Assembly (NCBI GenBank): GCA_019163175.1
Contig: JAFLKN010000015.1
Location: forward strand, 310,001 to 374,000
DNA: 64,000 nt
Reading direction: 5' to 3'
From: Prolixibacteraceae bacterium
Lineage (GTDB): Bacteria; Bacteroidota; Bacteroidia; Bacteroidales; Prolixibacteraceae
Each line of letters opens with the position of its first letter. Positions within the stretch are counted from its first letter, which is position 1. The notes beneath the pieces were generated by a model. That model was not told the origin of the DNA and did not search any database. It saw only the letters and a list, made by a program, of their open reading frames with translations. Of this stretch, positions 1 through 64,000 are shown in pieces. Position numbers and translations under genes: made by a program.

Positions 1-1
1 C

Positions 2-433
2 AACGAAGTCAAGGAAAAATTTCAGGAGAACTGGAAATTGGTAAACAAGTATTATCTGGCTCAAACCACCGCCATTCCTGAAAAAAAAGAAGGCACCATC
101 CGGAGTTGGCTGCGTGAAGAGGCCAACATGAAAATGGTTTCGTACGACCGTGAAGTACCCGGCTCGAAAGAAGCAATTACCGAATACCGAGTGTTAAAGA
201 CTTTTCATTCCATGGCTTTACTCGAGATTAAACTCGATACCGGCCGGAAAAACCAGATACGGATTCATCTTTCGACCATCGGCTGCCCCATTGTTGGCGA
301 TCGCCGCTATAACGATGACGGCAAAACCGTGAACTACATCAAACTTCTATCCTACAAACTCGAATTTACCCATCCGGTTACCAATCAACAACTGGCCTTT
401 AAGCTGCCCATTCCGCCAAGTTTTCAGAGATAA
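2..433 (+). CDS. RluA-family pseudouridine synthase, C-terminal part (5' end outside window)
   Basis: The reading frame is open from base 2 to the TAA at 431-433, so this is the last 143 residues of a gene that starts before the window. The segment TGRKNQIRIHL matches the conserved RNA-binding motif of RluA-type synthases (usually RKHQIRVHL), and it is followed by the family's IVGDRRY-like stretch (GCPIVGDRRYN). Such enzymes convert uridine to pseudouridine in rRNA or tRNA in the cytoplasm. The catalytic HRLD motif would lie upstream and cannot be checked. Which RNA site is modified cannot be told from this part. The gene converges on the purine permease downstream. Confidence 0.85.
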   Translation, partial: NEVKEKFQENWKLVNKYYLAQTTAIPEKKEGTIRSWLREEANMKMVSYDREVPGSKEAITEYRVLKTFHSMALLEIKLDTGRKNQIRIHLSTIGCPIVGDRRYNDDGKTVNYIKLLSYKLEFTHPVTNQQLAFKLPIPPSFQR

Positions 434-464
434 AAAAAGAGGCTGAACTTTGCAGAACAGCCTC
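434..464 (-). terminator. Rho-independent terminator of the purine permease operon
   Basis: Read on the minus strand, a perfect 7-bp stem (GAGGCTG / CAGCCTC, 12-nt loop) is followed directly by a run of T residues. It lies 25 bases past the stop codon of the permease at 489. It also abuts the stop of the convergent pseudouridine synthase but has no T-run in that direction. Confidence 0.85.
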
Positions 465-488
465 CTTAGGGGTATTTCATTTATCCGA

Positions 489-1868
489 TCATCCTTCGGT
501 AAGGAAGACATAACGTATTACTACCAAAGCAAACAAAAGGTACATCATCCAATGTACATTCTTAGCTTTTCCTGTAATCACTTTAAGAATTGTGTAGAAA
601 ATGATACCGGCAGCAACTCCATTGGCGATGCTGTAAGTAAAAGGCATCATGATGATACACATGAATGCTGGCATGCCTTCAGTAAAATCTGAGAAGTCGA
701 TTTCCTTAATGGCCGAAACCATAAGTAAACCTACAATGATCAACGCTGGAGCTGTTGCTGCATTGGGGATCATAGTTGCCAGAGGTGCAAGAATCAGAGC
801 TACCAGAAATAAAATACCGGTAGTTACGGCGGTTAAACCAGTACGTCCACCTTCGCCAATACCGGCAGCACTTTCAACGTAAGCTGTAACAGTGCTGGTT
901 CCCATCAATGCACCAAACGATACACCGAAAGCATCAACCAACATAGCTTTACCAATTTTTGGAGAGTTGCCGTCTTTGTCAATCAATCCGGCTTTATTGG
1001 CTGTACCAACCAATGTTCCGAAAGTATCGAACAATTCAACAAAAGTGAAAGTAAATACAACAGTCCAGATACCCATGCTGAGGGCACCTTTTATATCGAG
1101 TTCGAAAACTGCAAGGTTAGAAAAATCAGGAAGAGAAATGGGAGAAAAACCATCAGCAATTTTGGTAACACCAAATGGAATTCCGATGATTGTTGTTACG
1201 ATAATACCGATGAGCAAGGAGCCCTTTACCCGCAATGCCATTAGCGCAGAGGTAATAGCCAGACCTGCCAGAGTAAGCAACATTGCAGGGTTTTTCAGAC
1301 TGCCCAATCCAATGTTCCATTCAAAAAACAACAGTCCTGACTGACCTTTTGTGGCATTCAGTTTTTCGAGTGTTGGAGGAATCACATTAGCTGACACTGC
1401 CATGATTTCAGAAAGTTTCAGACCAATAATGGTAATAAACAAACCGATACCTACAGTGATTGCTACTTTTAATGAGTGGGGAACTGCAACCACCAAAATC
1501 TGACGAACTTTGGTAATGGTAAGCAGGATAAAAATGATACCTGAAATGAAAACCGCACCCAAAGCAACTCTCCAAGGCATACCCACGCCAGCCAGAGCAA
1601 CAGTTGCAAAGAAGGCATTCAATCCCATACCGGGAGCAAGAGCAATCGGGAAATTGGCAACCAAACCCATTGCTATAGTTACAAAACCTGCAGCAATGGC
1701 AGTAGCGAAGAATACAGCATTCTTATCCATTCCGGTAGCCGAAAGAATATTCGGATTCAGGAAAAGGATATAGGCCATGGTCATGAAGGTAGTGATACCT
1801 GCAATGATCTCGGTACGTACAGTCGTTTTATTCTCCTGTAGCTTAAAAAACTTAGTGATAAATTCCAT
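489..1868 (-). CDS. NCS2-family purine permease, AzgA/PbuG type
   Basis: A 459-residue polytopic inner-membrane protein with about 12-14 hydrophobic segments. It begins with the typical cytosolic stretch (FFKLQENKTTVRTEIIAG) and carries ALAPGMGLNAFF in the third membrane segment and the FVELFDTFGTL motif in the middle, both characteristic of the AzgA-like branch of the NCS2 family (hypoxanthine, guanine and adenine proton symporters). The length is normal for the branch. The gene begins 12 bp after a small outer-membrane channel gene, so the two are probably one operon: channel across the outer membrane, permease across the inner. Substrate choice among purines cannot be read from sequence. 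No purine riboswitch is visible. Confidence 0.88.
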   Translation of the reverse strand: MEFITKFFKLQENKTTVRTEIIAGITTFMTMAYILFLNPNILSATGMDKNAVFFATAIAAGFVTIAMGLVANFPIALAPGMGLNAFFATVALAGVGMPWRVALGAVFISGIIFILLTITKVRQILVVAVPHSLKVAITVGIGLFITIIGLKLSEIMAVSANVIPPTLEKLNATKGQSGLLFFEWNIGLGSLKNPAMLLTLAGLAITSALMALRVKGSLLIGIIVTTIIGIPFGVTKIADGFSPISLPDFSNLAVFELDIKGALSMGIWTVVFTFTFVELFDTFGTLVGTANKAGLIDKDGNSPKIGKAMLVDAFGVSFGALMGTSTVTAYVESAAGIGEGGRTGLTAVTTGILFLVALILAPLATMIPNAATAPALIIVGLLMVSAIKEIDFSDFTEGMPAFMCIIMMPFTYSIANGVAAGIIFYTILKVITGKAKNVHWMMYLLFALVVIRYVFLTEG

Positions 1869-1880
1869 GTTTGGTTATGA

Positions 1881-2570
1881 TTAGAAAGTGTATTTTGCTC
1901 CTAAGGTTGGCATAACTTTAAAACCATCCATTCCGCCAAAATTGTTGCTTAATTCAACCTCTCCCCCAACAGAAAATTTCTTGGTTGCGTTAAACCACAA
2001 TTGTGGTTCAGAAAGAAATACCATTTTGCCAAAAGCTGTTTTTTCTCTCCAAAGGTCAGCGAATCCGGTGAAAGACATTTTCCCTTTTGCAAAATTCACG
2101 TACCAAACACCAGTCAACTGAAAGCTATTTGGGCTGTCGTCCATTGTATTGGCTATATTTTTATACAGTGCTTTCAATGAGAATCCTCTTGAAAAATCAC
2201 TGGCATTCCATGAATAATCAACCCCTGTTAACCACGCATTGCTAATTGAATATGCACCACTTGCGGTTCCGGCTTTCCACTGTCCAAAGCCACCATTGTA
2301 TTCGGCATGCCAGCTGAAAGGTGATTTGCCAAGTTTGAAGCAGCGGGCAATTTCGAAATAAGCCAACGCAGGGCTATTTTCTACTCCACCAACACCATAA
2401 TCGAAATCAATAAAGAAGAAGGTGTTTCCGGTTTTGTCCGGTCTGAACATTTCTACAGTGCTGGTCAAATAACCGCGATCTTTACCCATGTCGTAATGTA
2501 ACTGAACATTCTGACTAAATGCCCCGAAGGCAAATAAACTGGCAATAAAAGCAAGGACTAATTTCTTCAT
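1881..2570 (-). CDS. Small outer-membrane channel, DUF5020/Tsx-like
   Basis: A 229-residue protein with a clear signal peptide (MKKLVLAFIASLFAFGAFSQ) and alternating aromatic/polar beta strands ending in an aromatic residue (LGAKYTF), as expected for an outer-membrane beta barrel. The pattern LHYDMG...MFRPDKTGNTFFFIDFDY near the N-terminus matches Bacteroidota proteins of the DUF5020 family, which resemble the nucleoside channel Tsx. It is the first gene of a two-gene unit with the purine permease, which supports a role in nucleoside or nucleobase passage. The family call is from recognition of the pattern, and the substrate is inferred from the neighbour. Confidence 0.72.
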   Translation of the reverse strand: MKKLVLAFIASLFAFGAFSQNVQLHYDMGKDRGYLTSTVEMFRPDKTGNTFFFIDFDYGVGGVENSPALAYFEIARCFKLGKSPFSWHAEYNGGFGQWKAGTASGAYSISNAWLTGVDYSWNASDFSRGFSLKALYKNIANTMDDSPNSFQLTGVWYVNFAKGKMSFTGFADLWREKTAFGKMVFLSEPQLWFNATKKFSVGGEVELSNNFGGMDGFKVMPTLGAKYTF

Positions 2571-2605
2571 AATTTGATCTTTAAGTTGTAAGGGTTTATG
2601 ATTGT

Positions 2606-2613
2606 CAAAAATA
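2606..2613 (-). promoter_or_regulatory. Possible -7 box for the channel/permease operon
   Basis: On the minus strand this reads TATTTTTG, a perfect match to the Bacteroidota -7 consensus TAnnTTTG, 36 bp before the ATG of the channel gene. No convincing TTTG -33 box is seen at the usual distance, so support is partial. Confidence 0.4.
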
Positions 2614-2845
2614 GTTAAAATCTTAATGTTGATTCTTTATTGTCTATTTTACAGTCTAATTTGTTACCAACAGTTTCTTAACACTTACCCACAATTGAAA
2701 TACAATAGTTTAGCACACTTTGTCTACAAAAGATTGAATTATTTTATATCTTCATCCACCTTTTGCTCTCGAAAATTGTTCCAAATTGAGAATGGAATTT
2801 TCCAGAATGTGTGCTTATTTTAACAACCAACTGAACCAATTTACA

Positions 2846-3730
2846 ATGAAACAGCTTTCAAGAAGACAATTTATTCAGACCGGACTTGTAGGCGCAGCTG
2901 CAATTACAACAGGCTTTTCCAACATGGCCTATGCCAGTTCAAAAAATATCAAAATCGATAAAGTCAAACTGGGCAAAACTGGTCTTGTTGTTCCACGACT
3001 GGCATTGGGTACCGGAAGTCATGGCGGAAATCAATCTTCGGATATGACCCGAATGGGTCTTGAAAATTGGGTAAAAATGGCCCGCTATGCTCACGAAAGA
3101 GGTATGACATTCTATGATGCTGCTGACCTTTATGGTTCTCATCGAAATGTGAAAGAAATCCTCAAAGAAGTTCCCCGCGAAAAGGCAATTCTACTCTCCA
3201 AAATCTGGACACGTCCGGAAAAATGGAATTCTGATACACCTGCGAAAACGATCGACAGGTTCAGAACAGAAACAGGTTCGGACTATTTCGACATTCTGTT
3301 GCTGCACTGTATGACCAATGCAAAGTGGCAGGAAGAGAAAAAACCCTATATCGAAGCGCTTTCTGAAGCCAAACAAAAAGGAATTATAAAAACGGTTGGT
3401 GTTTCGTGCCATAATTTTGAAGCATTGAAACTCGCTGTTGAAGATCCCTGGGTTGACGTGATACTTGCACGCATCAATCCCGAAGGGCTTGTTATGGATG
3501 CCTCATCAGATGAAGTGATGGCTGTACTTAAAAAAGCACATGACAGCGGAAAAGGAATTATTGGGATGAAGATATTTGGTGAAGGGAAAATGACCGAAGA
3601 AAGCCGTCGCGAACAATCGCTGAAATATGTGATTGGCAGCAAAAATGTTGACTGTATGACCATTGGAATGACAACAGTTGAACAGATTGATGAGGCGGTA
3701 AACAGTATTATGCGTATTGTGAAAGGATAA
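2846..3730 (+). CDS. Tat-exported aldo/keto reductase
   Basis: The start at 2846 is chosen because it begins exactly at a twin-arginine signal (MKQLSRRQFIQTGLVGAAA, cleavage near AYA-SS); an upstream in-frame ATG at 2786 would add an unrelated leader. The mature part has the aldo/keto reductase pattern: VKLGKTGLVVPRLALGTG, the Asp/Tyr of the catalytic tetrad in TFYDAADLYG, the Lys in LLSKIWT and the His in LLLHCM. It reduces carbonyls or oxidises alcohols with a nicotinamide cofactor, here probably in the periplasm. About 294 residues, slightly short but complete. The substrate is unknown, and neighbours give no clear hint. Confidence 0.85.
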   Translation: MKQLSRRQFIQTGLVGAAAITTGFSNMAYASSKNIKIDKVKLGKTGLVVPRLALGTGSHGGNQSSDMTRMGLENWVKMARYAHERGMTFYDAADLYGSHRNVKEILKEVPREKAILLSKIWTRPEKWNSDTPAKTIDRFRTETGSDYFDILLLHCMTNAKWQEEKKPYIEALSEAKQKGIIKTVGVSCHNFEALKLAVEDPWVDVILARINPEGLVMDASSDEVMAVLKKAHDSGKGIIGMKIFGEGKMTEESRREQSLKYVIGSKNVDCMTIGMTTVEQIDEAVNSIMRIVKG

Positions 3731-3820
3731 ACTCACTCCCACCCAAAGAGATTGATTTTTGCCTGTAACCAGCACCGGAATGTTTACAACCCGAAACAAC
3801 TAACTTGAAAATTACAAAAT

Positions 3821-5461
3821 ATGAACCGTGACAAATTAATTGGGCTGTATGCCCAAACCTTCAGGGAAAATTGGTCGTTACCCGCATTTTCAGATTATCA
3901 GGGATCAACAACCACGTATGGCGAAGCAGCCCAGATCATCAGGCAAATTCACTATTATTTTCGCGAATCGGGCATTTCTAAAGGTGATAAAATTGCCATA
4001 CTTGGGCGCAATTCATCCAATTGGGCTATTGCGTTTTTAGCGGTCTCAGGCTATGGAGCTGTTTCGGTTCCTGTTTTACCCGATTTTAATCCTGAAGATA
4101 TTCATCATATACTCAACCATTCCGAGTCAGTATTTCTTTTTGCTGCTGATGGTCTGTTCGAAAAAATGGAAGTTGCTAAAATCCCACAAATAGCCGGAAT
4201 TGTAAGCCTGACTAACTTTTCTGCCTTGTCATTTAAAAATCAGGAAGAAAAAGACAAATGGACACAATGCTTTTCATCGGAATACGCCGGGAAATCGAGT
4301 CCAAATAATTTCGAGCTAGATGAATATGAAAACGATGAACTGAGCGTAATTTCATACACCAGCGGCACTTCCGGATTTACAAAAGGCGTAATGATTCCGG
4401 CACGCAGCTTATTGTCGAACATTGTTTATGCACAGGATCATATGCCACTAAAAGCTGGCGACCGGATTGTTTCTTTTTTGCCTATGGCTCATGTTTTCGG
4501 CTTGTTATTCGAGTTTTTGTTCCCGGTTTCAGTGGGTTGCCATGTTTCATTCCTGACCAAACCACCAACACCTCAATTGATAATTAAAGCTTTTCAGGAC
4601 GTTAAGCCCAACCTGATTTTGTCGGTTCCGTTGGTCATCGAAAAAATTTACCGAAAACGAATTCTACCGGCGCTCGAAAAACCAGCGCTTAAATTTCTGC
4701 TGAAAGTTCCGGGAATACAGCAGCTACTTTTCAAAAAAGTCAGGGCTAGTTTAGTCGAAACTTTCGGAGGAAATTTCCATGAAATTGTGATTGGTGGTGC
4801 ACCACTAAATAACGAGGTTGAAACTTTCTTCCGGAAAATCAAATTTCCGTTTACAATCGGATATGGAATGACTGAATGTGGCCCGCTGATTTCGTATGAA
4901 CCTTCATCAACATTCCGCCCTTCATCGGCCGGGAAACTGGTTGACCGGATGGAAGTTCGTATCGATTCGAACGATCCGTTCAACGAAGTGGGTGAAATTC
5001 TGGTAAGGGGCACCAATGTGATGATGGGCTACTACAAAAATGAAAAAGCCACTGCAGATGCTATTGATAGCGAAGGCTGGTTGCACACCGGCGACCTCGG
5101 AATTATTGATGCTGATGATTTTATTTACATTCGGGGACGTTGCAAAAACATGCTACTCGGTCCATCTGGTCAGAATATTTATCCGGAAGAAATGGAAGCC
5201 AAACTGAACAATTATCCTTTTGTTCTGGAATGCGTAATTACGGAACGCGACAGTAAATTGGTTGCATTTGTTTATCCTGATCCCGAAATGATAGAAGCTG
5301 AAAAGCCGGATGAAAATCGATTAAAGCAAATTATGACCGAAAACTGTAAACATGTGAACCGGGAACTACCCAAATACGCGCAACTGAGTTCTATTATTTT
5401 GGTCGACAAAGAATTTGAGAAGACGCCAAAACGGAACATCAAAAGGTATTTGTACACTTAA
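3821..5461 (+). CDS. AMP-forming acyl-CoA ligase (long-chain fatty acid type)
   Basis: A 546-residue adenylate-forming enzyme. The P-loop-like motif ISYTSGTSGFTKGV (about residues 177-190), the VIGGAPL segment, the adenine-binding IGYGMTECGP, and the GWLHTGDLG hinge region are all present and in order. It activates a fatty acid with ATP and joins it to CoA. The C-terminal catalytic lysine region reads EKTPKRNIKRYLY, close to the family pattern. No transmembrane segment is obvious. The gene stands alone, 90 bp after the reductase, and ends in a strong hairpin terminator. Chain-length preference is not predictable. Confidence 0.87.
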   Translation: MNRDKLIGLYAQTFRENWSLPAFSDYQGSTTTYGEAAQIIRQIHYYFRESGISKGDKIAILGRNSSNWAIAFLAVSGYGAVSVPVLPDFNPEDIHHILNHSESVFLFAADGLFEKMEVAKIPQIAGIVSLTNFSALSFKNQEEKDKWTQCFSSEYAGKSSPNNFELDEYENDELSVISYTSGTSGFTKGVMIPARSLLSNIVYAQDHMPLKAGDRIVSFLPMAHVFGLLFEFLFPVSVGCHVSFLTKPPTPQLIIKAFQDVKPNLILSVPLVIEKIYRKRILPALEKPALKFLLKVPGIQQLLFKKVRASLVETFGGNFHEIVIGGAPLNNEVETFFRKIKFPFTIGYGMTECGPLISYEPSSTFRPSSAGKLVDRMEVRIDSNDPFNEVGEILVRGTNVMMGYYKNEKATADAIDSEGWLHTGDLGIIDADDFIYIRGRCKNMLLGPSGQNIYPEEMEAKLNNYPFVLECVITERDSKLVAFVYPDPEMIEAEKPDENRLKQIMTENCKHVNRELPKYAQLSSIILVDKEFEKTPKRNIKRYLYT

Positions 5462-5480
5462 ACTGCACTGCAACACAGTT

Positions 5481-5519
5481 AAAAAATGCCCGGAAGAACT
5501 TATTTTCCGGGCATTTTTC
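5481..5519. terminator. Bidirectional terminator between acyl-CoA ligase and zinc operon
   Basis: A hairpin with stem AATGCCCGGAA / TTCCGGGCATT flanked by A6 on the left and T5 on the right. It sits between two convergent genes and can serve both strands. Confidence 0.85.
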
Positions 5520-5537
5520 TTTATTGTTGGTAGAAAT

Positions 5538-5726
5538 CTATTCTTCCCGCTTAATCTTTTTCATAGGTTTTATGGGTACAACAACAATCTCGTACCGGCA
5601 CTCCGGGCAGATATAAGCTTCGCAACCGGTGCAGCCGAAGCAGTTGCTGCACGAACGATCCAACTGTTTCTTATCCCAGGTTTTTCCACAGTGGTCGCAG
5701 GTAACGTCTGTACTTTTTTGCTCCAT
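5538..5726 (-). CDS. 62-residue zinc-ribbon-like protein with four CxxC motifs
   Basis: A small soluble protein with eight cysteines arranged as four CxxC pairs (C10/C13, C26/C29, C32/C35, C40/C43), enough for two zinc sites, and a basic tail (KPMKKIKREE). I do not recognise a named family. It starts 11 bp after the ABC permease and is the last gene of the zinc-type uptake operon, so it may be a zinc-binding partner, sensor or allocation factor; this is inferred from position and cysteine content. The ORF opposite (5415-5741, plus strand) is an antisense shadow. Confidence 0.7.
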   Translation of the reverse strand: MEQKSTDVTCDHCGKTWDKKQLDRSCSNCFGCTGCEAYICPECRYEIVVVPIKPMKKIKREE

Positions 5727-5737
5727 ACCTATTTAAT

Positions 5738-6553
5738 TTAACTACGGATGAAAGCTTTGATCAGCTTAACCAATCCGAAAAGTACAACCTGAGTAAAAAT
5801 AATGGTTGCTCCTGAAGGAATATCAGCAAAGTAGGAAATAAGCAATCCGATGAAAGAGGCCAGAAAAGCAAATCCTACCGAATAAAACATCATTCGTCCA
5901 AATTCGCGGGTAAGCACGTTGGCAGTAGCTTGAGGAATGGTCAGCAAGGACAAAATCAGGATAATCCCGACCACTCGAATGTTTAAAACAATGGTCAGCG
6001 AAATCAGGATCATCAGCAAATAGTTGAACAGATTTACCGGCAGATCAGAAGTTTTTGCAAAATCCTCGTCGAATGAAATGTACAGAATGGTTCGGTAAAA
6101 CAGGGTGAAGAATAGCACAATGATTAAAGCCAATGCCAGCATAAGCCAGATCTCACCAGTTGAAACCGTGAGTATGCTACCAAACAGATAACTCAATAAA
6201 TTGGGTGCATATCCCGGAGTGAGGTAGACAAAAATAATTCCGATAGCCATTCCGAGCGACCACCAAATGGCAATCGACGAATCTTCGCGAACTTTTCCTC
6301 TACTGCTGAAAAGCTGAATTCCCATTCCGGAGAGTATAGAAAAAATAGCCGCACCAACCAGCGGATTGATGCCCAGGTAATAACCCATTCCGATTCCACC
6401 AAACGACGCATGGGTAATTCCGCCGCTGATAAATACAATTCGGCGCGAAACGATGTACGTACCGACAATTCCGCATGAAACAGCTGCCAGAAGCGATGCC
6501 AGAAAAGCATTCACAAAAAAGTCATACGAAAACAACTCAATGATGGTGTCCAT
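5738..6553 (-). CDS. znuB: Metal ABC transporter permease (ZnuB/ABC-3 family)
   Basis: A 271-residue membrane protein with about 8-9 hydrophobic helices. The ISGGITHASFGGIGMGYYLG segment is the hallmark of the ABC-3 permeases of zinc and manganese importers. The ATG lies inside the end of the ATPase gene (17-bp overlap), showing translational coupling. It forms the inner-membrane channel of the system whose binding protein and ATPase are encoded just upstream. Zinc rather than manganese is inferred from the histidine-rich partners. Confidence 0.88.
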   Translation of the reverse strand: MDTIIELFSYDFFVNAFLASLLAAVSCGIVGTYIVSRRIVFISGGITHASFGGIGMGYYLGINPLVGAAIFSILSGMGIQLFSSRGKVREDSSIAIWWSLGMAIGIIFVYLTPGYAPNLLSYLFGSILTVSTGEIWLMLALALIIVLFFTLFYRTILYISFDEDFAKTSDLPVNLFNYLLMILISLTIVLNIRVVGIILILSLLTIPQATANVLTREFGRMMFYSVGFAFLASFIGLLISYFADIPSGATIIFTQVVLFGLVKLIKAFIRS

Positions 6554-7304
6554 GGTGTTCGTGTTCGTCGTGTAATTTCAATACGGTATGCGGAATATTT
6601 CCGTGGGTAATTATTTGCAGCGGACAATTGTACGATGCCAATTGCTCTTCGCTGATGATGTTGCTTGGGTGATGGTGCAAATGCCGGTTTACGCAGGCAA
6701 TCGTTTTTACAAAAAACGAAATGGTACCTACGTCATGCGAAATCAACAGAATAGCCATTTGCTCATTCAATTCTTTCAACTTCAAGTAAAGCTCGCCCTC
6801 AAAATTGTTGTCAACATAAGTGCTTGGTTCGTCCAACACCAACAATTCGGGCTCATTCATAAGTGCCCTGCACAAAAAAACACGTTGCATTTGCCCTCCT
6901 GAAAGTTCCCCGATAGCCTTATTCCGGATATGTGAAATTCCCATTTCTGCCAGCAACGACTCGGCCTTTTCTTTTTCAGCTGAATTTTTGTGAAACGACG
7001 AAAACAGCGCCGAGTTGGCTTTTCCGGAGCGAACCACATCAATTACCGAAATTGGGAATCGTTTGTCGATTTGGTTCACCTGGGGCAAATAACCAATATT
7101 GGTTTTGCTGATGTGTAAAATAAGTTCGCCCGAGGTGGGTTTTATCAGGCCTAGTATGGTTTTTATCAAGGTTGTTTTACCACCACCATTGGGGCCTATA
7201 ACGCCAATAAAGTCGCCCGAAAAAACTTCCATGTTCACATTTTCGAGAACCACATTCCCGTCGTATCCGGCTGAAAGATTTTTTATTTCAAGCAGTTTTT
7301 TCAT
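6537..7304 (-). CDS. znuC: Metal ABC transporter ATP-binding protein with His-rich tail
   Basis: A 255-residue ABC ATPase: Walker A GPNGGGKT (residues 37-44), Q-loop near GYLPQVN, signature LSGGQMQR, Walker B LLVLDEPS and the switch histidine in LLISHDVG. It energises zinc-type uptake with the adjacent permease and binding protein. The C-terminus ends in HDEHEHHGHHH, a metal-binding tail that the core ABC fold does not need and that suggests metal sensing or buffering by the ATPase. Start and stop overlap its neighbours (ATGA with the binding protein, 17 bp with the permease). Confidence 0.9.
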   Translation of the reverse strand: MKKLLEIKNLSAGYDGNVVLENVNMEVFSGDFIGVIGPNGGGKTTLIKTILGLIKPTSGELILHISKTNIGYLPQVNQIDKRFPISVIDVVRSGKANSALFSSFHKNSAEKEKAESLLAEMGISHIRNKAIGELSGGQMQRVFLCRALMNEPELLVLDEPSTYVDNNFEGELYLKLKELNEQMAILLISHDVGTISFFVKTIACVNRHLHHHPSNIISEEQLASYNCPLQIITHGNIPHTVLKLHDEHEHHGHHH

Positions 7305-8170
7305 TTTTGAGCTGCTATTTTTTCGGTAATATCCAGCATTTGTTTTTCCCAGTCATAATCGAGCGGATCGATAATCATTACCTCTCCGCCAATTTCACGT
7401 GAGAGTTGAAGCGCATTTTCCGAATCAAACTCTTTCTGAATAAAAATTACCCTGATATTTTGTTCACGCGCCAGGTCAACTATGGCTTTCATGTGTTTGG
7501 GCGAAGGTTCTTTTCCATCCAGTTCAAGCGGCGTTTGCTTCAGGTTAAACTGACGGGCGTAATAACCCAGCGCCGGATGAAAAATCAGAATATTCCGATT
7601 TGTTAAAGGAGCAAGTTTCTGATCGATCTGAGCCGAAAGCGAATCGATTTTTGCAATAAACTGCGAATAGTTTTCAGCAAAAATAGCAGTGTGTTCCGGG
7701 AAATTGGCTTTTAAGGCCGTCAATGTATTTTGAGCAATGGTTTTAACTTCCGCAGGAGCCAACCAAACATGCGGATCAAACGCTTCGGCATGATCATGCC
7801 CGTGATCATGTCCCTCTTCTTCGCATTCGCTTCCGGCAATCGGAACAATTCCTTCCGAGCTATTTACGATGTGCATTTCTTTATTGGTTTCGGCCATTTT
7901 TTCTTTCCAGGCATCTTCGAAGGTAAGTAAACCTATCTGCAACCAAACTTTCGATTTGGCCAGATCTTTCATCTGCGAAGGAAGTATTTCATAATTGTGC
8001 GGACTGGAACCCGGCGGAACCAGCACATTTACTTGTACCAGATTTCCGGCAATTTGTTCGATAAAATATTTTTGCGGAAGAATACTCACCGAAACCATAT
8101 TCGATGTTTCCTTAGGTTTGGACTGACATGCAAATAAAATAACAACAAGCAGATATGCGAAATTCTTCAT
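7301..8170 (-). CDS. znuA: Zinc-type ABC transporter substrate-binding lipoprotein
   Basis: A 289-residue cluster A-I binding protein with a lipoprotein signal (VVILFAC, lipidated Cys15). Metal-ligand histidines are expected in PPGSSPHNYE, AFDPHVWL and ILIFHPALGYYA, and the final acidic ligand near MIIDPL. A charged His-rich loop (EEEGHDHGHDHAE, around residue 120) is typical of zinc-specific members. It captures the metal in the periplasm and hands it to the permease. It is the first gene of the four-gene operon, whose promoter has a perfect -7 box 39 bp upstream. Confidence 0.9.
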   Translation of the reverse strand: MKNFAYLLVVILFACQSKPKETSNMVSVSILPQKYFIEQIAGNLVQVNVLVPPGSSPHNYEILPSQMKDLAKSKVWLQIGLLTFEDAWKEKMAETNKEMHIVNSSEGIVPIAGSECEEEGHDHGHDHAEAFDPHVWLAPAEVKTIAQNTLTALKANFPEHTAIFAENYSQFIAKIDSLSAQIDQKLAPLTNRNILIFHPALGYYARQFNLKQTPLELDGKEPSPKHMKAIVDLAREQNIRVIFIQKEFDSENALQLSREIGGEVMIIDPLDYDWEKQMLDITEKIAAQK

Positions 8171-8208
8171 ATTCGATTTGACTGTGAAGCGATTTAAACA
8201 TTTTATAC

Positions 8209-8216
8209 CAAAGATA
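8209..8216 (-). promoter_or_regulatory. -7 box of the zinc uptake operon
   Basis: Minus-strand TATCTTTG matches the Bacteroidota -7 consensus TAnnTTTG exactly, 39 bp before the binding-protein ATG. A -33 TTTG at normal spacing is not obvious. I could not identify a convincing Zur palindrome here. Confidence 0.5.
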
Positions 8217-8340
8217 GTTCGATTTCCGGATTAAGAAGAATAAAATAGTGATTGGTGCTTATTAATTGTAGTGGATGATTGTTCTAAATGACCGAATGAA
8301 AATCTTAGACTTTTCATGTCGCACTGCCTACTGCGGCTGA

Positions 8341-8607
8341 TTATTGAACACTTTTCTTTTTCTTCGGCGGAACCGGATCATAGCCATGTGTACCCCAGGG
8401 ATGGCATTTGGAGATACGTTTGGTCCCCAGCCAAAATCCTTTAAAAGGGCCGTGAATTTTTATGGCATCAATGGCGTATTGTGAGCAGGTAGGTTCGTGC
8501 CGACACGATGGAGATGTCAGCGGAGAAATTGCATATTTATAAAAATACACAGGAACCATTAATATCCAGCCCAATACCTTCAATATGAATCTCAAAACAG
8601 CTTTCAT
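8341..8607 (-). CDS. yidD: YidD membrane protein insertion efficiency factor
   Basis: An 88-residue protein with an N-terminal amphipathic/hydrophobic segment followed by the diagnostic YidD core: YKYAISPL, CRHEPTCSQYAIDAI, and the KCHPWGTHGYDPVP signature. It acts at the inner membrane and helps YidC-dependent insertion. Length and motifs are standard. Unlike in many bacteria it is not next to rnpA or yidC. A perfect -7 box lies only 6 bp upstream of the ATG, so the transcript may have little or no leader. Confidence 0.93.
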   Translation of the reverse strand: MKAVLRFILKVLGWILMVPVYFYKYAISPLTSPSCRHEPTCSQYAIDAIKIHGPFKGFWLGTKRISKCHPWGTHGYDPVPPKKKKSVQ

Positions 8608-8612
8608 ACGGT

Positions 8613-8644
8613 CAAAGCTACAACTATTTTAAGCAATATTTCAA
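8613..8644 (-). promoter_or_regulatory. Candidate promoter of yidD, implying a leaderless transcript
   Basis: Minus-strand TAGCTTTG (8613-8620) matches TAnnTTTG, with a TTG at 8642-8644 (21-bp gap). The -7 box ends 6 bp before the ATG, so transcription would start at or very near the start codon. Confidence 0.35.
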
Positions 8645-8700
8645 CGCGTGAAGTGAAACAAATGCAGTAATCTTAATTCAATTTAATGCTTAAATATCAG

Positions 8701-9513
8701 CTAATAAATTGATGCATAGCCTGAAGAAGTTCTAAGCGGTGGATTTGTAGTAACTCTTTTTGCAGCAATTGTTTTCATGAAAGGAAGTGATTCCTGCCAG
8801 AACTGCAATTTTTCGAGCGAATGTTTGAGTAGCCAATTGTACAGTTCGTCATTATTAAATTGTTTGCTGATGTCGTGCCCTTGATTAACCAGACGAGTAT
8901 ATTTAACCTCAGCCTTTAATTTCTCCATTGCTTTTACCATTACTTCTGACCGGCTGATTGGAATTTGACGGTCGGCAGTTCCATGAAAAACCCAGGTCGG
9001 AATTTTGCTCAGGGTACCGGCCCATTTTACATCGGCACCGCCGCACATTGGCGAAATGGCTGCAAAACGTTCAGGCATCCGGTTGGCCAGAGCCCAGGTT
9101 CCGAAACCGCCCATACTCATACCAATCAAATAAACCCGCGAATTGTCAACCTTCAATTTGCCTGCAACTTCGTCGAAAACCGGATTAAACCAGTCTTCAG
9201 ACGACCAGTTTTTGTTCCATGGACATTGTGGCGATACAACAATGAAATCTACTTTTTTACCCTTTTGCAGGTAATATGGCAATCCGTAACGTTCCAGACT
9301 TTCGAGATTTTTACCACTTGCATGGCGTCCGTGCAGGTAAAATATAACAGGCCATTTTTTATTGGGATCCTTGCCGTAATCTTCAGGAAGATGTAAAAGG
9401 TAGTTGTATTTTACCTTCTTGAGCGTTGCTGATGCAATAGCCTTTGGAGAAATAAAACCTAGTGAAAGAATGAAAATAAGGCAAAAATGGATATGTGTTT
9501 TTATGTATTTCAA
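8701..9513 (-). CDS. Secreted alpha/beta hydrolase (esterase/prolyl-oligopeptidase-like)
   Basis: A 270-residue exported hydrolase. A signal peptide (FCLIFILSLGFISPKAIAS) is followed by the fold's landmarks: oxyanion FYLHGRHASGKN, nucleophile elbow GMSMGGFG (Ser), acid in FHGTADRQIP (Asp) and His in NQGHDI. It resembles PHB-depolymerase-like and carboxylesterase families that act on esters in the periplasm or outside. The start is a TTG at 9511-9513: an in-frame stop lies ten bases upstream, there is no ATG between, and later Met codons fall after the signal peptide. The last ~25 residues, rich in Ser/Thr/Pro, do not look like the family. Substrate unknown. Confidence 0.8.
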   Translation of the reverse strand: MKYIKTHIHFCLIFILSLGFISPKAIASATLKKVKYNYLLHLPEDYGKDPNKKWPVIFYLHGRHASGKNLESLERYGLPYYLQKGKKVDFIVVSPQCPWNKNWSSEDWFNPVFDEVAGKLKVDNSRVYLIGMSMGGFGTWALANRMPERFAAISPMCGGADVKWAGTLSKIPTWVFHGTADRQIPISRSEVMVKAMEKLKAEVKYTRLVNQGHDISKQFNNDELYNWLLKHSLEKLQFWQESLPFMKTIAAKRVTTNPPLRTSSGYASIY

Positions 9514-9598
9514 GCTTCTGTTTTAACTGTTTCGTTGGTGAAGCTATGAAAATTGAACCAGACCACCTGAACTATTAACAATTTTTAATAAAAAATAA

Positions 9599-9637
9599 GA
9601 AAGGGAAGATGGCTATTTTAGGCCAATCTTCCCTTTC
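9599..9637 (-). terminator. Terminator of the ROK kinase gene
   Basis: A long stem (GAAAGGGAAGAT / ATCTTCCCTTTC plus an inner GGC/GCC) followed on the minus strand by a T-rich stretch. It lies between the kinase stop (9693) and the esterase. Confidence 0.8.
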
Positions 9638-9692
9638 TATTTTATCGAAACTCAAAGTTTTACTGACTAATAATCAGCGTGTTCCGAATTTA

Positions 9693-10670
9693 CTATTTTT
9701 CAATTTCTTTATACACCAAGGCGCTGGCGCCAACAATGGCTGCATCACCAGCTTTTAACTGAGAAGGCAAAATTTTGATCTTATTTTGGTAAATCGGCAA
9801 CAGATGTTCTTCCATACTTTCTTTGGTTGGCTTGAAAATATAGTCACCTGCAGCGGTAGGTCCGCCAAACAAGAAGATAGCTTCCGGGCTCAAATAATGA
9901 ACAGTATCGGCTAATCCTCGGCCCAGCCATTTTCCGGTGAGTTCAAAAACTTCCTTCGCAATTTTATCCCCTTTCTCCGCAGCTTCAAAAATCATTTTCG
10001 AATCCAATTCGCGGTATGATTTGTCGGCAAGTAAACTATCGTTTGCATTGTATTTTACCAGAAGTTCAAAAGCGGTGCGCTTCATTCCTGAGGCAGAGCA
10101 ATAAGCTTCGAGATGACCCAAAGCGCCGCATCCACATGGCCGACCACCGGCAACCAGTGTTGTATGTCCGCATTCGCCTGCAAAGCCGTCGTTCCCGTAT
10201 ACCAGATCGCCATTTACTACCAATCCGCTGCCAACTCCGGTTCCAAGGGTGTACATCACAAAGTTTTTCATGCCTTTGGCTCCACCGTATATCATTTCTC
10301 CCATTGCTGCCGCATTTGCGTCATTAGTCAGTGCAATGGTTGCAAATTCAGGAAATTTGTTTTGCAAAAGTTTAACCAGGTGCACAACACCACGAAATGA
10401 TAAGTTTGGTGCATAGTCAATTGTTCCGGTGTAATAATTACCGTTTGGAGCGCCAATTCCGATACCTAAAATTTCTATTTCGGCATTCAACAATTTCACC
10501 GATTTAATCAGTTCACGGATGGCCACAGTCAAATCGTCGATATAAAGGTCAATATCACCATGCGAAGGAGTATTGATGTTTCCTTTGACCATTACATTTC
10601 CCAAATTGTCAACAACGCCAATGGCCGTATTTGTTCCGCCTATGTCGACACCTATTGCTACATTTTTCAT
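9693..10670 (-). CDS. ROK-family sugar kinase (glucokinase-like)
   Basis: A 325-residue ROK protein: phosphate-binding VDIGGTNTAIGVVD at the N-terminus, LTNDANAAAMGE with the catalytic Asp, TLGTGVGSGLVVNG, and the zinc site in GHTTLVAGGRPCGCGALGHLE. It phosphorylates glucose or a related hexose with ATP in the cytoplasm. In the usual zinc motif CxCGxxGCxE the third cysteine is replaced here by His (GHLE), which may still bind zinc. It is not a repressor-type ROK because there is no N-terminal helix-turn-helix. The gene has its own terminator. Confidence 0.87.
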   Translation of the reverse strand: MKNVAIGVDIGGTNTAIGVVDNLGNVMVKGNINTPSHGDIDLYIDDLTVAIRELIKSVKLLNAEIEILGIGIGAPNGNYYTGTIDYAPNLSFRGVVHLVKLLQNKFPEFATIALTNDANAAAMGEMIYGGAKGMKNFVMYTLGTGVGSGLVVNGDLVYGNDGFAGECGHTTLVAGGRPCGCGALGHLEAYCSASGMKRTAFELLVKYNANDSLLADKSYRELDSKMIFEAAEKGDKIAKEVFELTGKWLGRGLADTVHYLSPEAIFLFGGPTAAGDYIFKPTKESMEEHLLPIYQNKIKILPSQLKAGDAAIVGASALVYKEIEK

Positions 10671-10998
10671 GTTTGAATAATTTTTTTTAATGCGGCAAGA
10701 AATATTACATGATATATCTGTTAAATTTTTACCGGTTGGTACTAACCAATCATGTCTATCTCAGCTCTTTAGTTTGTTTAGTTTTTTGTCTGAATTGATT
10801 TATTTTTATCCGAACAAAATTAAAAATTTAATCCATTTAAAACCGGCTGCATCAAAGATTCCTTGGTTAAAAAAACATAAAACAGCCTAAACTTAACATG
10901 TCATTAATCAGCTAACGAACCTTCTCAGAAATAAAAAACGGAATACCAATTGTCCAATTAACAAGGTATTCCGCATATGTTTTATTTACGAATTCATA
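10671..10998. other. Intergenic region between ROK kinase and mrp
   Basis: About 330 AT-rich bases. It contains the mrp terminator (10932-10973) and presumably the kinase promoter near 10680-10760, though no clean TAnnTTTG is seen on the minus strand. The 66-codon plus-strand ORF inside (10690-10890) has no recognisable features and is not called. Confidence 0.5.
10932..10973 (-). terminator. Terminator of the holB-mrp housekeeping run
   Basis: Stem CGGAATACC / GGTATTCCG followed on the minus strand by TTTTTTAT, 25 bp past the mrp stop codon. Confidence 0.82.
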
Positions 10999-12114
10999 TT
11001 ATTTCCGGCTGACTTTCACCTTTTTTGTCGGATCCAGACTTTCATTTCGGTTATCGACTTCACGAATCACATTGGCTGCAATTTCGGTAAAAACTTTACC
11101 AATAATCGAATTTTCATCGTAAGCTACCGGGTTTCCAGAGTCGCCGCCTTCCCTGATTCCCTGAACGATCGGAACCTGCCCGAGTAAAGGCAATTCAAGT
11201 TTTTCAGCCAACTTTACACCACCATCTTGCCCAAAAATGTAGTATTTGTTATCTGGAAGTTCTTCAGGAGTGAACCAGGCCATATTTTCAACCAGACCAA
11301 GAACGGGAACATCAACACCTTTACCTTTAAACATGTTAACCCCGCGTATCACGTCGGCCAGAGCAACATCCTGAGGAGTTGTAACAATTATTGCTCCGGT
11401 TACCGGAACTGTTTGCACCAGGGTCAGGTGAATGTCGCTGGTTCCCGGAGGCAGGTCGAAAAGCAAATAATCCAGTGTTCCCCAATTTCCGTCGGTAATC
11501 AGTTGTTTTAGGGCATTGGAGGCCATTGGTCCGCGCCACACAACAGCATCTTCGGTGGCTACAAAAAACCCAATCGATAAAAAGCTTACGCCAAATTTGC
11601 TAATTGGTTGAATCCGTTCTTTTCCATCAACCCGCACGCCTGCCGGACGAATATCTTCGGCTCCAAACATTTTGGGGATCGATGGTCCATAAATATCAGC
11701 GTCAATCAACCCAACCTTTGCACCGGTTTTGGCTAAAGCTATGGCCAGATTTACAGAAACGGTTGATTTCCCCACTCCACCTTTTCCGGAAGCGACGGCA
11801 ATCAGGTTTTTCACGCCGGGCAAAATCGGGCGTTCCATCTGGTGAATGGCTTTGGCGGTGATGTTTCCTTTAATTTCAACATCCGGGCCATGTTGGGCAA
11901 GAATAGCTTCTTCGCAAGCAGCAATAACTGCCGCCATATTCGGGTCGTCTGACCGCTGAAAAACCAGTGAAAAGGTAACTTTCTTACCGGCAACCCTGAT
12001 TTCCTGAGCCATGTCGAGCGAAACAACATCCTGATTTCCGCCGGGGAAAATAACTGTCCGCAGAGCATCGGTTATATTTTTGGGAACAATTAATTTACGT
12101 GGTATTTCTGTCAT
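10999..12114 (-). CDS. mrp: Mrp/NBP35-type P-loop ATPase with N-terminal MIP18 (DUF59) domain
   Basis: A 371-residue protein. Residues ~5-90 form the MIP18/DUF59 domain, followed by the deviant Walker A GKGGVGKS (about residues 111-118), LIDADIYGPSIP and DLPPGTSD. The family (ApbC/Mrp) carries and transfers iron-sulfur clusters. The usual CxxC cluster motif after VENM is absent: the segment reads VENMAWFTPEELPDNKYYIFG, and the only cysteine in the protein is in the DUF59 domain (AACEEA). This fits my memory of other Bacteroidota members. It is the last gene of the minus-strand run before a strong terminator. Confidence 0.88.
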   Translation of the reverse strand: MTEIPRKLIVPKNITDALRTVIFPGGNQDVVSLDMAQEIRVAGKKVTFSLVFQRSDDPNMAAVIAACEEAILAQHGPDVEIKGNITAKAIHQMERPILPGVKNLIAVASGKGGVGKSTVSVNLAIALAKTGAKVGLIDADIYGPSIPKMFGAEDIRPAGVRVDGKERIQPISKFGVSFLSIGFFVATEDAVVWRGPMASNALKQLITDGNWGTLDYLLFDLPPGTSDIHLTLVQTVPVTGAIIVTTPQDVALADVIRGVNMFKGKGVDVPVLGLVENMAWFTPEELPDNKYYIFGQDGGVKLAEKLELPLLGQVPIVQGIREGGDSGNPVAYDENSIIGKVFTEIAANVIREVDNRNESLDPTKKVKVSRK

Positions 12115-12165
12115 TCTATTTTAAATTTATTATTTGTTTGAATATTGTATCGTCTTTAAAACAAC

Positions 12166-12561
12166 TTATTCCATTCCAAGTTCAGTCATCGGATTCCAGA
12201 AGTGTTTTTCAAAGTCAATAATTTGATCATCAATCACCTGAATACCTTCAGCTTCGAGCAGCTCCTGCATAATAGTTGACGAGCCAAAATGATGTTTACC
12301 GGTTAACAATCCGTTTCGGTTAACCACCCGATGCGCCGGAACATACGGAAATTGCAGTCCAGCATTGTTCATGGCCCAACCAACCATGCGCGATGACTGA
12401 GCCGTGCCCAAATACGTAGCGATAGCACCATAACTGGTTACTTTTCCCGCAGGTATCAACCGGACTACTTCGTAGACTTTATCGTAAAATGAAGAAGCCT
12501 CCCCCGACCCCTCCGAAGGAGGGGAGAAAGAACCGGTATTCGTAGATGTATTTTTTGACAT
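12166..12561 (-). CDS. Alkyltransferase-like protein (ATL), MGMT fold without the active Cys
   Basis: A 131-residue protein. Residues 25-110 match the O6-methylguanine-DNA methyltransferase DNA-binding domain (VVRLIPAGKVTSYGAIA, SRMVGWAMNNAG), but the active-site PCHRV is PAHRV (Ala76), so it cannot accept an alkyl group. ATL proteins bind O6-alkylguanine and flag it for nucleotide excision repair. Residues ~12-23 (FSPPSEGSGEAS) are encoded by a GC-rich palindromic repeat (12497-12530), making an N-terminal extension that looks like a repeat inserted in the gene. No later in-frame Met precedes the domain. Lies 82 bp after trmB. Confidence 0.85.
   Translation of the reverse strand: MSKNTSTNTGSFSPPSEGSGEASSFYDKVYEVVRLIPAGKVTSYGAIATYLGTAQSSRMVGWAMNNAGLQFPYVPAHRVVNRNGLLTGKHHFGSSTIMQELLEAEGIQVIDDQIIDFEKHFWNPMTELGME
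12497..12530. repeat. GC-rich palindromic repeat within the ATL coding start
   Basis: The palindrome CCCCTCC-GAA-GGAGGGG (12508-12524), flanked by CCTCCCCCGA. It resembles the repeat after pgk (19532-19564) and the larger structure at 35305-35391, but here it lies inside an open reading frame. Confidence 0.65.
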
Positions 12562-12603
12562 TGAATTCTCGTTAAAATTAAACGGTTATGAATTTCAACT
12601 TTT

Positions 12604-12642
12604 CCAAAGTCTCTCCTAAAGGGAGATTTAGAGGGGCTTCCC
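12604..12642. repeat. Palindromic intergenic repeat between trmB and ATL
   Basis: CTCTCCTAAAGGGAGATTTAGAGG-type sequence with an inverted TCTCC/GGAGA core, of the same general kind as other CCT/AGG-rich repeats in the window. It directly abuts the trmB stop codon. Confidence 0.5.
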
Positions 12643-12643
12643 T

Positions 12644-13384
12644 TTATTCTTTCGCGCTGCGGCCAAAACTACGATACGGATCTTTCTCAATTTCAACTTC
12701 GGGTTCGCGAAGCGGATTCTTATGACTGAGACGGAAAGCCAGATATTTGATACTCAATCCGCGATCGAGCCACTGTTTTTCGTAAAAAGTTTGAATGGAG
12801 AGCACTTCATCGAGCAATTCCGAATTGTATAAATCATCAGTTTGGCGAATTACTTCGAATTGGTTTTCAGCAACCATGGCTTCGGTATATTGATACATGA
12901 AATTGCTGTCAGACTTCAGGTGGATGATTCCGTTTGGAGTCATAATCTGGCGGTAATTTTCAATGAAATTGGTAGCAGTTAGTCTTTTGCGTGTCTTTTT
13001 CATTTGTGGATCAGGAAAAGTGAGCCAGATTTCGGCCACTTCGCCCGCAGCAAAAAACATACGGATGTTTTCGATGTTGGTGCGCAAAAATCCAACATTT
13101 TTCAGACCCAAATCTATAGCCTGAGTGGCTCCCTTCCACATTCGGGAACCTTTTATGTCGATGCCAATAAAATTAAATTCAGGAAAATGTGTTGCCAGTT
13201 TTACGGTATATTCACCTTTGCCACAGCCAAGCTCAAGAATAATCGGATTGCTGTTTCCAAAAAAAGCTTCGCTCCATTTTCCTTTAAACCTGAATTTTGC
13301 TGCTTGTAATTCTTTGTAAGTAATTTGAACTACGTGTTCGTAGGTTGCCAGATCGGCAAATTTCGATAATTTATTCTTCCCCAC
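12644..13384 (-). CDS. trmB: tRNA (guanine-N7-)-methyltransferase TrmB
   Basis: A 246-residue SAM-dependent methyltransferase that makes m7G46 in tRNA. Visible motifs: SAM site [29 protein letters not shown], and the TrmB signature [17 protein letters not shown], where the Asp-Pro-Gln region is catalytic. The best start is a GTG at 13382-13384; there is no upstream ATG in frame before a stop. The gene is 11 bp after gldH in a minus-strand run with holB and ricT. Full length. Confidence 0.92.
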
Positions 13385-13395
13385 AATGCTCTCGT

Positions 13396-13866
13396 TTAGT
13401 AGGTTTTCTCAATTCGGATGCCAATGTCGCGGATTCCTTCAAGCACATTGTCGCGCATTCCTTGTTTAATCATGAATTTGTATTCCCCTTTTCGTGGAAA
13501 GTAAACGCTGTTTTTAAAAAGAATCTGGTTGTCGTGCAAGCCCCCGATTCCACTGCCTTTCCATTTGCCTGAAGGTTCGGCCAGGGTAAATTCAACGGTA
13601 TCTGTCCGCATTTTTCCGTCAGGAGAATTTACAGTTAAAAACAGCCAAAGGTTGCTGTACGCGTATGATCCTTTGTTCCGGATGTTGACATACAAATTGT
13701 GGTTTTTTATGGTGTCGGTAAGTTGAACGTTAAAAACTACAACCGAATCTTTGTTCCATCCCTTTTTATCCAGTTCGTAATACGATTCGAAAACCCTTTT
13801 ACGGTCGCACGAAACGATGCCTACCAGTATGAATACAATTATAAAATAGGAGAAAATCTGCTTCAT
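13396..13866 (-). CDS. gldH: Gliding motility lipoprotein GldH
   Basis: A 156-residue lipoprotein (signal [12 protein letters not shown], lipid Cys20) with the GldH pattern: [19 protein letters not shown], the [20 protein letters not shown] stretch, and the [13 protein letters not shown] turn near the middle. GldH is one of the Bacteroidota lipoproteins needed for gliding in some species and is also present in non-gliders with type IX secretion. The ATG overlaps the stop of ricT by 4 bp, a linkage common in the phylum. Confidence 0.9.
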
Positions 13867-14990
13867 GATTTTGGTTTGAATTTTCTGCGGCGGTTGTTGT
13901 TACTGCGCTTTTTACTGCCGGAGTTTTTGGGCTCATCGAAACGGGTTAAAGAGTCACGGTCGGAACCAGCTTCGAATTCAAATTTTTCGACCTTTGGTTT
14001 GAGTTCCTGCTCCTGAAGTAAATGGGCAACTTTATTCCCCTTTTTGTTCCATTGTATAATTTCCTTTACCCGATCAACAGGCACTGGTATAAAGGTTCCT
14101 GATTTATCGCCAATTTGTGAATACCAATAAATCCGGCCAAAAATATCGGCTTTCTGGTATTGATAGGTTCCGTTTTCCGACTCAAGGTGAATATTCGTTG
14201 GTGGAAAATCTTTCTGTGCATCAATATAGGTATCCACCTCGAAGTTGAGGCAACATTTCAGTTTTCCGCACTGTCCGGCCAGTTTTTGCGGGTTAAGCGA
14301 AATATCCTGATAACGCGCGGCATTGGTAGTAACCGAGACAAAATTGTTGATCCACGAAGCACAGCAGATTTCGCGTCCACAAGGGCCAATTCCACCGATG
14401 CGGCCAGCTTCCTGGCGGGCTCCGATCTGTTTCATTTCAACACGAATCCTGAATGTATCAGCCAGAACTTTTATAAGCTGGCGGAAGTCAACACGGTCGT
14501 CGGCCAAATAATAGAAAATCGCTTTGGTCCGGTCGCCCTGATATTCAACATCACCAATCTTCATATTCAGCTGCAGATCAAGCGCAATCTGGCGCGATTT
14601 GAGCATGGTCTGATGTTCGAGCGCAATGGATTCCTTCCATTTGTCAATGTCGGCCTGTTTGGCTTTGCGGTATATTTTACGAATTTCGCCGTTGATCAGG
14701 GTAACTTTGTGCTTTCTCATCTGCTCAATTACCAAATCGCCGGTCAACGAAACAATTCCGATATCATGACCTGGATTGGCTTCAACGGCAATTAAGTCAC
14801 CTGCATTCAGCTTTAGATTGTTTACATTCCGGAAATAATCTTTGCGGGTATTCTTGAAACGAACCTCAACCAAATCGGTCGGATTGGCAATGTTGATCAC
14901 ATCGTCCAACCAATCGTAAACATTCAGCTTAGAGCAGGTACCCCCGTGACCGTTACAACAGCCGCGATCGACCAAATTCTGATCATCCAT
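13863..14990 (-). CDS. ricT: RicT/YaaT-like PSP1-domain protein
   Basis: A 375-residue protein with the PSP1/RicT core. It contains the cysteine-rich GPCGREICCASW and AGQCGKLKCCLNFE motifs that in RicT proteins help hold an iron-sulfur cluster, and an N-terminal GCCNGHGGTCSKLNVYDWL segment typical of Bacteroidota versions. The C-terminal tail is basic and low complexity (SGSKKRSNNNRRRKFKPK), suggesting nucleic-acid contact. In Bacillus the Ric complex affects RNase Y-dependent RNA processing; the role here is not established. It overlaps gldH by 4 bp and lies 167 bp after holB. Confidence 0.85.
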   Translation of the reverse strand: MDDQNLVDRGCCNGHGGTCSKLNVYDWLDDVINIANPTDLVEVRFKNTRKDYFRNVNNLKLNAGDLIAVEANPGHDIGIVSLTGDLVIEQMRKHKVTLINGEIRKIYRKAKQADIDKWKESIALEHQTMLKSRQIALDLQLNMKIGDVEYQGDRTKAIFYYLADDRVDFRQLIKVLADTFRIRVEMKQIGARQEAGRIGGIGPCGREICCASWINNFVSVTTNAARYQDISLNPQKLAGQCGKLKCCLNFEVDTYIDAQKDFPPTNIHLESENGTYQYQKADIFGRIYWYSQIGDKSGTFIPVPVDRVKEIIQWNKKGNKVAHLLQEQELKPKVEKFEFEAGSDRDSLTRFDEPKNSGSKKRSNNNRRRKFKPKS

Positions 14991-15157
14991 AATAGTAATT
15001 TTTGCTGGCCGAAAGGTGTAAATCGAAGTTCGGTCAATAGAGTTGCATTATTGTCGCAAAAATAGTTATAAAACCCGATAAACAAAGCGGCATTTATCCT
15101 CAAAATAAAGCACCTGACAGCAGAATTCCCAAAGCTTTTTGAAGTACGCGCTATCTT

Positions 15158-16282
15158 CTATTTTCTGATCAGTTTCACAATTTTGAAAGACACATCAGTA
15201 AAAATAATTCTGGGGTTGCCGTTCATGCCAATGTGGGCAAAAGCTGTTTCGAAAACTTCAGTCAATTCCTGAATGTTCCGTTCGTTGATAAAAGGTGAGA
15301 ACCGCTTCGAAAATTCTTCTTCCTGATCGCTCATAAAAGTTAATTCTCTGTTCTTCAGGTTATAAATAAAATTTTCCCGAAGAATAATCAGGAAGTAGTT
15401 TAACAGGCTCTTCTGTTTTTCACGACCCACGCCTGAAAGCTGATCGACCCACTTGAACAGGTCAGCATACTTTCTTCCATACGAAAATCGCATCAGCTCT
15501 TTAAACCGATCAAGATTAAAAACCGTTTGCTCATCGGGCTGCAGCAGCTCAATGGCTTTCCCATAATTGCCTTTTGCCAGATGCACTATATTTCGGATAT
15601 CGCAACCTTCAGCTTCAGGAAGCTCCTGAATGGCCTTTGTCATTGCATTGGGTTCGATGGGCGGAATGGTAATCAGCTGGCACCTGGAGCGGATCGTACT
15701 GATGATATCTTCTTCGTTTTCGGTAATCAGGATAAACAAGGTTTTTACCGGTGGTTCTTCAATCATCTTCAGCAGTTTGTTGGCACAGGCAACATGCATC
15801 TTCTCCGGAAGCCAAATGATCATGACCTTGTATTCCGATTCGTATGATTTGAGGTTGAGTTTCCGGATAATTTCTTCGCTCTGATGCGCATAAATCAAAC
15901 CCTGCGAGTTTTCAACGCCAATCTGGTCGAACCATTGGTCGATGCTGAAATACGGATTCTTAGCAATCATCATGCGCCATTCTTCCAGAAAATTGTCGGA
16001 AACAGGTTCTTTAAACTTGGGGGTTTTAATTACAGGAAACACAAAATGCAAGTCGGGATGAATCAGCTTTTTGTATTTTTTGCACGACGGACATTCGCCA
16101 CATGAGTCGTTTGCCTGACGGTTTGTACAGGCCACATACTGCGCATAAGCAATTGCCAAAGCCAGTTTGCCAGTTCCTTCAGGGCCCGCAAAAAGTTGTG
16201 CATGGCTTACCCGCTCTTCCTTCACCGACTGAATTAGCCGTTGTTTCGTGGCATCTTGTCCGATAACTTCTTTAAAAAACAT
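15158..16282 (-). CDS. holB: DNA polymerase III subunit delta'
   Basis: A 374-residue clamp-loader subunit. It starts with FKEVIGQDATKQRLIQSV and HAQLFAGPEGTGKLALA (a P-loop-like segment), followed by a four-Cys zinc site (C-x7-C-x2-C-x2-C around ANDSCGECPSCKKY), and has the LLKMIEEPP and STIRSRCQ (SRC) motifs of clamp loaders. It works in the DnaX complex that loads the sliding clamp. The order holB-ricT-gldH is a familiar Bacteroidota arrangement. Two candidate -7 boxes lie just upstream. Confidence 0.88.
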   Translation of the reverse strand: MFFKEVIGQDATKQRLIQSVKEERVSHAQLFAGPEGTGKLALAIAYAQYVACTNRQANDSCGECPSCKKYKKLIHPDLHFVFPVIKTPKFKEPVSDNFLEEWRMMIAKNPYFSIDQWFDQIGVENSQGLIYAHQSEEIIRKLNLKSYESEYKVMIIWLPEKMHVACANKLLKMIEEPPVKTLFILITENEEDIISTIRSRCQLITIPPIEPNAMTKAIQELPEAEGCDIRNIVHLAKGNYGKAIELLQPDEQTVFNLDRFKELMRFSYGRKYADLFKWVDQLSGVGREKQKSLLNYFLIILRENFIYNLKNRELTFMSDQEEEFSKRFSPFINERNIQELTEVFETAFAHIGMNGNPRIIFTDVSFKIVKLIRK

Positions 16283-16302
16283 ACTGAATAAATTGAGAAG
16301 CC

Positions 16303-16319
16303 CAAAAATAGCAAATCTA
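16303..16319 (-). promoter_or_regulatory. Two adjacent -7 boxes upstream of holB
   Basis: Minus-strand TATTTTTG (16303-16310) and TAGATTTG (16312-16319) both match TAnnTTTG, 21 and 30 bp before the holB ATG. No clear -33 element is visible. Confidence 0.4.
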
Positions 16320-16488
16320 GCCTCGAAAATAAGTCTTGCCTAAATTTAGATTGAATTTTATTGAGTGGGTGACTTGAAGTTACCCAATCAAAAGCGCATG
16401 GCAACATATCTATTTTTATGCTTAATGACATGTATTGCGGGGTGGACATCTATATAACAGATACATATAAAAAGCATTAAATAAATTT

Positions 16489-16496
16489 TATGTTTG
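16489..16496 (+). promoter_or_regulatory. Possible -7 box for the sorting-tail protein at 16635
   Basis: TATGTTTG matches TAnnTTTG but lies about 140 bp before the start codon and lacks a visible -33 partner. Confidence 0.3.
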
Positions 16497-16634
16497 GCTA
16501 TTGGATTCGATTAACAGATGCAGTAAATTAGAGATAAAAATCAAAAAACATTTACTTGATATTTCGTCACTATTAATTGAATGCATCACTTTACTATTTT
16601 CTTAAACAGTAATTTAATTGCCAATTATTTGCTC

Positions 16635-18104
16635 ATGAAAACTCAGCACATATTCATATTGCTTTTTACAATCTCTGCTTTACAGATTCAAGCACATGAT
16701 TATCAGACAGTGTATACTAAACAGACAGCGCTTTTCAAAAATTCTGTAACCCAACGGATAAAAGCCCTGAGAATCGATTCGGTGAAAGTAGCTGTAGATA
16801 CCATTCTGTACTCGTTTGCTACCATTCAGGAAGTATCGGCGGGTTGTCATTCTCCTTACAAAGCTTCGTGGATAGGCGAAAAAGTGACGATTAAACCTGA
16901 TGGTACCAACCTGTTCTTCAACCGGGAAGGTAGTGTGATAACCCTAAAAACCCAAGCCCTGTTAAACGAATCGTGGATCGCTTTTCAACGTTCCCAATCC
17001 TTCAGAGTCGAGGCCAACGTGGTGGCTGTTGAATTGGAAAATATGCTGGGCTTAAGCGACTTGGTTAAAACAATTGCCTTCAGGGTAGTTGATCAACAGG
17101 GAAACACGGTTGACCATGCATTGAACAAACTGAAGGTAAAAATTAGCAAAAGGTATGGCTTTGTTGAAACGCTCAACTTTTATCTTTTCCCTGACATTTC
17201 TGCAAAGTCTCCAAATGATATGCTGATGAATTATTCGCTTGTTGGGCTTACCAATCCTAAGGTTGGCTTACAAAACCTGAGATGGTTCGAGGTCAATGGG
17301 TTTAATCCGGGTGACGAATTGCACGTACAGGAACACAACCTAGGAGATCCAAACTTTTATCTCCCCATACGTGAATACGATAACAGGTGCATTTATAAAT
17401 ATCTGGGACGAACTAACTATGTCGATTCCATTGTTTACCGGTACGCCCGCAAACAAAGCATTAAAACCGTTTATACCGACAGAACCACTTTGGAGACTCA
17501 CCACGACACCTTGAAATCGGTAATTTTAGCCAATCCCGGTTTCGATAAATTGCCAGGAGAACCGATCTTCAATGCCGGTTCTGCTCAACAGATGTTTATG
17601 CGCAACGATGAATTTCGGATGAAGATTCGACCTTCCGCAATGAATGAACTCTATGTAAATTCAGACAACAAAATTTGTTGGAGCGCCATTGCCGGAGAGG
17701 GCTGCCTGCCCGAGATACGTTACATTGACGGACTCGGCGGGCCGTATTACCAATGTCGGGGTTATGCTGGCGAAACGGAGGAGCGCAAACTGGTTTATTA
17801 CAAAAAAGGCGCTACTGAATGGGGCGAAAAGCTGGTTATTACAGGTGTTCCAAAACTTAAAACCAATGGTCAATTGCAGGTTTTTCCTAATCCTGCCCGT
17901 GATGTGGTTACTTTTCAACTGAATGGTGATTCGGAGTTTCATGAAGTAAGGATTTACAACCAGACAGGACAGTTGGTCAAGACCGAATGTTTCGAAGGCA
18001 ATTCGTACAAACTCCATTTAACGGGCTTGAAAAGTGGTATCTATTTGTACAAGCTTACTTCATCGCATTCATTGATTCATACAGGCAAATTGGTTGTAGA
18101 TTAA
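16635..18104 (+). CDS. Secreted protein with type IX secretion (type A) sorting domain
   Basis: A 489-residue secreted protein of unknown function. The start at 16635 is chosen because it opens a clean signal peptide (MKTQHIFILLFTISALQIQA); the upstream ATG at 16581 adds an unlikely leader. The last ~80 residues form a type A sorting domain: LQVFPNPARDVVTFQL, VRIYNQTGQLVKTE, LKSGIYLYKL and a basic finish, the tail that directs cargo through the type IX system and onto the surface. The body has many aromatic and beta-prone stretches and a few cysteines but matches nothing I recognise. Likely cell-surface or extracellular. Confidence 0.82.
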   Translation: MKTQHIFILLFTISALQIQAHDYQTVYTKQTALFKNSVTQRIKALRIDSVKVAVDTILYSFATIQEVSAGCHSPYKASWIGEKVTIKPDGTNLFFNREGSVITLKTQALLNESWIAFQRSQSFRVEANVVAVELENMLGLSDLVKTIAFRVVDQQGNTVDHALNKLKVKISKRYGFVETLNFYLFPDISAKSPNDMLMNYSLVGLTNPKVGLQNLRWFEVNGFNPGDELHVQEHNLGDPNFYLPIREYDNRCIYKYLGRTNYVDSIVYRYARKQSIKTVYTDRTTLETHHDTLKSVILANPGFDKLPGEPIFNAGSAQQMFMRNDEFRMKIRPSAMNELYVNSDNKICWSAIAGEGCLPEIRYIDGLGGPYYQCRGYAGETEERKLVYYKKGATEWGEKLVITGVPKLKTNGQLQVFPNPARDVVTFQLNGDSEFHEVRIYNQTGQLVKTECFEGNSYKLHLTGLKSGIYLYKLTSSHSLIHTGKLVVD

Positions 18105-18161
18105 GGTGATTTTTGCCTGTGGTTTTAGATGCAACGTATCTACCCTAACATTTGGGTTTAA

Positions 18162-18214
18162 GCTCCCTTCGATACGCTTTGCTACTCAGGGAGCAACTTC
18201 GGTCCTCCGGCTTC
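18162..18214. repeat. Intergenic palindromic repeat upstream of pgk
   Basis: GCTCCCT (18162-18168) and AGGGAGC (18188-18194) form a perfect 7-bp stem with a 19-nt loop, followed by CTTCGGTCCTCCGGCTTCGAACTTC, which has its own short inverted repeats. It may double as the terminator for the upstream gene. Confidence 0.6.
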
Positions 18215-18292
18215 GAACTTCAAATTACCTTACCCAAACATTAAATTCGGGAAAGCATTTGCACCGAAAATTAATCGCACTGATCTTTTTTT

Positions 18293-18300
18293 TATATTTG
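18293..18300 (+). promoter_or_regulatory. -7 box of pgk
   Basis: TATATTTG, a perfect TAnnTTTG, 32 bp before the pgk ATG. A TTTG at 18258-18261 is too far away (31-bp gap) to be a confident -33. Confidence 0.5.
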
Positions 18301-18332
18301 ATGTGAATTTTTGTAACACTAAAAAAAAATAT

Positions 18333-19526
18333 ATGCAAACTATTGAAACTTATGATTTCGCTGGCAAAAAAGCACTTATCCGTGTTGATTTCAATGTGCC
18401 ACTCGACGAAAATTTTGTAATTACTGATGATACCCGTATGCGCGCTGCAGTTGATACCATCAACAAAGTAATTGCCGAAGGTGGATCGCCTATCATCATG
18501 TCGCACTTCGGTCGCCCGAAAGACGGACCAAACCCCAAATATTCGATGTGTCACCTTGTTGGTCATTTAAGCGAATTGCTTGGCCGCGAAGTGAAAATGG
18601 CACCGGACTGTATTGGCGAAGAAGTTTTGTCCATGTGTAAAGCTTTAAAACCAGGAGAAGTTATGTTGCTCGAAAATCTTCGTTTCCACAAAGAAGAAGA
18701 AAAAGGAGACGAAGCATTTGCTGAACAACTGGCTGCCAATGGCGATTGCTGGATTAACGATGCATTCGGTACTGCCCACCGTGCACACGCTTCAACAGCT
18801 GTTATTGCTAAATTCTTCCCGAACGATAAAATGTTTGGTTACCTCATCGAAAGCGAAGTAGCGAGTTTGGATAAAGTATTGAAAAACCCACAACGTCCGT
18901 TGACTGCGATCATGGGTGGAGCTAAAGTTTCATCAAAAATTACCATCATCGAAAACCTGCTCGACAAAGTTGACAACCTGATTTTGGGTGGCGGTATGAC
19001 TTACACTTTCGTGAAAGCTCATGGCGGCGAAGTTGGTAATTCGATCTGCGAACTGGAATATTTGGATACAGCTTTGGCTATCGAGAAAAAAGCTGCTGAA
19101 AAAGGCGTAAAAATATTTATGGCTACTGATGTTGTTGCTGCCGATGATTTCAGCCCAACTGCCAACACTCAGGTTGTTGATGCCAGCGCTATTCCAGCCG
19201 GATGGCAAGGTTTGGATGCAGGTCCGAACAGCATTGCCATGTTCAAAGATGTAATCGAAAATTCAGGAACTATTCTGTGGAATGGTCCGGTTGGCGTTTT
19301 CGAAATGGAAAAATTTGCTGTCGGTTCAAAAGCTGTTGGCGAAGCTATTGTAAAAGCAACTTCAAAAGGAGCTTTCTCTTTAGTAGGTGGTGGTGATTCT
19401 GTTTCATGTGTAAACCAATTCGGTTTTGCTGACGGAGTTTCATACATTTCAACCGCTGGCGGAGCGTTGCTCGAATACCTCGAAGGACAAGTACTTCCTG
19501 GAGTTGCAGCAGTAAGAGGCGAATAG
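18333..19526 (+). CDS. pgk: Phosphoglycerate kinase
   Basis: A 397-residue glycolytic enzyme moving phosphate between 1,3-bisphosphoglycerate and ADP. Hallmarks: [14 protein letters not shown] at the N-terminus, [58 protein letters not shown], and the C-terminal nucleotide motif [17 protein letters not shown]. The start at 18333 is preferred over an in-frame GTG at 18303 because it matches the family N-terminus. The gene stands alone with its own -7 box and terminator hairpin. Full length. Confidence 0.96.
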
Positions 19527-19531
19527 CGGAA

Positions 19532-19564
19532 GCCCCCTCCCAACCTCCCCCGAAGGGTGAGGAG
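19532..19564. repeat. GC-rich intergenic repeat (CCCCCTCCCAACCTCCCCCGAAGGG type)
   Basis: A run of pyrimidine-rich sequence folding on a CCTCCCCC-GAA-GGGTGAGG core (CTCNCCC/GGGNGAG). Similar to the repeat at 12497-12530. Repeats of this look are common between genes in Bacteroidota. Confidence 0.6.
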
Positions 19565-19597
19565 AAAAAGAACAAGCTAAATTATTAGCTAAAAATA

Positions 19598-19631
19598 CTG
19601 AAACCCCGAGGCAAATGCTTCGGGGTTTCAG
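19598..19631. terminator. Terminator of pgk
   Basis: A long hairpin: CTGAAACCCCGAGGC paired with GCTTCGGGGTTTCAG (one G-T pair), with A5 on the left and a short T-run on the right. Confidence 0.72.
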
Positions 19632-19859
19632 TTTAAAATGGGTTTCTTTCTGAATCAACTTCAAGATGCATCAAAATATTGTAAATGCTTAATGCCAGGA
19701 TTGGATGCAATTGCTTTAGCTCTTGATGCAGAAGTCTCATTCTCCTATTTTATTTTTCGAAAATACAAGTATTCAATTGGATAGCTTAGATTTTATTATA
19801 TTTTTGCTTAAGTGTTTAGAAGAATCTAACTATTTGCCAGAACTCAAAAAAATCACCAG

Positions 19860-20474
19860 ATGAAAAATTCACTAACCCTCATGTGGAAAATAATTTGGAT
19901 GTTTTCTATGCTATTCCCAATAGCATTAAGCACAAAGCCTCAAACAATTGTTAAAGTAATTGTCGATCAACCCAAAAAACTTGAAATTGTTGCCAACGAG
20001 CTATTTTCTCAATCAGCAACCTCAATAATTTTGGGAAGTAACGTGAAAATTGAGGGTGGAGTTTCTCCTTATTCTTATACATGGCTAAAGGATAGTCAGC
20101 CAATTGGTAACTCACTCGTTTCCGAAGTCCCCCTAAACACTTCGACAAGTGGACTCACCTTAAAAGTAAAAGACGCAAATAATTGTTCCTGCACCAAAGG
20201 CGCTTTACTAACAGGCACAACTGACATAAAGGAAGATCTCTTTAATATTGGCGTTTATCCCAATCCAGCTAAGGATTTTTTAATTATAAATCCGAATAAA
20301 ATTGAAGGAACACTCCATGTTTCTATTTTTGACTCCAAGGGAACGTTTTTGCTCAAAAAACAAATTGAGGGAACGTCATTAATAGGCATAAACCTACCAT
20401 CGGGTTTATATTTTATTAGAGTAGAGAATACGAAAAAACAAATTGTTGCATCGAAAAAATTCATTGTATCATGA
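19860..20474 (+). CDS. Small secreted protein with SprB-like repeat and type IX sorting tail
   Basis: A 204-residue protein. Residues 1-26 are a signal peptide; residues ~50-115 (GGVSPYSYTWLKDSQPIG ... LTLKVKDANNCSC) match an SprB/PKD-like beta-sandwich repeat; the rest is a type A sorting domain (IGVYPNPAKDFLIINP, LPSGLYFIRVENT, KKFIVS). It is thus almost only one Ig-like repeat plus a sorting tail. Its stop overlaps the start of the 1765-residue protease gene (ATGA), so the two are co-translated. It may deliver or display a partner; that is inference. Confidence 0.75.
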   Translation: MKNSLTLMWKIIWMFSMLFPIALSTKPQTIVKVIVDQPKKLEIVANELFSQSATSIILGSNVKIEGGVSPYSYTWLKDSQPIGNSLVSEVPLNTSTSGLTLKVKDANNCSCTKGALLTGTTDIKEDLFNIGVYPNPAKDFLIINPNKIEGTLHVSIFDSKGTFLLKKQIEGTSLIGINLPSGLYFIRVENTKKQIVASKKFIVS

Positions 20475-23400
20475 AAAATCTAAGGCAACAACCTGACAAC
20501 AAAAAAATGCCGACTTCATCAATCTTACAAATCATTTTGTTGACTTTGTTTGTTTTTTATACAACAGCAATTTGTGCAAATGAATCCTCGGTTGAAAAGG
20601 CAAAACTAATAGCAGAACAATTTTTCATGAAACAAAGAGTCTTAAAAAGTGGCTCGGTTGAAAATTCTGAAATTGGACTACAAAAAGTGTATCAATCGCC
20701 TGATTCTATCACGAATAAGCTCTATTGTTTTCAGAAGACCCATACTGGGTTTATTATTGTATCCGAAAATGGAGGAAATTTTCTCATTGTTGGTTATTCG
20801 CCAATTGGAAGTTTCAATCCGGTGGATGTTCCGGAAGGACTTTCATCATTACTTAAATCATATGAAAATGCAATACAGCTAGTCCCCAATACTCCAAATT
20901 CAGAAATGAGTTCTGTTGCAGTTGTTGAACCCTTACTTGACAAAAAGGGAATCAATCTGAATCAGTTTTATCATGAAAATGTTGGTAATTGCCCTTCCGG
21001 ATGCGTTGCTACGGCATTAGCCCAGATCATGTGCTACTATAAGTATCCCAATACAGGCAAAGGCTCCAATTGCTACAGTCATTCAACTTATGGTCAGTTA
21101 TGTGTTGATTTTGGAAAAACAACTTACAATTGGACAAATATGACAAATGAAGATTATAAACTTTTGTCGTACCATTTGGGTGTTGGAATGAATATGAACT
21201 ATTGCGCAGATGTGAATGGGAGTACGCCATCAGTCTCAAATTACACGAGTGTTCTACAGAAAAATTTTAAATACAATATACATTCGGGTACTTCCGAGTC
21301 ATTTTATCTCAGGAACGAGTTAGATAATAATCGCCCAATTTATTGCGAATTACCAGGTTATCCAAGCCATTCGGTAGTCGTGGATGGATATGATGCAAAT
21401 GGATATTTTCATCTAAATTTTGGTTGGGGCGGTGTTTCGAACGGATATTTCTTATTGAATAGCAACAGCACGATGAATGTGGGTTACACCTTTGGTACAA
21501 ACATATCTTCATCGCTATTCATATCTCCACAACCTTTCCAAATCAATCCGCAAGACTCATTGGCTCTGGTTAGTTTTCACAGTAGCATGAATGGCAAAAC
21601 CGGTTGGGACATAACAAAACCGGTGGTGAACTGGCCTGGCGTAATTGTTATGAACGGACGGGTGATCAGTTTGAAATTAACAGCAACCCTTGAAGGAACA
21701 ATAAGTCCGGAAATTGGCAATTTGTCGGCGTTGCAGAATTTTAGTATTAGAGGAAATATATCAGGTTCATTTCCATCATTTATTACAAACCTGATCAACC
21801 TGAAAGAGCTGTCAATCAACTATTATTCAAATTCTTCAAAAGTTTCATTGCCCTCCGAAATTGGGAAATTGATTAATCTGGAAAGTCTGTCGATTAAAGC
21901 TGATGGGAACATTCCAAAAGCAATAGGTAATCTTACTAAACTTAGAACTCTGGATCTTTCAGGAGGAAGTTTAACTGGTGCGATTCCTGATGAAATCTAT
22001 TCTTTAACGAACCTTGAAGAACTAGTTTTAAACAACAATCAACTCTCTGGAAGCATTTCTTCCAAAATCGGACAATTAACAAAATTGAAAAGAGTTAGTC
22101 TTTGGAAAAATCAGCTTTCAGGTCAATTGCCTGTTCAAATCGGCAATCTGGTTAATCTCACCGATTTTTATATTGCAGAGAATCAGTTCTCAGGACTGAT
22201 TCCTGAATCGATCGGAAACTGGACAAAACTGGTGAACTTAAGTCTCAACAATAATTCTTTCGAAGGGATATTGCCAAGTGCGATTGGTCAATTCTCTCAA
22301 TTTTCGGCGCTCATAATCAATAACAACAAATTTTCAGGATTGCCTGAAAGCATTGGCAATTTATCGGAATTGCAGCAAATCGTTGCAAACAACAATTTAA
22401 TTGAGTCTATTCCTTCATCAATTAGCAAACTATCAAAGTTATATCGTCTCGATCTGACGAATAATAAATTGACTACTGTTCCTGATTTGGGTACAATGCC
22501 CGCATTATGGGATTTAAATTTGTCAAACAATCAGATAACTGTCTTGCCTGAATCGTTTGGTCGATTACAAAAAATAACCGAACTGTATCTGGACAATAAT
22601 AAATTGACGGAATTGCCTTCCTCTTTTCAAAATTTGTCGACTTTGACTACCATTTCTGCAAATTCAAACAGATTAAATTCCGTTCCTTTTGGACTTACTT
22701 TGCTAGGCAATCTGAAACACCTTTATTTAAACAACAATCAAATTTCAGGGGCATTGCCTCCACTGAATCATTTGGGACTTTTGGATTTGTGGTTAAAAAG
22801 CAACAATCTTATTTTCAGTGATATTGCTGCCAGCCGAATGCCAGATGATTCGATTTATACTGATGATTATACCTTCCTGTATTACGATCAGGCAAAAGTG
22901 CCTGTTTCTGATTCAGTATTTATCTTTTCTTCAGGAGACCCGGTTTCAATCGATATTAGAACAATAAGCCGACTGTCGCACCCGGCAAATGTATACCAAT
23001 GGTATAAAGATAATCAACCAATCCAGGCCGGGCCAGTATTAAAATTCACCGGTTTTACTGGTAATATGAATGGTTCCTATTTTTGTCGGGTAACCAATAA
23101 AAAGTACAAAAGAAATCAGACCGAACTTGAGACTTATCCGATCAGCATAACGACTTCGGAAGATTTGCTATACGCTAAAAGCTTTCAGACGACATCACGA
23201 TCAAACATAAAACATGAATTTACTGATCATCAGGTAATACTTGAAGCTCCAGCCGAGGTGAGAGGCGATTGTCAGTGGCAGGCCTCAGCCGATGGTGTTG
23301 CCTGGTATAATGTTTCTGAAAGTATGAACCAAACTGAAATAAAGCAGAATATTGTATCAGCTAAACCAGACAGAATATTAGTAGAACCTAAAACCTCAAC

Positions 23401-25768
23401 ACTTTTTAGATACATCGTGAAAGAAGAGAACTGTGATCCAATAATTAGCGATGCGATTAAGATTAATCCTTACGGAAAACTATTGATTGATACTTTGATC
23501 ACTTTAAAAGACAAGGAGTTGAGAGTTAAAACAGATAGTATTGAGATCATCTTTCCATACAATTTCACTGAAAAGAAATTTAGGCTCACCATTCAGAAAC
23601 TCGCTAACCCACCGGAATCTCCCGACACCGTAAAACTGAGCAGTGTATACGATGTTAATCTTAGTTGTGGTAGCACTTTCGAAGTTCCTTTGCTAATGAA
23701 GTTTAAAAATATTAACAAAAAGGCTTTTAGCAGAATGGATATTGACAAATATAAGGCCGTATATTTTGACGATAAAAATCAGAAGTGGGTTAAGTACCAA
23801 AATGCACTTGTTAGCCTAAAGGATAGTTCTCTAATTTTCGAAACAAATCATCTGACCAAGTTATCTTGGTGGTTCGACTCCGACACCGATTGGGGTTACA
23901 CAGACATCTTTACCAAAGGTAGAGTAAATGTAGTTTACAAATCAGGATCAGGGAAAAGTGAAGAAATTAGCTACACTGATTACGAGAGCAACCTCAAGAA
24001 GTATCCTTCTCAACCTTGGCATGATACGAATTCTGATCCTTCAAAAGGCGGAAACCCGTATTTGATTCAGGATGTTGCTGCATACATGAATCAGATAATG
24101 GATAAATTTGAAGCGCTTGGATTAGCAACACCTTGGTTTAAAATTATAGTATATGTGAGTCAATCAATAGATGCAGCCGGAGCAACTCCGACACTTTTTC
24201 AAAATTTAGGTAATTACTATTTTAACATAAATCCTTCTTTTGCTCCTAATCCCCCAACTCTAATGGCAACTTTGGCACACGAGTATATGCATCTGGTTCA
24301 GGATTATTACATGTTGGTCAATACCAACAATTATTTTTGGACTGAAGCTACAGCACCACTTGCCGACCGAATGGTTTGGGATGATACGCAACAACCGCTC
24401 GCCGAACCTGAAGTAATATTGAGTGAAGTTCTTTATCCCGGTAAGGATTCGAAATCCATTTTCGAGATACTGGCCCAAACCTGGTATGATGATAATAATA
24501 TCCCAGTATTTTCAAAGGCATTTACCAATTCACTCAATCCGAATATTGCGGGTACTTTTTTACACTATATGAGAAGCTACAGGACTGGGGATAAGCTGAA
24601 GCCGGAGGTGTTGCTGAAAGAAACAACATGGTTTGAAACTTGGCTTAGTTATTTGGATAATTACATACAAAAAAATCTAAAATCTAAAATTGGTGACGAA
24701 TACGATGCTTTTGTCAGATATATTGTTGAAGGATCAAATCCAAAATTTAGTCTCCTGAACAGAAAGCAAGGTGAAGACCCTCTCAAATATTTTGATAGCG
24801 CTTCAGATTTTATAACAAACAAGGTTTTCAAATTTAACAATGAAAAATTGTTAAAAGACAGCGTCAAACTTGATATGCCCAGCCTATCTGCGAAAATGAC
24901 CAGGATATATAACTTAAACGCGAACCAGAAAATAATTGTGAAGTATAAGCGAAAAAGTGAGAAAAAGGATAACCTGAAAGTATACTTGTGCAGATATAAT
25001 AGTGGAAAGCAAATAATGAATTTTGAAGAAATTTCTGAAAAAGATAGTAGCTCATTCGTAATTGAAAAACCTGGGATTAACAATTCAACCGAACGAAACA
25101 ATATTGCATTTCTGTTATTCATTAATAAAGATAAAAGTGAAAGTATGAAGGTAAATTATGAACTAAAAGCTTATAATATTCCTGATTTTAAAATGTTTGA
25201 CAATTTGAATTTCACTGTAGGTTATAGTTCATCCAACCAAAAAATTCATACAATTTCGAATGGAACAAAGGAAGAATTGGATGAGATTTATATAATGCCA
25301 TCAGTCTTTCGGGTATATCAATATCAATATTATGGCCCAATGAGATATAATAGTAGTACTACCGATTCCACTATTGTTGTTTCAGCAACCTCGGACTGGA
25401 TTGAACAAACCACCACATACAATTATCTAACCGGAGAAATGACCATTTATGATAAAGAAGACTGGGGCGCTAAAACCCCTAATGGAACCAAGGATGTAAG
25501 GGAGATGACCATGGTATTATCCAATGTATGGCTAACTCCATTACCAAGTAACTCATATGGAATATCGTATATCTTTAAAACAAATTCCTCGGTAGAAACT
25601 CAAAATGCAATAAAGAGTTTAAGCTATACCAGAAAATATACTACATGGAATGAATCCTTAATACCGCCAGCTTATAACCCAACGATAACTTATACCTATG
25701 TGAGGACAAATTATCCGGCGGGAAATTCTCCATTTAACGACGTTAAGTTGCAATTACAATTTTATTAA
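20471..25768 (+). CDS. Giant secreted protein: C10 cysteine peptidase, LRRs, Ig-like and zincin-like domains
   Basis: 1765 residues. Signal peptide to about residue 42. Residues ~45-130 resemble the streptopain propeptide; ~150-345 is a C10 (SpeB-like) peptidase with catalytic Cys178 in SGCVATALAQIM, His300 in PSHSVVVDGYD, and LNFGWGG. Residues ~360-785 are plant-like leucine-rich repeats (LRTLDLSGGSLTGAIPDEI). An Ig-like unit (~845-920) and a beta domain ending ETNHLTKLSWW follow. Residues ~1140-1450 contain H1270-EYM-H1274 with E1292 in WTEATA, a gluzincin-like zinc site. The last ~280 residues are unrecognised. No type IX sorting tail is seen, though the upstream gene has one. The start at 20471 overlaps that gene; Met13 (20507) is an alternative. 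Confidence 0.82.
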   Translation: MKNLRQQPDNKKMPTSSILQIILLTLFVFYTTAICANESSVEKAKLIAEQFFMKQRVLKSGSVENSEIGLQKVYQSPDSITNKLYCFQKTHTGFIIVSENGGNFLIVGYSPIGSFNPVDVPEGLSSLLKSYENAIQLVPNTPNSEMSSVAVVEPLLDKKGINLNQFYHENVGNCPSGCVATALAQIMCYYKYPNTGKGSNCYSHSTYGQLCVDFGKTTYNWTNMTNEDYKLLSYHLGVGMNMNYCADVNGSTPSVSNYTSVLQKNFKYNIHSGTSESFYLRNELDNNRPIYCELPGYPSHSVVVDGYDANGYFHLNFGWGGVSNGYFLLNSNSTMNVGYTFGTNISSSLFISPQPFQINPQDSLALVSFHSSMNGKTGWDITKPVVNWPGVIVMNGRVISLKLTATLEGTISPEIGNLSALQNFSIRGNISGSFPSFITNLINLKELSINYYSNSSKVSLPSEIGKLINLESLSIKADGNIPKAIGNLTKLRTLDLSGGSLTGAIPDEIYSLTNLEELVLNNNQLSGSISSKIGQLTKLKRVSLWKNQLSGQLPVQIGNLVNLTDFYIAENQFSGLIPESIGNWTKLVNLSLNNNSFEGILPSAIGQFSQFSALIINNNKFSGLPESIGNLSELQQIVANNNLIESIPSSISKLSKLYRLDLTNNKLTTVPDLGTMPALWDLNLSNNQITVLPESFGRLQKITELYLDNNKLTELPSSFQNLSTLTTISANSNRLNSVPFGLTLLGNLKHLYLNNNQISGALPPLNHLGLLDLWLKSNNLIFSDIAASRMPDDSIYTDDYTFLYYDQAKVPVSDSVFIFSSGDPVSIDIRTISRLSHPANVYQWYKDNQPIQAGPVLKFTGFTGNMNGSYFCRVTNKKYKRNQTELETYPISITTSEDLLYAKSFQTTSRSNIKHEFTDHQVILEAPAEVRGDCQWQASADGVAWYNVSESMNQTEIKQNIVSAKPDRILVEPKTSTLFRYIVKEENCDPIISDAIKINPYGKLLIDTLITLKDKELRVKTDSIEIIFPYNFTEKKFRLTIQKLANPPESPDTVKLSSVYDVNLSCGSTFEVPLLMKFKNINKKAFSRMDIDKYKAVYFDDKNQKWVKYQNALVSLKDSSLIFETNHLTKLSWWFDSDTDWGYTDIFTKGRVNVVYKSGSGKSEEISYTDYESNLKKYPSQPWHDTNSDPSKGGNPYLIQDVAAYMNQIMDKFEALGLATPWFKIIVYVSQSIDAAGATPTLFQNLGNYYFNINPSFAPNPPTLMATLAHEYMHLVQDYYMLVNTNNYFWTEATAPLADRMVWDDTQQPLAEPEVILSEVLYPGKDSKSIFEILAQTWYDDNNIPVFSKAFTNSLNPNIAGTFLHYMRSYRTGDKLKPEVLLKETTWFETWLSYLDNYIQKNLKSKIGDEYDAFVRYIVEGSNPKFSLLNRKQGEDPLKYFDSASDFITNKVFKFNNEKLLKDSVKLDMPSLSAKMTRIYNLNANQKIIVKYKRKSEKKDNLKVYLCRYNSGKQIMNFEEISEKDSSSFVIEKPGINNSTERNNIAFLLFINKDKSESMKVNYELKAYNIPDFKMFDNLNFTVGYSSSNQKIHTISNGTKEELDEIYIMPSVFRVYQYQYYGPMRYNSSTTDSTIVVSATSDWIEQTTTYNYLTGEMTIYDKEDWGAKTPNGTKDVREMTMVLSNVWLTPLPSNSYGISYIFKTNSSVETQNAIKSLSYTRKYTTWNESLIPPAYNPTITYTYVRTNYPAGNSPFNDVKLQLQFY

Positions 25769-25845
25769 GTAGTCAATTCGGCAAAATTATTCTTCGCTTG
25801 AATTACAAAAACTAAAACACGGATATCAGTTTATCCTTTTCACTC

Positions 25846-26274
25846 ATGAAAAAATCGCAAATCGCCATAGAAAACTTCAAAACACTGAATTGCGCTCAAT
25901 CGGTGTTGTTGAGTTTTGCTCAGGATCTGAACCTCGATGAAATGACCGCCATAAAGATTTCAGCCGGATTTGGCGGCGGAATGGCCATGGCCGAGACCTG
26001 TGGGGCAGTTACCGGGGCCTACATGGTTCTGGGCATGAAAGCACAGGCAGAACAAAAGACCATTCAGGTAATAAAGGCAGAAAAAAAAGTTGCTGTGCGG
26101 AAATTTAATGAGCTATTTATTGCCAAACATGGCTCGCTAAAATGTAAAAAGTTACTCGGGGTTAATATTTCAACCCCTGAAGGATCGGCTGAAGCCAATA
26201 GTAAAAATTTATTTGAAACAGTCTGTGTTGATTTGGTTGCTTCAGCGGCTGAAATTCTGGAACAAAATTTCTGA
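25846..26274 (+). CDS. C_GCAxxG_C_C family protein
   Basis: A 142-residue protein with the cysteine pattern that names the family: NCAQSVLLSF, then GFGGGMAMAETCGAVTGA, and later KCKKLLG and FETVCVDLV. Members are small, often adjacent to redox or metal proteins, and are thought to hold a metal or redox centre, but no function is firmly known. The glycine-rich helix and four conserved cysteines are intact. It stands between the giant protease and a convergent hypothetical gene. Confidence 0.85.
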   Translation: MKKSQIAIENFKTLNCAQSVLLSFAQDLNLDEMTAIKISAGFGGGMAMAETCGAVTGAYMVLGMKAQAEQKTIQVIKAEKKVAVRKFNELFIAKHGSLKCKKLLGVNISTPEGSAEANSKNLFETVCVDLVASAAEILEQNF

Positions 26275-26308
26275 AGTTTGCAAATTAGTATCTAAAAACC
26301 CTCAGGTT

Positions 26309-26818
26309 CTATTTCCGGGATATCATCATAACCAGGAAATTATGCTTGATATTAAAATCAATAAAGTTACCTGAAGGATCAACAATAATATCTCTCCGGA
26401 TATTGAAATTGGGTATGTTATATTTTTCTTGAAAATATGTGCTTATTTCGCCGTAGTTTATAAGATAAGTATTGAATAAAATCGTACCAAATGAAAATTT
26501 GGTGTCGACGAAATGCATATGAACCTTCAGTTTATTATTTCCGGATTTAAGCCCGTAGCTATATACTTTATAGGGCTGCATGTCCTGATAATCCTGATAA
26601 ATAAAAAATGGATCTCCTAATTTCTCAATCACCGAATTTTCATCTTCTCCCAAATTGACCTGATCCAAAAAAAGTATTTCGGCATCCGTGTATTGTTTAA
26701 TTTTAAGCTTATTCATCTTATTCCCCGACAAGTTTAAGTACTTCTGATCTCCATTGTAGTTAAGAAAAAAATGACTGGGGGTAATCCACCTCTGCTGACT
26801 TTTGGGCATCACTAACAT
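26309..26818 (-). CDS. Hypothetical protein
   Basis: 169 residues from the ATG at 26816-26818; Met35 (MNKLKIKQYTDAEIL) is a plausible later start, since the first 34 residues are poorly organised. The central part ENSVIEKLGDPFFIYQDYQ and KVYSYGLKSGNNKLKVHMHF looks like an alpha/beta fold reminiscent of SmpA/BamE-type turns (EKLGDP then YxY), but I do not claim the family. There is no signal peptide or membrane segment. Intact and codon use fits the neighbours. Function unknown. Confidence 0.55.
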   Translation of the reverse strand: MLVMPKSQQRWITPSHFFLNYNGDQKYLNLSGNKMNKLKIKQYTDAEILFLDQVNLGEDENSVIEKLGDPFFIYQDYQDMQPYKVYSYGLKSGNNKLKVHMHFVDTKFSFGTILFNTYLINYGEISTYFQEKYNIPNFNIRRDIIVDPSGNFIDFNIKHNFLVMMISRK

Positions 26819-27123
26819 AGGCTAAGTATTAAAATTAGGGTTCACGTTTATTGGTTTTTCTTAAATTTCCTGATTATAAGCTATACTCGACGGATTATTA
26901 TCTCCTGAATGAATATTCTGACCTTAGCTTCATGAAAAATATAAGTCTAAAGTTAATAAACGCATAATGTTTGTTCATTTTTGGATGAGGACAAAATGTA
27001 GACACTTTAATACTTTGTTTAAACCTTTGGTAAGATTTTGCAACAGATTGGTCACGGATAATTATTGATTTATGCACATCATCGTGTAAATATTAAATTC
27101 CAGATAAGCAAACAGTGTTCGGA

Positions 27124-27262
27124 TGTCTATATTTTGTCCACAATGGTTTGTTTGTCGATACATGATTTGTGAGTTTCTTTGGTTAGAAATTTGTTTTTTC
27201 TGTTAGACAAGAGTGTCTGATAAAATGTGTTGGTAATAACCAGAATTTTATGAGGATTCTGG
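27124..27262 (+). repeat. Copy A of a diverged ~135-bp direct repeat flanking HU
   Basis: Order of shared blocks: TGTCTATATTTTGTCC (27124-27139), 62 unlike bases, GTTAGA...TGTCTGA (27202-27220), then CCAGAATTTTA and ATTCTGG forming a hairpin (27240-27262). The same blocks with the same spacing occur in copy B (27727-27858). Block identity is about 13/16 for the first, and the hairpin arms are identical. Confidence 0.6.
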
Positions 27263-27269
27263 TTATTAC
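27233..27269. repeat. Perfect 14-bp inverted repeat upstream of HU
   Basis: GTAATAACCAGAAT (27233-27246) and ATTCTGGTTATTAC (27256-27269) with a 9-base loop. No T-run follows, and no gene precedes it on either strand within 400 bp, so it is not a simple terminator. It could be an operator, cruciform or RNA hairpin in the leader. Confidence 0.65.
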
Positions 27270-27370
27270 ATCAAATCAATACAAATGATCTTCAATTGAT
27301 TAATATTATTCTGCTTAGATAATTTATTGCTGAAGAATGACTGTTTTCTTAACCCTAAATAAATTCACTA

Positions 27371-27640
27371 ATGAACAAAGCTCAATTAATCGATGCAATT
27401 GCTGAAAAAGCGAACTTAACAAAAGTTGACGTAAAAAAGGCTTTAGATGCCTTTTCTAGTGTAACTTCCGATGCCCTAAAAACTGGTGACCGTGTTGCTA
27501 TAATGGGTTTCGGTTCGTTTTCTGTTTCTTACCGCCAACCCCGAAATGGAAGAAACCCAAAGACTGGTGCGAAAATAAGTATAGAAGGGAAGAAATTTGT
27601 TAAGTTTAAAGGAGGCAATGAATTAAGTGAAATAATCTGA
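27371..27640 (+). CDS. HU-family DNA-binding protein
   Basis: An 89-residue HU protein with the classical sequence (MNKAQLIDAIAEKANLTKVD, GFGSFSVSYRQPRNGRNPKTG, and KFVKFKGG). It forms dimers that bend and compact DNA. The beta-arm RNPKTG with the intercalating proline is intact. The gene is isolated: 550 bases of non-coding DNA before it and 370 after it, each containing a copy of the same structured repeat. It ends in a strong terminator. Confidence 0.95.
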   Translation: MNKAQLIDAIAEKANLTKVDVKKALDAFSSVTSDALKTGDRVAIMGFGSFSVSYRQPRNGRNPKTGAKISIEGKKFVKFKGGNELSEII

Positions 27641-27651
27641 AAATTTCACTT

Positions 27652-27686
27652 GAAAAGTGGACTTATGGGTAAGTCCGCTTTTCTTA
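27652..27686 (+). terminator. Terminator of the HU gene
   Basis: A 14-bp stem (GAAAAGTGGACTTA / TAAGTCCGCTTTTC, one G-T pair) with a 4-base loop, T-rich on its 3' side, 12 bp past the HU stop. Confidence 0.82.
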
Positions 27687-27726
27687 ATCTATCCAATACT
27701 AATAAAACAGGGCGAAATCAGCTCCT

Positions 27727-27858
27727 TGTCCACGTTTTGTCCATGACGCTTCCATGGATGTTTTTCGAATAATCTATTATTTTGCATAAACAGGTACATC
27801 AGTTAGATATTTGTCTGACTAGATTGCTTTTGCGACCAGAATTTTACAAATATTCTGG
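27727..27858 (+). repeat. Copy B of the diverged ~135-bp direct repeat flanking HU
   Basis: Blocks in order: TGTCCACGTTTTGTCC (27727-27742), 59 unlike bases, GTTAGATATTTGTCTGA (27802-27818), then a CCAGAAT (27836-27842) / ATTCTGG (27852-27858) hairpin with the same 9-base loop length as copy A. It lies 153 bp before the next start codon. Confidence 0.6.
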
Positions 27859-28010
27859 CTCATTCTGTTTTTAGTTTGATGATAAATGAATCTTCCTCTA
27901 GGTGTAGAGTCAGACGGTGGTAAAGATTGAAGAATAAGGTTCGGAATTCCAGCTAATAATGGATTGCTCCATCCGAACATTGAAATATAAATTGATAACA
28001 ATACTTTCGG

Positions 28011-29096
28011 ATGAAAAAGATTCTATTTATTGACGACAATACTGCATTGAGGGAAGTAACTCTTGAAGCCCTGCAATTGGAAGGATTTGATGCTTTGGGT
28101 GCAGAAAATGGAAAGCAGGGAATCCTAATGGCAAAAGAACAAATTCCTGATTTAATTCTGTGCGACATAATGATGCCCGAAACGGATGGCTATGAAGTGT
28201 ATAAGCAATTAAAATCTGATTCGTCAACCTCATTGATTCCTTTCATTTTTTTGACTGCCCTTTCGGAGCGGGATGATGTTCGAAAAGGAATGAACCTTGG
28301 AGCTGACGATTATGTCACAAAACCAATTGCCTTAAGCGAATTGCTGGAAACAATTTATACCCGACTTGAAAAAGCCGGTAACATTGACAATCAGCTAAAA
28401 AGCAGGATGAATGAGTTAAAAGATAGAATAATCCATACCTTACCTCATGAATTACTAACACCCTTAAATTCAATAATCGGGTTTGCCGAGTTACTTCGTG
28501 AAGAAGCAGGAAAACTTAGCCGATATGAGATTAGCGAAATGGCTTCGGCCATAGAGGTTAGTGGAAATCGCCTTCAGGACTCAGTTAATAACTATCTGAA
28601 TTACGTTGTTGCTTCATCCAGGAATGAACCTAGAGGCGAAGTATCTACTTTAAATAATACCAGCGATCGGATGAGAGAAATTTCAACACATGTTGCTGAA
28701 AAGTACAAACGAGCTAACGATTTAATCCTCAGTTTAGACAATGCTTCGCTCATGATGGAATTTGACGATTTTGATTTTATTATTAAAGAATTAGTCGACA
28801 ATGCTTTTAAATTTTCAGAACCAAAGTCAAATGTTACTGTAGCCAACTCAGTTCGCAATTGTTTAATGGAGATAGGAATAACCGATAATGGAGTTGGATT
28901 TCCTCTTGAATGCATGGAAGATATAGGTGCTTTTAATCAATTCAACCGAAAAAAAATGGAGCAGCAGGGTTCGGGCCTGGGTCTTATTACTTCTATGTTA
29001 ATTGTGCAAAGGTATAAAGGGTCGGTAAAAATTACCAACAACAAATTCGGATCAACAGTTTTAATAACCTTACCAGTAGCACATAACCAAAGATAA
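28011..29096 (+). CDS. Soluble REC-histidine kinase
   Basis: 361 residues in the order receiver then kinase. The REC domain (1-120) has the acidic pocket IDDN, phospho-acceptor Asp52 in LILCDIMMPE and the Lys in DDYVTKP. A linker leads to a HisKA domain with His146 in TLPHELLTPLNS and a HATPase_c domain with N box IIKELVDNAFKF, G1 ITDNGVGF and G2 GSGLGL. There is no membrane segment, so it is cytosolic and probably relays phosphate from another kinase. First of three signalling genes; the 1422-residue kinase follows after 176 bp. Confidence 0.87.
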   Translation: MKKILFIDDNTALREVTLEALQLEGFDALGAENGKQGILMAKEQIPDLILCDIMMPETDGYEVYKQLKSDSSTSLIPFIFLTALSERDDVRKGMNLGADDYVTKPIALSELLETIYTRLEKAGNIDNQLKSRMNELKDRIIHTLPHELLTPLNSIIGFAELLREEAGKLSRYEISEMASAIEVSGNRLQDSVNNYLNYVVASSRNEPRGEVSTLNNTSDRMREISTHVAEKYKRANDLILSLDNASLMMEFDDFDFIIKELVDNAFKFSEPKSNVTVANSVRNCLMEIGITDNGVGFPLECMEDIGAFNQFNRKKMEQQGSGLGLITSMLIVQRYKGSVKITNNKFGSTVLITLPVAHNQR

Positions 29097-29272
29097 ATTT
29101 TATCAAAAAAATTAAAATCAGAAATACCAAAGTTAATTTCTACCTTTATTCAGTTATTAATAAGTCATTTAGGTATTTCAATGATTAAATATTGCACCTG
29201 CACAAGGACAATGAAATTTTACATGCTCAAAATGATTCATTGTGTATGTATAAAATGGGATGAAAAAGGGAT

Positions 29273-32200
29273 ATGAATACGAGTTTTAAGAATGAATCTG
29301 TAGATGAGGTCAATGCCCTGACCAACGATTCTACTGTAGATTACATGAACGTAATCGATGAATTAAAGAGGCAAAGGCTTGAACTTGAATTGGCCAATAA
29401 AGAATTGATAAAAGACAAAGAGTTGGCCGAAAATCAATTGAAGAATCATATTGATTTTTATAAATATGCTCCTTCTGGCTATTTTACATTGGACCGTGAT
29501 GGGCTTATTCTGCAATTGAATCAAAGTGCATCAGAATTTCTGGGAGTAGAAATTGATCAGTTAAAAGGGAAACGATTGATTGATTATTTAGACTCAAACT
29601 CTCATATTATTTTCGAAAAGTTCATAGCTGAAATTTTCAATTCAGATGAAAAAAAGAGCTGCAAAGTTTCATTAAAATCACTTTACAACATTCCGGTAAG
29701 TGTTTTGATTGAAGGCCGATCACTACCAAACAAACTCGAATGCCTTGTCGACATGGTGGATGTTATGGGTCGCATGAAAATTTTTGAGAAACTCGTTGAA
29801 AGTGAAACAAAATACAGGTCGCTCCTTGATGATCTGAGCGATGGTGTTGGAATTATCGACCTTGAGGAGACATTTATATATGCAAATGCGGCAGGAGAAG
29901 CAATTTTTGGAGTATCCCCCGGAGATCTGAGAAACCGCAATTTAATGGAATTCTTGAGTGAAGATCAAATTCTGGTCATTCAAAAAGAATCAGAAAAAAG
30001 GACCTTGGGCGAAAAATCGCGCTATGAATTAGATATCATCACACCTGACGGTAAACAAAAAACCATAATGGTTTCCGGAACCCCACATTATAACCGTAAT
30101 GGAGAATTAAATGGGACCTTGGGAATGTTCTCTGATATTACAAAACAAAAGAACGATGAGCGCGAAATACAAAAGAGACTAAAACTGGAACTCACTATTT
30201 CAGAAATATCAAATGACTTTGTACATCTTAAAAAAGAATACCTCGATCATTCAGTCAACAGGGCACTGCAAAAAATAGGAGACTTTGCCGGGGTCGACCG
30301 AAGCTATATTTTTCTGTTTTCTGAGGATGGACTTTACTGCAACAATACCCATGAATGGTGCGCCAATGGAATTGAACCACAAATAGAAAATCTGCAAGAT
30401 GTTCCGGTAGAGCTAATGCCATGGTGGATGGATAAACTTAAAAAGTTCGAAACTATTCACATTCCATTGGTAGCAAATCTACCCCCCGAAGCTCAGGCGG
30501 AAAAGGAAATTCTGGAAGCACAAGACATTAAATCGCTGCTGGTAATACCGTTGTTAACTTCTGATTCGGTTATAGGCTTTCTTGGTTTCGATTCGGTTGC
30601 CGATGTAAAAGCATGGCAAAATGAAGATATTCTGCTCTTAACCATGTTGGGCGAAATTTTGGGAAATGGTTTTGGCCGGATGAAATATGAGGAAGATTTA
30701 GTAAGAATCAATACCGAGCTCGAGCTGAAAGTTGAAAAAAGGACACTGGATATAAAAAAGCTTCTGGAACTTAATCGTGTAATTGTTGATAATGTTGGCT
30801 TAATAGTTATATCAACAGATAAGGATGGACTTATAAAGTCATTCAATCCTTTTGCTGAAAAAATACTTGGATATGAATCAAGCGAAGTTATTGGAAAATG
30901 TACTCCTCTTATTTTCCACGACCAAGCTGAGCTTTGGGGAAAAAATAAGTATTTGTCATCTTTCCAAAAACCGAAAGGTGACGTGGATTTTAGAGAGCTG
31001 ACCAGGATGAGTCTCAATGAGAGTAAATATAGCGAAGGAAATGAATGGACTTATGTGTGCAAAAATGGTCAGAAGATAAATGTTTTACTTACAGTCAGTA
31101 AGCTTGAAGATGAACAGGGCGATGTAACAGGATTTGTTGGAGTTGCAATCGACATTACTGACAAAAAAATAGCTGAGAAAGATCAGATTAAAACAATGCA
31201 AAATCTGACCATTTTGATTCAGAATTTGCAGGCAGGAACCCTGTTCGAAGATGAAACACGGCATATTTACATGGTTAATCAGTCTTTCTGTAACCTATTC
31301 GGCATAAATTTGCCCCCAGAGGTTCTGGTTGGGTTCGATTGTGCTGACGCATCCGAGGCCAGTAAGCATCTGATGGAAAATCCTGACCAATTTATTACTC
31401 GTATTGACGAAATTATCTCAGCTCGAAAGATTGTAATTAACGATGAATTGTATTTAAAAGATGGCAAGGTTTACGAACGTGACTATATTCCAATTTTACT
31501 AAACGATGATCTGGTGGGGCATCTATGGCAATACCGCGACATCAGCGAACGAAAACTGAACGAAAGATATGCCGTTATTCAACGCGATCTGGGTTTCAAT
31601 CTGGCAACAACTACAACTATCGAACAAGCGTTAAATCAGGTTATCTATTCAACCTTCCGGATTGAAGGAATTCATGCTGTTGGTGTTTATCTCATTAATC
31701 CGGAAACTGACGAACTGGAGCTCATTGTTCACAAAGGATTTTCCACCAATTTTGTCGAACTGGTCAGACGATACAATCATGAACACACTCAATTCGGTAT
31801 AGTAAATAAAGGCGAACCTGTATATGGTCTGTATGATGAAATCATTACAGATTCTGATTTATTCCTTAATGAAGATTTAAATCAAATTGGAGTAATCCCA
31901 ATCAAACATGAGGATAAAATTATCGGGTCGGTAAATATTGCATCCCGTTCGTCTGAAAGGCTAAAATATGCTTCCAGAATATCTCTTGAAATAATTGCTG
32001 CCCAGATTGGTGGAGCGCTTGCCCGCATAAATACTGAGAATGCGCTGAAATTAAGTCAACGAAATTTTCAGCTGATGTTTGATACCATCGATGACTTCAT
32101 GTTTATTTTAGATGCTGAAGGAAAAATTATTAAAACCAATCCGGTTGTTGAACGACGGCTTGGCTATACCCGCGAGGAGCTTCATGGCCTGTCTGTCTTA

Positions 32201-33541
32201 ATGGTTCATCCGCCAGCCAGACGGGAAGAAGCTGGTTTTATTGTGGGAGAAATGCTTGCCGGACGCCTTGAGGTTTGTCCTGTACCGCTGTGTAAGAAAA
32301 ACGGTGAATTCATCCCTGTCGAAACCAAGGTTGTATTTGGGAAATGGGATGGTTTAGATGCTTTATATGGAATTTCTCGCGATATATCCGAAAGGCTTAA
32401 GGCTGAGGAAACACTGCGCAAAAGTGAGGAACGTTGGAACTTTGCGCTCGAAGGATCGGGCGATGGAGTATGGGACTGGAATATTATAACCAACGAGGTA
32501 TTTTTCTCGAAACAATGGAAAGCCATGCTAGGATATTCGACAACCGAAATTGAGAATAAGCTGGAAGAATGGGAAAAACGCGTTCATCCGGATGATATTC
32601 AGGCTTGTCTGGCCGATTTGGATAAACATTTTTATGGTGAGACTGAGATATATGTAAATGAGCATCGGATGCTTTGCAAAGATGGAAACTATAAATGGAT
32701 ACTCGATCGCGGTAAGGTTATTGAATGGACCAACGAAGGTCAAGCCTTGCGGATAATAGGCACACACACCGATATAACTCCCCGGAAACTCTTCGAAGAA
32801 CAATTGCGCAAAGCGATTGAAAAAGAAAAGGAACTGAATGATTTAAAATCCCGCTTTGTTGCAACAGCCTCGCACGAGTTCAGAACCCCACTGGCATCGA
32901 TTCTGATGGTTAGCGAAACCCTCATTTCGTACCAGAAAAAAATGGATGAATTGCAAATTAGTGCCCGGTTGCAAAAAATCAAGGAACACGTTTTGCATCT
33001 TACCAACATTGTAAATGATGTTCTCCAACTTTCTAAAATGCAGGAAGGAAAAATCGGGTTTAATCCTAAAGATGAAGATCTGATTGCCATGTTTCGCAAT
33101 ATCATCGACGGATTTAATTCAACTATCCTTGTGAAAGGTAACATCACCTTCAGCAATCCATTTAAAACCCTGATTGGCTTTGTTGATAACCGACTGATTA
33201 CTCAGGCCATTTCCAATTTGATTTCAAATGCAATCAAATATTCAGTTGAAGACCCAAAGGTTCTCATCGAACTGAAACTCCAAAACGACGAATTAATTTT
33301 CAGCGTTCAGGATTACGGAATGGGAATACCGGAGCAAGATCAGAAACATTTATGTACCCCATTTTTCAGGGCCGGAAATGCTTCAACAATCCAGGGGAAC
33401 GGGCTCGGGTTGAGTATCGTCAGAGAGTCTGTTCAAATGCATGGAGGAAACATTTCATTTAAAAGCAATCCAACTCTAGGGTCAACATTTACTTTGCATT
33501 TCCCTGTTGGTATAATTTCATCGTATAGTTTTACTGAATGA
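29273..33541 (+). CDS. 1422-residue multi-PAS/GAF sensor histidine kinase
   Basis: A soluble kinase with a chain of sensors: PAS at ~50-160 and ~180-300, GAF ~310-480, PAS ~505-640 and ~650-765, GAF ~775-920, PAS ~925-1045 and ~1050-1180, then HisKA with His1201 in TASHEFRTPLAS and HATPase_c with ISNLISNAIKYS, VQDYGMGIP and GNGLGLSIV. There is no signal peptide or membrane helix, so it senses cytosolic cues. It lies between a REC-kinase and a REC-HTH regulator and probably passes phosphate to one or both. The signal is unknown; one PAS (~1050-1180) has the WDWNIITNEVFFS pattern of PAS_3 folds. Confidence 0.88.
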   Translation: MNTSFKNESVDEVNALTNDSTVDYMNVIDELKRQRLELELANKELIKDKELAENQLKNHIDFYKYAPSGYFTLDRDGLILQLNQSASEFLGVEIDQLKGKRLIDYLDSNSHIIFEKFIAEIFNSDEKKSCKVSLKSLYNIPVSVLIEGRSLPNKLECLVDMVDVMGRMKIFEKLVESETKYRSLLDDLSDGVGIIDLEETFIYANAAGEAIFGVSPGDLRNRNLMEFLSEDQILVIQKESEKRTLGEKSRYELDIITPDGKQKTIMVSGTPHYNRNGELNGTLGMFSDITKQKNDEREIQKRLKLELTISEISNDFVHLKKEYLDHSVNRALQKIGDFAGVDRSYIFLFSEDGLYCNNTHEWCANGIEPQIENLQDVPVELMPWWMDKLKKFETIHIPLVANLPPEAQAEKEILEAQDIKSLLVIPLLTSDSVIGFLGFDSVADVKAWQNEDILLLTMLGEILGNGFGRMKYEEDLVRINTELELKVEKRTLDIKKLLELNRVIVDNVGLIVISTDKDGLIKSFNPFAEKILGYESSEVIGKCTPLIFHDQAELWGKNKYLSSFQKPKGDVDFRELTRMSLNESKYSEGNEWTYVCKNGQKINVLLTVSKLEDEQGDVTGFVGVAIDITDKKIAEKDQIKTMQNLTILIQNLQAGTLFEDETRHIYMVNQSFCNLFGINLPPEVLVGFDCADASEASKHLMENPDQFITRIDEIISARKIVINDELYLKDGKVYERDYIPILLNDDLVGHLWQYRDISERKLNERYAVIQRDLGFNLATTTTIEQALNQVIYSTFRIEGIHAVGVYLINPETDELELIVHKGFSTNFVELVRRYNHEHTQFGIVNKGEPVYGLYDEIITDSDLFLNEDLNQIGVIPIKHEDKIIGSVNIASRSSERLKYASRISLEIIAAQIGGALARINTENALKLSQRNFQLMFDTIDDFMFILDAEGKIIKTNPVVERRLGYTREELHGLSVLMVHPPARREEAGFIVGEMLAGRLEVCPVPLCKKNGEFIPVETKVVFGKWDGLDALYGISRDISERLKAEETLRKSEERWNFALEGSGDGVWDWNIITNEVFFSKQWKAMLGYSTTEIENKLEEWEKRVHPDDIQACLADLDKHFYGETEIYVNEHRMLCKDGNYKWILDRGKVIEWTNEGQALRIIGTHTDITPRKLFEEQLRKAIEKEKELNDLKSRFVATASHEFRTPLASILMVSETLISYQKKMDELQISARLQKIKEHVLHLTNIVNDVLQLSKMQEGKIGFNPKDEDLIAMFRNIIDGFNSTILVKGNITFSNPFKTLIGFVDNRLITQAISNLISNAIKYSVEDPKVLIELKLQNDELIFSVQDYGMGIPEQDQKHLCTPFFRAGNASTIQGNGLGLSIVRESVQMHGGNISFKSNPTLGSTFTLHFPVGIISSYSFTE

Positions 33542-33640
33542 TATAAAAAGATAATTATCCGGGTTTGCTGAAAAACATTTCGGGAACTGGAAATTAAATT
33601 AATTAAATGCCTAACTTAATCCTGAATTGATTTGAATGCT

Positions 33641-34603
33641 ATGACCAAAATCTTAATCATTGAGGATACTGTTCTGTTGAGAGAGAATATTGCTGATGTA
33701 TTGGAACAGGAGGGATTTGAAGTAATTCATGCCGATGACGGATATACCGGTATACAGATGGCCAGGGAACATCAGCCCGACCTGATTTTATGCGATATTG
33801 TTATGCCAGGCATGGATGGTTATGATGTATTACAATTTCTAAAAACTGAAGATGGGCAACTGCCATTTCCTTTCATTTTTATAACTGCTTTGGCCGAGCG
33901 CAAAAACTACAGAGAAGGCATGGAGATGGGCGCCGATGATTATTTGGTCAAACCATTTACGATAAGCGAGTTGCTAAATGCCATCAATACACGTTTGTCG
34001 AAGCACAATTCGGTCGAGAAGCGCATCCGGTTGCAGATTGAGAAGATTGAAAATGAACTAAAATCCAGGATCTCGGAGCTAAAGGAGCAAAACGAAAATC
34101 AGAAATTGGTTATCGATGATATCTCTGCAACCAACATACATGTAATGGGTCAGTTAAACGAGAAGCAGGCACAGTTAATGCACGAGGCGCTACGCTCAAT
34201 CGAGATAAATACCACCCTCCAATACATGGCCAAACATTTGTCGACTGAGCTTCAGAAAACAGGAATTGCGGAAGAACAACGAGCAGTGTTGGTCGATCTC
34301 AGGAATAAGATTCGTCAACGATCCGTTTTGGTGAATAACTGGACTGTCTTTCAGTTAAAATTCAATCAAACTTATCCAAATTTCACATCGCGTTTAATCA
34401 TTCGGTACCCACAATTGACACAACAGGATCTCATCATTATTTCTGCGGTTTTTATCAACCTTAATACCCATCAGCTATCTGTTATTCTTGGCATTTCTCC
34501 GGAGAGCGTTAGGAAATGTAAATACAGGCTGAAGAAAAAATTAGACATCGGTAAAGATGTTGATTTGGCCCACTACATTCATGAGTTGAACCTGAATGAC
34601 TGA
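33641..34603 (+). CDS. Response regulator with C-terminal helix-turn-helix
   Basis: 320 residues. The REC domain (1-120; Asp52 in LILCDIVMPG, Lys in DDYLVKP) is very like that of the gene at 28011. A long helical, coiled-coil-like linker (~125-215) leads to a C-terminal HTH (YPQLTQQDLIIISAVF ... LSVILGISPESVRKCKYRLKKKL) of the LuxR-like type often found at the ends of Bacteroidota sensor proteins. The start is the ATG at 33641; an in-frame TTG nine bases upstream is less likely. It is the probable output of the kinase encoded 99 bp upstream. Confidence 0.85.
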   Translation: MTKILIIEDTVLLRENIADVLEQEGFEVIHADDGYTGIQMAREHQPDLILCDIVMPGMDGYDVLQFLKTEDGQLPFPFIFITALAERKNYREGMEMGADDYLVKPFTISELLNAINTRLSKHNSVEKRIRLQIEKIENELKSRISELKEQNENQKLVIDDISATNIHVMGQLNEKQAQLMHEALRSIEINTTLQYMAKHLSTELQKTGIAEEQRAVLVDLRNKIRQRSVLVNNWTVFQLKFNQTYPNFTSRLIIRYPQLTQQDLIIISAVFINLNTHQLSVILGISPESVRKCKYRLKKKLDIGKDVDLAHYIHELNLND

Positions 34604-34659
34604 AACATTAGTTTCTTCTGACTGATAGTGGTACTAATTTTATTCGTTAAGATAACAGT

Positions 34660-35142
34660 TTAAATCGTATTACAAATTCTCAGGTTAGAACTGAGCACCT
34701 CATCGGCAAGGTTTAAATGAATACTTCCTTCAAAGAAGCTTTCGCCATCAAGCAAATTGGGCATAATTTCCTGAACGAGGCTTTCCATTTCCAAATTGAA
34801 AATATTCAGAATATCGACCCATTTTAGCCGACCTGGAATTTTGCTGTCCAATTCTCCTGAAAATTTCGAGGATTCGTAAATAAAGTAGATTGTTGATTCC
34901 TGGGGTTCAGTCTGAATTATCTTAACAACCCCGCGCAGAACAGCATTCGAAACTTCGAGTCCGGTTGATTCTTTAACGCTGTGAATGGCAGCTTCGTTCA
35001 TATCTTCAAGTGTGCCAATGCTGCCCTTTATTCCGGAGTGTTTTCGTTTCAAAGGGACTTCACCTGCAATCTGGTGCAATAAAATATGGTCGGTTTTGTT
35101 GTCAAAAATAAAGGTCAGGGTCTGAATCGATAAATTGCTCAT
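34660..35142 (-). CDS. Degenerate Nudix-fold protein
   Basis: A 160-residue protein with the layout of a Nudix hydrolase: beta start IQTLTFIFDNKTDHILLHQ, then GSIGTLEDMNEAAIHSVKESTGLEV in place of the Nudix box. The spacing fits GX5EX7REUXEEXGU, but REUXEE reads HSVKES, so most metal-binding glutamates are missing. It is probably not a normal pyrophosphohydrolase and may bind a ligand or be inactive. It is convergent with the REC-HTH gene. The fold assignment is by pattern only. Confidence 0.7.
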   Translation of the reverse strand: MSNLSIQTLTFIFDNKTDHILLHQIAGEVPLKRKHSGIKGSIGTLEDMNEAAIHSVKESTGLEVSNAVLRGVVKIIQTEPQESTIYFIYESSKFSGELDSKIPGRLKWVDILNIFNLEMESLVQEIMPNLLDGESFFEGSIHLNLADEVLSSNLRICNTI

Positions 35143-35304
35143 TTAAATTGGAAAACAAAAGTTAGTGAATCAGTGAAAATACAAATCTCATCAGACAGAA
35201 GTTGCTGTCTAATGGTCAAATATAGGTATCATAAAGACAGTATTTTCATATCTGTTCAAGAAACTGTTTAAGTAATGGGCTCAATTTATTGTCGTATTTT
35301 ATTG

Positions 35305-35391
35305 ACTCACCCCCTCGCCCAATAAATCGGGCTTTCCCCCTCTCTTTATAAAGAGAGGGGGCAGAACACCGAAGGTGTGATGGGGGTGAGT
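35305..35391. repeat. Four-arm palindromic repeat
   Basis: Outer stem ACTCACCCCC / GGGGGTGAGT encloses three hairpins: GCCC/GGGC (35317-35332), a perfect 13-bp palindrome CCCCCTCTCTTTA / TAAAGAGAGGGGG (35336-35361), and ACACC/GGTGT (35366-35378). It looks like a folded intergenic element related to other CCCCCT/AGGGGG repeats here. Confidence 0.75.
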
Positions 35392-35464
35392 AAAAAGAGA
35401 AATCTGACCAGTTTTTAAACTTCCCCCTGCTGAAAACCCATCCGGAATGACTGTGTGTATCTGG

Positions 35465-35493
35465 TTTGTGCAAATGTTTAATTCTTATCTTTG
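35465..35493 (+). promoter_or_regulatory. Promoter of the phosphoesterase-sirtuin operon
   Basis: TTTG (35465-35468), 17 bases, then TATCTTTG (35486-35493): both elements of the Bacteroidota sigma-70 promoter match. The expected transcription start is near 35500, about 16 bases before the ATG. Confidence 0.75.
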
Positions 35494-35515
35494 GTAAAAC
35501 CAATTTCGAAGAAAT

Positions 35516-36436
35516 ATGACTAAAAGTTGGATCATTTCGAGACGACGTTTCCTTGGATTAGTTGGGACAACCACCGCCGGAATTTTAATTTCGCCTGATT
35601 TACTGGCAAAAAGTGGACAGACACCGCTGGTAAGGTTTGGAGTATTATCCGATGTACACTATGCCAACCGTGAACCAGCCGGTAGCCGCTTTTATGGGCA
35701 ATCACTCAACAAAGTTCAGGATTGTATCGATCAGTTCAATCGCGAAAAGGTTGATTTTGCAATAGAACTGGGCGATTTTAAAGATCAGGATTCGGTTCCG
35801 AACGAAGCCAATACACTGAAATACTTATCCGACATCGAAGCGGTTTTCCAAAATTTCGAAGGCCCGACTTATCATGTTTTGGGGAACCACGACATGGATG
35901 GAATTTCGAAAGAACAGTTCCTGAGCCGGGTGGAAAATACAGGCATTTCTCCCAACCGAAGCTATTACTCCTTCAACAAAAAAGGACTTCATTTTGTGGT
36001 TCTGGATGGAAATTTCACGAAGGAAGGAAAAGCATACGACCATGGAAACTTTCACTGGGAAGATGCTTCTATTCCACAAAGCCAGCTCGATTGGCTCAAA
36101 AAAGATTTGAAATCGACCAGACATCCGGTAATTGTTTTCGTTCACCAAATGCTCGACGATTCAAAAAGCGTGAAACAAGCCGTACAGAATGCCGCTGAAG
36201 TGCGACAAATTCTGGAACATTCGGGTAGGGTACGTTGTGTGTTTCAAGGGCATGTTCATGAGGAAAGATACAATCTGATCAACGGAATTCACTATTATTC
36301 GGTGAATGCGGTGGTCGATGGCGATGGCCCAAATAACAACGCTTATATGATCGTTGAATTTTATAAAGACGGAAGCCTGAAAATTGACGGATTCCGCAGA
36401 GCTACGGATCATGAATATAAATCAGTTCAGCAATGA
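35516..36436 (+). CDS. Tat-exported metallophosphoesterase
   Basis: A 306-residue calcineurin-like phosphoesterase. A twin-arginine signal (SRRRFLGLVGTTTAG) precedes the metal motifs: GVLSDVHY (Asp, His), ELGDFKDQ (Asp), LGNHDMDG (Asn, His), FVHQML (His) and GHVHEE (His). It hydrolyses phosphomonoesters or diesters in the periplasm. The stop overlaps the start of the sirtuin gene by 4 bp, making it the first gene of a tight run (phosphoesterase, sirtuin, barrel protein, epimerase). Substrate unknown. Confidence 0.87.
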   Translation: MTKSWIISRRRFLGLVGTTTAGILISPDLLAKSGQTPLVRFGVLSDVHYANREPAGSRFYGQSLNKVQDCIDQFNREKVDFAIELGDFKDQDSVPNEANTLKYLSDIEAVFQNFEGPTYHVLGNHDMDGISKEQFLSRVENTGISPNRSYYSFNKKGLHFVVLDGNFTKEGKAYDHGNFHWEDASIPQSQLDWLKKDLKSTRHPVIVFVHQMLDDSKSVKQAVQNAAEVRQILEHSGRVRCVFQGHVHEERYNLINGIHYYSVNAVVDGDGPNNNAYMIVEFYKDGSLKIDGFRRATDHEYKSVQQ

Positions 36437-37122
36437 AAAAGAAACTCGTCATCCTTTCAGGAGCCGGAATGAGCCAGGAGAGTGGCATCCGTACCTTTCG
36501 CGACATGGGTGGATTGTGGGAGGAATACGACATTTCTGAAGTGGCGACTCCTGAAGCATGGGCACGGAATCCTGAACTGGTTATGCGGTTTTATAACGAT
36601 CGTCGCAAACAATTGTACGAATGCCAACCAAATGCAGGGCACTTGGGCCTGGTGGAACTTGAAAAAGATTTTGATGTGCAGATAGTGACACAGAATGTGG
36701 ACGATTTGCATGAACGTGCCGGAAGTTTAAATGTTTTGCATTTGCATGGCGAGTTGAAAAAAGCCCGGAGTTCGGTTGATGAATCGCTGATTTACGAGAT
36801 CGATGGCTGGGAATTAAAATTCGGGCAGAAGTGTGCCAAAGGAAGCCAGCTTCGTCCGCATATTGTTTGGTTTGGCGAGGCCGTTCCTGCTATGGACGAT
36901 GCTATTCCACTGGTTGAAAGCGCAGATATTTTAGTGGTTATAGGTACTTCGCTAAATGTTTATCCGGCAGCCGGGTTGGTAAATTATACAAAAAAAGGCA
37001 CTCCAATTTTCGTAGTCGATCCGGAGCGTCCACCAATGTCTGTTCGAAACGTAATCTATATTCAGGAAAAAGCCGGGAAAGGGCTTGAAATCCTGAAAGA
37101 AAAATTAAAATCTTTCGTATGA
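36433..37122 (+). CDS. cobB: SIR2-type NAD-dependent protein deacylase, no zinc cysteines
   Basis: A 229-residue sirtuin: GAGMSQESGIRTFRD (NAD site, residues 10-24), TQNVDDLHERAG and the catalytic His105 in HLHGELKK. The acyl-selectivity pair YxxR (Tyr54, Arg57 in FYNDRR) matches class III sirtuins, which remove succinyl and malonyl groups. The four-cysteine zinc ribbon is lost (KKARSSVDES...FGQKCAKGSQL leaves one Cys, 134), as I recall for other Bacteroidota members. Cytosolic. It overlaps neighbours on both sides by 4 bp. Confidence 0.88.
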   Translation: MKKKLVILSGAGMSQESGIRTFRDMGGLWEEYDISEVATPEAWARNPELVMRFYNDRRKQLYECQPNAGHLGLVELEKDFDVQIVTQNVDDLHERAGSLNVLHLHGELKKARSSVDESLIYEIDGWELKFGQKCAKGSQLRPHIVWFGEAVPAMDDAIPLVESADILVVIGTSLNVYPAAGLVNYTKKGTPIFVVDPERPPMSVRNVIYIQEKAGKGLEILKEKLKSFV

Positions 37123-37733
37123 AGCAAATTTATCTCATTGTTTTGCTACTGGCAATGGCCGGTTTAAATGGGTTCGCACAGCGGTTTGAAGGCGGTATAA
37201 TTGGCGGACTTAACGCCTCTCAGGTTGATGGGGACAATTACAGCGGATATCACAAACCCGGTGTTGCTTTGGGCGGATATGTGCAAACCAATCTCTCACG
37301 CACGGTATATGCCGGAATGGAACTCAAATTCATGCAAAAGGGCAGCCGCAACATTGATTCGCTCGCTACCGATGGCCAGATTAAATACATTATGCGCCTG
37401 AATTATGTCGATCTTCCGGTTTATCTGGGGATTCGTACCAGCGAAAAAATATCTCTTCTTGTCGGTATATCTCCAGGATACATGATCAGTGGAGCGGAGT
37501 ACAATGACTACGGAAAGTTTCCGGAAGAAGATCAAAGTCCATTCAGCGAGCTCGATGTTCAGGGAATGTTAGGTTTCCGTTTTCAGTTCACCCGTCGGCT
37601 TTTTGTTGATCTGCGCGGAGCCTATTCACTTTTGCCTATCCGCGAACAGAAAGGCGATGAGCTTTGGTACTGGAAAAGCAACCAATTCAATAATATACTC
37701 AGTACCACGGTACTGTACCGGCTCGATTTCTGA
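37119..37733 (+). CDS. Outer-membrane beta-barrel protein (PorT/OmpW-like family)
   Basis: A 204-residue protein with a signal peptide (LIVLLLAMAGLNGFAQ) and the beta-barrel_2 pattern: GGIIGGLNASQVDGDNY, GVALGGYVQTNL, LPVYLGIRTSEKISLLVG, and an ending LYRLDF with a terminal Phe that suits Bam-mediated insertion. These small barrels are very common in Bacteroidota and mostly unassigned. It overlaps the sirtuin stop by 4 bp. Function unknown. Confidence 0.8.
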   Translation: MKQIYLIVLLLAMAGLNGFAQRFEGGIIGGLNASQVDGDNYSGYHKPGVALGGYVQTNLSRTVYAGMELKFMQKGSRNIDSLATDGQIKYIMRLNYVDLPVYLGIRTSEKISLLVGISPGYMISGAEYNDYGKFPEEDQSPFSELDVQGMLGFRFQFTRRLFVDLRGAYSLLPIREQKGDELWYWKSNQFNNILSTTVLYRLDF

Positions 37734-37756
37734 TCTGACCTGAAACCAACCAACCT

Positions 37757-39100
37757 ATGAACCCAAAGTTGTTACTCATTTGTACCGGTATTTTACTTTT
37801 TTCCTGTTCTTCGCCGCAGAAAGTCAGCCAATCATCCGATCAGAAAATCATCGCTGAATTGTCTGAATCACTGAATAACGGAATTCTGGAAGTTTGGTAT
37901 CCCCGAACCATCGACAGCATTTCAGGAGGATTTCTGAGCGATTTCGATTACAAGTGGGAAATGAAAGGCCAGCAAAACAAGATGATTGTAACCCAAAGCC
38001 GCCACGTTTGGACATGCTCTACCGTTGCTGAATTCTATCCCGCTAAAAAAGATCAATTCCTGAAAACTGCCGCACATGGTGTTCAATTCCTGAAAGATAA
38101 AATGTGGGACGCACAACTTGGCGGATTTTTTAATCTGGTTGACCGGGAAGGAAATGTGCTGAAAGACGAAAAATCGGAGCGGATAATTAAGGACGCTTAC
38201 GGAAATGCTTTTGCCATTTACGGATTATCAGCATATTCCAGGGTTTCAGGAGATACCGCAGCCCTTTCAATGGCGAAAAAAGCCTTTCTCTGGCTCGATC
38301 AGCACAGCTACGATCCCCAGTTTGGCGGATATTTTCAGTTTCTGGAAGCCGATGGTACAGCCCTGAAAAACGGACTAAACGGAGTTCCACCCAAAGATCA
38401 GAATGGCTCAATTCATTTGCTCGAAGCATTCACCGAATTGTACCGCGTTTGGCCCGATCCGCTGGTGAAAGAACGTCTGTTAATGATGCTGAATCTGATC
38501 CGCGACAAGATTACTCATCCAAAAGGGTATTTGCAATTGTTCCTGAATCAGGATTTGTCGCCGGTTTCGTACCGCGATTCGGCAGAAGATGTGCGAAAAA
38601 AGAACTGGTATCGCGATCACATTTCGTTCGGACACGATGTTGAAACAGCTTTCCTGATGCTGGAAGCTTCCGAAATTGCCGGCCTCGAAAACGATACAAT
38701 CACACTCCGGAAGGCAAAAAAGATGGTAGATCATTCCATCGAAAATGGCTGGGATAAGCAGGCTGGTGGATTTTATGAAGCTGGTTACTACTTCAAAGGT
38801 CAGGATACAGTTACCATTATAAAAGATACGAAGAACTGGTGGGCACAGGCCGAAGGATTGAACTCGTTGCTTATGATGGCAGAGCTTTTCCCGGACGACC
38901 CGCACAATTACAAATTGCTGTTTACGAAGGAATGGGAATACATTGACAAATACTTGATTGATCATGAACATGGCGATTGGTACCCAAACGGAACGGACAA
39001 AGAGCCTGGCGAAAAAATGGCCATGAAATCACAAATCTGGAAAGGAAATTACCACACTTCGCGTTCGTTGATGAACTGTTTGAAGCGATTGAATAAGTAG
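37757..39100 (+). CDS. AGE-family epimerase/isomerase lipoprotein (cellobiose 2-epimerase-like)
   Basis: 447 residues with a lipoprotein signal (GILLFSC). The (alpha/alpha)6-barrel family is recognised from HVWTCSTVAEF, WDAQLGGFFNL, ISFGHDVETAFLMLEA, WWAQAEGLNSLL and KGNYHTSRSLMN; the His residues in GHD and YHT match the catalytic pair of cellobiose 2-epimerases. It would epimerise a sugar's C2. Most members I know are cytosolic, so an exported, membrane-anchored version is unusual. Last of the run starting at 35516. Confidence 0.82.
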   Translation: MNPKLLLICTGILLFSCSSPQKVSQSSDQKIIAELSESLNNGILEVWYPRTIDSISGGFLSDFDYKWEMKGQQNKMIVTQSRHVWTCSTVAEFYPAKKDQFLKTAAHGVQFLKDKMWDAQLGGFFNLVDREGNVLKDEKSERIIKDAYGNAFAIYGLSAYSRVSGDTAALSMAKKAFLWLDQHSYDPQFGGYFQFLEADGTALKNGLNGVPPKDQNGSIHLLEAFTELYRVWPDPLVKERLLMMLNLIRDKITHPKGYLQLFLNQDLSPVSYRDSAEDVRKKNWYRDHISFGHDVETAFLMLEASEIAGLENDTITLRKAKKMVDHSIENGWDKQAGGFYEAGYYFKGQDTVTIIKDTKNWWAQAEGLNSLLMMAELFPDDPHNYKLLFTKEWEYIDKYLIDHEHGDWYPNGTDKEPGEKMAMKSQIWKGNYHTSRSLMNCLKRLNK

Positions 39101-39104
39101 CCTC

Positions 39105-39785
39105 CTACTTTTTCAGCGAACTTCGCGATTTAAATCCGTTATTGAGCGCATACGATGGATTGATCAGGCAAACCGCAACCGCTTCGTACCAGCGGAATCC
39201 GTTTCTGCTCATTTTTACGGTTGCCACATGGCTCAGTTCGCCAACCATAATTCCGAGGAAAGGGGTTGTTATTAAATCCTGAACACTGGGTTGTTCCATT
39301 CCCGCTTCCCATCCGTACTCCCAAATTAGCGATTGTCCGATACAAAAAAGAGACGATTGCCAAATATTGGCATTTTGTGCCCTGACGGTGTTGTAATAAA
39401 ACCCACCTTGATATGGATGACCAATGTAGTTGATGAACCAAAGGTCGTAATCGATTACCGGAGGCTCTGTAAATGATTTCCGGTACTGATTTTTGATTGA
39501 AGTAAATTTGAGTTTTTCCTTTTTATTCCACTTACTCACATATTCGGGTGCAATAATTAGGTATGTTCCCATCGTGATGTTGTAGCCTGCAACATACAAA
39601 CTTCCCCTCCACATTTTGTTGCACAAACTGGCCTCCTGATGGTTTATCCGGACAGAATATAGAATTGGTGGATTTTTTCTTACACAAAACGACTTTAAAG
39701 TGTCAGAAGAATCAATGTTCCGGATTTGCGCAGTTGCAAGAAAATGCAGGAATATGGCCAAAATCAACAATTGAAATTTAGGCAT
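39105..39785 (-). CDS. DUF3943-like exported protein
   Basis: A 226-residue protein with a signal peptide (LLILAIFLHFLATAQ). The segment DYDLWFINYIGHPYQGGFYYNTVRAQNANIW, followed by SLIWEYGWEAGMEQPSVQDLITTPFLGIMVGE, matches the conserved core of the DUF3943 family (N...HP..G..Y, then WE...E...PS..D...TP..G...GE). Probably outer-membrane associated. Function unknown. It converges on the epimerase (4-bp gap). Confidence 0.72.
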   Translation of the reverse strand: MPKFQLLILAIFLHFLATAQIRNIDSSDTLKSFCVRKNPPILYSVRINHQEASLCNKMWRGSLYVAGYNITMGTYLIIAPEYVSKWNKKEKLKFTSIKNQYRKSFTEPPVIDYDLWFINYIGHPYQGGFYYNTVRAQNANIWQSSLFCIGQSLIWEYGWEAGMEQPSVQDLITTPFLGIMVGELSHVATVKMSRNGFRWYEAVAVCLINPSYALNNGFKSRSSLKK

Positions 39786-39997
39786 TTTGATAGCTTTGTT
39801 AGGAGTTTTGGTTTTTTAAAAAACAGTAAAAGTTTGTCAGCCTAAAATCATCAACACAAATCCCATCAACCAGAATCAAATATACAAAATTTGCAGGTTC
39901 TGGTTTTGAAATTCAATCAAGAAATAGGATTATTATTAATATTAAAACTACTGATTTTCTCACTCGAAACACAGATAATTCAAGCGATTCAATTCAC

Positions 39998-40028
39998 TTG
40001 GTTTTACTCTACAATAGTCTTATCTTTC
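39998..40028 (+). promoter_or_regulatory. Candidate promoter of the lipoprotein/ATP-grasp pair
   Basis: TTG (39998-40000), 20 bases, TATCTTTC (40021-40028), one mismatch to TAnnTTTG. It lies 21 bp before the chosen ATG. Confidence 0.42.
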
Positions 40029-40049
40029 GCACGCTTAACTTTAAAATGC

Positions 40050-40364
40050 ATGAAACGTACGACCTCTATTCTACTTGGAGCTGTTTTCCTGGCTGCCATC
40101 AGTTCGTGTTCCGACAAACCAAAACAAAAAGATGAATGGATTACAGGTGCTGACCAGACTGGCAAGACCCGCGATACCCTTATTAACAATCAGCATTACA
40201 GGCATTATGGCATGGGTTGGTTCTTAATTGCCAACGGAATGATTAATCCCGGCAGGTATCAACCTTCTTCACTGCACCAGATTCGCACCCCGGGACATAT
40301 TCCTGCACATATTCGTACTGGTGGTTTTGGTGCCAGCGGCCGAAGTTCATCCGTTTCAAGTTAA
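40050..40364 (+). CDS. Small lipoprotein, YgiB-like by context
   Basis: The start at 40050 opens a lipoprotein signal (MKRTTSILLGAVFLAAISSC); longer upstream frames add an unlikely 53-residue leader. The 104-residue product ends with GGFGASGRSSSVSS after a His/Pro-rich stretch. It lies 6 bp before a glutathionylspermidine-synthase-like gene. In enterobacteria the lipoproteins YgiB/YjfM (with a Gly/Ser-rich end) precede YgiC/YjfC in the same way, so this is a likely functional counterpart; the family link itself is inference. Confidence 0.65.
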   Translation: MKRTTSILLGAVFLAAISSCSDKPKQKDEWITGADQTGKTRDTLINNQHYRHYGMGWFLIANGMINPGRYQPSSLHQIRTPGHIPAHIRTGGFGASGRSSSVSS

Positions 40365-40370
40365 TTAACT

Positions 40371-41498
40371 ATGCAAAGAGTCGAATTCTCACCCCGGTCC
40401 GGATGGCAAAATACCATCGAACAGCAAGGTTTTTTATTTAACGAAGGTGGTAACTATTGGAAAGAAAATGCTGCCTATTCCTTCACTGAAGCCGAAATCT
40501 TGTCGATAGAAAAAGCGACCAATGCCATTTTTTCGATGTGCTGCGAGGCGGTTGAATATGTCATTAAACGCGAGTGGTACGACCGGTTTTTTATCGACCG
40601 GAAATATGCTGATTTAATTCGCTGGTCGTGGTACGAAGATCAACCTTCGCTATACGGGAGAATGGATCTGGCCTATAACCAAGGCTCTATCAAACTGTTG
40701 GAATTCAATGCAGACACACCCACATCTTTGCTCGAATCGTCAGTTATTCAGTGGTACTGGATGAAAGATGTAAAACCAATGGCTGACCAGTTCAACTCAA
40801 TACATGAAAAGCTCATTGCACATTATAAGCTAATTCGCGGCTGGATGAAATCGAACCGCATGCACTTCTGCTGCGTGGAAGGTAATCTGGAAGATTTAAT
40901 GACCGTAAAATACCTTGAAGATGTGGCACATCAGGCCGGATTAGATACCCGCTTTTTGTACATGGAACACTTGGGTTTCGACACAAAAAAGCAATGTTTT
41001 ACCGACGACCAGTTTGAAGAAATTGAAACCATTTTCAAACTTTATCCTTACGAATGGATGTTGGCCGAAGAATTCGGACCGGAGCTAATCACCACCCGCG
41101 ATAAATGCTGGTGGATTGAACCTGCCTGGAAAATGATTCTTTCAAACAAAATGATTCTGACTGTTTTGCACGAAATGTTCCCCAACTCACCATACATTTT
41201 ACCCTGCAAAACTACACGTCCGATGAGTGGCGATTTTGTTCAAAAACCAATCTACTCGCGCGAAGGAGCCAATGTTGATATCTGGATTAATGGTCAGTCA
41301 GTCGAAAAAACCGATGGTGAATATGGCAGTGAAGGCTACGTTTATCAGCAATATGCAGCTTTGCCCGATTTCGAAGGAAATCATCCGGTAATTGGCAGTT
41401 GGATTATTGGAAGCGAATCGGCCGGAATGGGTATCCGCGAATCGGATGGCCTGATAACAGGCAATACCAGTCGTTTTGTTCCTCACTTTTTCGAATAG
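40371..41498 (+). CDS. Glutathionylspermidine-synthase-like ATP-grasp protein (YgiC-like)
   Basis: A 375-residue ATP-grasp enzyme of the GSP_synth family: YGRMDLAYNQGSIKLLEFNADTPTSLLE (substrate/ATP region), WWIEPAWKMILSNK, and the ATP-grasp KPIYSREGANVD. Unlike E. coli Gsp it lacks an N-terminal amidase and resembles stand-alone YgiC, whose substrate is unknown. Cytosolic. Paired with the small lipoprotein just upstream and convergent with comF. Confidence 0.85.
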   Translation: MQRVEFSPRSGWQNTIEQQGFLFNEGGNYWKENAAYSFTEAEILSIEKATNAIFSMCCEAVEYVIKREWYDRFFIDRKYADLIRWSWYEDQPSLYGRMDLAYNQGSIKLLEFNADTPTSLLESSVIQWYWMKDVKPMADQFNSIHEKLIAHYKLIRGWMKSNRMHFCCVEGNLEDLMTVKYLEDVAHQAGLDTRFLYMEHLGFDTKKQCFTDDQFEEIETIFKLYPYEWMLAEEFGPELITTRDKCWWIEPAWKMILSNKMILTVLHEMFPNSPYILPCKTTRPMSGDFVQKPIYSREGANVDIWINGQSVEKTDGEYGSEGYVYQQYAALPDFEGNHPVIGSWIIGSESAGMGIRESDGLITGNTSRFVPHFFE

Positions 41499-41504
41499 AG
41501 CGTA

Positions 41505-42194
41505 TCAGGCAGTTGCCAAAGTTGCAATGCTAACTTTTGCGGTGGTTTTCGAAACGATGGTCTGAGCGCAGGCTTCGAGCGTTGAACCGGTAGTTACCAC
41601 GTCATCGACCAGCAAAATATGTTTTCCGGAGAAAGCTTCCGGATCGTTTAAGTCGAAAATACCTTCAACATTTTGCCAGCGCTCAAATCGATTTTTGCGC
41701 GTTTGTGTTTCGGTAGCCGTTACCCGTTTCAGGTTATTTCCCGACAATTCTTTTTGCATCTGTTTGGCTATTCCTGAAGCTATCCACCAGCTTTGATTGT
41801 ACCCACGTTTTTTCTCCTTTTGCGGATGAAGCGGTACCGGACAAATCACATCAACCGAAGAAAAATCGGGCGACTGTAGCAAATCAATGGCAAAGTGTTT
41901 CCCGATTTCTTCACCCAACTCTTTCATCCCTTTGTATTTCAGGTTATGCAGTAAAGATTGGTATTTACTGCCTTTGCTGAAATAGAAAAAAGAAGTGGCA
42001 AATTCGATTTGAACCCGTCCATAAAAAACCTGCGCTACACGATTATCCCGTTCAAGATGGTAGTTCGTTCTGGGAATATGGTGCAGGCAATGCAAACAAA
42101 TTAACTGTTCCTGCTCAATCAGCCTGTCGCCGCAAACAACACAAAGTCGTGGGAAAAGGAGTTCGGTCAAATAGAAAAGAATTGGGGTGTTCAT
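41505..42194 (-). CDS. comF: ComF family phosphoribosyltransferase-like protein
   Basis: A 229-residue protein with an N-terminal zinc finger (LCVVCGDRLIEQEQLICLHCL), the middle VPLHPQKEKKRGYNQ, and the PRPP loop ILLVDDVVTTGSTLEAC. ComF homologs are needed for DNA uptake during competence in some bacteria, but are widespread beyond them. The length is typical. It is divergent from the TPR kinase and converges with the ATP-grasp gene. Confidence 0.9.
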   Translation of the reverse strand: MNTPILFYLTELLFPRLCVVCGDRLIEQEQLICLHCLHHIPRTNYHLERDNRVAQVFYGRVQIEFATSFFYFSKGSKYQSLLHNLKYKGMKELGEEIGKHFAIDLLQSPDFSSVDVICPVPLHPQKEKKRGYNQSWWIASGIAKQMQKELSGNNLKRVTATETQTRKNRFERWQNVEGIFDLNDPEAFSGKHILLVDDVVTTGSTLEACAQTIVSKTTAKVSIATLATA

Positions 42195-42391
42195 GATTCG
42201 TTTCAGTTGAGTTGATTCCGTATAGAAAGTTACTGAAAATTCCTGATAACAGTATAAGTGAATATGATTATTTAAGACTTTTCAAGATCAGGAAATGGCG
42301 TTTCCTTACCAGACATAGAAAATTACTCTTTTTTTATGCTCAATTTCAACCTTTTCATAAGAATTCTGTTTTTAACTTAAATAATTTCAAA

Positions 42392-44329
42392 ATGAGGATT
42401 TCAATTGCCTTCCCCTTTGTATTATTTGTGTTTTTAAAAGTCAGTTTGGCGGCTGGCTTTGATAAAGATAGTATTCAGTTTTTGCTGAAGTCGCCACCTG
42501 ATACGAATAAGGTGAAGGCTTTGTGCGACTTGTGTTGGGAATACCGGTTCAAATCTGCCGACTCTGCCTTGATTTTTGGAGAACATGCTTTGCAGTTGGC
42601 CAAAGAAATAAACTATCCCAAAGGAATTGCTCAGGCTTACAACGATATGGCCATCGTATTTATTGACCGCGCCAATTACCGCAGAGCATCAAAGTATCTG
42701 CAGGAATCGATGAAAATTCGGGAACGCTTAAATGATTTGCCGGGGATGGCCTCTTTGCACAACAAACTAGGTATTATAGACCAAAAGCAGGGACGGCTCA
42801 AAGATGCTCTTCAAAATCAGATTGCCGCACTAAAAATTTACCAGCAACTTGGTCAGGACAAATGGATTGGCTATAGCTTAAACAACATTGCCATTATCCA
42901 TCAAAATCTGGGTAATCTTGACAAGGCACTTGAATACCACCAAAAAGCACTTGAATACCGGATAAAACTAAAAGATCAGGAAGGCGAAGCAGCTTCGTAT
43001 GGAAATATGGCCAATGTTTACGCCAAAATTCAGGATACAATTTCGGCCATATCCTATTACGAAAAAGCCATAAACCTTTCCCGAAGTTTAAAAAAAGCGG
43101 AGCTGATTAGTGCCAACCTGAGCAACATCAGCAATATTTATATGGCTCAGAAAAAGTACAACAAAGCGCTTGGCTTGTTTTCCGAATCTCTTGAAATCCG
43201 AGAAATTCTGGGTGATTCAAAAGGAATTTCTTCGACCTTGTCGAGAATGGGAAACGTATATACTGAAACCGGTAGATACAGAGAAGCTTCCAAGGCTTTG
43301 CACCGCTCATTGAAGATTGCACGCGAAATTTCGGTTGTAGAAGAAGAGTTGAGCGCTCTGCTTGGATTGGCCAAATTAAAAGCATTAACTAACCAGCTCG
43401 ACAGTTCGTTCGTTCTAATGAATGCCTACATTGCCGTAAAGGATTCGGTTTATGATGCCCGCATTAAGCAACAAATTCTGGATGTACAGAGCCAATACGA
43501 AACCGATAAACTGGAACAAGATCTCTTTTTAATCAAAAAGGAAAAGGAGTTTACTGACATTAAACTTCATCAACGAAAAACAGAGATTTGGCTTCTGATA
43601 TTTGTGATTATTTCGATTACTGGAGCAGGTATTTTTCTGTTCTACCGCCACCAGCAACGACAAAAAGCAGCCTTGGATGCCGAGCGGATAAGCCAGCAGG
43701 AGACCCGAATAAATGCAGTATTTCAGGCTCAGGAAGAAGAACGACGACGGATTGCCAAAGAATTGCACGATGGAATTGGTCAGACCATCAGCGCAATAAA
43801 AATGAACTACCAAAGTTTGTCGGGCAAAGCAGTTGAAAAAGAATTGGCGCCAGACTTTGAGAAGATAGGGAAAATGCTTGAAAATGCCGGGGTTGAAGTT
43901 CGCAGCATTTCCCACCAGATGCTTCCTAAAGAGTTGGAGCAGTTTGGCCTGATACCCGCAGTGGAAGGTATGCTTAGCCTGAACCTGGATAATGCACCCT
44001 TGAAATACGAGTTCGAACATTCCGGATTTTCGGAACGGATTAGCAGTCATATTGAGCTGGCCATGTTTCGTGTTTTGCAGGAACTAGTAAGCAATGTAGT
44101 GAAACATGCAAAGGCAAGTCAGTTGACTGTTCAGTTGGTAAAACTCAAATCGCATGTCGTGCTGAACGTTTCGGATAACGGAATTGGATTTGATGTGGAG
44201 TGCAAGGAAAAGAATGGAATCGGACTTTTAAATATTGCCAGCAGAATTGATGCGATTAAAGGTCATTTGCATTACGAATCAATTTCAGGAAAAGGAACCA
44301 CTGTAACCATAAGAACCCCAATAGAATGA
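42392..44329 (+). CDS. TPR-containing NarL-type sensor histidine kinase
   Basis: A 645-residue kinase. The start at 42392 opens a signal peptide (ISIAFPFVLFVFLKVSLAA). Residues ~30-365 are tetratricopeptide repeats (ALEYHQKALEYRIKLKDQEGEAASYGNMANVY) facing the periplasm; a coiled coil and one membrane helix (IWLLIFVIISITGAGIFLFY, ~400-420) lead to HisKA_3 with His459 in AKELHDGIGQTIS and a HATPase with LVSNVVKHAKA and DNGIGFD. It partners the LuxR regulator whose ATG overlaps its stop by 4 bp. Signal unknown. Confidence 0.87.
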   Translation: MRISIAFPFVLFVFLKVSLAAGFDKDSIQFLLKSPPDTNKVKALCDLCWEYRFKSADSALIFGEHALQLAKEINYPKGIAQAYNDMAIVFIDRANYRRASKYLQESMKIRERLNDLPGMASLHNKLGIIDQKQGRLKDALQNQIAALKIYQQLGQDKWIGYSLNNIAIIHQNLGNLDKALEYHQKALEYRIKLKDQEGEAASYGNMANVYAKIQDTISAISYYEKAINLSRSLKKAELISANLSNISNIYMAQKKYNKALGLFSESLEIREILGDSKGISSTLSRMGNVYTETGRYREASKALHRSLKIAREISVVEEELSALLGLAKLKALTNQLDSSFVLMNAYIAVKDSVYDARIKQQILDVQSQYETDKLEQDLFLIKKEKEFTDIKLHQRKTEIWLLIFVIISITGAGIFLFYRHQQRQKAALDAERISQQETRINAVFQAQEEERRRIAKELHDGIGQTISAIKMNYQSLSGKAVEKELAPDFEKIGKMLENAGVEVRSISHQMLPKELEQFGLIPAVEGMLSLNLDNAPLKYEFEHSGFSERISSHIELAMFRVLQELVSNVVKHAKASQLTVQLVKLKSHVVLNVSDNGIGFDVECKEKNGIGLLNIASRIDAIKGHLHYESISGKGTTVTIRTPIE

Positions 44330-44964
44330 ACCGAATAAAAGTACTTCTGGTCGACGATCATCAGCTAATCATTGATGGGCTGAAATCGCTTTTAAAAAAT
44401 ACCGACGAAATCGTTGTGGCGGCCGAAGCCAACAATGGCCGTGAGGCTTTGCGCATTCTGGATATGCTGGAAATCGACGTTGTTCTGATGGACATTGACA
44501 TGCCGGTGATGAATGGCATTGATACCTTGAAAGAAATGCAGAAACTGAACTCCCGGTTTAAGGTGATTATTCTTTCGATGCACCAGGAAGCCGGCATGAT
44601 TAAAAGCCTGATGTCGATCGGCGCTCATGGTTATCTGTTAAAAAGCTGTGCACAAGATGAACTGATCAGCGCCATCAGGAAAGTAGCTGCCGGCCAGCAG
44701 TTTTTCTCGCCCGAAGTAACTTTGTCGTTGCTGAACCCTACACCAAATAATCCGCTAAATACCAATCAGCCTGAACTACTTACCGATCGTGAAACGGAGA
44801 TTCTGAAACTTATTGCCGAGGGTTTTTCAAACAAGGAAATTGGTTCGAAACTGTTTATTAGTCATCGTACAGTCGATACCCATCGTACCAATCTGATGAA
44901 GAAACTCAACTCGAGTAACATTGCCGGACTAATCAGCTATGCCATCAAAAACGGAATCGTGTAA
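44326..44964 (+). CDS. LuxR/NarL-family response regulator
   Basis: 212 residues: REC domain with VDDHQLI, phospho-acceptor Asp56 in VVLMDIDMPVMNG and Lys in GYLLKSC; C-terminal LuxR HTH (LTDRETEILKLIAEGFSNKEIGSKLFISHRTVDTHRTN). It is the cognate partner of the TPR kinase, with translational coupling through ATGA. Targets unknown. Confidence 0.92.
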   Translation: MNRIKVLLVDDHQLIIDGLKSLLKNTDEIVVAAEANNGREALRILDMLEIDVVLMDIDMPVMNGIDTLKEMQKLNSRFKVIILSMHQEAGMIKSLMSIGAHGYLLKSCAQDELISAIRKVAAGQQFFSPEVTLSLLNPTPNNPLNTNQPELLTDRETEILKLIAEGFSNKEIGSKLFISHRTVDTHRTNLMKKLNSSNIAGLISYAIKNGIV

Positions 44965-45017
44965 AAGAAATAGTAAAGGCACAATCGGATAGTTCGCATT
45001 CCCCTTTTCAATTAATT

Positions 45018-45049
45018 CTTGTGAAATGCAAATACTTGATGTATTTTTG
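45018..45049 (+). promoter_or_regulatory. Promoter of trpS
   Basis: CTTG (45018-45021), 20 bases, TATTTTTG (45042-45049). The -7 box is perfect, giving a transcription start about 18 bases before the ATG. Confidence 0.65.
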
Positions 45050-45072
45050 CTGCCCATTTTAGAACGAAAATC

Positions 45073-46074
45073 ATGACCAAACAGATAGTTGTCAGCGGAA
45101 TCCGGCCAACCGGAAATCTGCATCTCGGAAATTATTTCGGCGCAGTGCGCAGTTTCATCAAAATGCAGGAAGATTACAACTGCTATTTTTTCATCGCCGA
45201 TATTCATTCGCTCACCACGCACCCCACTCCCGGAAACCTTCAGAACGGTGTGAAACAAGTGCTGGCCGAGTATCTGGCTTGTGGAATTGATCCGGAAAAA
45301 GCAACCATTTTTATTCAAAGCGATGTTCCTGAAGTGTCAGAACTGTATGCTTTCCTGAATATGAATGCGTATTTGGGCGAGCTTGAACGCACAACTTCGT
45401 TCAAGGACAAAGCACGCCAACAACCCGAAAATGTAAATGCTGGTTTGCTTACTTACCCGGTTTTAATGGCTGCCGACATCATTATTCATAAAGCACAATT
45501 TGTTCCGGTAGGAAAAGATCAGGAGCAAAACCTGGAAATGGCCCGCAAGTTTGCCGGACGTTTCAACCGCATGTACAACTGCGAATTATTCCCGCTTCCT
45601 CAGCCGTTTACCTTCGATGGCGGCGACATGATTAAAGTTCCGGGGTTGGATGGCAGCGGAAAAATGGGCAAATCGGAAGGAAACGGAATTTTCCTGTTCG
45701 AAGACCCAAAAGATATTCGTAAAAAAGTGATGCGGGCAGTTACCGATGCTGGCCCAACCGAACAAAACAGCAAAAAGGCTGAAGCCGTTGAAAACCTGTT
45801 TACCTTGCTGAAAATCGTTTCAACGCCCGATGTGGTAGCACATTTCGATGCGGCTTACAACGATTGCAGCATCCGTTATGGCGATCTGAAAAAACAACTG
45901 GCCGAAGATATTGTAGCCTTCACTGCTCCAATTCGTGAACGCATTCTGGAAATTCTGAAAGACGAAGCTTACCTGGCCAAAGTAGCCCGCACCGGCGCCG
46001 AACGGGCACGCGAATCGGCCCAGAAAACATTGAATGAAGTAAAAGATGTGATTGGATTCCGGAGATTGTTCTAA
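45073..46074 (+). CDS. trpS: Tryptophan--tRNA ligase
   Basis: A 333-residue class I synthetase: ATP motif HLGNYFGA (HIGH-like) after VSGIRPTGNL, ADIHSLT, PVLMAADII, GKDQEQNLEMARK, and the second ATP motif KMGKSEGN, where KMSKS has Gly for Ser. It charges tRNA-Trp. The length is normal. It is transcribed alone from a good promoter and ends in a hairpin terminator. Confidence 0.95.
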   Translation: MTKQIVVSGIRPTGNLHLGNYFGAVRSFIKMQEDYNCYFFIADIHSLTTHPTPGNLQNGVKQVLAEYLACGIDPEKATIFIQSDVPEVSELYAFLNMNAYLGELERTTSFKDKARQQPENVNAGLLTYPVLMAADIIIHKAQFVPVGKDQEQNLEMARKFAGRFNRMYNCELFPLPQPFTFDGGDMIKVPGLDGSGKMGKSEGNGIFLFEDPKDIRKKVMRAVTDAGPTEQNSKKAEAVENLFTLLKIVSTPDVVAHFDAAYNDCSIRYGDLKKQLAEDIVAFTAPIRERILEILKDEAYLAKVARTGAERARESAQKTLNEVKDVIGFRRLF

Positions 46075-46095
46075 TCCATAAAATATATATTTCTT

Positions 46096-46136
46096 AATCA
46101 GGGTTTCATCGAAAGGTGAAGCCCTGATTTGCTTTT
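46096..46136 (+). terminator. Terminator of trpS
   Basis: Stem AATCAGGGTTTCA / TGAAGCCCTGATT (one G-T pair), 8-base loop, followed by TGCTTTT, 22 bp past the stop. Confidence 0.75.
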
Positions 46137-46207
46137 ACGAAAACTGGAAGCAGTCAAATTTTGAGATTTTTTATCTTAAATAAGCTTATAATTCACTTCA
46201 GTTTCGT

Positions 46208-46215
46208 TAATTTTG
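46208..46215 (+). promoter_or_regulatory. -7 box for the sorting-tail protein at 46246
   Basis: TAATTTTG, a perfect TAnnTTTG, 31 bp before the ATG. No -33 TTTG at the normal distance. Confidence 0.38.
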
Positions 46216-46245
46216 ATTGTGTTCTGATCAACTAACAGCTTTGCC

Positions 46246-47184
46246 ATGAAGCAAATTTCCTTGTCAATATTTCTTTTGCTTTTTCAAGTTTTAATATTCA
46301 GAAACAGCTATGCACAAAACTATAAGTATGTCAACTTCCCCGAATCCAACGCAGTTTGGGGTGAAGTTTTATGGGATTCCAATTCTCCGGCAGTTTTTAA
46401 TCAATTCGCCCTATTTAAAGGAGATACCTTAATAAATGGCATTACTTATCACAAACTTTTCCATTCCAATGCTTCAACAATTACCGCCAAAAATTCAAAA
46501 TGTATAGGTGGAATAAGGGAAGATAACCAAAAGAGAATTTGGGTGAGCAATCTTAAAAATTCAATCATCAATTACAGCTATTCAAACAAGAATGGAGAAA
46601 TTATGCTGTACGATTTTTCGTTACAAGTTGGTGATACAATCTGGGCAAAGAAAAACTTCCCGAATATTGGACACGGTGAAAATCTGGTGATCAAACGTAT
46701 TGACTCTCTTCAAATTTACAAATCCGTTCGAAAAGTTTTCAGTTTCGAAAAATATCCCTGGATAAAGTGGATAGAGGGCATCGGAAATGTTCAGGGCTTA
46801 ATTTTTCCTTATGGGGAACTTACAACTGGTGGTGGTTTAAATAGTAAACTGATTTGTATGCACCACAATGACTCTTTAATGTTTCTGAATGACGCGTCTA
46901 GTGGCTGCATCCCACAATTTGTAATCGACGATGTTGAACTGCTACCAAATCTTGACATTATGGTATATCCCAATCCGGTTGCGGAAGGAATTGTCTATTT
47001 TGAGAACCTTGAATTTGAATTGCTCGAACTGTTTGATTTAAGCGGTAACCTGGTCAGGAAGGAGAATATAAAGGGCTCGAACTGTTACGAATTGAATGTT
47101 TTTAATCTCCCAACAGGAAATTATTATTACCGTTTAACATCCAAAGGATTATTACCAACTCAAGGTAAACTAATCATTCAATAA
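46246..47184 (+). CDS. Secreted protein with type IX secretion (type A) sorting domain
   Basis: A 312-residue protein with a signal peptide (SIFLLLFQVLIFRNSYAQ). Body residues ~25-225 are beta-rich (WGEVLWDSNSPAVFNQFALF; ISYSYSNKNGEI-like repeats) with GIGNVQGLIFPYGELTTGGG near the end, a pattern seen in many Bacteroidota surface proteins of unknown role. The last ~75 residues are a sorting tail: IMVYPNPVAEGIVYFENL, LELFDLSGNLVRKE, LPTGNYYYRLT, KLIIQ. Likely secreted or surface-attached. Confidence 0.8.
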   Translation: MKQISLSIFLLLFQVLIFRNSYAQNYKYVNFPESNAVWGEVLWDSNSPAVFNQFALFKGDTLINGITYHKLFHSNASTITAKNSKCIGGIREDNQKRIWVSNLKNSIINYSYSNKNGEIMLYDFSLQVGDTIWAKKNFPNIGHGENLVIKRIDSLQIYKSVRKVFSFEKYPWIKWIEGIGNVQGLIFPYGELTTGGGLNSKLICMHHNDSLMFLNDASSGCIPQFVIDDVELLPNLDIMVYPNPVAEGIVYFENLEFELLELFDLSGNLVRKENIKGSNCYELNVFNLPTGNYYYRLTSKGLLPTQGKLIIQ

Positions 47185-47436
47185 TTTTCGACTACGTTTT
47201 CAGTACTAAGCAAAGCCTCATTTGCTTTTTTAACCCTTCGTTCACCGATAAAAAATGGCCTTTCGCAGGTTTCGTTTATTTCATTTTGCATAAAGATACT
47301 TCCTTTGTTGCGCCATTAAAAACAATTCAATCAAGCATGTGTTTGTAATTGCACGTTTACCGACTGCAACTAATCCAAAAATTTTTGGTCAGTATAGGTT
47401 AGTATTTGCATTAAGATGTTCAGAAAACAGAAAACA

Positions 47437-49782
47437 ATGAAACAATTAATTATCCTTATTCTATTAGTCACATTGGCTTTACCCGGACTGGCGGGTATGG
47501 TAACCCTGAGCGGTTACCTGAAAGACAAGGCCAACGGCGAGGCCCTGATTGGCGCCACCGTTTATATTCCCGATCTGAAAACGGGTGTCATTACCAATTC
47601 TTATGGATTCTATTCCATCTCAGTACCTCAGGGAACTTATTCAGTCAACTTTTCATTTATTGGTTATCAAACGCAGTCGCCGTTTATTAACCTGAATGCC
47701 AATAAGCAGCTAAATGTTCTGCTTGCAGAAGACTCGAAACAAATTGACGAAGTGTTGATTACCGGCGAGAAGAAAAACCGGAACGTGGAAAGCCTTCAAA
47801 TGAGCATGGAGAAAGTTCAGGTAAAAATGATTAAAAAACTGCCTTCGTTTATGGGCGAGGTTGACATCATTAAAAGTATTACCCTTTTGCCCGGAATTCA
47901 GAATGGTGGCGAAGGAAGTTCCGGCTTGTACGTGCGTGGTGGCGGACCCGACGAAAACCTGATGATTCTGGACGAAGCACCGGTTTACAATGCCTCGCAT
48001 TTGCTGGGTTTCTTTTCAGTATTCAACTCCGATGCCATCAAAGATGTGCAGGTGTACAAAGGAGGAATTCCGGCAGAATACGGCGGAAAAGCTTCTTCGG
48101 TAATCGACATCCGTATGAAAGACGGAAACTCGCAGCAACTCGGTATGAGCGGTGGAATCGGTAATATTTCGAGCCGGCTGACCGTGGAAGGACCTATCAT
48201 TAAAGACAAATGGAGTTTCATCGCTTCAGGCCGTCGTACTTACGCCGATGTTTTGGGAAAAGCCATTGGAATTGAAGCGCTTCAGGATAATCAACTCTAT
48301 TTTTACGACCTGAACCTAAAAACAAATCTGGAAATCAACGATAAAAACCGGATATACCTTTCAGCCTATACCGGAGATGATTATTTCAAGGCTGGCGAAT
48401 CGATTTACATGCGCTGGGGAAATCTGACCTCAACCGTGCGCTGGAATCACCTGTTCAGCAACAAACTATTCTCGAATACTTCGTTTATTTTCTCCCGATA
48501 CAACTACAATTTAGGCGTTCCGGGATCAGCAGCCGATCAATTCGACTGGACTTCCCAAATTTCGGACTACAATTTCAAGGAAGATTTTTCGTGGTACCTG
48601 AATTCGAAGAACAAGCTGACTCTGGGCTTCAACATGATTTATCACCACTTTGAACCCGGTGCAGTTGACGCCAACGAAGGTTCCTATTTTACCGACCTGA
48701 AACTGACAAATTACAATGCGATCGACAACTCGTTGTATGTGTCGAACGAGCAAAACATCGGCTCCAAACTGAGCCTGAGATATGGATTACGCTATTCGTA
48801 TTTTCAGCAAATCGGAAAGGGAAAAGTTCGGGAATACCAAAATCCGGATCTGCCGAATGAGGACGAAGTAACCAATGTGAAAGAATACGGATCGGGAGAA
48901 TTGATTCCTCCGCCTTACCACAATCTGGAACCGCGTCTGGCCCTGAAATACATGCTAACTCCGGAGAGCTCCATAAAAGCTTCGTACAACCGGATGGCAC
49001 AAAATCTTCACCTGATTTCGAATACCAACTCCCCAACGCCACTGGATATATGGCTACCCAGTAATCATTACATCAAACCACTGATTGCCAACCAGCTTGG
49101 ACTTGGATATTTCAGGAATTTTAAGGATAACATGTTCGAGACTTCGGCGGAAGTGTATTACAAAAAGATGAAAAACGTAATCGACTACATCGATGGTGCC
49201 GAATTGTTCCTGAATGAAGATCTGGAAACGGAATTGCTGCGTGGGAAAGGCTATGCATACGGACTGGAACTGTACGCCAAGAAGCAGGAAGGTCGCCTCA
49301 CAGGATGGCTGAGTTACACCTTGTCGAAATCGATGCGAAAAATTTCGGGCATCAACAATGGCAATGCTTATCCGTCGAGTTACGACCGCACCCACAATGT
49401 TTCGGTGGTGGCCAATTACGATTTGAGTAAACGCTGGAATTTATCGTCAACATGGGTTTTCTCGACCGGAAACCCAACTTCGTACCCGATTGCCAAATAC
49501 GATGTTCAGGGAAATACCATCTATTTTTATGCTGACCGCAACAGCAATCGTATTCCTGATTATCACCGTATGGATGTTTCGCTGACCTATGATTTCAAGA
49601 AGAACGAACGCCGAAAAGTAAAACAGTCGGTTAACTTCTCGATCTACAACCTGTATGCCCGTCGGAATGCCTATTCGGTAACTTTCCGCCAGAACGAAGA
49701 AAAACCGAATGTTTCGGAAGCCACCCGTTTGTCGATCATCGGAAGCATGATTCCATCTGTTACATACAATTTCAATTTTTAA
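47437..49782 (+). CDS. TonB-dependent receptor with N-terminal carboxypeptidase-regulatory-like domain
   Basis: 781 residues from Met at 47437 (an upstream in-frame ATG is 21 bases earlier). Signal peptide LIILILLVTLALPGLAG; residues ~20-105 form the CarboxypepD_reg-like domain (LSGYLKDKANGEALIGATVY, GFYSISVPQGTY); then the plug (SSGLYVRGGGPDENLMILDEAPVYNA) and a long barrel ending in VTYNFNF. It takes up an unknown ligand across the outer membrane with TonB energy. It is followed after 12 bp by a DUF4249 lipoprotein, a frequent partner in the phylum. Confidence 0.88.
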   Translation: MKQLIILILLVTLALPGLAGMVTLSGYLKDKANGEALIGATVYIPDLKTGVITNSYGFYSISVPQGTYSVNFSFIGYQTQSPFINLNANKQLNVLLAEDSKQIDEVLITGEKKNRNVESLQMSMEKVQVKMIKKLPSFMGEVDIIKSITLLPGIQNGGEGSSGLYVRGGGPDENLMILDEAPVYNASHLLGFFSVFNSDAIKDVQVYKGGIPAEYGGKASSVIDIRMKDGNSQQLGMSGGIGNISSRLTVEGPIIKDKWSFIASGRRTYADVLGKAIGIEALQDNQLYFYDLNLKTNLEINDKNRIYLSAYTGDDYFKAGESIYMRWGNLTSTVRWNHLFSNKLFSNTSFIFSRYNYNLGVPGSAADQFDWTSQISDYNFKEDFSWYLNSKNKLTLGFNMIYHHFEPGAVDANEGSYFTDLKLTNYNAIDNSLYVSNEQNIGSKLSLRYGLRYSYFQQIGKGKVREYQNPDLPNEDEVTNVKEYGSGELIPPPYHNLEPRLALKYMLTPESSIKASYNRMAQNLHLISNTNSPTPLDIWLPSNHYIKPLIANQLGLGYFRNFKDNMFETSAEVYYKKMKNVIDYIDGAELFLNEDLETELLRGKGYAYGLELYAKKQEGRLTGWLSYTLSKSMRKISGINNGNAYPSSYDRTHNVSVVANYDLSKRWNLSSTWVFSTGNPTSYPIAKYDVQGNTIYFYADRNSNRIPDYHRMDVSLTYDFKKNERRKVKQSVNFSIYNLYARRNAYSVTFRQNEEKPNVSEATRLSIIGSMIPSVTYNFNF

Positions 49783-49794
49783 AGCCTGATCATC

Positions 49795-50760
49795 ATGAAA
49801 AACTATATACACACCAAACACAAAACAATCGGCAAAAAGGCTTCGGACTTCCGGCTTCGGACTTCCGTTTTCCATTCCTTTGCTTTTGCTGTCTTCCTGC
49901 TCTCAACGATCCTTTTCACTTCATGCGAAGATGTGATCGATGTAAAGCTCAATGACGAAAACCTTAATCTGATTGGTGTTGAAGCGAGTATCACAACTCT
50001 GGACAAACCAACAGTTTTCCTGTACAAAACATTAAAGGTAAATCAGGACGACGCTTATCCGGTAATTAGTGGCGCGGTGGTAACCGTTTCCGATAATTCA
50101 AGTCCTGCCAATTCAATTACGTTGGTTGAAGATCTGCAGAAAAAGGGCTTTTATACAGTTCCTCAAAATGCCAGTTACCTGGGAGTTGCCGGACGCGAAT
50201 ATACGATGACCATTCAAACCCAGGGCATAACGCTAACAGCCAAAGACAAACTAATCAAAGTTGAACCGATTGATTCGATCCAGATTTTTCCGTCGATGCG
50301 TGGGAATAAAATCTTCCTTGGTGTATTCTCGTATGGCAAGGAAACAAAGGGGCTGGGTAATTTCTACAAATGGGATGTTTACATCAACGATACGCTTGTT
50401 CACGAGGCCAATCGACTGGCCATCGCCAGCGACGAATTTGTGGATGGAAACTACATTTCGAAATTGGAAATATATACTGATTTTCATGATCCGAACAAAC
50501 CGGAAGAGCGCAAGCTTAATCTGAATGATAAAGTTTACCTGAAACAGACTTCGATTTCAGAATTTGCTTATAACTTTTATTTCCAGATGATTAATCAAAG
50601 CAGTACCGGCTCTCTATTCAGTGTCCCGGCAGCAAATATCAAAAGCAATTTCATTTCAAGCGACGGTAAACCAGTGCTTGGCTTGTTTACCGCCCGCGAT
50701 GTATCGGCATCAAATACAGTGGTAATTGATGAAAAAATTGAAGGTCAGCTGAAAAAATAA
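49795..50760 (+). CDS. DUF4249 domain lipoprotein
   Basis: A 321-residue lipoprotein. The hydrophobic FAFAVFLLSTILFTSC ends at the lipidated Cys; the mature part shows the DUF4249 pattern (CEDVIDVKLNDENLNLIGVEASIT, then NSITLVEDLQKKGFYTVP). Partner of the TonB receptor upstream, probably on the outer membrane. The n-region of the signal is unusually long (about 28 hydrophilic residues) because a 14-bp tandem repeat (49841-49867) has been read into it (KKASDFRLRTSV). No other start is available. Confidence 0.83.
   Translation: MKNYIHTKHKTIGKKASDFRLRTSVFHSFAFAVFLLSTILFTSCEDVIDVKLNDENLNLIGVEASITTLDKPTVFLYKTLKVNQDDAYPVISGAVVTVSDNSSPANSITLVEDLQKKGFYTVPQNASYLGVAGREYTMTIQTQGITLTAKDKLIKVEPIDSIQIFPSMRGNKIFLGVFSYGKETKGLGNFYKWDVYINDTLVHEANRLAIASDEFVDGNYISKLEIYTDFHDPNKPEERKLNLNDKVYLKQTSISEFAYNFYFQMINQSSTGSLFSVPAANIKSNFISSDGKPVLGLFTARDVSASNTVVIDEKIEGQLKK
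49841..49867. repeat. Tandem repeat of CTTCGGACTTCCG inside the DUF4249 signal region
   Basis: CTTCGGACTTCCG occurs at 49841-49853 and again at 49855-49867. Similar CTTCGG/TCCGGCTTCG sequence appears in the intergenic repeat at 18195-18214, suggesting a repeat captured by the coding sequence. Confidence 0.65.
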
Positions 50761-50786
50761 AACTCTTCAACAAACATATAACAAGC

Positions 50787-50818
50787 AAAAAAGCAGAAAT
50801 AAAAATTTCTGCTTTTTT
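50787..50818. terminator. Bidirectional terminator between DUF4249 and the tRNA-Val/GIY-YIG unit
   Basis: Stem AAAAAAGCAGAAAT / ATTTCTGCTTTTTT with a 4-base A-rich loop. T-runs result on both strands, so it can end the DUF4249 transcript and the minus-strand tRNA/nuclease transcript. Confidence 0.82.
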
Positions 50819-50820
50819 GT

Positions 50821-50877
50821 GGGCTGTACTGGATTCGAACCATCCGCCATCTGGCGGACTACCCTGTCAAGGCAATG
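50821..50877 (-). pseudogene. Partial tRNA-Val remnant (3' part) with palindrome insertion
   Basis: On the minus strand this begins with CATTGCCTTGACAGGGTAG, the anticodon arm of tRNA-Val(GAC) with one change (TTACC to TTGCC), then a palindrome TCCGCCAGATGGCGGA (50843-50858), then TGGTTCGAATCCAGTACAGCCC, the T arm and acceptor end. The 5' half of the tRNA is missing. The palindrome replaces eight bases of the variable loop/T stem of the intact gene. The upstream part codes for the last residues and stop codon of the GIY-YIG protein. Confidence 0.8.
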
Positions 50878-51136
50878 TCTGTGCATTTAATTTGTTTTTC
50901 ACTAATTCCCAAACAAACATTCTGCCTCTTGCAGTTTTTAGGGAATTTTCGCGTTTAATGGCCTCTGTTCTGGAAGTGAATTCTTCAAAATAGATCATTT
51001 CCCATGGTTGAAAATGACTTGTCCAACCTGTATTTTCGATGCCATTATGTGTTTCTAACCGTTGATTGAGATCACAGGTTTGTCCAACGTAGATTTTGTT
51101 GAAAGTTGAGGAATATAAAACGTATGTGAAATACAT
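50867..51136 (-). CDS. GIY-YIG nuclease family protein
   Basis: An 89-residue UvrC-N/URI-type nuclease domain: YVLYSS...KIYVGQT (the GIY and YIG strands), the Arg in LNQRLETHN, and the catalytic Glu in SRTEAIKRENSLK. These single-domain proteins cut DNA; their cellular roles in Bacteroidota are unclear. The ATG is 17 bp after the 3' end of an intact tRNA-Val on the same strand, and the last codons (TLP and TGA) lie in the anticodon arm of a partial tRNA-Val copy. This places the gene exactly between two copies of the tRNA 3' region. Confidence 0.88.
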   Translation of the reverse strand: MYFTYVLYSSTFNKIYVGQTCDLNQRLETHNGIENTGWTSHFQPWEMIYFEEFTSRTEAIKRENSLKTARGRMFVWELVKNKLNAQTLP

Positions 51137-51153
51137 TTTGTAGTTAAAGAAGT

Positions 51154-51227
51154 GGGCTGTACTGGATTCGAACCAGTGACCCCTACCCTGTCAAGGTAAT
51201 GCTCTAAACCAACTGAGCTAACAGCCC
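51154..51227 (-). tRNA. tRNA-Val (anticodon GAC)
   Basis: A 74-nt cloverleaf on the minus strand: acceptor GGGCTGT / ACAGCCC, D arm GCTC...GAGC, anticodon stem TTACC / GGTAG around TTGACAG (anticodon GAC), and T arm ACTGG-TTCGAAT-CCAGT. No CCA is encoded, as usual in the phylum. All stems pair except a G-T at the top of the anticodon stem. It is followed after 17 bp by the GIY-YIG gene and preceded 52 bp upstream by a broken copy. Confidence 0.95.
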
Positions 51228-51279
51228 TTCTTATGTAACCAATAAACAGTGAACTTAATTAACTATTTTCGCGAATTGT

Positions 51280-51341
51280 GGGCTGTACTGGATTCGAACC
51301 ATCCGCCAGATGGCGGACTAAACCAACTGAGCTAACAGTCC
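51280..51341 (-). pseudogene. Broken tRNA-Val copy with anticodon arm replaced by a palindrome
   Basis: Minus strand: GGACTGTTAGCTCAGTTGG and TTTAG match the acceptor 5' strand and D arm of the intact tRNA-Val, then TCCGCCATCTGGCGGA (palindrome, 51302-51317), then TGGTTCGAATCCAGTACAGCCC. The whole anticodon arm, variable loop and half of the T stem are gone. The acceptor stem has an A-C mismatch at position 3. It cannot work as a tRNA. The palindrome core differs (TC here, GA in the copy at 50843), i.e. opposite orientation. Confidence 0.85.
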
Positions 51342-51512
51342 TTGTTCGAGCCACAAAAATATAAATTTTTTGGATTCTTTTTAGTTTGACGAATAAATCG
51401 TCAAAATTTGAGAATTAAGAATCAGAACGCTATTTTTGAATTCGGTTTGACTGGGTTAATATCTGGTTAATTTGCTTATAATTGTGACTCTTGAGTATTT
51501 AAAATATTTCAG

Positions 51513-54071
51513 ATGAAGATCGTCCTTCGCTACATTGTTATATTAATCTTCGGGTTTGTCCCGGTTTTGGCGGCAAATGCCAAAACTGCCGAAGACATCC
51601 TGATGAAACAATACGATGAAACGATTTTTGTCATCTCCAATTTCTCCGGTGTTGACGCTAATCTGAACGAAACCCGCTCTATTCAGGAACTTCTGAATGA
51701 AAACATTGGCGGTTTCAGGTTTTATCTGGAATGGGAAAAACAACAGAATCAACTCATGATTAAACGAGCGGACGGACATTCCATTTCGTTCAGCCAAACC
51801 ATACAAGAAATAAAAAACTACCTGGAAAATAAGCCTGATAAGGTATTTACCCTCTTCCTCGATTTCGGTACTAACGTAAATGAATTAACCGATGTCCTTC
51901 AGGAAACCGGAATCAGCCAGAATTTATATACATACGATTTTGAAGAAGGTTGGCCATCGATAAAAAAAATGATTGAAGAAGACCGGAGGTTGGTCATCTT
52001 CTCCATGCAAGAGCACCGAAATAGTCCGGAATGGTTGCACTACATCTGGAATCATGCGGTTGAGCCTTATTTTTCCATCTGGGAAGCGCCCGTATTTAAA
52101 GGCGAATTTCTGAAAGGCGATCCTAAAAACAGCCTGCTCATATACAACGATTATAATTTTCCACGAAGGTCAGAAGCCGCAAAGAACCTGAAATACGACA
52201 CCAATCAGAATCCCTACCTCATCGAGCACATCAAAAATACCTGGACAAATGCGGGCAAAACGCCTAATTTCATTTTTCTTGATCGGTACGAAAACTGGAT
52301 TTTGGGCATTCTCTCCTACGTTCGCGGATTTAGAACCATAAAGGGAACTGTAACCTACAACACGGAGGTTCTCGACTATGTAAACTGGGGAAAGACTGAA
52401 AGTCTCACAAGCGGAAAATTCTGTTTCCCGGTGGGCCCCGGCGACAATCTCGTCCTGACACCCCACAGTCCGGGGTTCCGGTTTACACCGGAGTCGAGCA
52501 CGTTCAACGAGCCAAAACAAAATATCATTCAGCACTTTATTGCCACACCACTTGAAATAACCGATAATCTGGAAGGTCATTACACTTTTGCAAAAGAAAG
52601 CCGTGATTACAGCATAAACGGCTTTAACGGGAAACCAGAGAACATTCGGTTCACCAACGATTCCACCCGATCTACCGTAGCTACATTTGGCCCTAACAGT
52701 TATATCATATTGCCTGGTGCTGAAGAATTTAAGATTCGAGACCATGATTTTTCTGTTGCAGCATGGATAAAAATCAAGGAATATTTGCCCAACAAACGGG
52801 ACTATTGCATCATCGGAACCAAGAACAATTCATACCAGCAAGGTATTCACCTCTTAATCAGAGATAAAAAACCATATTTCGGCTTTTATAACAACGACTT
52901 ACAGGGAAAAACCTTACTCGAACCCGGAGTTTGGTACCACCTGGTATGGAGGTACAATAAACTGAGTGGTGAACAAGCCATATTTCTGAACGGGAAACTC
53001 GACAGCCGATCGTTGGGTCATCCGGCCTATAAAGGAAGGGAAAACCTCTACATTGGCGTTGCCGGATTTAATTGGTCATCAAACATGAATGGAGCTATCG
53101 ACAACCTCAGCATCTGGTCAAGGGCCTTGGGTGAAGAAGAAATCTGGAAATTAAATAAAGAGCTTATCGAAATAGTCCCCATTAAAAACATCTTCATACT
53201 TTACCCTATTTTATCCAGATCCGGCCTTGTTATTTTACTTCTGGCTTTGGCCACTTTTGGATTCTTCAAGATCAAAAAAAGGATTAAGAAGCAGCCATCA
53301 GCTGCAGAAAAAATCAGGAGTATTGAGCAAATTGTCATCAAAAAGCCAGAGTCAAATTACATCCAGTTGTTTGGTGATTTTAAGGTACTTAATACGGAGG
53401 GAAACGAAATTACCAGTCTTTTTACACCGAAGTTAAAGCAGCTTTTTCTGATTATTCTTTTGTATTCAAGGCGAAATAAGAATGGTATTTCGACCAAAGA
53501 ATTAACCGATATCCTCTGGCAAGGTCATTCCTCGCAAAGTGCTAAAAATAGCCGGGGAGTAACCATCCGAAAGCTACGTCTGATTCTTGAATCGCTCGAT
53601 TCTGTCCAGATAAACTTTCATATCGACAGGTGGTCGATGGCATTTGGCGGTTCGGTTTACTGCGATTACGTAGAATGCTTAAAACTCCTGAAGCGGGAGA
53701 AAATTCACGATACCGATTTTAACCTGAATTTTTATCACATTATTCAGGAAGGCGAAATTTTTAAAGGTGAATCATACGACTGGCTCGACGATTTCAAAGG
53801 ATTTGTTGGAAATAATATCGTTGATATTCTGCTGAAATTTATCAGCGAACTGACGATTGAGCGTGACAATGAACTAATCCTGAAACTGACTGATCGAATT
53901 CTTGAAACCGATCCGGTTAGTGATCAGGCCATTGCGTTTAAACTGAAAGCATTGGTGAAACAGAACAATTACAATCTGGCCCGATTTACATTCGACAGGT
54001 TCTGCGCCCTTTATGAAGATATGTACGGCGAAAAGTTTAAAGGAAAATTTGAAGAATTATTGGCATCCTGA
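51513..54071 (+). CDS. Membrane one-component regulator: PI-PLC-like, LamG, TM, SARP-type wHTH and BTAD-like domain
   Basis: 852 residues. Signal peptide 1-23. Residues ~25-330 resemble a PI-PLC X-type TIM barrel (RSIQELLNENIGGFRFYLEW, then FTLFLDFG), but the two catalytic histidines of that family are not found at their usual places (SNFSG; KRADGH). Residues ~350-545 are a LamG/concanavalin fold (HDFSVAAWIKI, WYHLVWRYNKLSGEQAIFLNG, GAIDNLSIWSRAL). One membrane helix (~567-588) and a basic stretch follow. Residues ~615-710 are a winged helix of the SARP/Trans_reg_C type (YIQLFGDFKVLNTEGNEI, ISTKELTDILWQG, RGVTIRKLRLILE), then a BTAD-like helical domain to the end. It likely senses an envelope ligand and binds DNA directly. 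Target genes unknown; the cytochrome/oxidoreductase run starts 254 bp downstream. Confidence 0.82.
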   Translation: MKIVLRYIVILIFGFVPVLAANAKTAEDILMKQYDETIFVISNFSGVDANLNETRSIQELLNENIGGFRFYLEWEKQQNQLMIKRADGHSISFSQTIQEIKNYLENKPDKVFTLFLDFGTNVNELTDVLQETGISQNLYTYDFEEGWPSIKKMIEEDRRLVIFSMQEHRNSPEWLHYIWNHAVEPYFSIWEAPVFKGEFLKGDPKNSLLIYNDYNFPRRSEAAKNLKYDTNQNPYLIEHIKNTWTNAGKTPNFIFLDRYENWILGILSYVRGFRTIKGTVTYNTEVLDYVNWGKTESLTSGKFCFPVGPGDNLVLTPHSPGFRFTPESSTFNEPKQNIIQHFIATPLEITDNLEGHYTFAKESRDYSINGFNGKPENIRFTNDSTRSTVATFGPNSYIILPGAEEFKIRDHDFSVAAWIKIKEYLPNKRDYCIIGTKNNSYQQGIHLLIRDKKPYFGFYNNDLQGKTLLEPGVWYHLVWRYNKLSGEQAIFLNGKLDSRSLGHPAYKGRENLYIGVAGFNWSSNMNGAIDNLSIWSRALGEEEIWKLNKELIEIVPIKNIFILYPILSRSGLVILLLALATFGFFKIKKRIKKQPSAAEKIRSIEQIVIKKPESNYIQLFGDFKVLNTEGNEITSLFTPKLKQLFLIILLYSRRNKNGISTKELTDILWQGHSSQSAKNSRGVTIRKLRLILESLDSVQINFHIDRWSMAFGGSVYCDYVECLKLLKREKIHDTDFNLNFYHIIQEGEIFKGESYDWLDDFKGFVGNNIVDILLKFISELTIERDNELILKLTDRILETDPVSDQAIAFKLKALVKQNNYNLARFTFDRFCALYEDMYGEKFKGKFEELLAS

Positions 54072-54325
54072 AAAAACATGTTTTCTAACAGGGTTAATTT
54101 TATTCGAAATGCAAAAATTCCATTCAAAATCAGCAATTTACTTGTTTTATAAAATTCAGTACTGAGCTATTTTTAACCCAAAAATAACCTAGCCTTAACC
54201 CGTCCGTAAACTCCAGCTAAAACCCTGCTAACTGCTGGTTATTAGCTTTGATTCTTTAAAATTTAGATGTTTTGATTCTTCCTGTGAAAGAGAATTAAGC
54301 AAAACGATTAATACATTTTGACTTT

Positions 54326-55852
54326 ATGAAGATTTGGAATTCTATTCAAACATTATTTTCGGGTAAAAGAGCATTCTTCTGGATAATTTTTGCCGGACTG
54401 ATTGCTGGTTTGGTTTTTATGCTTGCCGGAAATAAAGTCGTTCATTACACCTCCACCGACGAATACTGTGCCTCATGTCACGTTCATCCACACGCCGAAC
54501 AAAGCTGGAAACTTTCGCCACATTACGACAATACAGCCGGAATTGTGGTGCATTGTGTAGAGTGCCATCTTCCGCCAAAAGGCCAAGGAATGCTTTTTGC
54601 CAAAGCCAAACATGGAGCCAAAGATGTATATGGGAAACTTTTTAAAGATTCGAGCGAGTTTAACTGGCCTGCCAAACGCAAGCTCGAAATAGCCAAAAAA
54701 TTTGTGTATGTAGAATCGTGCGTTAAATGCCACCAGAATTTATTCCCAAAAACCTTAACTGTTGACGGTGAAAATGCCCACTTGAATTTTCTGACCAGCA
54801 AAACCGACGTTACCTGCCTGAATTGCCACCTCGATGTAGGTCACTTCGACCCAAACAGCAAACACGAACACGATAAAAACTTTGGAGCCTCAGCAAATCA
54901 AAATATTCAGATTTATACTGAAGCTACCACATTAACAAGTTTCGCAAACTTCACCGAAAAGGTGCCTGGAACAAGCCTGGCGTTTGATATGGTCGCCATT
55001 CCCGGAGGAGAATTTATAATGGGAAGTCCGAAGAAGGAAGTCCATCGCAAACCAGACGAAGGCCCAGCTCATCCGGTAAAAGTTACACGATTCTTCATGG
55101 CTAAAATTGAAGTTAGCTGGGACGAATACCTTGAATTCTTTAAAGCCACAGCATCACAAGGTCGCAAGGAAGCTGAAGAAAACGCCAACGTTGATGCTAT
55201 TTCAGGACCAACACCTCCCTGGGGAGCTCCTGATCAGGGTTGGGGAAAAGGATCGCGTCCGGCCATTACCATGTCTTGGAAGGCAGCAAATACCTATTGC
55301 CAGTGGCTTTCGAAAGTTACAGGAAAGAAATACCGTCTTCCTACTGAGGCCGAATGGGAATATGCTGCACGCGGTGGTACTAAAACTCCGTATTTCTTCG
55401 AAGGAGATGCTAAGAAATATACCTCAGAAGGCTTCTTCAAAAAAATTCTTGGAGCTGATACAACAACTATTCAATCGTATGTGGTGTATAAAGAGAACAG
55501 CATGGCTCAAACCATGGAGCCCGGTTCAGTAAAGGCAAATCCATTCGGGCTTAAAAATATGCTCGGAAATGTATATGAATTCTGTTCCGATTATTATGCG
55601 CCTAAAGCTTATGCAGGAAACCGAAAAGTAGCAGTCGACCCCAAAGGACCCAAAAAAGGTCAGGAACATGTAATCAGAGGAGGTTCGTTTAAAAGCGATG
55701 CGAAAGATGTTCGAAGTGCGGCGCGCGACTTTACTAAAACAAAAGCATGGCTGGTAACCGATCCTCAAATGCCTAAAAGTGTTTGGTGGTATTCCGATTG
55801 TATCGATATCGGTTTCAGAGTTGTGTGTGAAGTAGATGCAAATATTCAATAA
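54326..55852 (+). CDS. NapC/NrfH-type tetraheme cytochrome c fused to a SUMF1 domain
   Basis: 508 residues. One N-terminal membrane helix (~18-36) is followed by four CxxCH heme sites (C48ASCH, C77VECH, C132VKCH, C164LNCH), the layout of NapC/NrfH quinol-oxidising cytochromes. From ~215 a SUMF1/FGE-like domain follows (DMVAIPGGEFIMGSP, YRLPTEAEWEYAARGG, GNVYEFCSDYY, IRGGSF, DIGFRVVCE). The copper cysteine pair of true formylglycine-generating enzymes is absent (FKSDAKDVRSAARDF), so it is not a standard sulfatase activator. It starts a run with two Tat-exported Gfo/Idh/MocA enzymes. It may link the quinone pool to periplasmic oxidation; that is inference. Confidence 0.87.
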   Translation: MKIWNSIQTLFSGKRAFFWIIFAGLIAGLVFMLAGNKVVHYTSTDEYCASCHVHPHAEQSWKLSPHYDNTAGIVVHCVECHLPPKGQGMLFAKAKHGAKDVYGKLFKDSSEFNWPAKRKLEIAKKFVYVESCVKCHQNLFPKTLTVDGENAHLNFLTSKTDVTCLNCHLDVGHFDPNSKHEHDKNFGASANQNIQIYTEATTLTSFANFTEKVPGTSLAFDMVAIPGGEFIMGSPKKEVHRKPDEGPAHPVKVTRFFMAKIEVSWDEYLEFFKATASQGRKEAEENANVDAISGPTPPWGAPDQGWGKGSRPAITMSWKAANTYCQWLSKVTGKKYRLPTEAEWEYAARGGTKTPYFFEGDAKKYTSEGFFKKILGADTTTIQSYVVYKENSMAQTMEPGSVKANPFGLKNMLGNVYEFCSDYYAPKAYAGNRKVAVDPKGPKKGQEHVIRGGSFKSDAKDVRSAARDFTKTKAWLVTDPQMPKSVWWYSDCIDIGFRVVCEVDANIQ

Positions 55853-55867
55853 GAAAAAAATACTCCA

Positions 55868-57220
55868 ATGGAAAATAACAACAATAGCGGTATAAATCGC
55901 AGAAAATTTCTCGGATCAACAGCCTTGGCCGGAATCGGATTACTGGGTGCAAGTGCAATCATTTCAGGATGTAAAGATGTTAAAAATGCTAAAGCTCTTG
56001 GTTTTCCTCCCATCCTGAAAGCTGCGCCGAAAGGGAAAAAACTACGTGCTGCATTGATCGGTTGTGGTAACCGTGGAACAGGAGCCGCCATGAATTTTAT
56101 CAGCGCCGGACCCGATTTGCACATTGTTGCCTTGGCCGACGCATTTCAGGATAAAATTGATGATTGCCGCGCCCGATTTGCAAAACTAAAAATGGAAATT
56201 CCGGCAGAAAACTGTTTTGCCGGGTTCGACGCATATAAAAAAATAATGGCTTTGCCTGATATCGATGTAGTCATTCTGGCAACCCCACCTCAATTCCGAC
56301 CAGAGCATTTTAAGGAAGCGGTTGTGCAAAACAAACATGTATTCATGGAAAAACCGGTAGCGGTTGATCCTGTCGGCATTCGTTCAGTAATTGCCAGTGC
56401 TAAAAAGGCACAGGCTGTTGGCCTGAATGTGGTTACCGGGACGCAGCGTCGTCATCAGCAAGATTACATTGAAACCTACCAGCAAGTAGCAAATGGGGCC
56501 ATCGGAAAGCTTGTTTCTGCAAGGGCTTTTTGGAATCAGAACCACGTTTGGTTCCGCACTCGCGAAGAAGGTTGGGACGACATGACTTACATGATCCGCA
56601 ACTGGAACAACTTCGTTTGGCTGTGTGGCGATCACATTCTCGACACGCACGTTCACAACATTGATGTAATCAACTGGTTCCTCGGGAAACAGCCCGAAAG
56701 TGCTGTGGGATACGGAGGTCGTGCCCGTCGTTTAACAGGCGATCAATATGACTTTTTCAGTATCGACTTTGATTATGGCGGAGGGGTTTTCTCACACAGT
56801 ATGTGTCGGCAGATAGACAATTGTGCCAATGGAACCGGCGAATTTATTATGGGAACTGAAGGTTATACCAATTGCGTAAACACCATTTGGAACATGGACG
56901 GATCGGTAAAATGGAAGTTCGAATACGAAAAAGATGAAAATGGCAACGAAACTAATCACATAAAAATACCTCCTTACGTGCAGGAGCACATGCATTTGGT
57001 GCATGCCATCCGTACAGGCGAATACGTTAATCAGGCTGAAGAAACCGCTCTTTCGACACTGACTGCAATCATGGCACGTACCGCGGCTTATACGGGCAAA
57101 AAAGTGACATGGGAGGAAATCTATAAATCAGATATGGATCTGGGACCAAAAGAAATTGCCTTTGGCCCTGTTGACATGCAGTTTGAAGTTCCGATTCCGG
57201 GAACAGCGCACAAAGCATAG
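55868..57220 (+). CDS. Tat-exported Gfo/Idh/MocA oxidoreductase (lipoprotein-type signal)
   Basis: 450 residues. A twin-arginine motif (NRRKFLGSTALAG) and a lipobox-like AIISGC suggest Tat export with lipidation. The Rossmann domain begins RAALIGCGNRGTGAAM; the catalytic region VFMEKPVAVDPVG has the family EKP Lys; HILDTHVHNIDVINWFLG matches the active-site His region. Members oxidise or isomerise sugars using tightly or loosely bound NAD(P). It is 15 bp after the cytochrome fusion and 58 bp before a second such enzyme. Substrate unknown. Confidence 0.87.
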   Translation: MENNNNSGINRRKFLGSTALAGIGLLGASAIISGCKDVKNAKALGFPPILKAAPKGKKLRAALIGCGNRGTGAAMNFISAGPDLHIVALADAFQDKIDDCRARFAKLKMEIPAENCFAGFDAYKKIMALPDIDVVILATPPQFRPEHFKEAVVQNKHVFMEKPVAVDPVGIRSVIASAKKAQAVGLNVVTGTQRRHQQDYIETYQQVANGAIGKLVSARAFWNQNHVWFRTREEGWDDMTYMIRNWNNFVWLCGDHILDTHVHNIDVINWFLGKQPESAVGYGGRARRLTGDQYDFFSIDFDYGGGVFSHSMCRQIDNCANGTGEFIMGTEGYTNCVNTIWNMDGSVKWKFEYEKDENGNETNHIKIPPYVQEHMHLVHAIRTGEYVNQAEETALSTLTAIMARTAAYTGKKVTWEEIYKSDMDLGPKEIAFGPVDMQFEVPIPGTAHKA

Positions 57221-57278
57221 TTGCAAACTTAAACCAACCAGATAAAAAGTAATTCTTACAAACTAAAACTAAACAGAA

Positions 57279-58592
57279 ATGGACAACAAAAGCTCACGCA
57301 GATCTTTTCTAAGGACCTCACTCGCAGCAGCAGCCGGAACGATTGTTCTTCCGCACATCATCCCATCGTCTGCTATGGGAATGAACGGAATGGTTCCACC
57401 AAGCGATCGCATTGTTATGGGATCTATCGGTGTTGGTTCTCAGGGAACCGGTAACATGAAAAACTTTCTGAAATTTAAGCAGGTTCAGTATGTAGCTGTT
57501 TGTGATCTCGACGCCAAACATCTGGAAAGTGCTTCTGGAATTGTCAATCAATTCTATAAAAATACAGATTGCCGTACACATAAAGATTACCGCGATTTTC
57601 TGGAAAAAGAAAAATTAGATGCTGTGTGTATTTCGGTTCCTGACCATTGGCATAGTATAGCCTACGTGGCTGCCGCCAACAAAAAACTCGACATTTGGGG
57701 TGAAAAACCTTTGGCCAGAAGTATTGGTGAAGGTCAGCAAATTGTAAAAGCTGTAAAGAAAAATAATATTATATGGCAAACCGGAAGCTGGCAGCGTTCG
57801 GTTGCTAATTTCCACAAAGGTGCCGAGCTGGTTTTCAATGGCCGAATTGGCAAAGTCGATCGCGTTGAAGTTGGCTTACCCAATGCTGCAAAACTAATCG
57901 GTATGCCACCGGTAAAACCTGTACCAGCCGAACTCGACTGGGAATTTTGGCTTGGATCGGCTCCAAAAGCTGAATACCGCGGCGTTTGTCATTGGAACTG
58001 GCGCTGGATTCTGGATTATTCCGGAGGTCAATTAACCGACTGGGCTGGTCACCACATTGACATTGCCCATTGGGGATTAGGACTTGATCGTACTGGTCCG
58101 ATTGAAGTTTCAGGCGAAGGCGTTTATCCAGCAGCCACTGAATTGTACAATGTTCCCGGAGAATTTGATTTCAACTGCAAATATAAGTCAGGCTTAGTTA
58201 TGCGAGTGGCCAATGCAGCCCGCTTACCTATGGGAATGGGCGTTACCTGGTATGGCGAAAATGGATGGATACACGTTGACCGCGGCGATAAAATTACAGC
58301 ATCAAAACCCGAATTGATTTCAGAAGAATTGGGGGCCAACAAAAAACCATTGTATAAGAGCGACAACCATTTTGAAAATTTCCTTGATTGTATTAAAAGC
58401 CGTAAGGAAACCATTACACCAGTTGAAGTAGCTCATCGTTCAATTTCGGTTGGTTTACTTGGCGAAATTGCCATGACTACCAAATCGAAAATTCAGTGGG
58501 ATCCGGAAAAGGAAAAGATCATCAACAACGCTGAAGCTACAAAAATGCTGATGAGACAATTCCGTTCACCATGGGAAATCCCAACCATTTAA
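57279..58592 (+). CDS. Tat-exported Gfo/Idh/MocA oxidoreductase, second copy
   Basis: 437 residues with a Tat signal (SSRRSFLRTSLAAAAG). NAD site MGSIGVGSQGTGNMKNF, catalytic Lys in WGEKPLARSIGEG, and HHIDIAHWGLG near the active site. It is related to, but clearly diverged from, the gene before it, so this is not a recent duplication. Likely periplasmic. The pair with the tetraheme/SUMF1 protein suggests a periplasmic sugar oxidation pathway whose electrons could reach the quinone pool; this is inferred from gene order. Confidence 0.87.
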   Translation: MDNKSSRRSFLRTSLAAAAGTIVLPHIIPSSAMGMNGMVPPSDRIVMGSIGVGSQGTGNMKNFLKFKQVQYVAVCDLDAKHLESASGIVNQFYKNTDCRTHKDYRDFLEKEKLDAVCISVPDHWHSIAYVAAANKKLDIWGEKPLARSIGEGQQIVKAVKKNNIIWQTGSWQRSVANFHKGAELVFNGRIGKVDRVEVGLPNAAKLIGMPPVKPVPAELDWEFWLGSAPKAEYRGVCHWNWRWILDYSGGQLTDWAGHHIDIAHWGLGLDRTGPIEVSGEGVYPAATELYNVPGEFDFNCKYKSGLVMRVANAARLPMGMGVTWYGENGWIHVDRGDKITASKPELISEELGANKKPLYKSDNHFENFLDCIKSRKETITPVEVAHRSISVGLLGEIAMTTKSKIQWDPEKEKIINNAEATKMLMRQFRSPWEIPTI

Positions 58593-58670
58593 ATATTACC
58601 TAAATCAGAATATCGCTTTTTCATCCTGAATTTCGGGATACTTGTTTAAACCAACTAAGAACTGCCAGGG

Positions 58671-58706
58671 ATGGAGATTTCAATTTCCAGAACTGGCAGT
58701 GTTTTG
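58671..58706 (+). terminator. Probable terminator of the oxidoreductase run
   Basis: ACTGCCAG (58671-58678) and CTGGCAGT (58693-58700) form an 8-bp perfect stem with a 14-base loop, followed by GTTTTG. It lies 79 bp past the stop. Confidence 0.55.
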
Positions 58707-58851
58707 TATATCAACGATTGAGCCATATTCAGAGAAATTGACATTTGGAAACTGAAAATCTGTATCTTTAAACCTTTAAAGACCCTTATTTTAAAAATGA
58801 TTGGGTTCTTTTCAGGAAGAAAATAGAGAATTTGCCTAAATTACCGAAATC

Positions 58852-59775
58852 ATGTTTTCACTGATCATTCCCGTATATAACGAAGAAAATCTGATCGCCG
58901 AACTGGCAGCACGATCGGTTAACGCGATTGAATCGTTCACGCCGAACTATGAGATTTTGTTTATAAACGACGGAAGTACCGATTCAACCCTTCAAAAACT
59001 AATCGGCGCCAGGAAGCAGTATTCCAGAATTAAAATTGTCGATCTGTCGAAAAACTTCGGACATCAGGCTGCATTTACAGCCGGACTTGAAATGGCACTA
59101 GGAAATTACGTAGCCATGATGGATGGCGATCTTCAGGATCCACCTGAATTGCTCTCAGAAATGTTTCGAATGATTAAAGATGAAGGATTCGACATTGTTA
59201 GTGGAAAACGCAAAGGTCGGAAGGGTAAACGATTACGGCTTGCCACCAATCTGTTTCATTTCTTTTTTAAAAAAATAGCCGGAATTGATGAAATGGAAAA
59301 TTCAGGCAACTTCTCGATTCTGAACCGCGCGGCAGTGAATGCCTTGGTGCAAATGAAGGAATCTATACGCTACCTGCCCGGAATGCGCTCTTTTATTGGA
59401 TTCAAACAGGGCTATGTAGAATATGTACGCGACGACCGCAAGGGTGGGGAACCTAAAATGACGCTTGGAAAACTGATTGTTTTGGGTGCCGATGCCATAT
59501 TTTCATTTTCAAAATTCCCAATCAAAGTTTGCCTTTTCCTGGGAACTATCGGAACTATCGTCTTCTTTTTTGCCGGAGTCTATGCATTGGTCGATAAATT
59601 ATTCGGATGGTCGGTGTTGGGTTGGTCATCAACCGTATTAAGCATCTACTTTCTGGGTTCCATTCAGCTCATTTTCCTTGGCGTAGTGGGCGAATATGTA
59701 TACCGCATTTATAAGGAATCGCAAAACCGGCCCATTTACCTGGTGAAAAAGTTTTACGACGCCGAAACAGAATAA
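58852..59775 (+). CDS. Polyprenol-phosphate-type family 2 glycosyltransferase (GtrB/ArnC-like)
   Basis: 307 residues: GT-A domain with IPVYNEENLI, FINDGSTDST, MDGDLQDPPELL (DxD) and SKNFGHQAAF, then two C-terminal membrane helices (~225-250 and ~262-285). Such enzymes transfer a sugar to undecaprenyl phosphate at the inner face of the membrane. The stop overlaps by one base with the start of the next gene, an ArnT-like glycosyltransferase that could use the lipid-linked sugar outside. Sugar unknown. Confidence 0.88.
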   Translation: MFSLIIPVYNEENLIAELAARSVNAIESFTPNYEILFINDGSTDSTLQKLIGARKQYSRIKIVDLSKNFGHQAAFTAGLEMALGNYVAMMDGDLQDPPELLSEMFRMIKDEGFDIVSGKRKGRKGKRLRLATNLFHFFFKKIAGIDEMENSGNFSILNRAAVNALVQMKESIRYLPGMRSFIGFKQGYVEYVRDDRKGGEPKMTLGKLIVLGADAIFSFSKFPIKVCLFLGTIGTIVFFFAGVYALVDKLFGWSVLGWSSTVLSIYFLGSIQLIFLGVVGEYVYRIYKESQNRPIYLVKKFYDAETE

Positions 59776-61844
59776 TGACAGACAAAAATCTGAAGATAGT
59801 TTTTTATGTTTTTGCGACCATCCTTTTGGCTGCCATGTTATTGATTAGTCGTGATGCGGGTATTTCAGGCGATGAAGAGGTGCACTACAAGCAGTCCGAA
59901 ATGGTTTACAACTACTTCAGTACGATGGGAAAAGACCAATCATCGCTCCATACACCAAAAACCCATCTAAAGTATTACGGCCAATCGTTCGACAATCTGG
60001 TTACTTTCCTGATTCACTGGTTCAAAGTTGAAGATATTTACAACTTCAGGCATTTGATGTGTAGCTTTTCCGGATGGCTGACCATTTTGGTAACCGCTTT
60101 GTTTGCAGCATATCTTGCAGGATATGGAGCGGCTATCCTGGTTCTGATTCTTTTCGCTCTTTCGCCCGGATTTCTGGGACATAGTCAAAACAACCTAAAA
60201 GATATTCCCTTTGCATTGGCTTACATTTCGAGCATTTATTATTCGCTTAAACTTGTTTTTACTGATGTAAAACCAAGCAGGCAAACTATAATTTTGCTAA
60301 TCTTAAGCATTGCCTTCGCCATCGGGATTCGTGCAGGAGGAATTTTAGTAGTATTTTATCTCGCCTTTTTCATGTTCCTGAAAACCATTCTGGACTGGAA
60401 TACCAATAAAAAGCTGGATTTTACTTTGCTGAAAAAACAACTGTCCCTGTTTTTAGGAATTTCGTTGGCTGGCTATTTACTTGGGCTGCTAACATGGCCT
60501 TATGCGCTGCAAAATCCGCTAATCAACCCCTGGGAATCATACCAGGTAATGACTCATTTCCCAACTACTGTACGTCAGATTTTTGAGGGACGGTTCGATT
60601 GGTCTGACTTTCACCCGTGGTATTACCTCCCCAAATACATGGCGATTACCATCCCTCTTGTCATTTTTGCCGGACTCGCAGCCTTCTTTCTCAATACCCG
60701 TAAGAACTTCAACCGGAACCAGCGAATTCAGTTGTGGCTTTTAGGATTTTCAATTTTATTTCCTGTAACCTTTGTCATTATCAAACAGTCCAATTTATAT
60801 GGCTCATGGCGACATTTCCTGTTTATTTATCCGGGAATAATCCTGATCTCGGCTCTAGGAATTCACGCTGTTTTCAAGCGCTTCAGGCAAAAAAATGTCC
60901 AGATTGGAGCAGTTACATTGCTACTGATTTTATCCTTTCATCCGGTAAAATTTATGGCAGCCAATCACCCATATTTTTACCTGTACTACAACCAGTTTAT
61001 TGGCGGACTAAATGGTGCCTATGGAAATTATGAAACAGATTACTACTACCATACTATGCGCGAAGGGGCCGAATGGCTAAAGGAATACCTCAACAAAAAG
61101 CAGCCCAATGGTCAAAAGCTTATTGTTGGTGGAAATTTCCCTATCCAATGGTATTTCAGGAATGAAACTACTATGCAATTTGTGTACTTCCCATACCAAA
61201 ACAGGAGCCAGTACGATTGGGATTACGCCATTGTGGCCAACAGCTATATTTCACCTTACCAACTTACAAAAAAGCTTTTTCCACCAGCAAATACAATCCA
61301 TACCATTTATGCTGATGGGGTTCCGGTTTGTGCAGTAATTGAGCGGGTTACAAAAGATGATTTACGCGGAATTCAGGAATTGAAAAGTGGTGATAACATT
61401 AAATCTGCGTTGTCATTTCAAAAAGCTTTCGAACTTGACCCTCAAAATGAATTGATCTGTTATAAATTTGCACAGTCTTTAATGGGTTCTGGAGAACTTA
61501 CTAAGGCCAAACAAATGCTGAATACCTGTCTGGAGATTAATCCGGGATATGAACAAGCACTTAGTCTGGCCGGCGATCTGGCATTGAAAGAGGGAAATTC
61601 GGAAATAGCTGTTGATTATTACGAAAAAGCCAAAGTGGCAAACCGAAAGTATTTTAGTATTTACACTAAACTGGCAGCTATCTACGTTGAAACCAATACC
61701 GAGAGGGCTCGTAAAGTGCTTCGGGATTGTTTGAAATTAAACCCAAGGTACAAACCAGCGCTTGAAGCAATGGCAGAAACTTATAGGGAAACGGCTCCTG
61801 AAATTGCCGCAAAATATGACAAACTGATAAATAAATTAAAATAA
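59775..61844 (+). CDS. ArnT/PMT-like membrane glycosyltransferase with C-terminal TPRs
   Basis: 689 residues. About 10-11 membrane helices (1-400); the first periplasmic loop has the acidic GISGDEEVHY typical of GT-C enzymes that take sugar from a polyprenol carrier. A soluble part (~410-540) follows, then TPR helices (~545-689; ELICYKFAQSLMGSGELTKAKQML). It is translationally coupled to the GT2 that would make its donor. The acceptor (lipid A, protein or glycan) is not known. The TPR tail suggests a protein partner. Confidence 0.83.
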   Translation: MTDKNLKIVFYVFATILLAAMLLISRDAGISGDEEVHYKQSEMVYNYFSTMGKDQSSLHTPKTHLKYYGQSFDNLVTFLIHWFKVEDIYNFRHLMCSFSGWLTILVTALFAAYLAGYGAAILVLILFALSPGFLGHSQNNLKDIPFALAYISSIYYSLKLVFTDVKPSRQTIILLILSIAFAIGIRAGGILVVFYLAFFMFLKTILDWNTNKKLDFTLLKKQLSLFLGISLAGYLLGLLTWPYALQNPLINPWESYQVMTHFPTTVRQIFEGRFDWSDFHPWYYLPKYMAITIPLVIFAGLAAFFLNTRKNFNRNQRIQLWLLGFSILFPVTFVIIKQSNLYGSWRHFLFIYPGIILISALGIHAVFKRFRQKNVQIGAVTLLLILSFHPVKFMAANHPYFYLYYNQFIGGLNGAYGNYETDYYYHTMREGAEWLKEYLNKKQPNGQKLIVGGNFPIQWYFRNETTMQFVYFPYQNRSQYDWDYAIVANSYISPYQLTKKLFPPANTIHTIYADGVPVCAVIERVTKDDLRGIQELKSGDNIKSALSFQKAFELDPQNELICYKFAQSLMGSGELTKAKQMLNTCLEINPGYEQALSLAGDLALKEGNSEIAVDYYEKAKVANRKYFSIYTKLAAIYVETNTERARKVLRDCLKLNPRYKPALEAMAETYRETAPEIAAKYDKLINKLK

Positions 61845-61861
61845 CTTTTAAAATTAAAACA

Positions 61862-62131
61862 ATGAAAAAATTAATGATGTTGGCCATGTTTGGCCTGATG
61901 ATGATGGGTGGAATGAATGTTTTGGCTCAGGATGCAGCTGCTGCACCGCAAGACTCAGCAACAATTGCTGAAGAACCAAAAGATACCATTTCAATCGATA
62001 ATATGGATCCTACCTTTTATGAAGAAGAAGCACCGGAACAATCTTCAAACACGACGACTTACGCCATTATTGGTGGGGTTGTTGTAATTGGTGCAGCAGC
62101 ATTCTTTTTTATGCGCAAAAAGAAAAAATAG
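61862..62131 (+). CDS. Small exported protein with acidic linker and C-terminal membrane anchor
   Basis: An 89-residue protein: signal peptide (MKKLMMLAMFGLMMMGGMNVLAQ), an acidic, Pro/Ala/Ser-rich middle (EEPKDTISIDNMDPTFYEEEAPEQ), then a C-terminal helix (TYAIIGGVVVIGAAAFFFM) and RKKKK. The three-part C-terminus resembles a sorting or stop-transfer signal but has no LPxTG or PEP motif. It is 17 bp after the ArnT-like gene, so it may be part of the same operon. Function unknown. Confidence 0.7.
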   Translation: MKKLMMLAMFGLMMMGGMNVLAQDAAAAPQDSATIAEEPKDTISIDNMDPTFYEEEAPEQSSNTTTYAIIGGVVVIGAAAFFFMRKKKK

Positions 62132-62150
62132 TCCTTAGAATAAATTTCAT

Positions 62151-62184
62151 AAAAAAAGCTCGCAATTACTTGCGAGCTTTTTTT
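62151..62184. terminator. Bidirectional terminator between the small anchored protein and the TonB receptor
   Basis: A near-perfect hairpin AAAAAAAGCTCGCAA / TTGCGAGCTTTTTTT with a 4-base loop between convergent genes. Confidence 0.92.
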
Positions 62185-62201
62185 ATGAATGCACTTTTGT
62201 A

Positions 62202-64000
62202 CTAGTTAAAGATATAACGAATACCAAGTTGCATAGAGTATGTTGATCCATAACCTACGTTATCGCGGTAAGTTGTGTTCAGCATGTTATTGTTGTAAGG
62301 ATTAAGTTTCCAGGTAGGTTTAACTGTACCGCCAGCAACAACACTTGAGTTATTTGCCTGAACCAGAATATTATTCTGATTATAGAACAAGGCTTTTCCC
62401 CAGTCTTTGTTGAGTAAGTTTCCAGCATTTAAGATGTCAAGGCTAACCTGAATTGTATTCCGTTTTCCACCAACTTTAACGAAGAATTCCTGCATAACTT
62501 TAACGTCAAACTGATTTCTCCATGGCATAACAGCACCGTTACGTTCAGCATATTGTCCTCTTCTTGAACTCAGGTATTTATCCTGATTAACGTAAGCGAA
62601 GAAAGCAGCACTTTGCGTGGAAGCAGTCCAAACCACGTTATTGCCATTTACATCTTTTACAGTCTGGTCAACAAATGTGATTTCAGAAGGATCTTTAGGA
62701 ACATAAATCAAGTTGTTTGAACCTGCACCGTCGCGAACGATGTTGCTTGAATACACATAAGAGAAACGACTTGGAGCACCACCTTCATAGAATACAGAAA
62801 CAGTAGTAGCCATCGATTTCAGGTATTCGTATTTATAAGAAACATTAGCAATCACTTTATCAGGAGTAACATAGCTGGTGTAGCTTTTTTCAACGCTGTT
62901 TGCACCGTTAACGTTAGCATTTCCGTTCCATGCTGAAGCAGCCTGATCACCAGCGCCATCAACCAGATTTTTAGCTTCACTGTGAGTGTAAGCAATCAAA
63001 CCATAGAAGCCATTGTCAAATGCTTTTTCAAGTTTGGCAGTTACAGAACCATAATAACCACCTTTTTCGTTGGTAAGAAGAATTGGAGATACACCGTTGC
63101 CACCAGCAGGTAATCCTGTAGTTACCGTTTTACCATCAGAGCTGATAGTTTGGTAATATTTAAGACCATTTGTAGCAGTGGCAGTTGATGGGTATACAAT
63201 ACGGTTATCAGGATATCCGGCAATATTCAAAGGAACTCCGCCTTTCAACCCAGCGTTAACAAAGAAGGCTGTATTAATGTCACTGTTGTAAAGAGCTTCC
63301 AATGTTCCTTTAATACCCCATGGAAGTTTCGCATCCAATGCAATACTTGATTTCCATGACTGTGGCATTTTGAAATCATCTGAAATAATTGTGAATGTTC
63401 CGGGAACTATAGTTCCGGCCTTAGGCTGAGTAGTTGGATAATAAGCTCTTGGATCAGGATTGAATGCTCCGGGAACAGCTGTTCCGGAATAAGTCTGAGT
63501 TGTTTGAATCATACCGGCATCACTTACCTGACCTACGATCCATACAAAAGGAACACGACCTGTAAAGATACCAGTACCGCCGCGAACGATTAATGAACGG
63601 TCTCCATTAATATCGTAGTTAAAACCAACACGTGGCGCCACTAACAATCTTGATTTAGGCAAAGTAGCAGTACTAAATTTACGGTCTCCAAAAGTTAAAG
63701 TCGAAACCATAGGATGTTCTTCTGCAGGTTGAGAATAAGTAGGAAGGTCAACACGGAAACCTGCACTTACTTTAAGCTTGTCATTTATAGCAATCTCGTC
63801 TTGAATATACCCTGAGAACTGGTTAAACTCAAAACTTGGGAAAGCCTGTTCGTATCCTGGAGTATTAGAGAATGTAATACCAAAGTTCTGTGGTTTTGCT
63901 GCTGGATTAATAAAATCGTCCCACGACTTGAATACATAAAAGCTTGATCCGAAACGCATGAATCCGTTTTTAGTAGCATTGTGTTCATACTGAAGTCCTG
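62202..64000 (-). CDS. Oar-like TonB-dependent receptor, C-terminal part (5' end outside window)
   Basis: The frame is open to the right edge (the last in-window residues read GLQYEHNATKNGFMRFG before an internal Met at 63959), so this is the final ~598 residues of a larger gene. The pattern FSGYIQDEIAINDKLKVSAGFRVD, PRVGFNYDINGDRSLIVRGGTGIF, NQFDVKVMQEFFVKVG and the ending MQLGIRYIFN is typical of Oar-like outer-membrane receptors with a carboxypeptidase-like N-terminus, which is not visible here. Ligand unknown. Confidence 0.87.
   Translation of the reverse strand, partial: GLQYEHNATKNGFMRFGSSFYVFKSWDDFINPAAKPQNFGITFSNTPGYEQAFPSFEFNQFSGYIQDEIAINDKLKVSAGFRVDLPTYSQPAEEHPMVSTLTFGDRKFSTATLPKSRLLVAPRVGFNYDINGDRSLIVRGGTGIFTGRVPFVWIVGQVSDAGMIQTTQTYSGTAVPGAFNPDPRAYYPTTQPKAGTIVPGTFTIISDDFKMPQSWKSSIALDAKLPWGIKGTLEALYNSDINTAFFVNAGLKGGVPLNIAGYPDNRIVYPSTATATNGLKYYQTISSDGKTVTTGLPAGGNGVSPILLTNEKGGYYGSVTAKLEKAFDNGFYGLIAYTHSEAKNLVDGAGDQAASAWNGNANVNGANSVEKSYTSYVTPDKVIANVSYKYEYLKSMATTVSVFYEGGAPSRFSYVYSSNIVRDGAGSNNLIYVPKDPSEITFVDQTVKDVNGNNVVWTASTQSAAFFAYVNQDKYLSSRRGQYAERNGAVMPWRNQFDVKVMQEFFVKVGGKRNTIQVSLDILNAGNLLNKDWGKALFYNQNNILVQANNSSVVAGGTVKPTWKLNPYNNNMLNTTYRDNVGYGSTYSMQLGIRYIFN

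What the first reader, a model, noticed from the sequence alone, without database searches (positions are those of the whole stretch)
50821..51341. GIY-YIG nuclease gene sits between an intact tRNA-Val and duplicate 3' tRNA sequence, like a minimal tRNA-targeted mobile unit
On the minus strand the order is: broken tRNA-Val (51341-51280), intact tRNA-Val(GAC) (51227-51154), 17 bp, GIY-YIG gene (51136-50867), partial tRNA-Val 3' portion (50877-50821), terminator. The anticodon arm to 3' end of the tRNA thus occurs on both sides of the nuclease gene, as the att repeats of tRNA-integrating elements do, but the insert is only ~330 bp with a single gene. GIY-YIG domains are known in homing endonucleases; a homing-like or tRNA-cutting function with repair by the duplicated tRNA end is an inference.
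Basis: partly seen in the sequence, partly recalled or inferred. Interest (0 to 1): 0.85.

Follow-up and report, generated by a model that had tools for sequence, protein, structure and literature searches.

The report
tRNA-bound GIY-YIG nuclease unit
A tiny one-gene DNA unit, carrying a nuclease gene and hairpin-damaged copies of the tRNA gene it sits on, occupies the only such tRNA gene found in this bacterium; related nucleases sit on other tRNA genes in related bacteria, each lineage keeping mostly to one kind of tRNA.

Summary
On the minus strand: promoter, defective tRNA-Val copy A, intact tRNA-Val(GAC) B, 89-codon GIY-YIG gene, defective copy C, terminator. In A and C a 16-nt hairpin, TCCGCC(N4)GGCGGA, replaces part of the tRNA. 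B is the only complete tRNA-Val(GAC) found in the assembly. In many relatives the same locus holds one tRNA alone; native promoter precedes A and native terminator follows C, so 523 bp stand where 76 stood. Among 137 GIY-YIG ORFs from related Bacteroidota, 45 have a same-strand tRNA within 150 bp (0.15 expected; 0 antisense), 36 of 45 with a copy of that tRNA across the gene. Hairpins sit at recurrent tRNA positions. Nuclease lineages largely keep to one isotype (15 changes; shuffles 29 or more). Best reading: a compact GIY-YIG element working like phage SegB (free-standing, tRNA-associated, causing tandem amplification), on single tRNA genes of bacterial chromosomes; the hairpin-for-arm swap was not found in ten literature searches. 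Shown: recurrence, empty sites, isotype fidelity, tandem and dispersed copies. Not shown: cleavage, movement, the hairpin's role. Gene-less hairpin copies and the unchanged target B count against simple homing.

The parts
51344..51440 (-). native tRNA promoter region, ancestral to the insertion
   Evidence: blastn-short to orthologous loci: 81-86% over 83-96 nt in eight loci without the gene or with its remnant (L157, L158, L151, L145, L163, L148, L162, L149), shorter matches in others; TATATTTTTG fits the Bacteroidetes -7 element as recalled, not tested
51278..51341 (-). copy A: defective tRNA-Val, nt 1-24 + hairpin + 53-76
51302..51317 (-). hairpin TCCGCCATCTGGCGGA in copy A
51228..51277 (-). 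spacer A-B; no match in 20 orthologous stretches
   Evidence: query insertAB without a hit
51152..51227 (-). copy B: intact tRNA-Val(GAC), identical to the tRNA of several empty sites; only full copy found in the assembly
51137..51151 (-). 15-nt leader between tRNA and ORF; its start (TTCTT) is shared by G009, G006 and G020
   Evidence: read by eye
50867..51136 (-). GIY-YIG nuclease ORF, 89 aa; Y5, Y16, G18, R26, H30, E63 kept; dN/dS 0.21 against L011
50819..50877 (-). copy C: tRNA-Val about nt 27-45 + hairpin + 53-76; overlaps the 3' end of the ORF
50843..50858 (-). hairpin TCCGCCAGATGGCGGA in copy C (reverse complement of that in A)
50784..50818 (-). native tRNA terminator, now behind copy C
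   Evidence: 30 nt at 97% to the terminator directly behind the single tRNA of G022, whose contig ends just after it

Best explanation
A compact selfish element whose only gene is a free-standing single-domain GIY-YIG endonuclease dedicated to one tRNA gene, working like phage SegB. Proposed steps: (1) the gene is expressed from the tRNA's own promoter (inferred from gene order); (2) the nuclease breaks or nicks tRNA-containing or hairpin DNA (inferred from the domain and from the nearest solved relative by sequence, SLX1); (3) recombination between tRNA copies inserts, amplifies or moves the unit, leaving extra tRNA copies on either side (tandem and dispersed copies are seen; the process is inferred); (4) selection keeps one intact tRNA while spare copies have an arm or loop replaced by a hairpin, mostly of the TCC...GGA type, which breaks up the homology and makes a dead tRNA (pattern seen; role inferred). 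Recurrence at tRNAs, empty sites and isotype fidelity are shown; nuclease-driven movement is not.
For: 45 of 137 GIY-YIG ORFs have a same-strand tRNA within 150 bp, 0 antisense; 36 of 45 have a copy of that tRNA across the gene, 23 of 45 with a TCC..GGA hairpin in it; expectation 0.15. 117 of 274 flanks match a library of 54 tRNAs taken from these loci, 0 of 274 shuffled. Hairpin junctions recur: Val-GAC 24/34 and 45/52, Val-TAC 28/45, Met 27/44, Asp 12/19 and 56/65, Asn 28/35 and 57/62, Arg 21/21; in Val-TAC the replaced 17 nt are the anticodon arm. Hairpin density 1.49/kb in these flanks (57 in 38.2 kb) against 0.13/kb distally, 0.23/kb around empty tRNA-Val sites and 0.05/kb shuffled. Nuclease tree: 49 loci with 13 isotypes need 15 changes, 300 shuffles 29 or more; one per genus and isotype, 34 rows, 15 against 19 or more. 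Empty orthologous sites with the same promoter, one with the same terminator; the occupied rows lie among empty ones with the five outgroup rows empty. Tandem arrays: seven units 395-435 bp apart in L091, three 354 bp apart in L084. Dispersed copies in one contig: 463 bp at 94%, no blastn match outside. dN/dS 0.21. SegB precedent: PMC13096335 (passages and one section).
Against: Intact B is identical to the tRNA of several empty sites, so an occupied genome still holds any target inside the tRNA. Spare copies match the local tRNA best (26 of 34, 7 ties, 1 worse), so no donor tRNA was carried in: local duplication fits as well. Hairpin-type copies without the gene exist (3 of 31 gene-less Val loci; Met in L233 and L235), and G020 has a gene remnant without copies. 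Vertical inheritance with losses could give the presence/absence pattern inside the genus and part of the isotype fidelity. A 45-row GIY-YIG clade with 0 tRNA links also has hairpin-rich flanks (1.00/kb), so hairpins are not a tRNA matter alone. 22 of 88 rows of the other part of the tree have no tRNA label, 12 of them a clade with other targets. No sequence link to SegB was found: tblastn of 50,697 phage records gave 19 distant hits, none over 80% of the query.
Confidence: 0.5

Rival explanations
1. Classical homing endonuclease gene: the nuclease cuts the empty tRNA gene at one point, the unit is copied in by break repair, and it brings the lost 3' half of the gene with it, as fungal mitochondrial mORFs do.
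For: Copy C is a 5'-truncated tRNA joined to the gene end and followed by the native terminator, the geometry of mORF insertions with duplicated gene ends (PMC3630166, passages). Isotype-faithful lineages.
Against: The intact tRNA B is identical to that of empty sites, so a target inside the tRNA is not abolished. The duplicated ends are local, not foreign. Copy A and the hairpins are not explained.
Confidence: 0.17
2. Hairpin-centred element: the nuclease acts on TCC..GGA hairpins (cruciforms), and the hairpins, not the tRNA, are the mobile ends, as REP hairpins are for RAYT transposases; tRNA genes are favoured because they are themselves stem-loop DNA.
For: Hairpin enrichment around both the tRNA-linked ORFs and the repeat clade that has 0 tRNA links (1.49 and 1.00 per kb against 0.13). 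Hairpins sit in or replace arms and loops. Gene-less hairpin copies. Best PDB sequence match is the structure-specific nuclease SLX1, E 0.003.
Against: In the own genome the 41 other tRNAs fetched have no copies. Isotype fidelity suggests recognition of the tRNA sequence. The clade with inverted-repeat ends lacks hairpin enrichment (1 in 8.7 kb).
Confidence: 0.18
3. Bystander: tRNA genes duplicate in tandem, hairpin sequences of another origin invade the spare copies, and the GIY-YIG gene is merely carried along or settles downstream of a strong promoter.
For: Gene-less hairpin copies exist. Tandem tRNA-like matches exist elsewhere, e.g. ten about 99 bp apart in G033 (not checked for a GIY-YIG gene).
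Against: Among 35 tRNA-Val(GAC) loci copies occur in 3 of 4 with the gene or its remnant and in 3 of 31 without (Fisher p 0.011). 0 of 34 other tRNA regions in the own genome have copies. Isotype fidelity of the nuclease tree.
Confidence: 0.1
4. RNA-level role: the nuclease or its transcript acts with tRNA-like RNAs (tRNA cleavage with decoys, or tRNA-like processing signals that free the mRNA).
For: One promoter and one terminator bracket tRNA, gene and tRNA-like copies, all on one strand. Copy A folds better than shuffles (z -2.43, 3 of 200 as good).
Against: Copy C does not (z -0.74, 44 of 200). Copies differ widely in which part is kept. Sister clades sit in protein genes or dispersed repeats without tRNA. 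GIY-YIG enzymes known to me cut DNA (recalled).
Confidence: 0.05

Closest known systems
Phage SegB (free-standing GIY-YIG homing endonuclease of T-even phages)
   Same: Free-standing GIY-YIG nuclease beside tRNA genes; SegB is reported to cleave tRNA-containing sequence and to cause tandem amplification of tRNA plus its own gene by recombination; SegB homologues in phages are enriched near tRNAs (PMC13096335: abstract and other passages, section 10).
   Different: Here on bacterial chromosomes; a single domain of about 80-100 aa; lineages largely faithful to one isotype, whereas the paper saw no isotype preference in phages; spare tRNA copies carry hairpins; no close sequence link to phage proteins.
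Fungal mitochondrial mobile endonuclease ORFs (mORFs: Allomyces atp6, Glomus atp6/atp9/cox2/nad3)
   Same: An endonuclease ORF (GIY-YIG in Glomus atp9) lies between a working gene and a duplicated, displaced gene end (PMC3630166, passages).
   Different: There the supplied end is foreign and the native end matches the relative; here the copies match the local tRNA. Protein genes there, tRNA genes and hairpins here.
RAYT transposase with REP/REPIN hairpins (recalled)
   Same: A single nuclease-type gene surrounded by short palindromes, some occurring without the gene.
   Different: A GIY-YIG enzyme instead of a Y1/HUH enzyme; palindromes lie inside tRNA copies; dispersal in trans not shown.
Integrative elements and phages in tRNA 3' ends (recalled)
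   Same: A tRNA piece occurs on both sides of the insert and one intact tRNA remains.
   Different: No recombinase-sized ORF; about 450 bp; copies bear hairpins, are several, and in some lineages lie 5' of the gene with the intact tRNA behind it.

Membership tests
GIY-YIG nuclease superfamily | GIY-YIG domain with catalytic residues | tested here: met
   PF01541 61 bits, cut-off 22.6; Y16, G18, R26, H30, E63 invariant in 43 sequences, Y5 in at least 90%. Which residues are catalytic is recalled.
homing endonuclease element | empty allele at the orthologous site in relatives | tested here: met
   Single tRNA without gene or copies in many relatives; native promoter and terminator flank A and C
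homing endonuclease element | insertion destroys the recognition site, protecting the occupied allele | tested here: inconclusive
   Intact B is identical to the tRNA of several empty sites: a site wholly inside the tRNA is not destroyed. The true site is unknown.
homing endonuclease element | enzyme cuts the empty allele and the gene is copied in | not testable with these tools
   needs enzyme and a homing assay
SegB-type tRNA-associated amplifier | free-standing GIY-YIG gene enriched beside tRNA genes | tested here: met
   45 of 137 against 0.15 expected
SegB-type tRNA-associated amplifier | nuclease-driven tandem amplification of tRNA and nuclease gene | tested here: inconclusive
   Arrays of gene plus tRNA copy are seen: L091 (7 units), L084 (3), pairs in L045, L060, L108, L112; that the nuclease causes them is not tested
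SegB-type tRNA-associated amplifier | sequence descent from phage SegB | tested here: inconclusive
   19 of 50,697 phage records match at E up to 0.01, none over 80% of the query; 15 of the 19 were listed, none a T-even phage; group I intron endonuclease model TIGR01453 at 19.1 bits, under its 56.05 cut-off
integrase-type tRNA island | encodes a tyrosine or serine recombinase | tested here: not met
   Inside the 523 bp the only ORFs of 50 codons or more are the GIY-YIG gene and a 58-codon frame on the other strand
RAYT-REP system | Y1/HUH transposase gene with the hairpins | tested here: not met
   Same ORF list; a transposase acting from elsewhere in the genome was not searched

The most novel reading that the evidence does not exclude
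A previously undescribed class of bacterial mobile element: a single GIY-YIG gene of under 300 bp, each lineage addressed to one tRNA isotype, that copies itself together with tRNA sequence and swaps arms of the spare tRNA copies for a TCC...GGA hairpin that it recognises, with sister lineages addressed to conserved spots in protein genes through inverted-repeat ends; among the smallest self-addressed elements in bacteria.
Probability: 0.3. Interest if true: 0.93.

Novelty: new variant of a known kind. Interest (0 to 1): 0.77.

Why it matters
If true, single tRNA genes in a major bacterial phylum are recurrent homes of a selfish nuclease, and each nuclease lineage knows which tRNA gene it belongs to. 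It would extend the phage SegB-tRNA story to chromosomes, give a set of small natural nucleases with matched targets and empty alleles for testing how GIY-YIG specificity changes, and offer a hairpin-for-arm swap in tRNA genes that no model I know explains. It would also account for tRNA fragments and short GIY-YIG genes beside tRNAs in the Bacteroidota genomes examined.

Tried and rejected
Rejected: chance (0.15 expected against 45 seen; 0 of 274 shuffled flanks with tRNA matches); assembly artefact (the same layout in many genomes, among them public records of different isolates); phage or integrase island (no recombinase-sized ORF; one match of 16 residues among 2.9 million viral contigs). 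Looked for a known RNA family besides the tRNA in the window: none at gathering score. Literature: ten searches (one search listed 30 of 37 and 15 of 24 papers) in an open-access library gave no listed title or abstract start that describes chromosomal GIY-YIG units at bacterial tRNA genes or hairpin-bearing tRNA copies. Two papers were opened: PMC3630166 in passages, PMC13096335 in passages and one section; the rest were seen in listings only. Subscription papers and preprints were not covered.

Weak points kept in: the 66 hairpins include repeats within arrays and at least one false one (L020 upstream is the anticodon arm of the tRNA-Asp itself as called in a second frame or of its neighbour). 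The isotype labels Asn-att and Phe-aaa are degenerate calls and were dropped before counting changes; labels come from ARAGORN or from blastn-short of the flanks, and L013, L014 and L016 were labelled Met by hand (for L014 by eye only). 133 of 137 ORFs were usable for the tree, which has 78 columns and 56 of 123 inner branches with support under 80. The shuffles keep base content only, not dinucleotides. 13 of the 137 ORFs were chosen for likeness to the window protein (7 of these 13 are tRNA-adjacent); the other 124 come from the best-scoring, listed part of the Pfam table and second copies in the same stretches (38 of 124 are tRNA-adjacent, the window's own included). Four identical duplicates were dropped before counting (L028, L148, L154, L160). 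UvrC-like long frames were mostly not fetched; L009 was, and my profile did not take it up. A note of mine says 8 of 14 relatives have an upstream tRNA; the right count is 7 of 14. 35 tRNA-Val(GAC) loci were compared, not all that one search lists; G022 and G002 were left out there because their contigs end beside the tRNA.

Full report
What is there. Read on the minus strand, the locus is promoter, copy A (51341-51278), intact tRNA-Val(GAC) B (51227-51152), a 15-nt leader, an 89-codon GIY-YIG ORF (51136-50867), copy C (about 50877-50819) and a terminator. In both A and C part of the tRNA is replaced by a 16-nt palindrome, TCCGCCATCTGGCGGA in A and its reverse complement in C. A keeps tRNA nucleotides 1-24 and 53-76; C keeps about 27-45 and 53-76. 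B is the only full-length match to this tRNA in the 5.92-Mb assembly; of the 4 other matches 3 are pieces of A and C and 1 is partial at a contig end. Of the other tRNA regions, 34 (41 tRNAs) were fetched and 0 of 34 have a tRNA copy nearby.

Empty site. The 852-aa gene next door (51513-54071) marks the same locus in related genomes. There the tRNA-Val(GAC) stands alone, without GIY-YIG ORF or tRNA copy, in G008, G013, G003, G018, G012, G017, G005 and G014 of the same genus and in G024, G044, G056 and G042 outside it, mostly followed at once by a terminator-like inverted repeat (by eye). In G022 the single tRNA runs straight into a terminator, after which the contig ends. Two genomes (G019, G021) have another sequence behind the tRNA. 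The gene, whole or broken, is present in G000, G009 (L011 appears to be the same genome), G006 (broken) and G020 (remnant straight behind the native tRNA, without copies). The promoter region before copy A aligns with the promoter of the single tRNA in the empty sites, and 30 nt of the terminator behind copy C align at 97% with the terminator behind the single tRNA of G022. So about 523 bp stand where 76 bp stood. In a tree of the 852-aa protein, the two occupied rows G000 and G020 lie among empty and other rows, and the outgroup rows G005, G024, G044, G056 and G042 are empty (20 rows; G006 and G009 gave no orthologue of that gene and could not be placed; G001, G002 and G010 were not scored). 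This favours a gain within the genus; whether once with losses or more than once is open.

It recurs. PF01541 is found in 98 of 101 related genomes. I examined 137 GIY-YIG ORFs in stretches from these and from public loci. An ARAGORN tRNA lies within 150 bp on the same strand in 45 of 137, on the opposite strand in 0 of 137; with 42 tRNAs in the own genome the expectation is 0.15. In 34 the tRNA is upstream of the ORF (15-136 bp from tRNA end to domain start, 31 of 34 at most 88), in 11 it is downstream. In 36 of 45 a copy of the same tRNA lies on the other side of the gene, and in 23 of 45 this copy holds a TCC..GGA hairpin. Against a library of 54 tRNAs from these loci, 117 of 274 flanks match and 0 of 274 shuffled ones.

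The hairpin swap. Hairpins that abut tRNA sequence were listed at 38 loci (66 entries, repeats in arrays included). The tRNA positions at which sequence leaves off and resumes recur: 24/34 and 45/52 in Val-GAC (24/52 in copy A), 28/45 in Val-TAC, 27/44 and 12/19 in Met, 12/19 and 56/65 in Asp, 28/35 and 57/62 in Asn, and insertion without loss at 21 or 22 (D loop) in Arg, where the gene lies 5' of the intact tRNA and the hairpin begins CCTGCC. In Val-TAC and Met the 17 nt lost are the anticodon arm. Stems differ between species (TCCGCC, TCCCGG, TCCCGAT, TCCGTC) but the outer TCC/GGA is kept outside the Arg group; TCC was one of the two anchors of the search, so this is partly by construction. 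TCC-hairpins occur at 1.49/kb in flanks of tRNA-linked genes, 1.00/kb around a separate GIY-YIG clade with dispersed repeats, 0.11/kb around the clade with inverted-repeat ends, 0.13/kb further out in the same stretches, 0.23/kb around empty tRNA-Val sites (3 in 13.2 kb), 0.10/kb in the rest of the window, and 0.00-0.05/kb in shuffled sequence.

Lineages and targets. The tree of 133 ORFs has a 45-row clade with 0 tRNA links and an 88-row remainder with 66 links. Among 49 loci with a tRNA label (13 isotypes) 15 changes are needed, 300 shuffles 29 or more; with one row per genus and isotype (34 rows) 15 against 19 or more. Val-TAC units occur in host families f1, f3, f25 and f34, Arg-CCT in f1 and f28. 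The spare copies match the local tRNA better than the same isotype of other hosts in 26 of 34, equally in 7, worse in 1: they are made, or kept alike, on the spot.

Movement. Tandem units: seven in L091, 395-435 bp apart, three in L084, 354 bp apart, pairs elsewhere. In one public contig two copies of a 463-bp stretch (gene plus hairpin-bearing tRNA-Met copy) at 94% and a third match of 330 bp (gene with a stop, no tRNA part) sit within 10 kb with no other blastn match in the stretches compared, and ARAGORN finds no tRNA in the 6.2-kb stretches around the first two (L013, L014). Copies without the gene exist too: 3 of 31 gene-less tRNA-Val(GAC) loci (L168, L178, L180) and tRNA-Met loci L233 and L235 (no gene seen in the part printed). 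Among 35 tRNA-Val(GAC) loci 3 of 4 with the gene or its remnant and 3 of 31 without it have copies (Fisher p 0.011).

The protein. 43 aligned relatives keep Y16, G18, R26, H30 and E63. The best solved relatives by sequence are SLX1 (E 0.003) and UPF0213 proteins. dN/dS against L011 is 0.21. It is not a phage gene as far as seen: 1 of 2.9 million viral contigs, 16 residues matched, and 19 distant phage records.

How it most likely works. Phage SegB is a free-standing GIY-YIG nuclease beside tRNA genes that is reported to cut tRNA-containing sequence and to drive tandem amplification of tRNA and its own gene by homologous recombination; its homologues are enriched near tRNAs in phages, without preference for an isotype (PMC13096335, passages and section 10). 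The same action on a chromosome would give what is seen: extra tRNA copies on either side of the gene, arrays, clean empty sites, one intact tRNA kept by selection. The open part is the hairpin. It may keep the spare copies from recombining the gene away, silence them, or be the structure the nuclease acts on. That the intact tRNA in an occupied locus is unchanged speaks against a plain homing site within the tRNA; [quoted passage not shown]

Novelty. The kind (a free-standing GIY-YIG gene that rides beside a target gene) is known; the version (chromosomal, one domain, largely faithful to one tRNA isotype, spare copies with hairpins for arms) was not found in ten literature searches of an open-access library.

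Noticed in passing
L085, L189, L192, L183, L071, L077, L103, L064, L100 (also L021, L186): A related GIY-YIG subclade (12 rows, 0 with tRNA) has inverted-repeat ends, about TTTACCC[TC]GT[GC]AAAT.. and ..ATTT[GC]AC[AG]GGGTAA, whose changes match on both sides (by eye), and lies inside protein genes: PDDEXK_3 split at profile position 25/26 (L103), 23S_rRNA_IVP (L071, L077), HEPN (L064), and by eye RAYT-like genes, three of them at MPNHFH (Pfam did not confirm these halves)..
   Followed up: partly
L006, L008 and the other rows of the 45-row clade of the tree: This GIY-YIG clade with no tRNA link has flanks rich in TCC..GGA hairpins and often direct repeats; the L008 repeat has 8 matches in the own genome, itself included, 7 of them on the same contig within about 21 kb.
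   Followed up: partly
L104: A GIY-YIG ORF lies about 100 bp behind the 3' end of a tmRNA gene (Rfam RF00023).
   Followed up: no
L003 (1501-1516) and L005 (1501-1516): The TCCGCCAGCTGGCGGA hairpin (one mismatch in L005) occurs in a second context of the own genome, a partly shared sequence around GGATGATCCGCCAGCTGGCGGATGGCGAGTTC, with no tRNA in the 3-kb stretches.
   Followed up: no
L168, L178, L180, L233, L235: Altered tRNA copies next to intact tRNA-Val or tRNA-Met without a GIY-YIG gene seen beside them; L178 has a second, imperfect hairpin in the T loop, L180 only this imperfect kind.
   Followed up: partly
L153 (G021), L155 (G019), L164 (G040): Behind the tRNA-Val(GAC) these genomes share a different start of sequence (agttacaa..gcgagtaacaaaatagtaacaaa), perhaps the end of an integrated element.
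   Followed up: no
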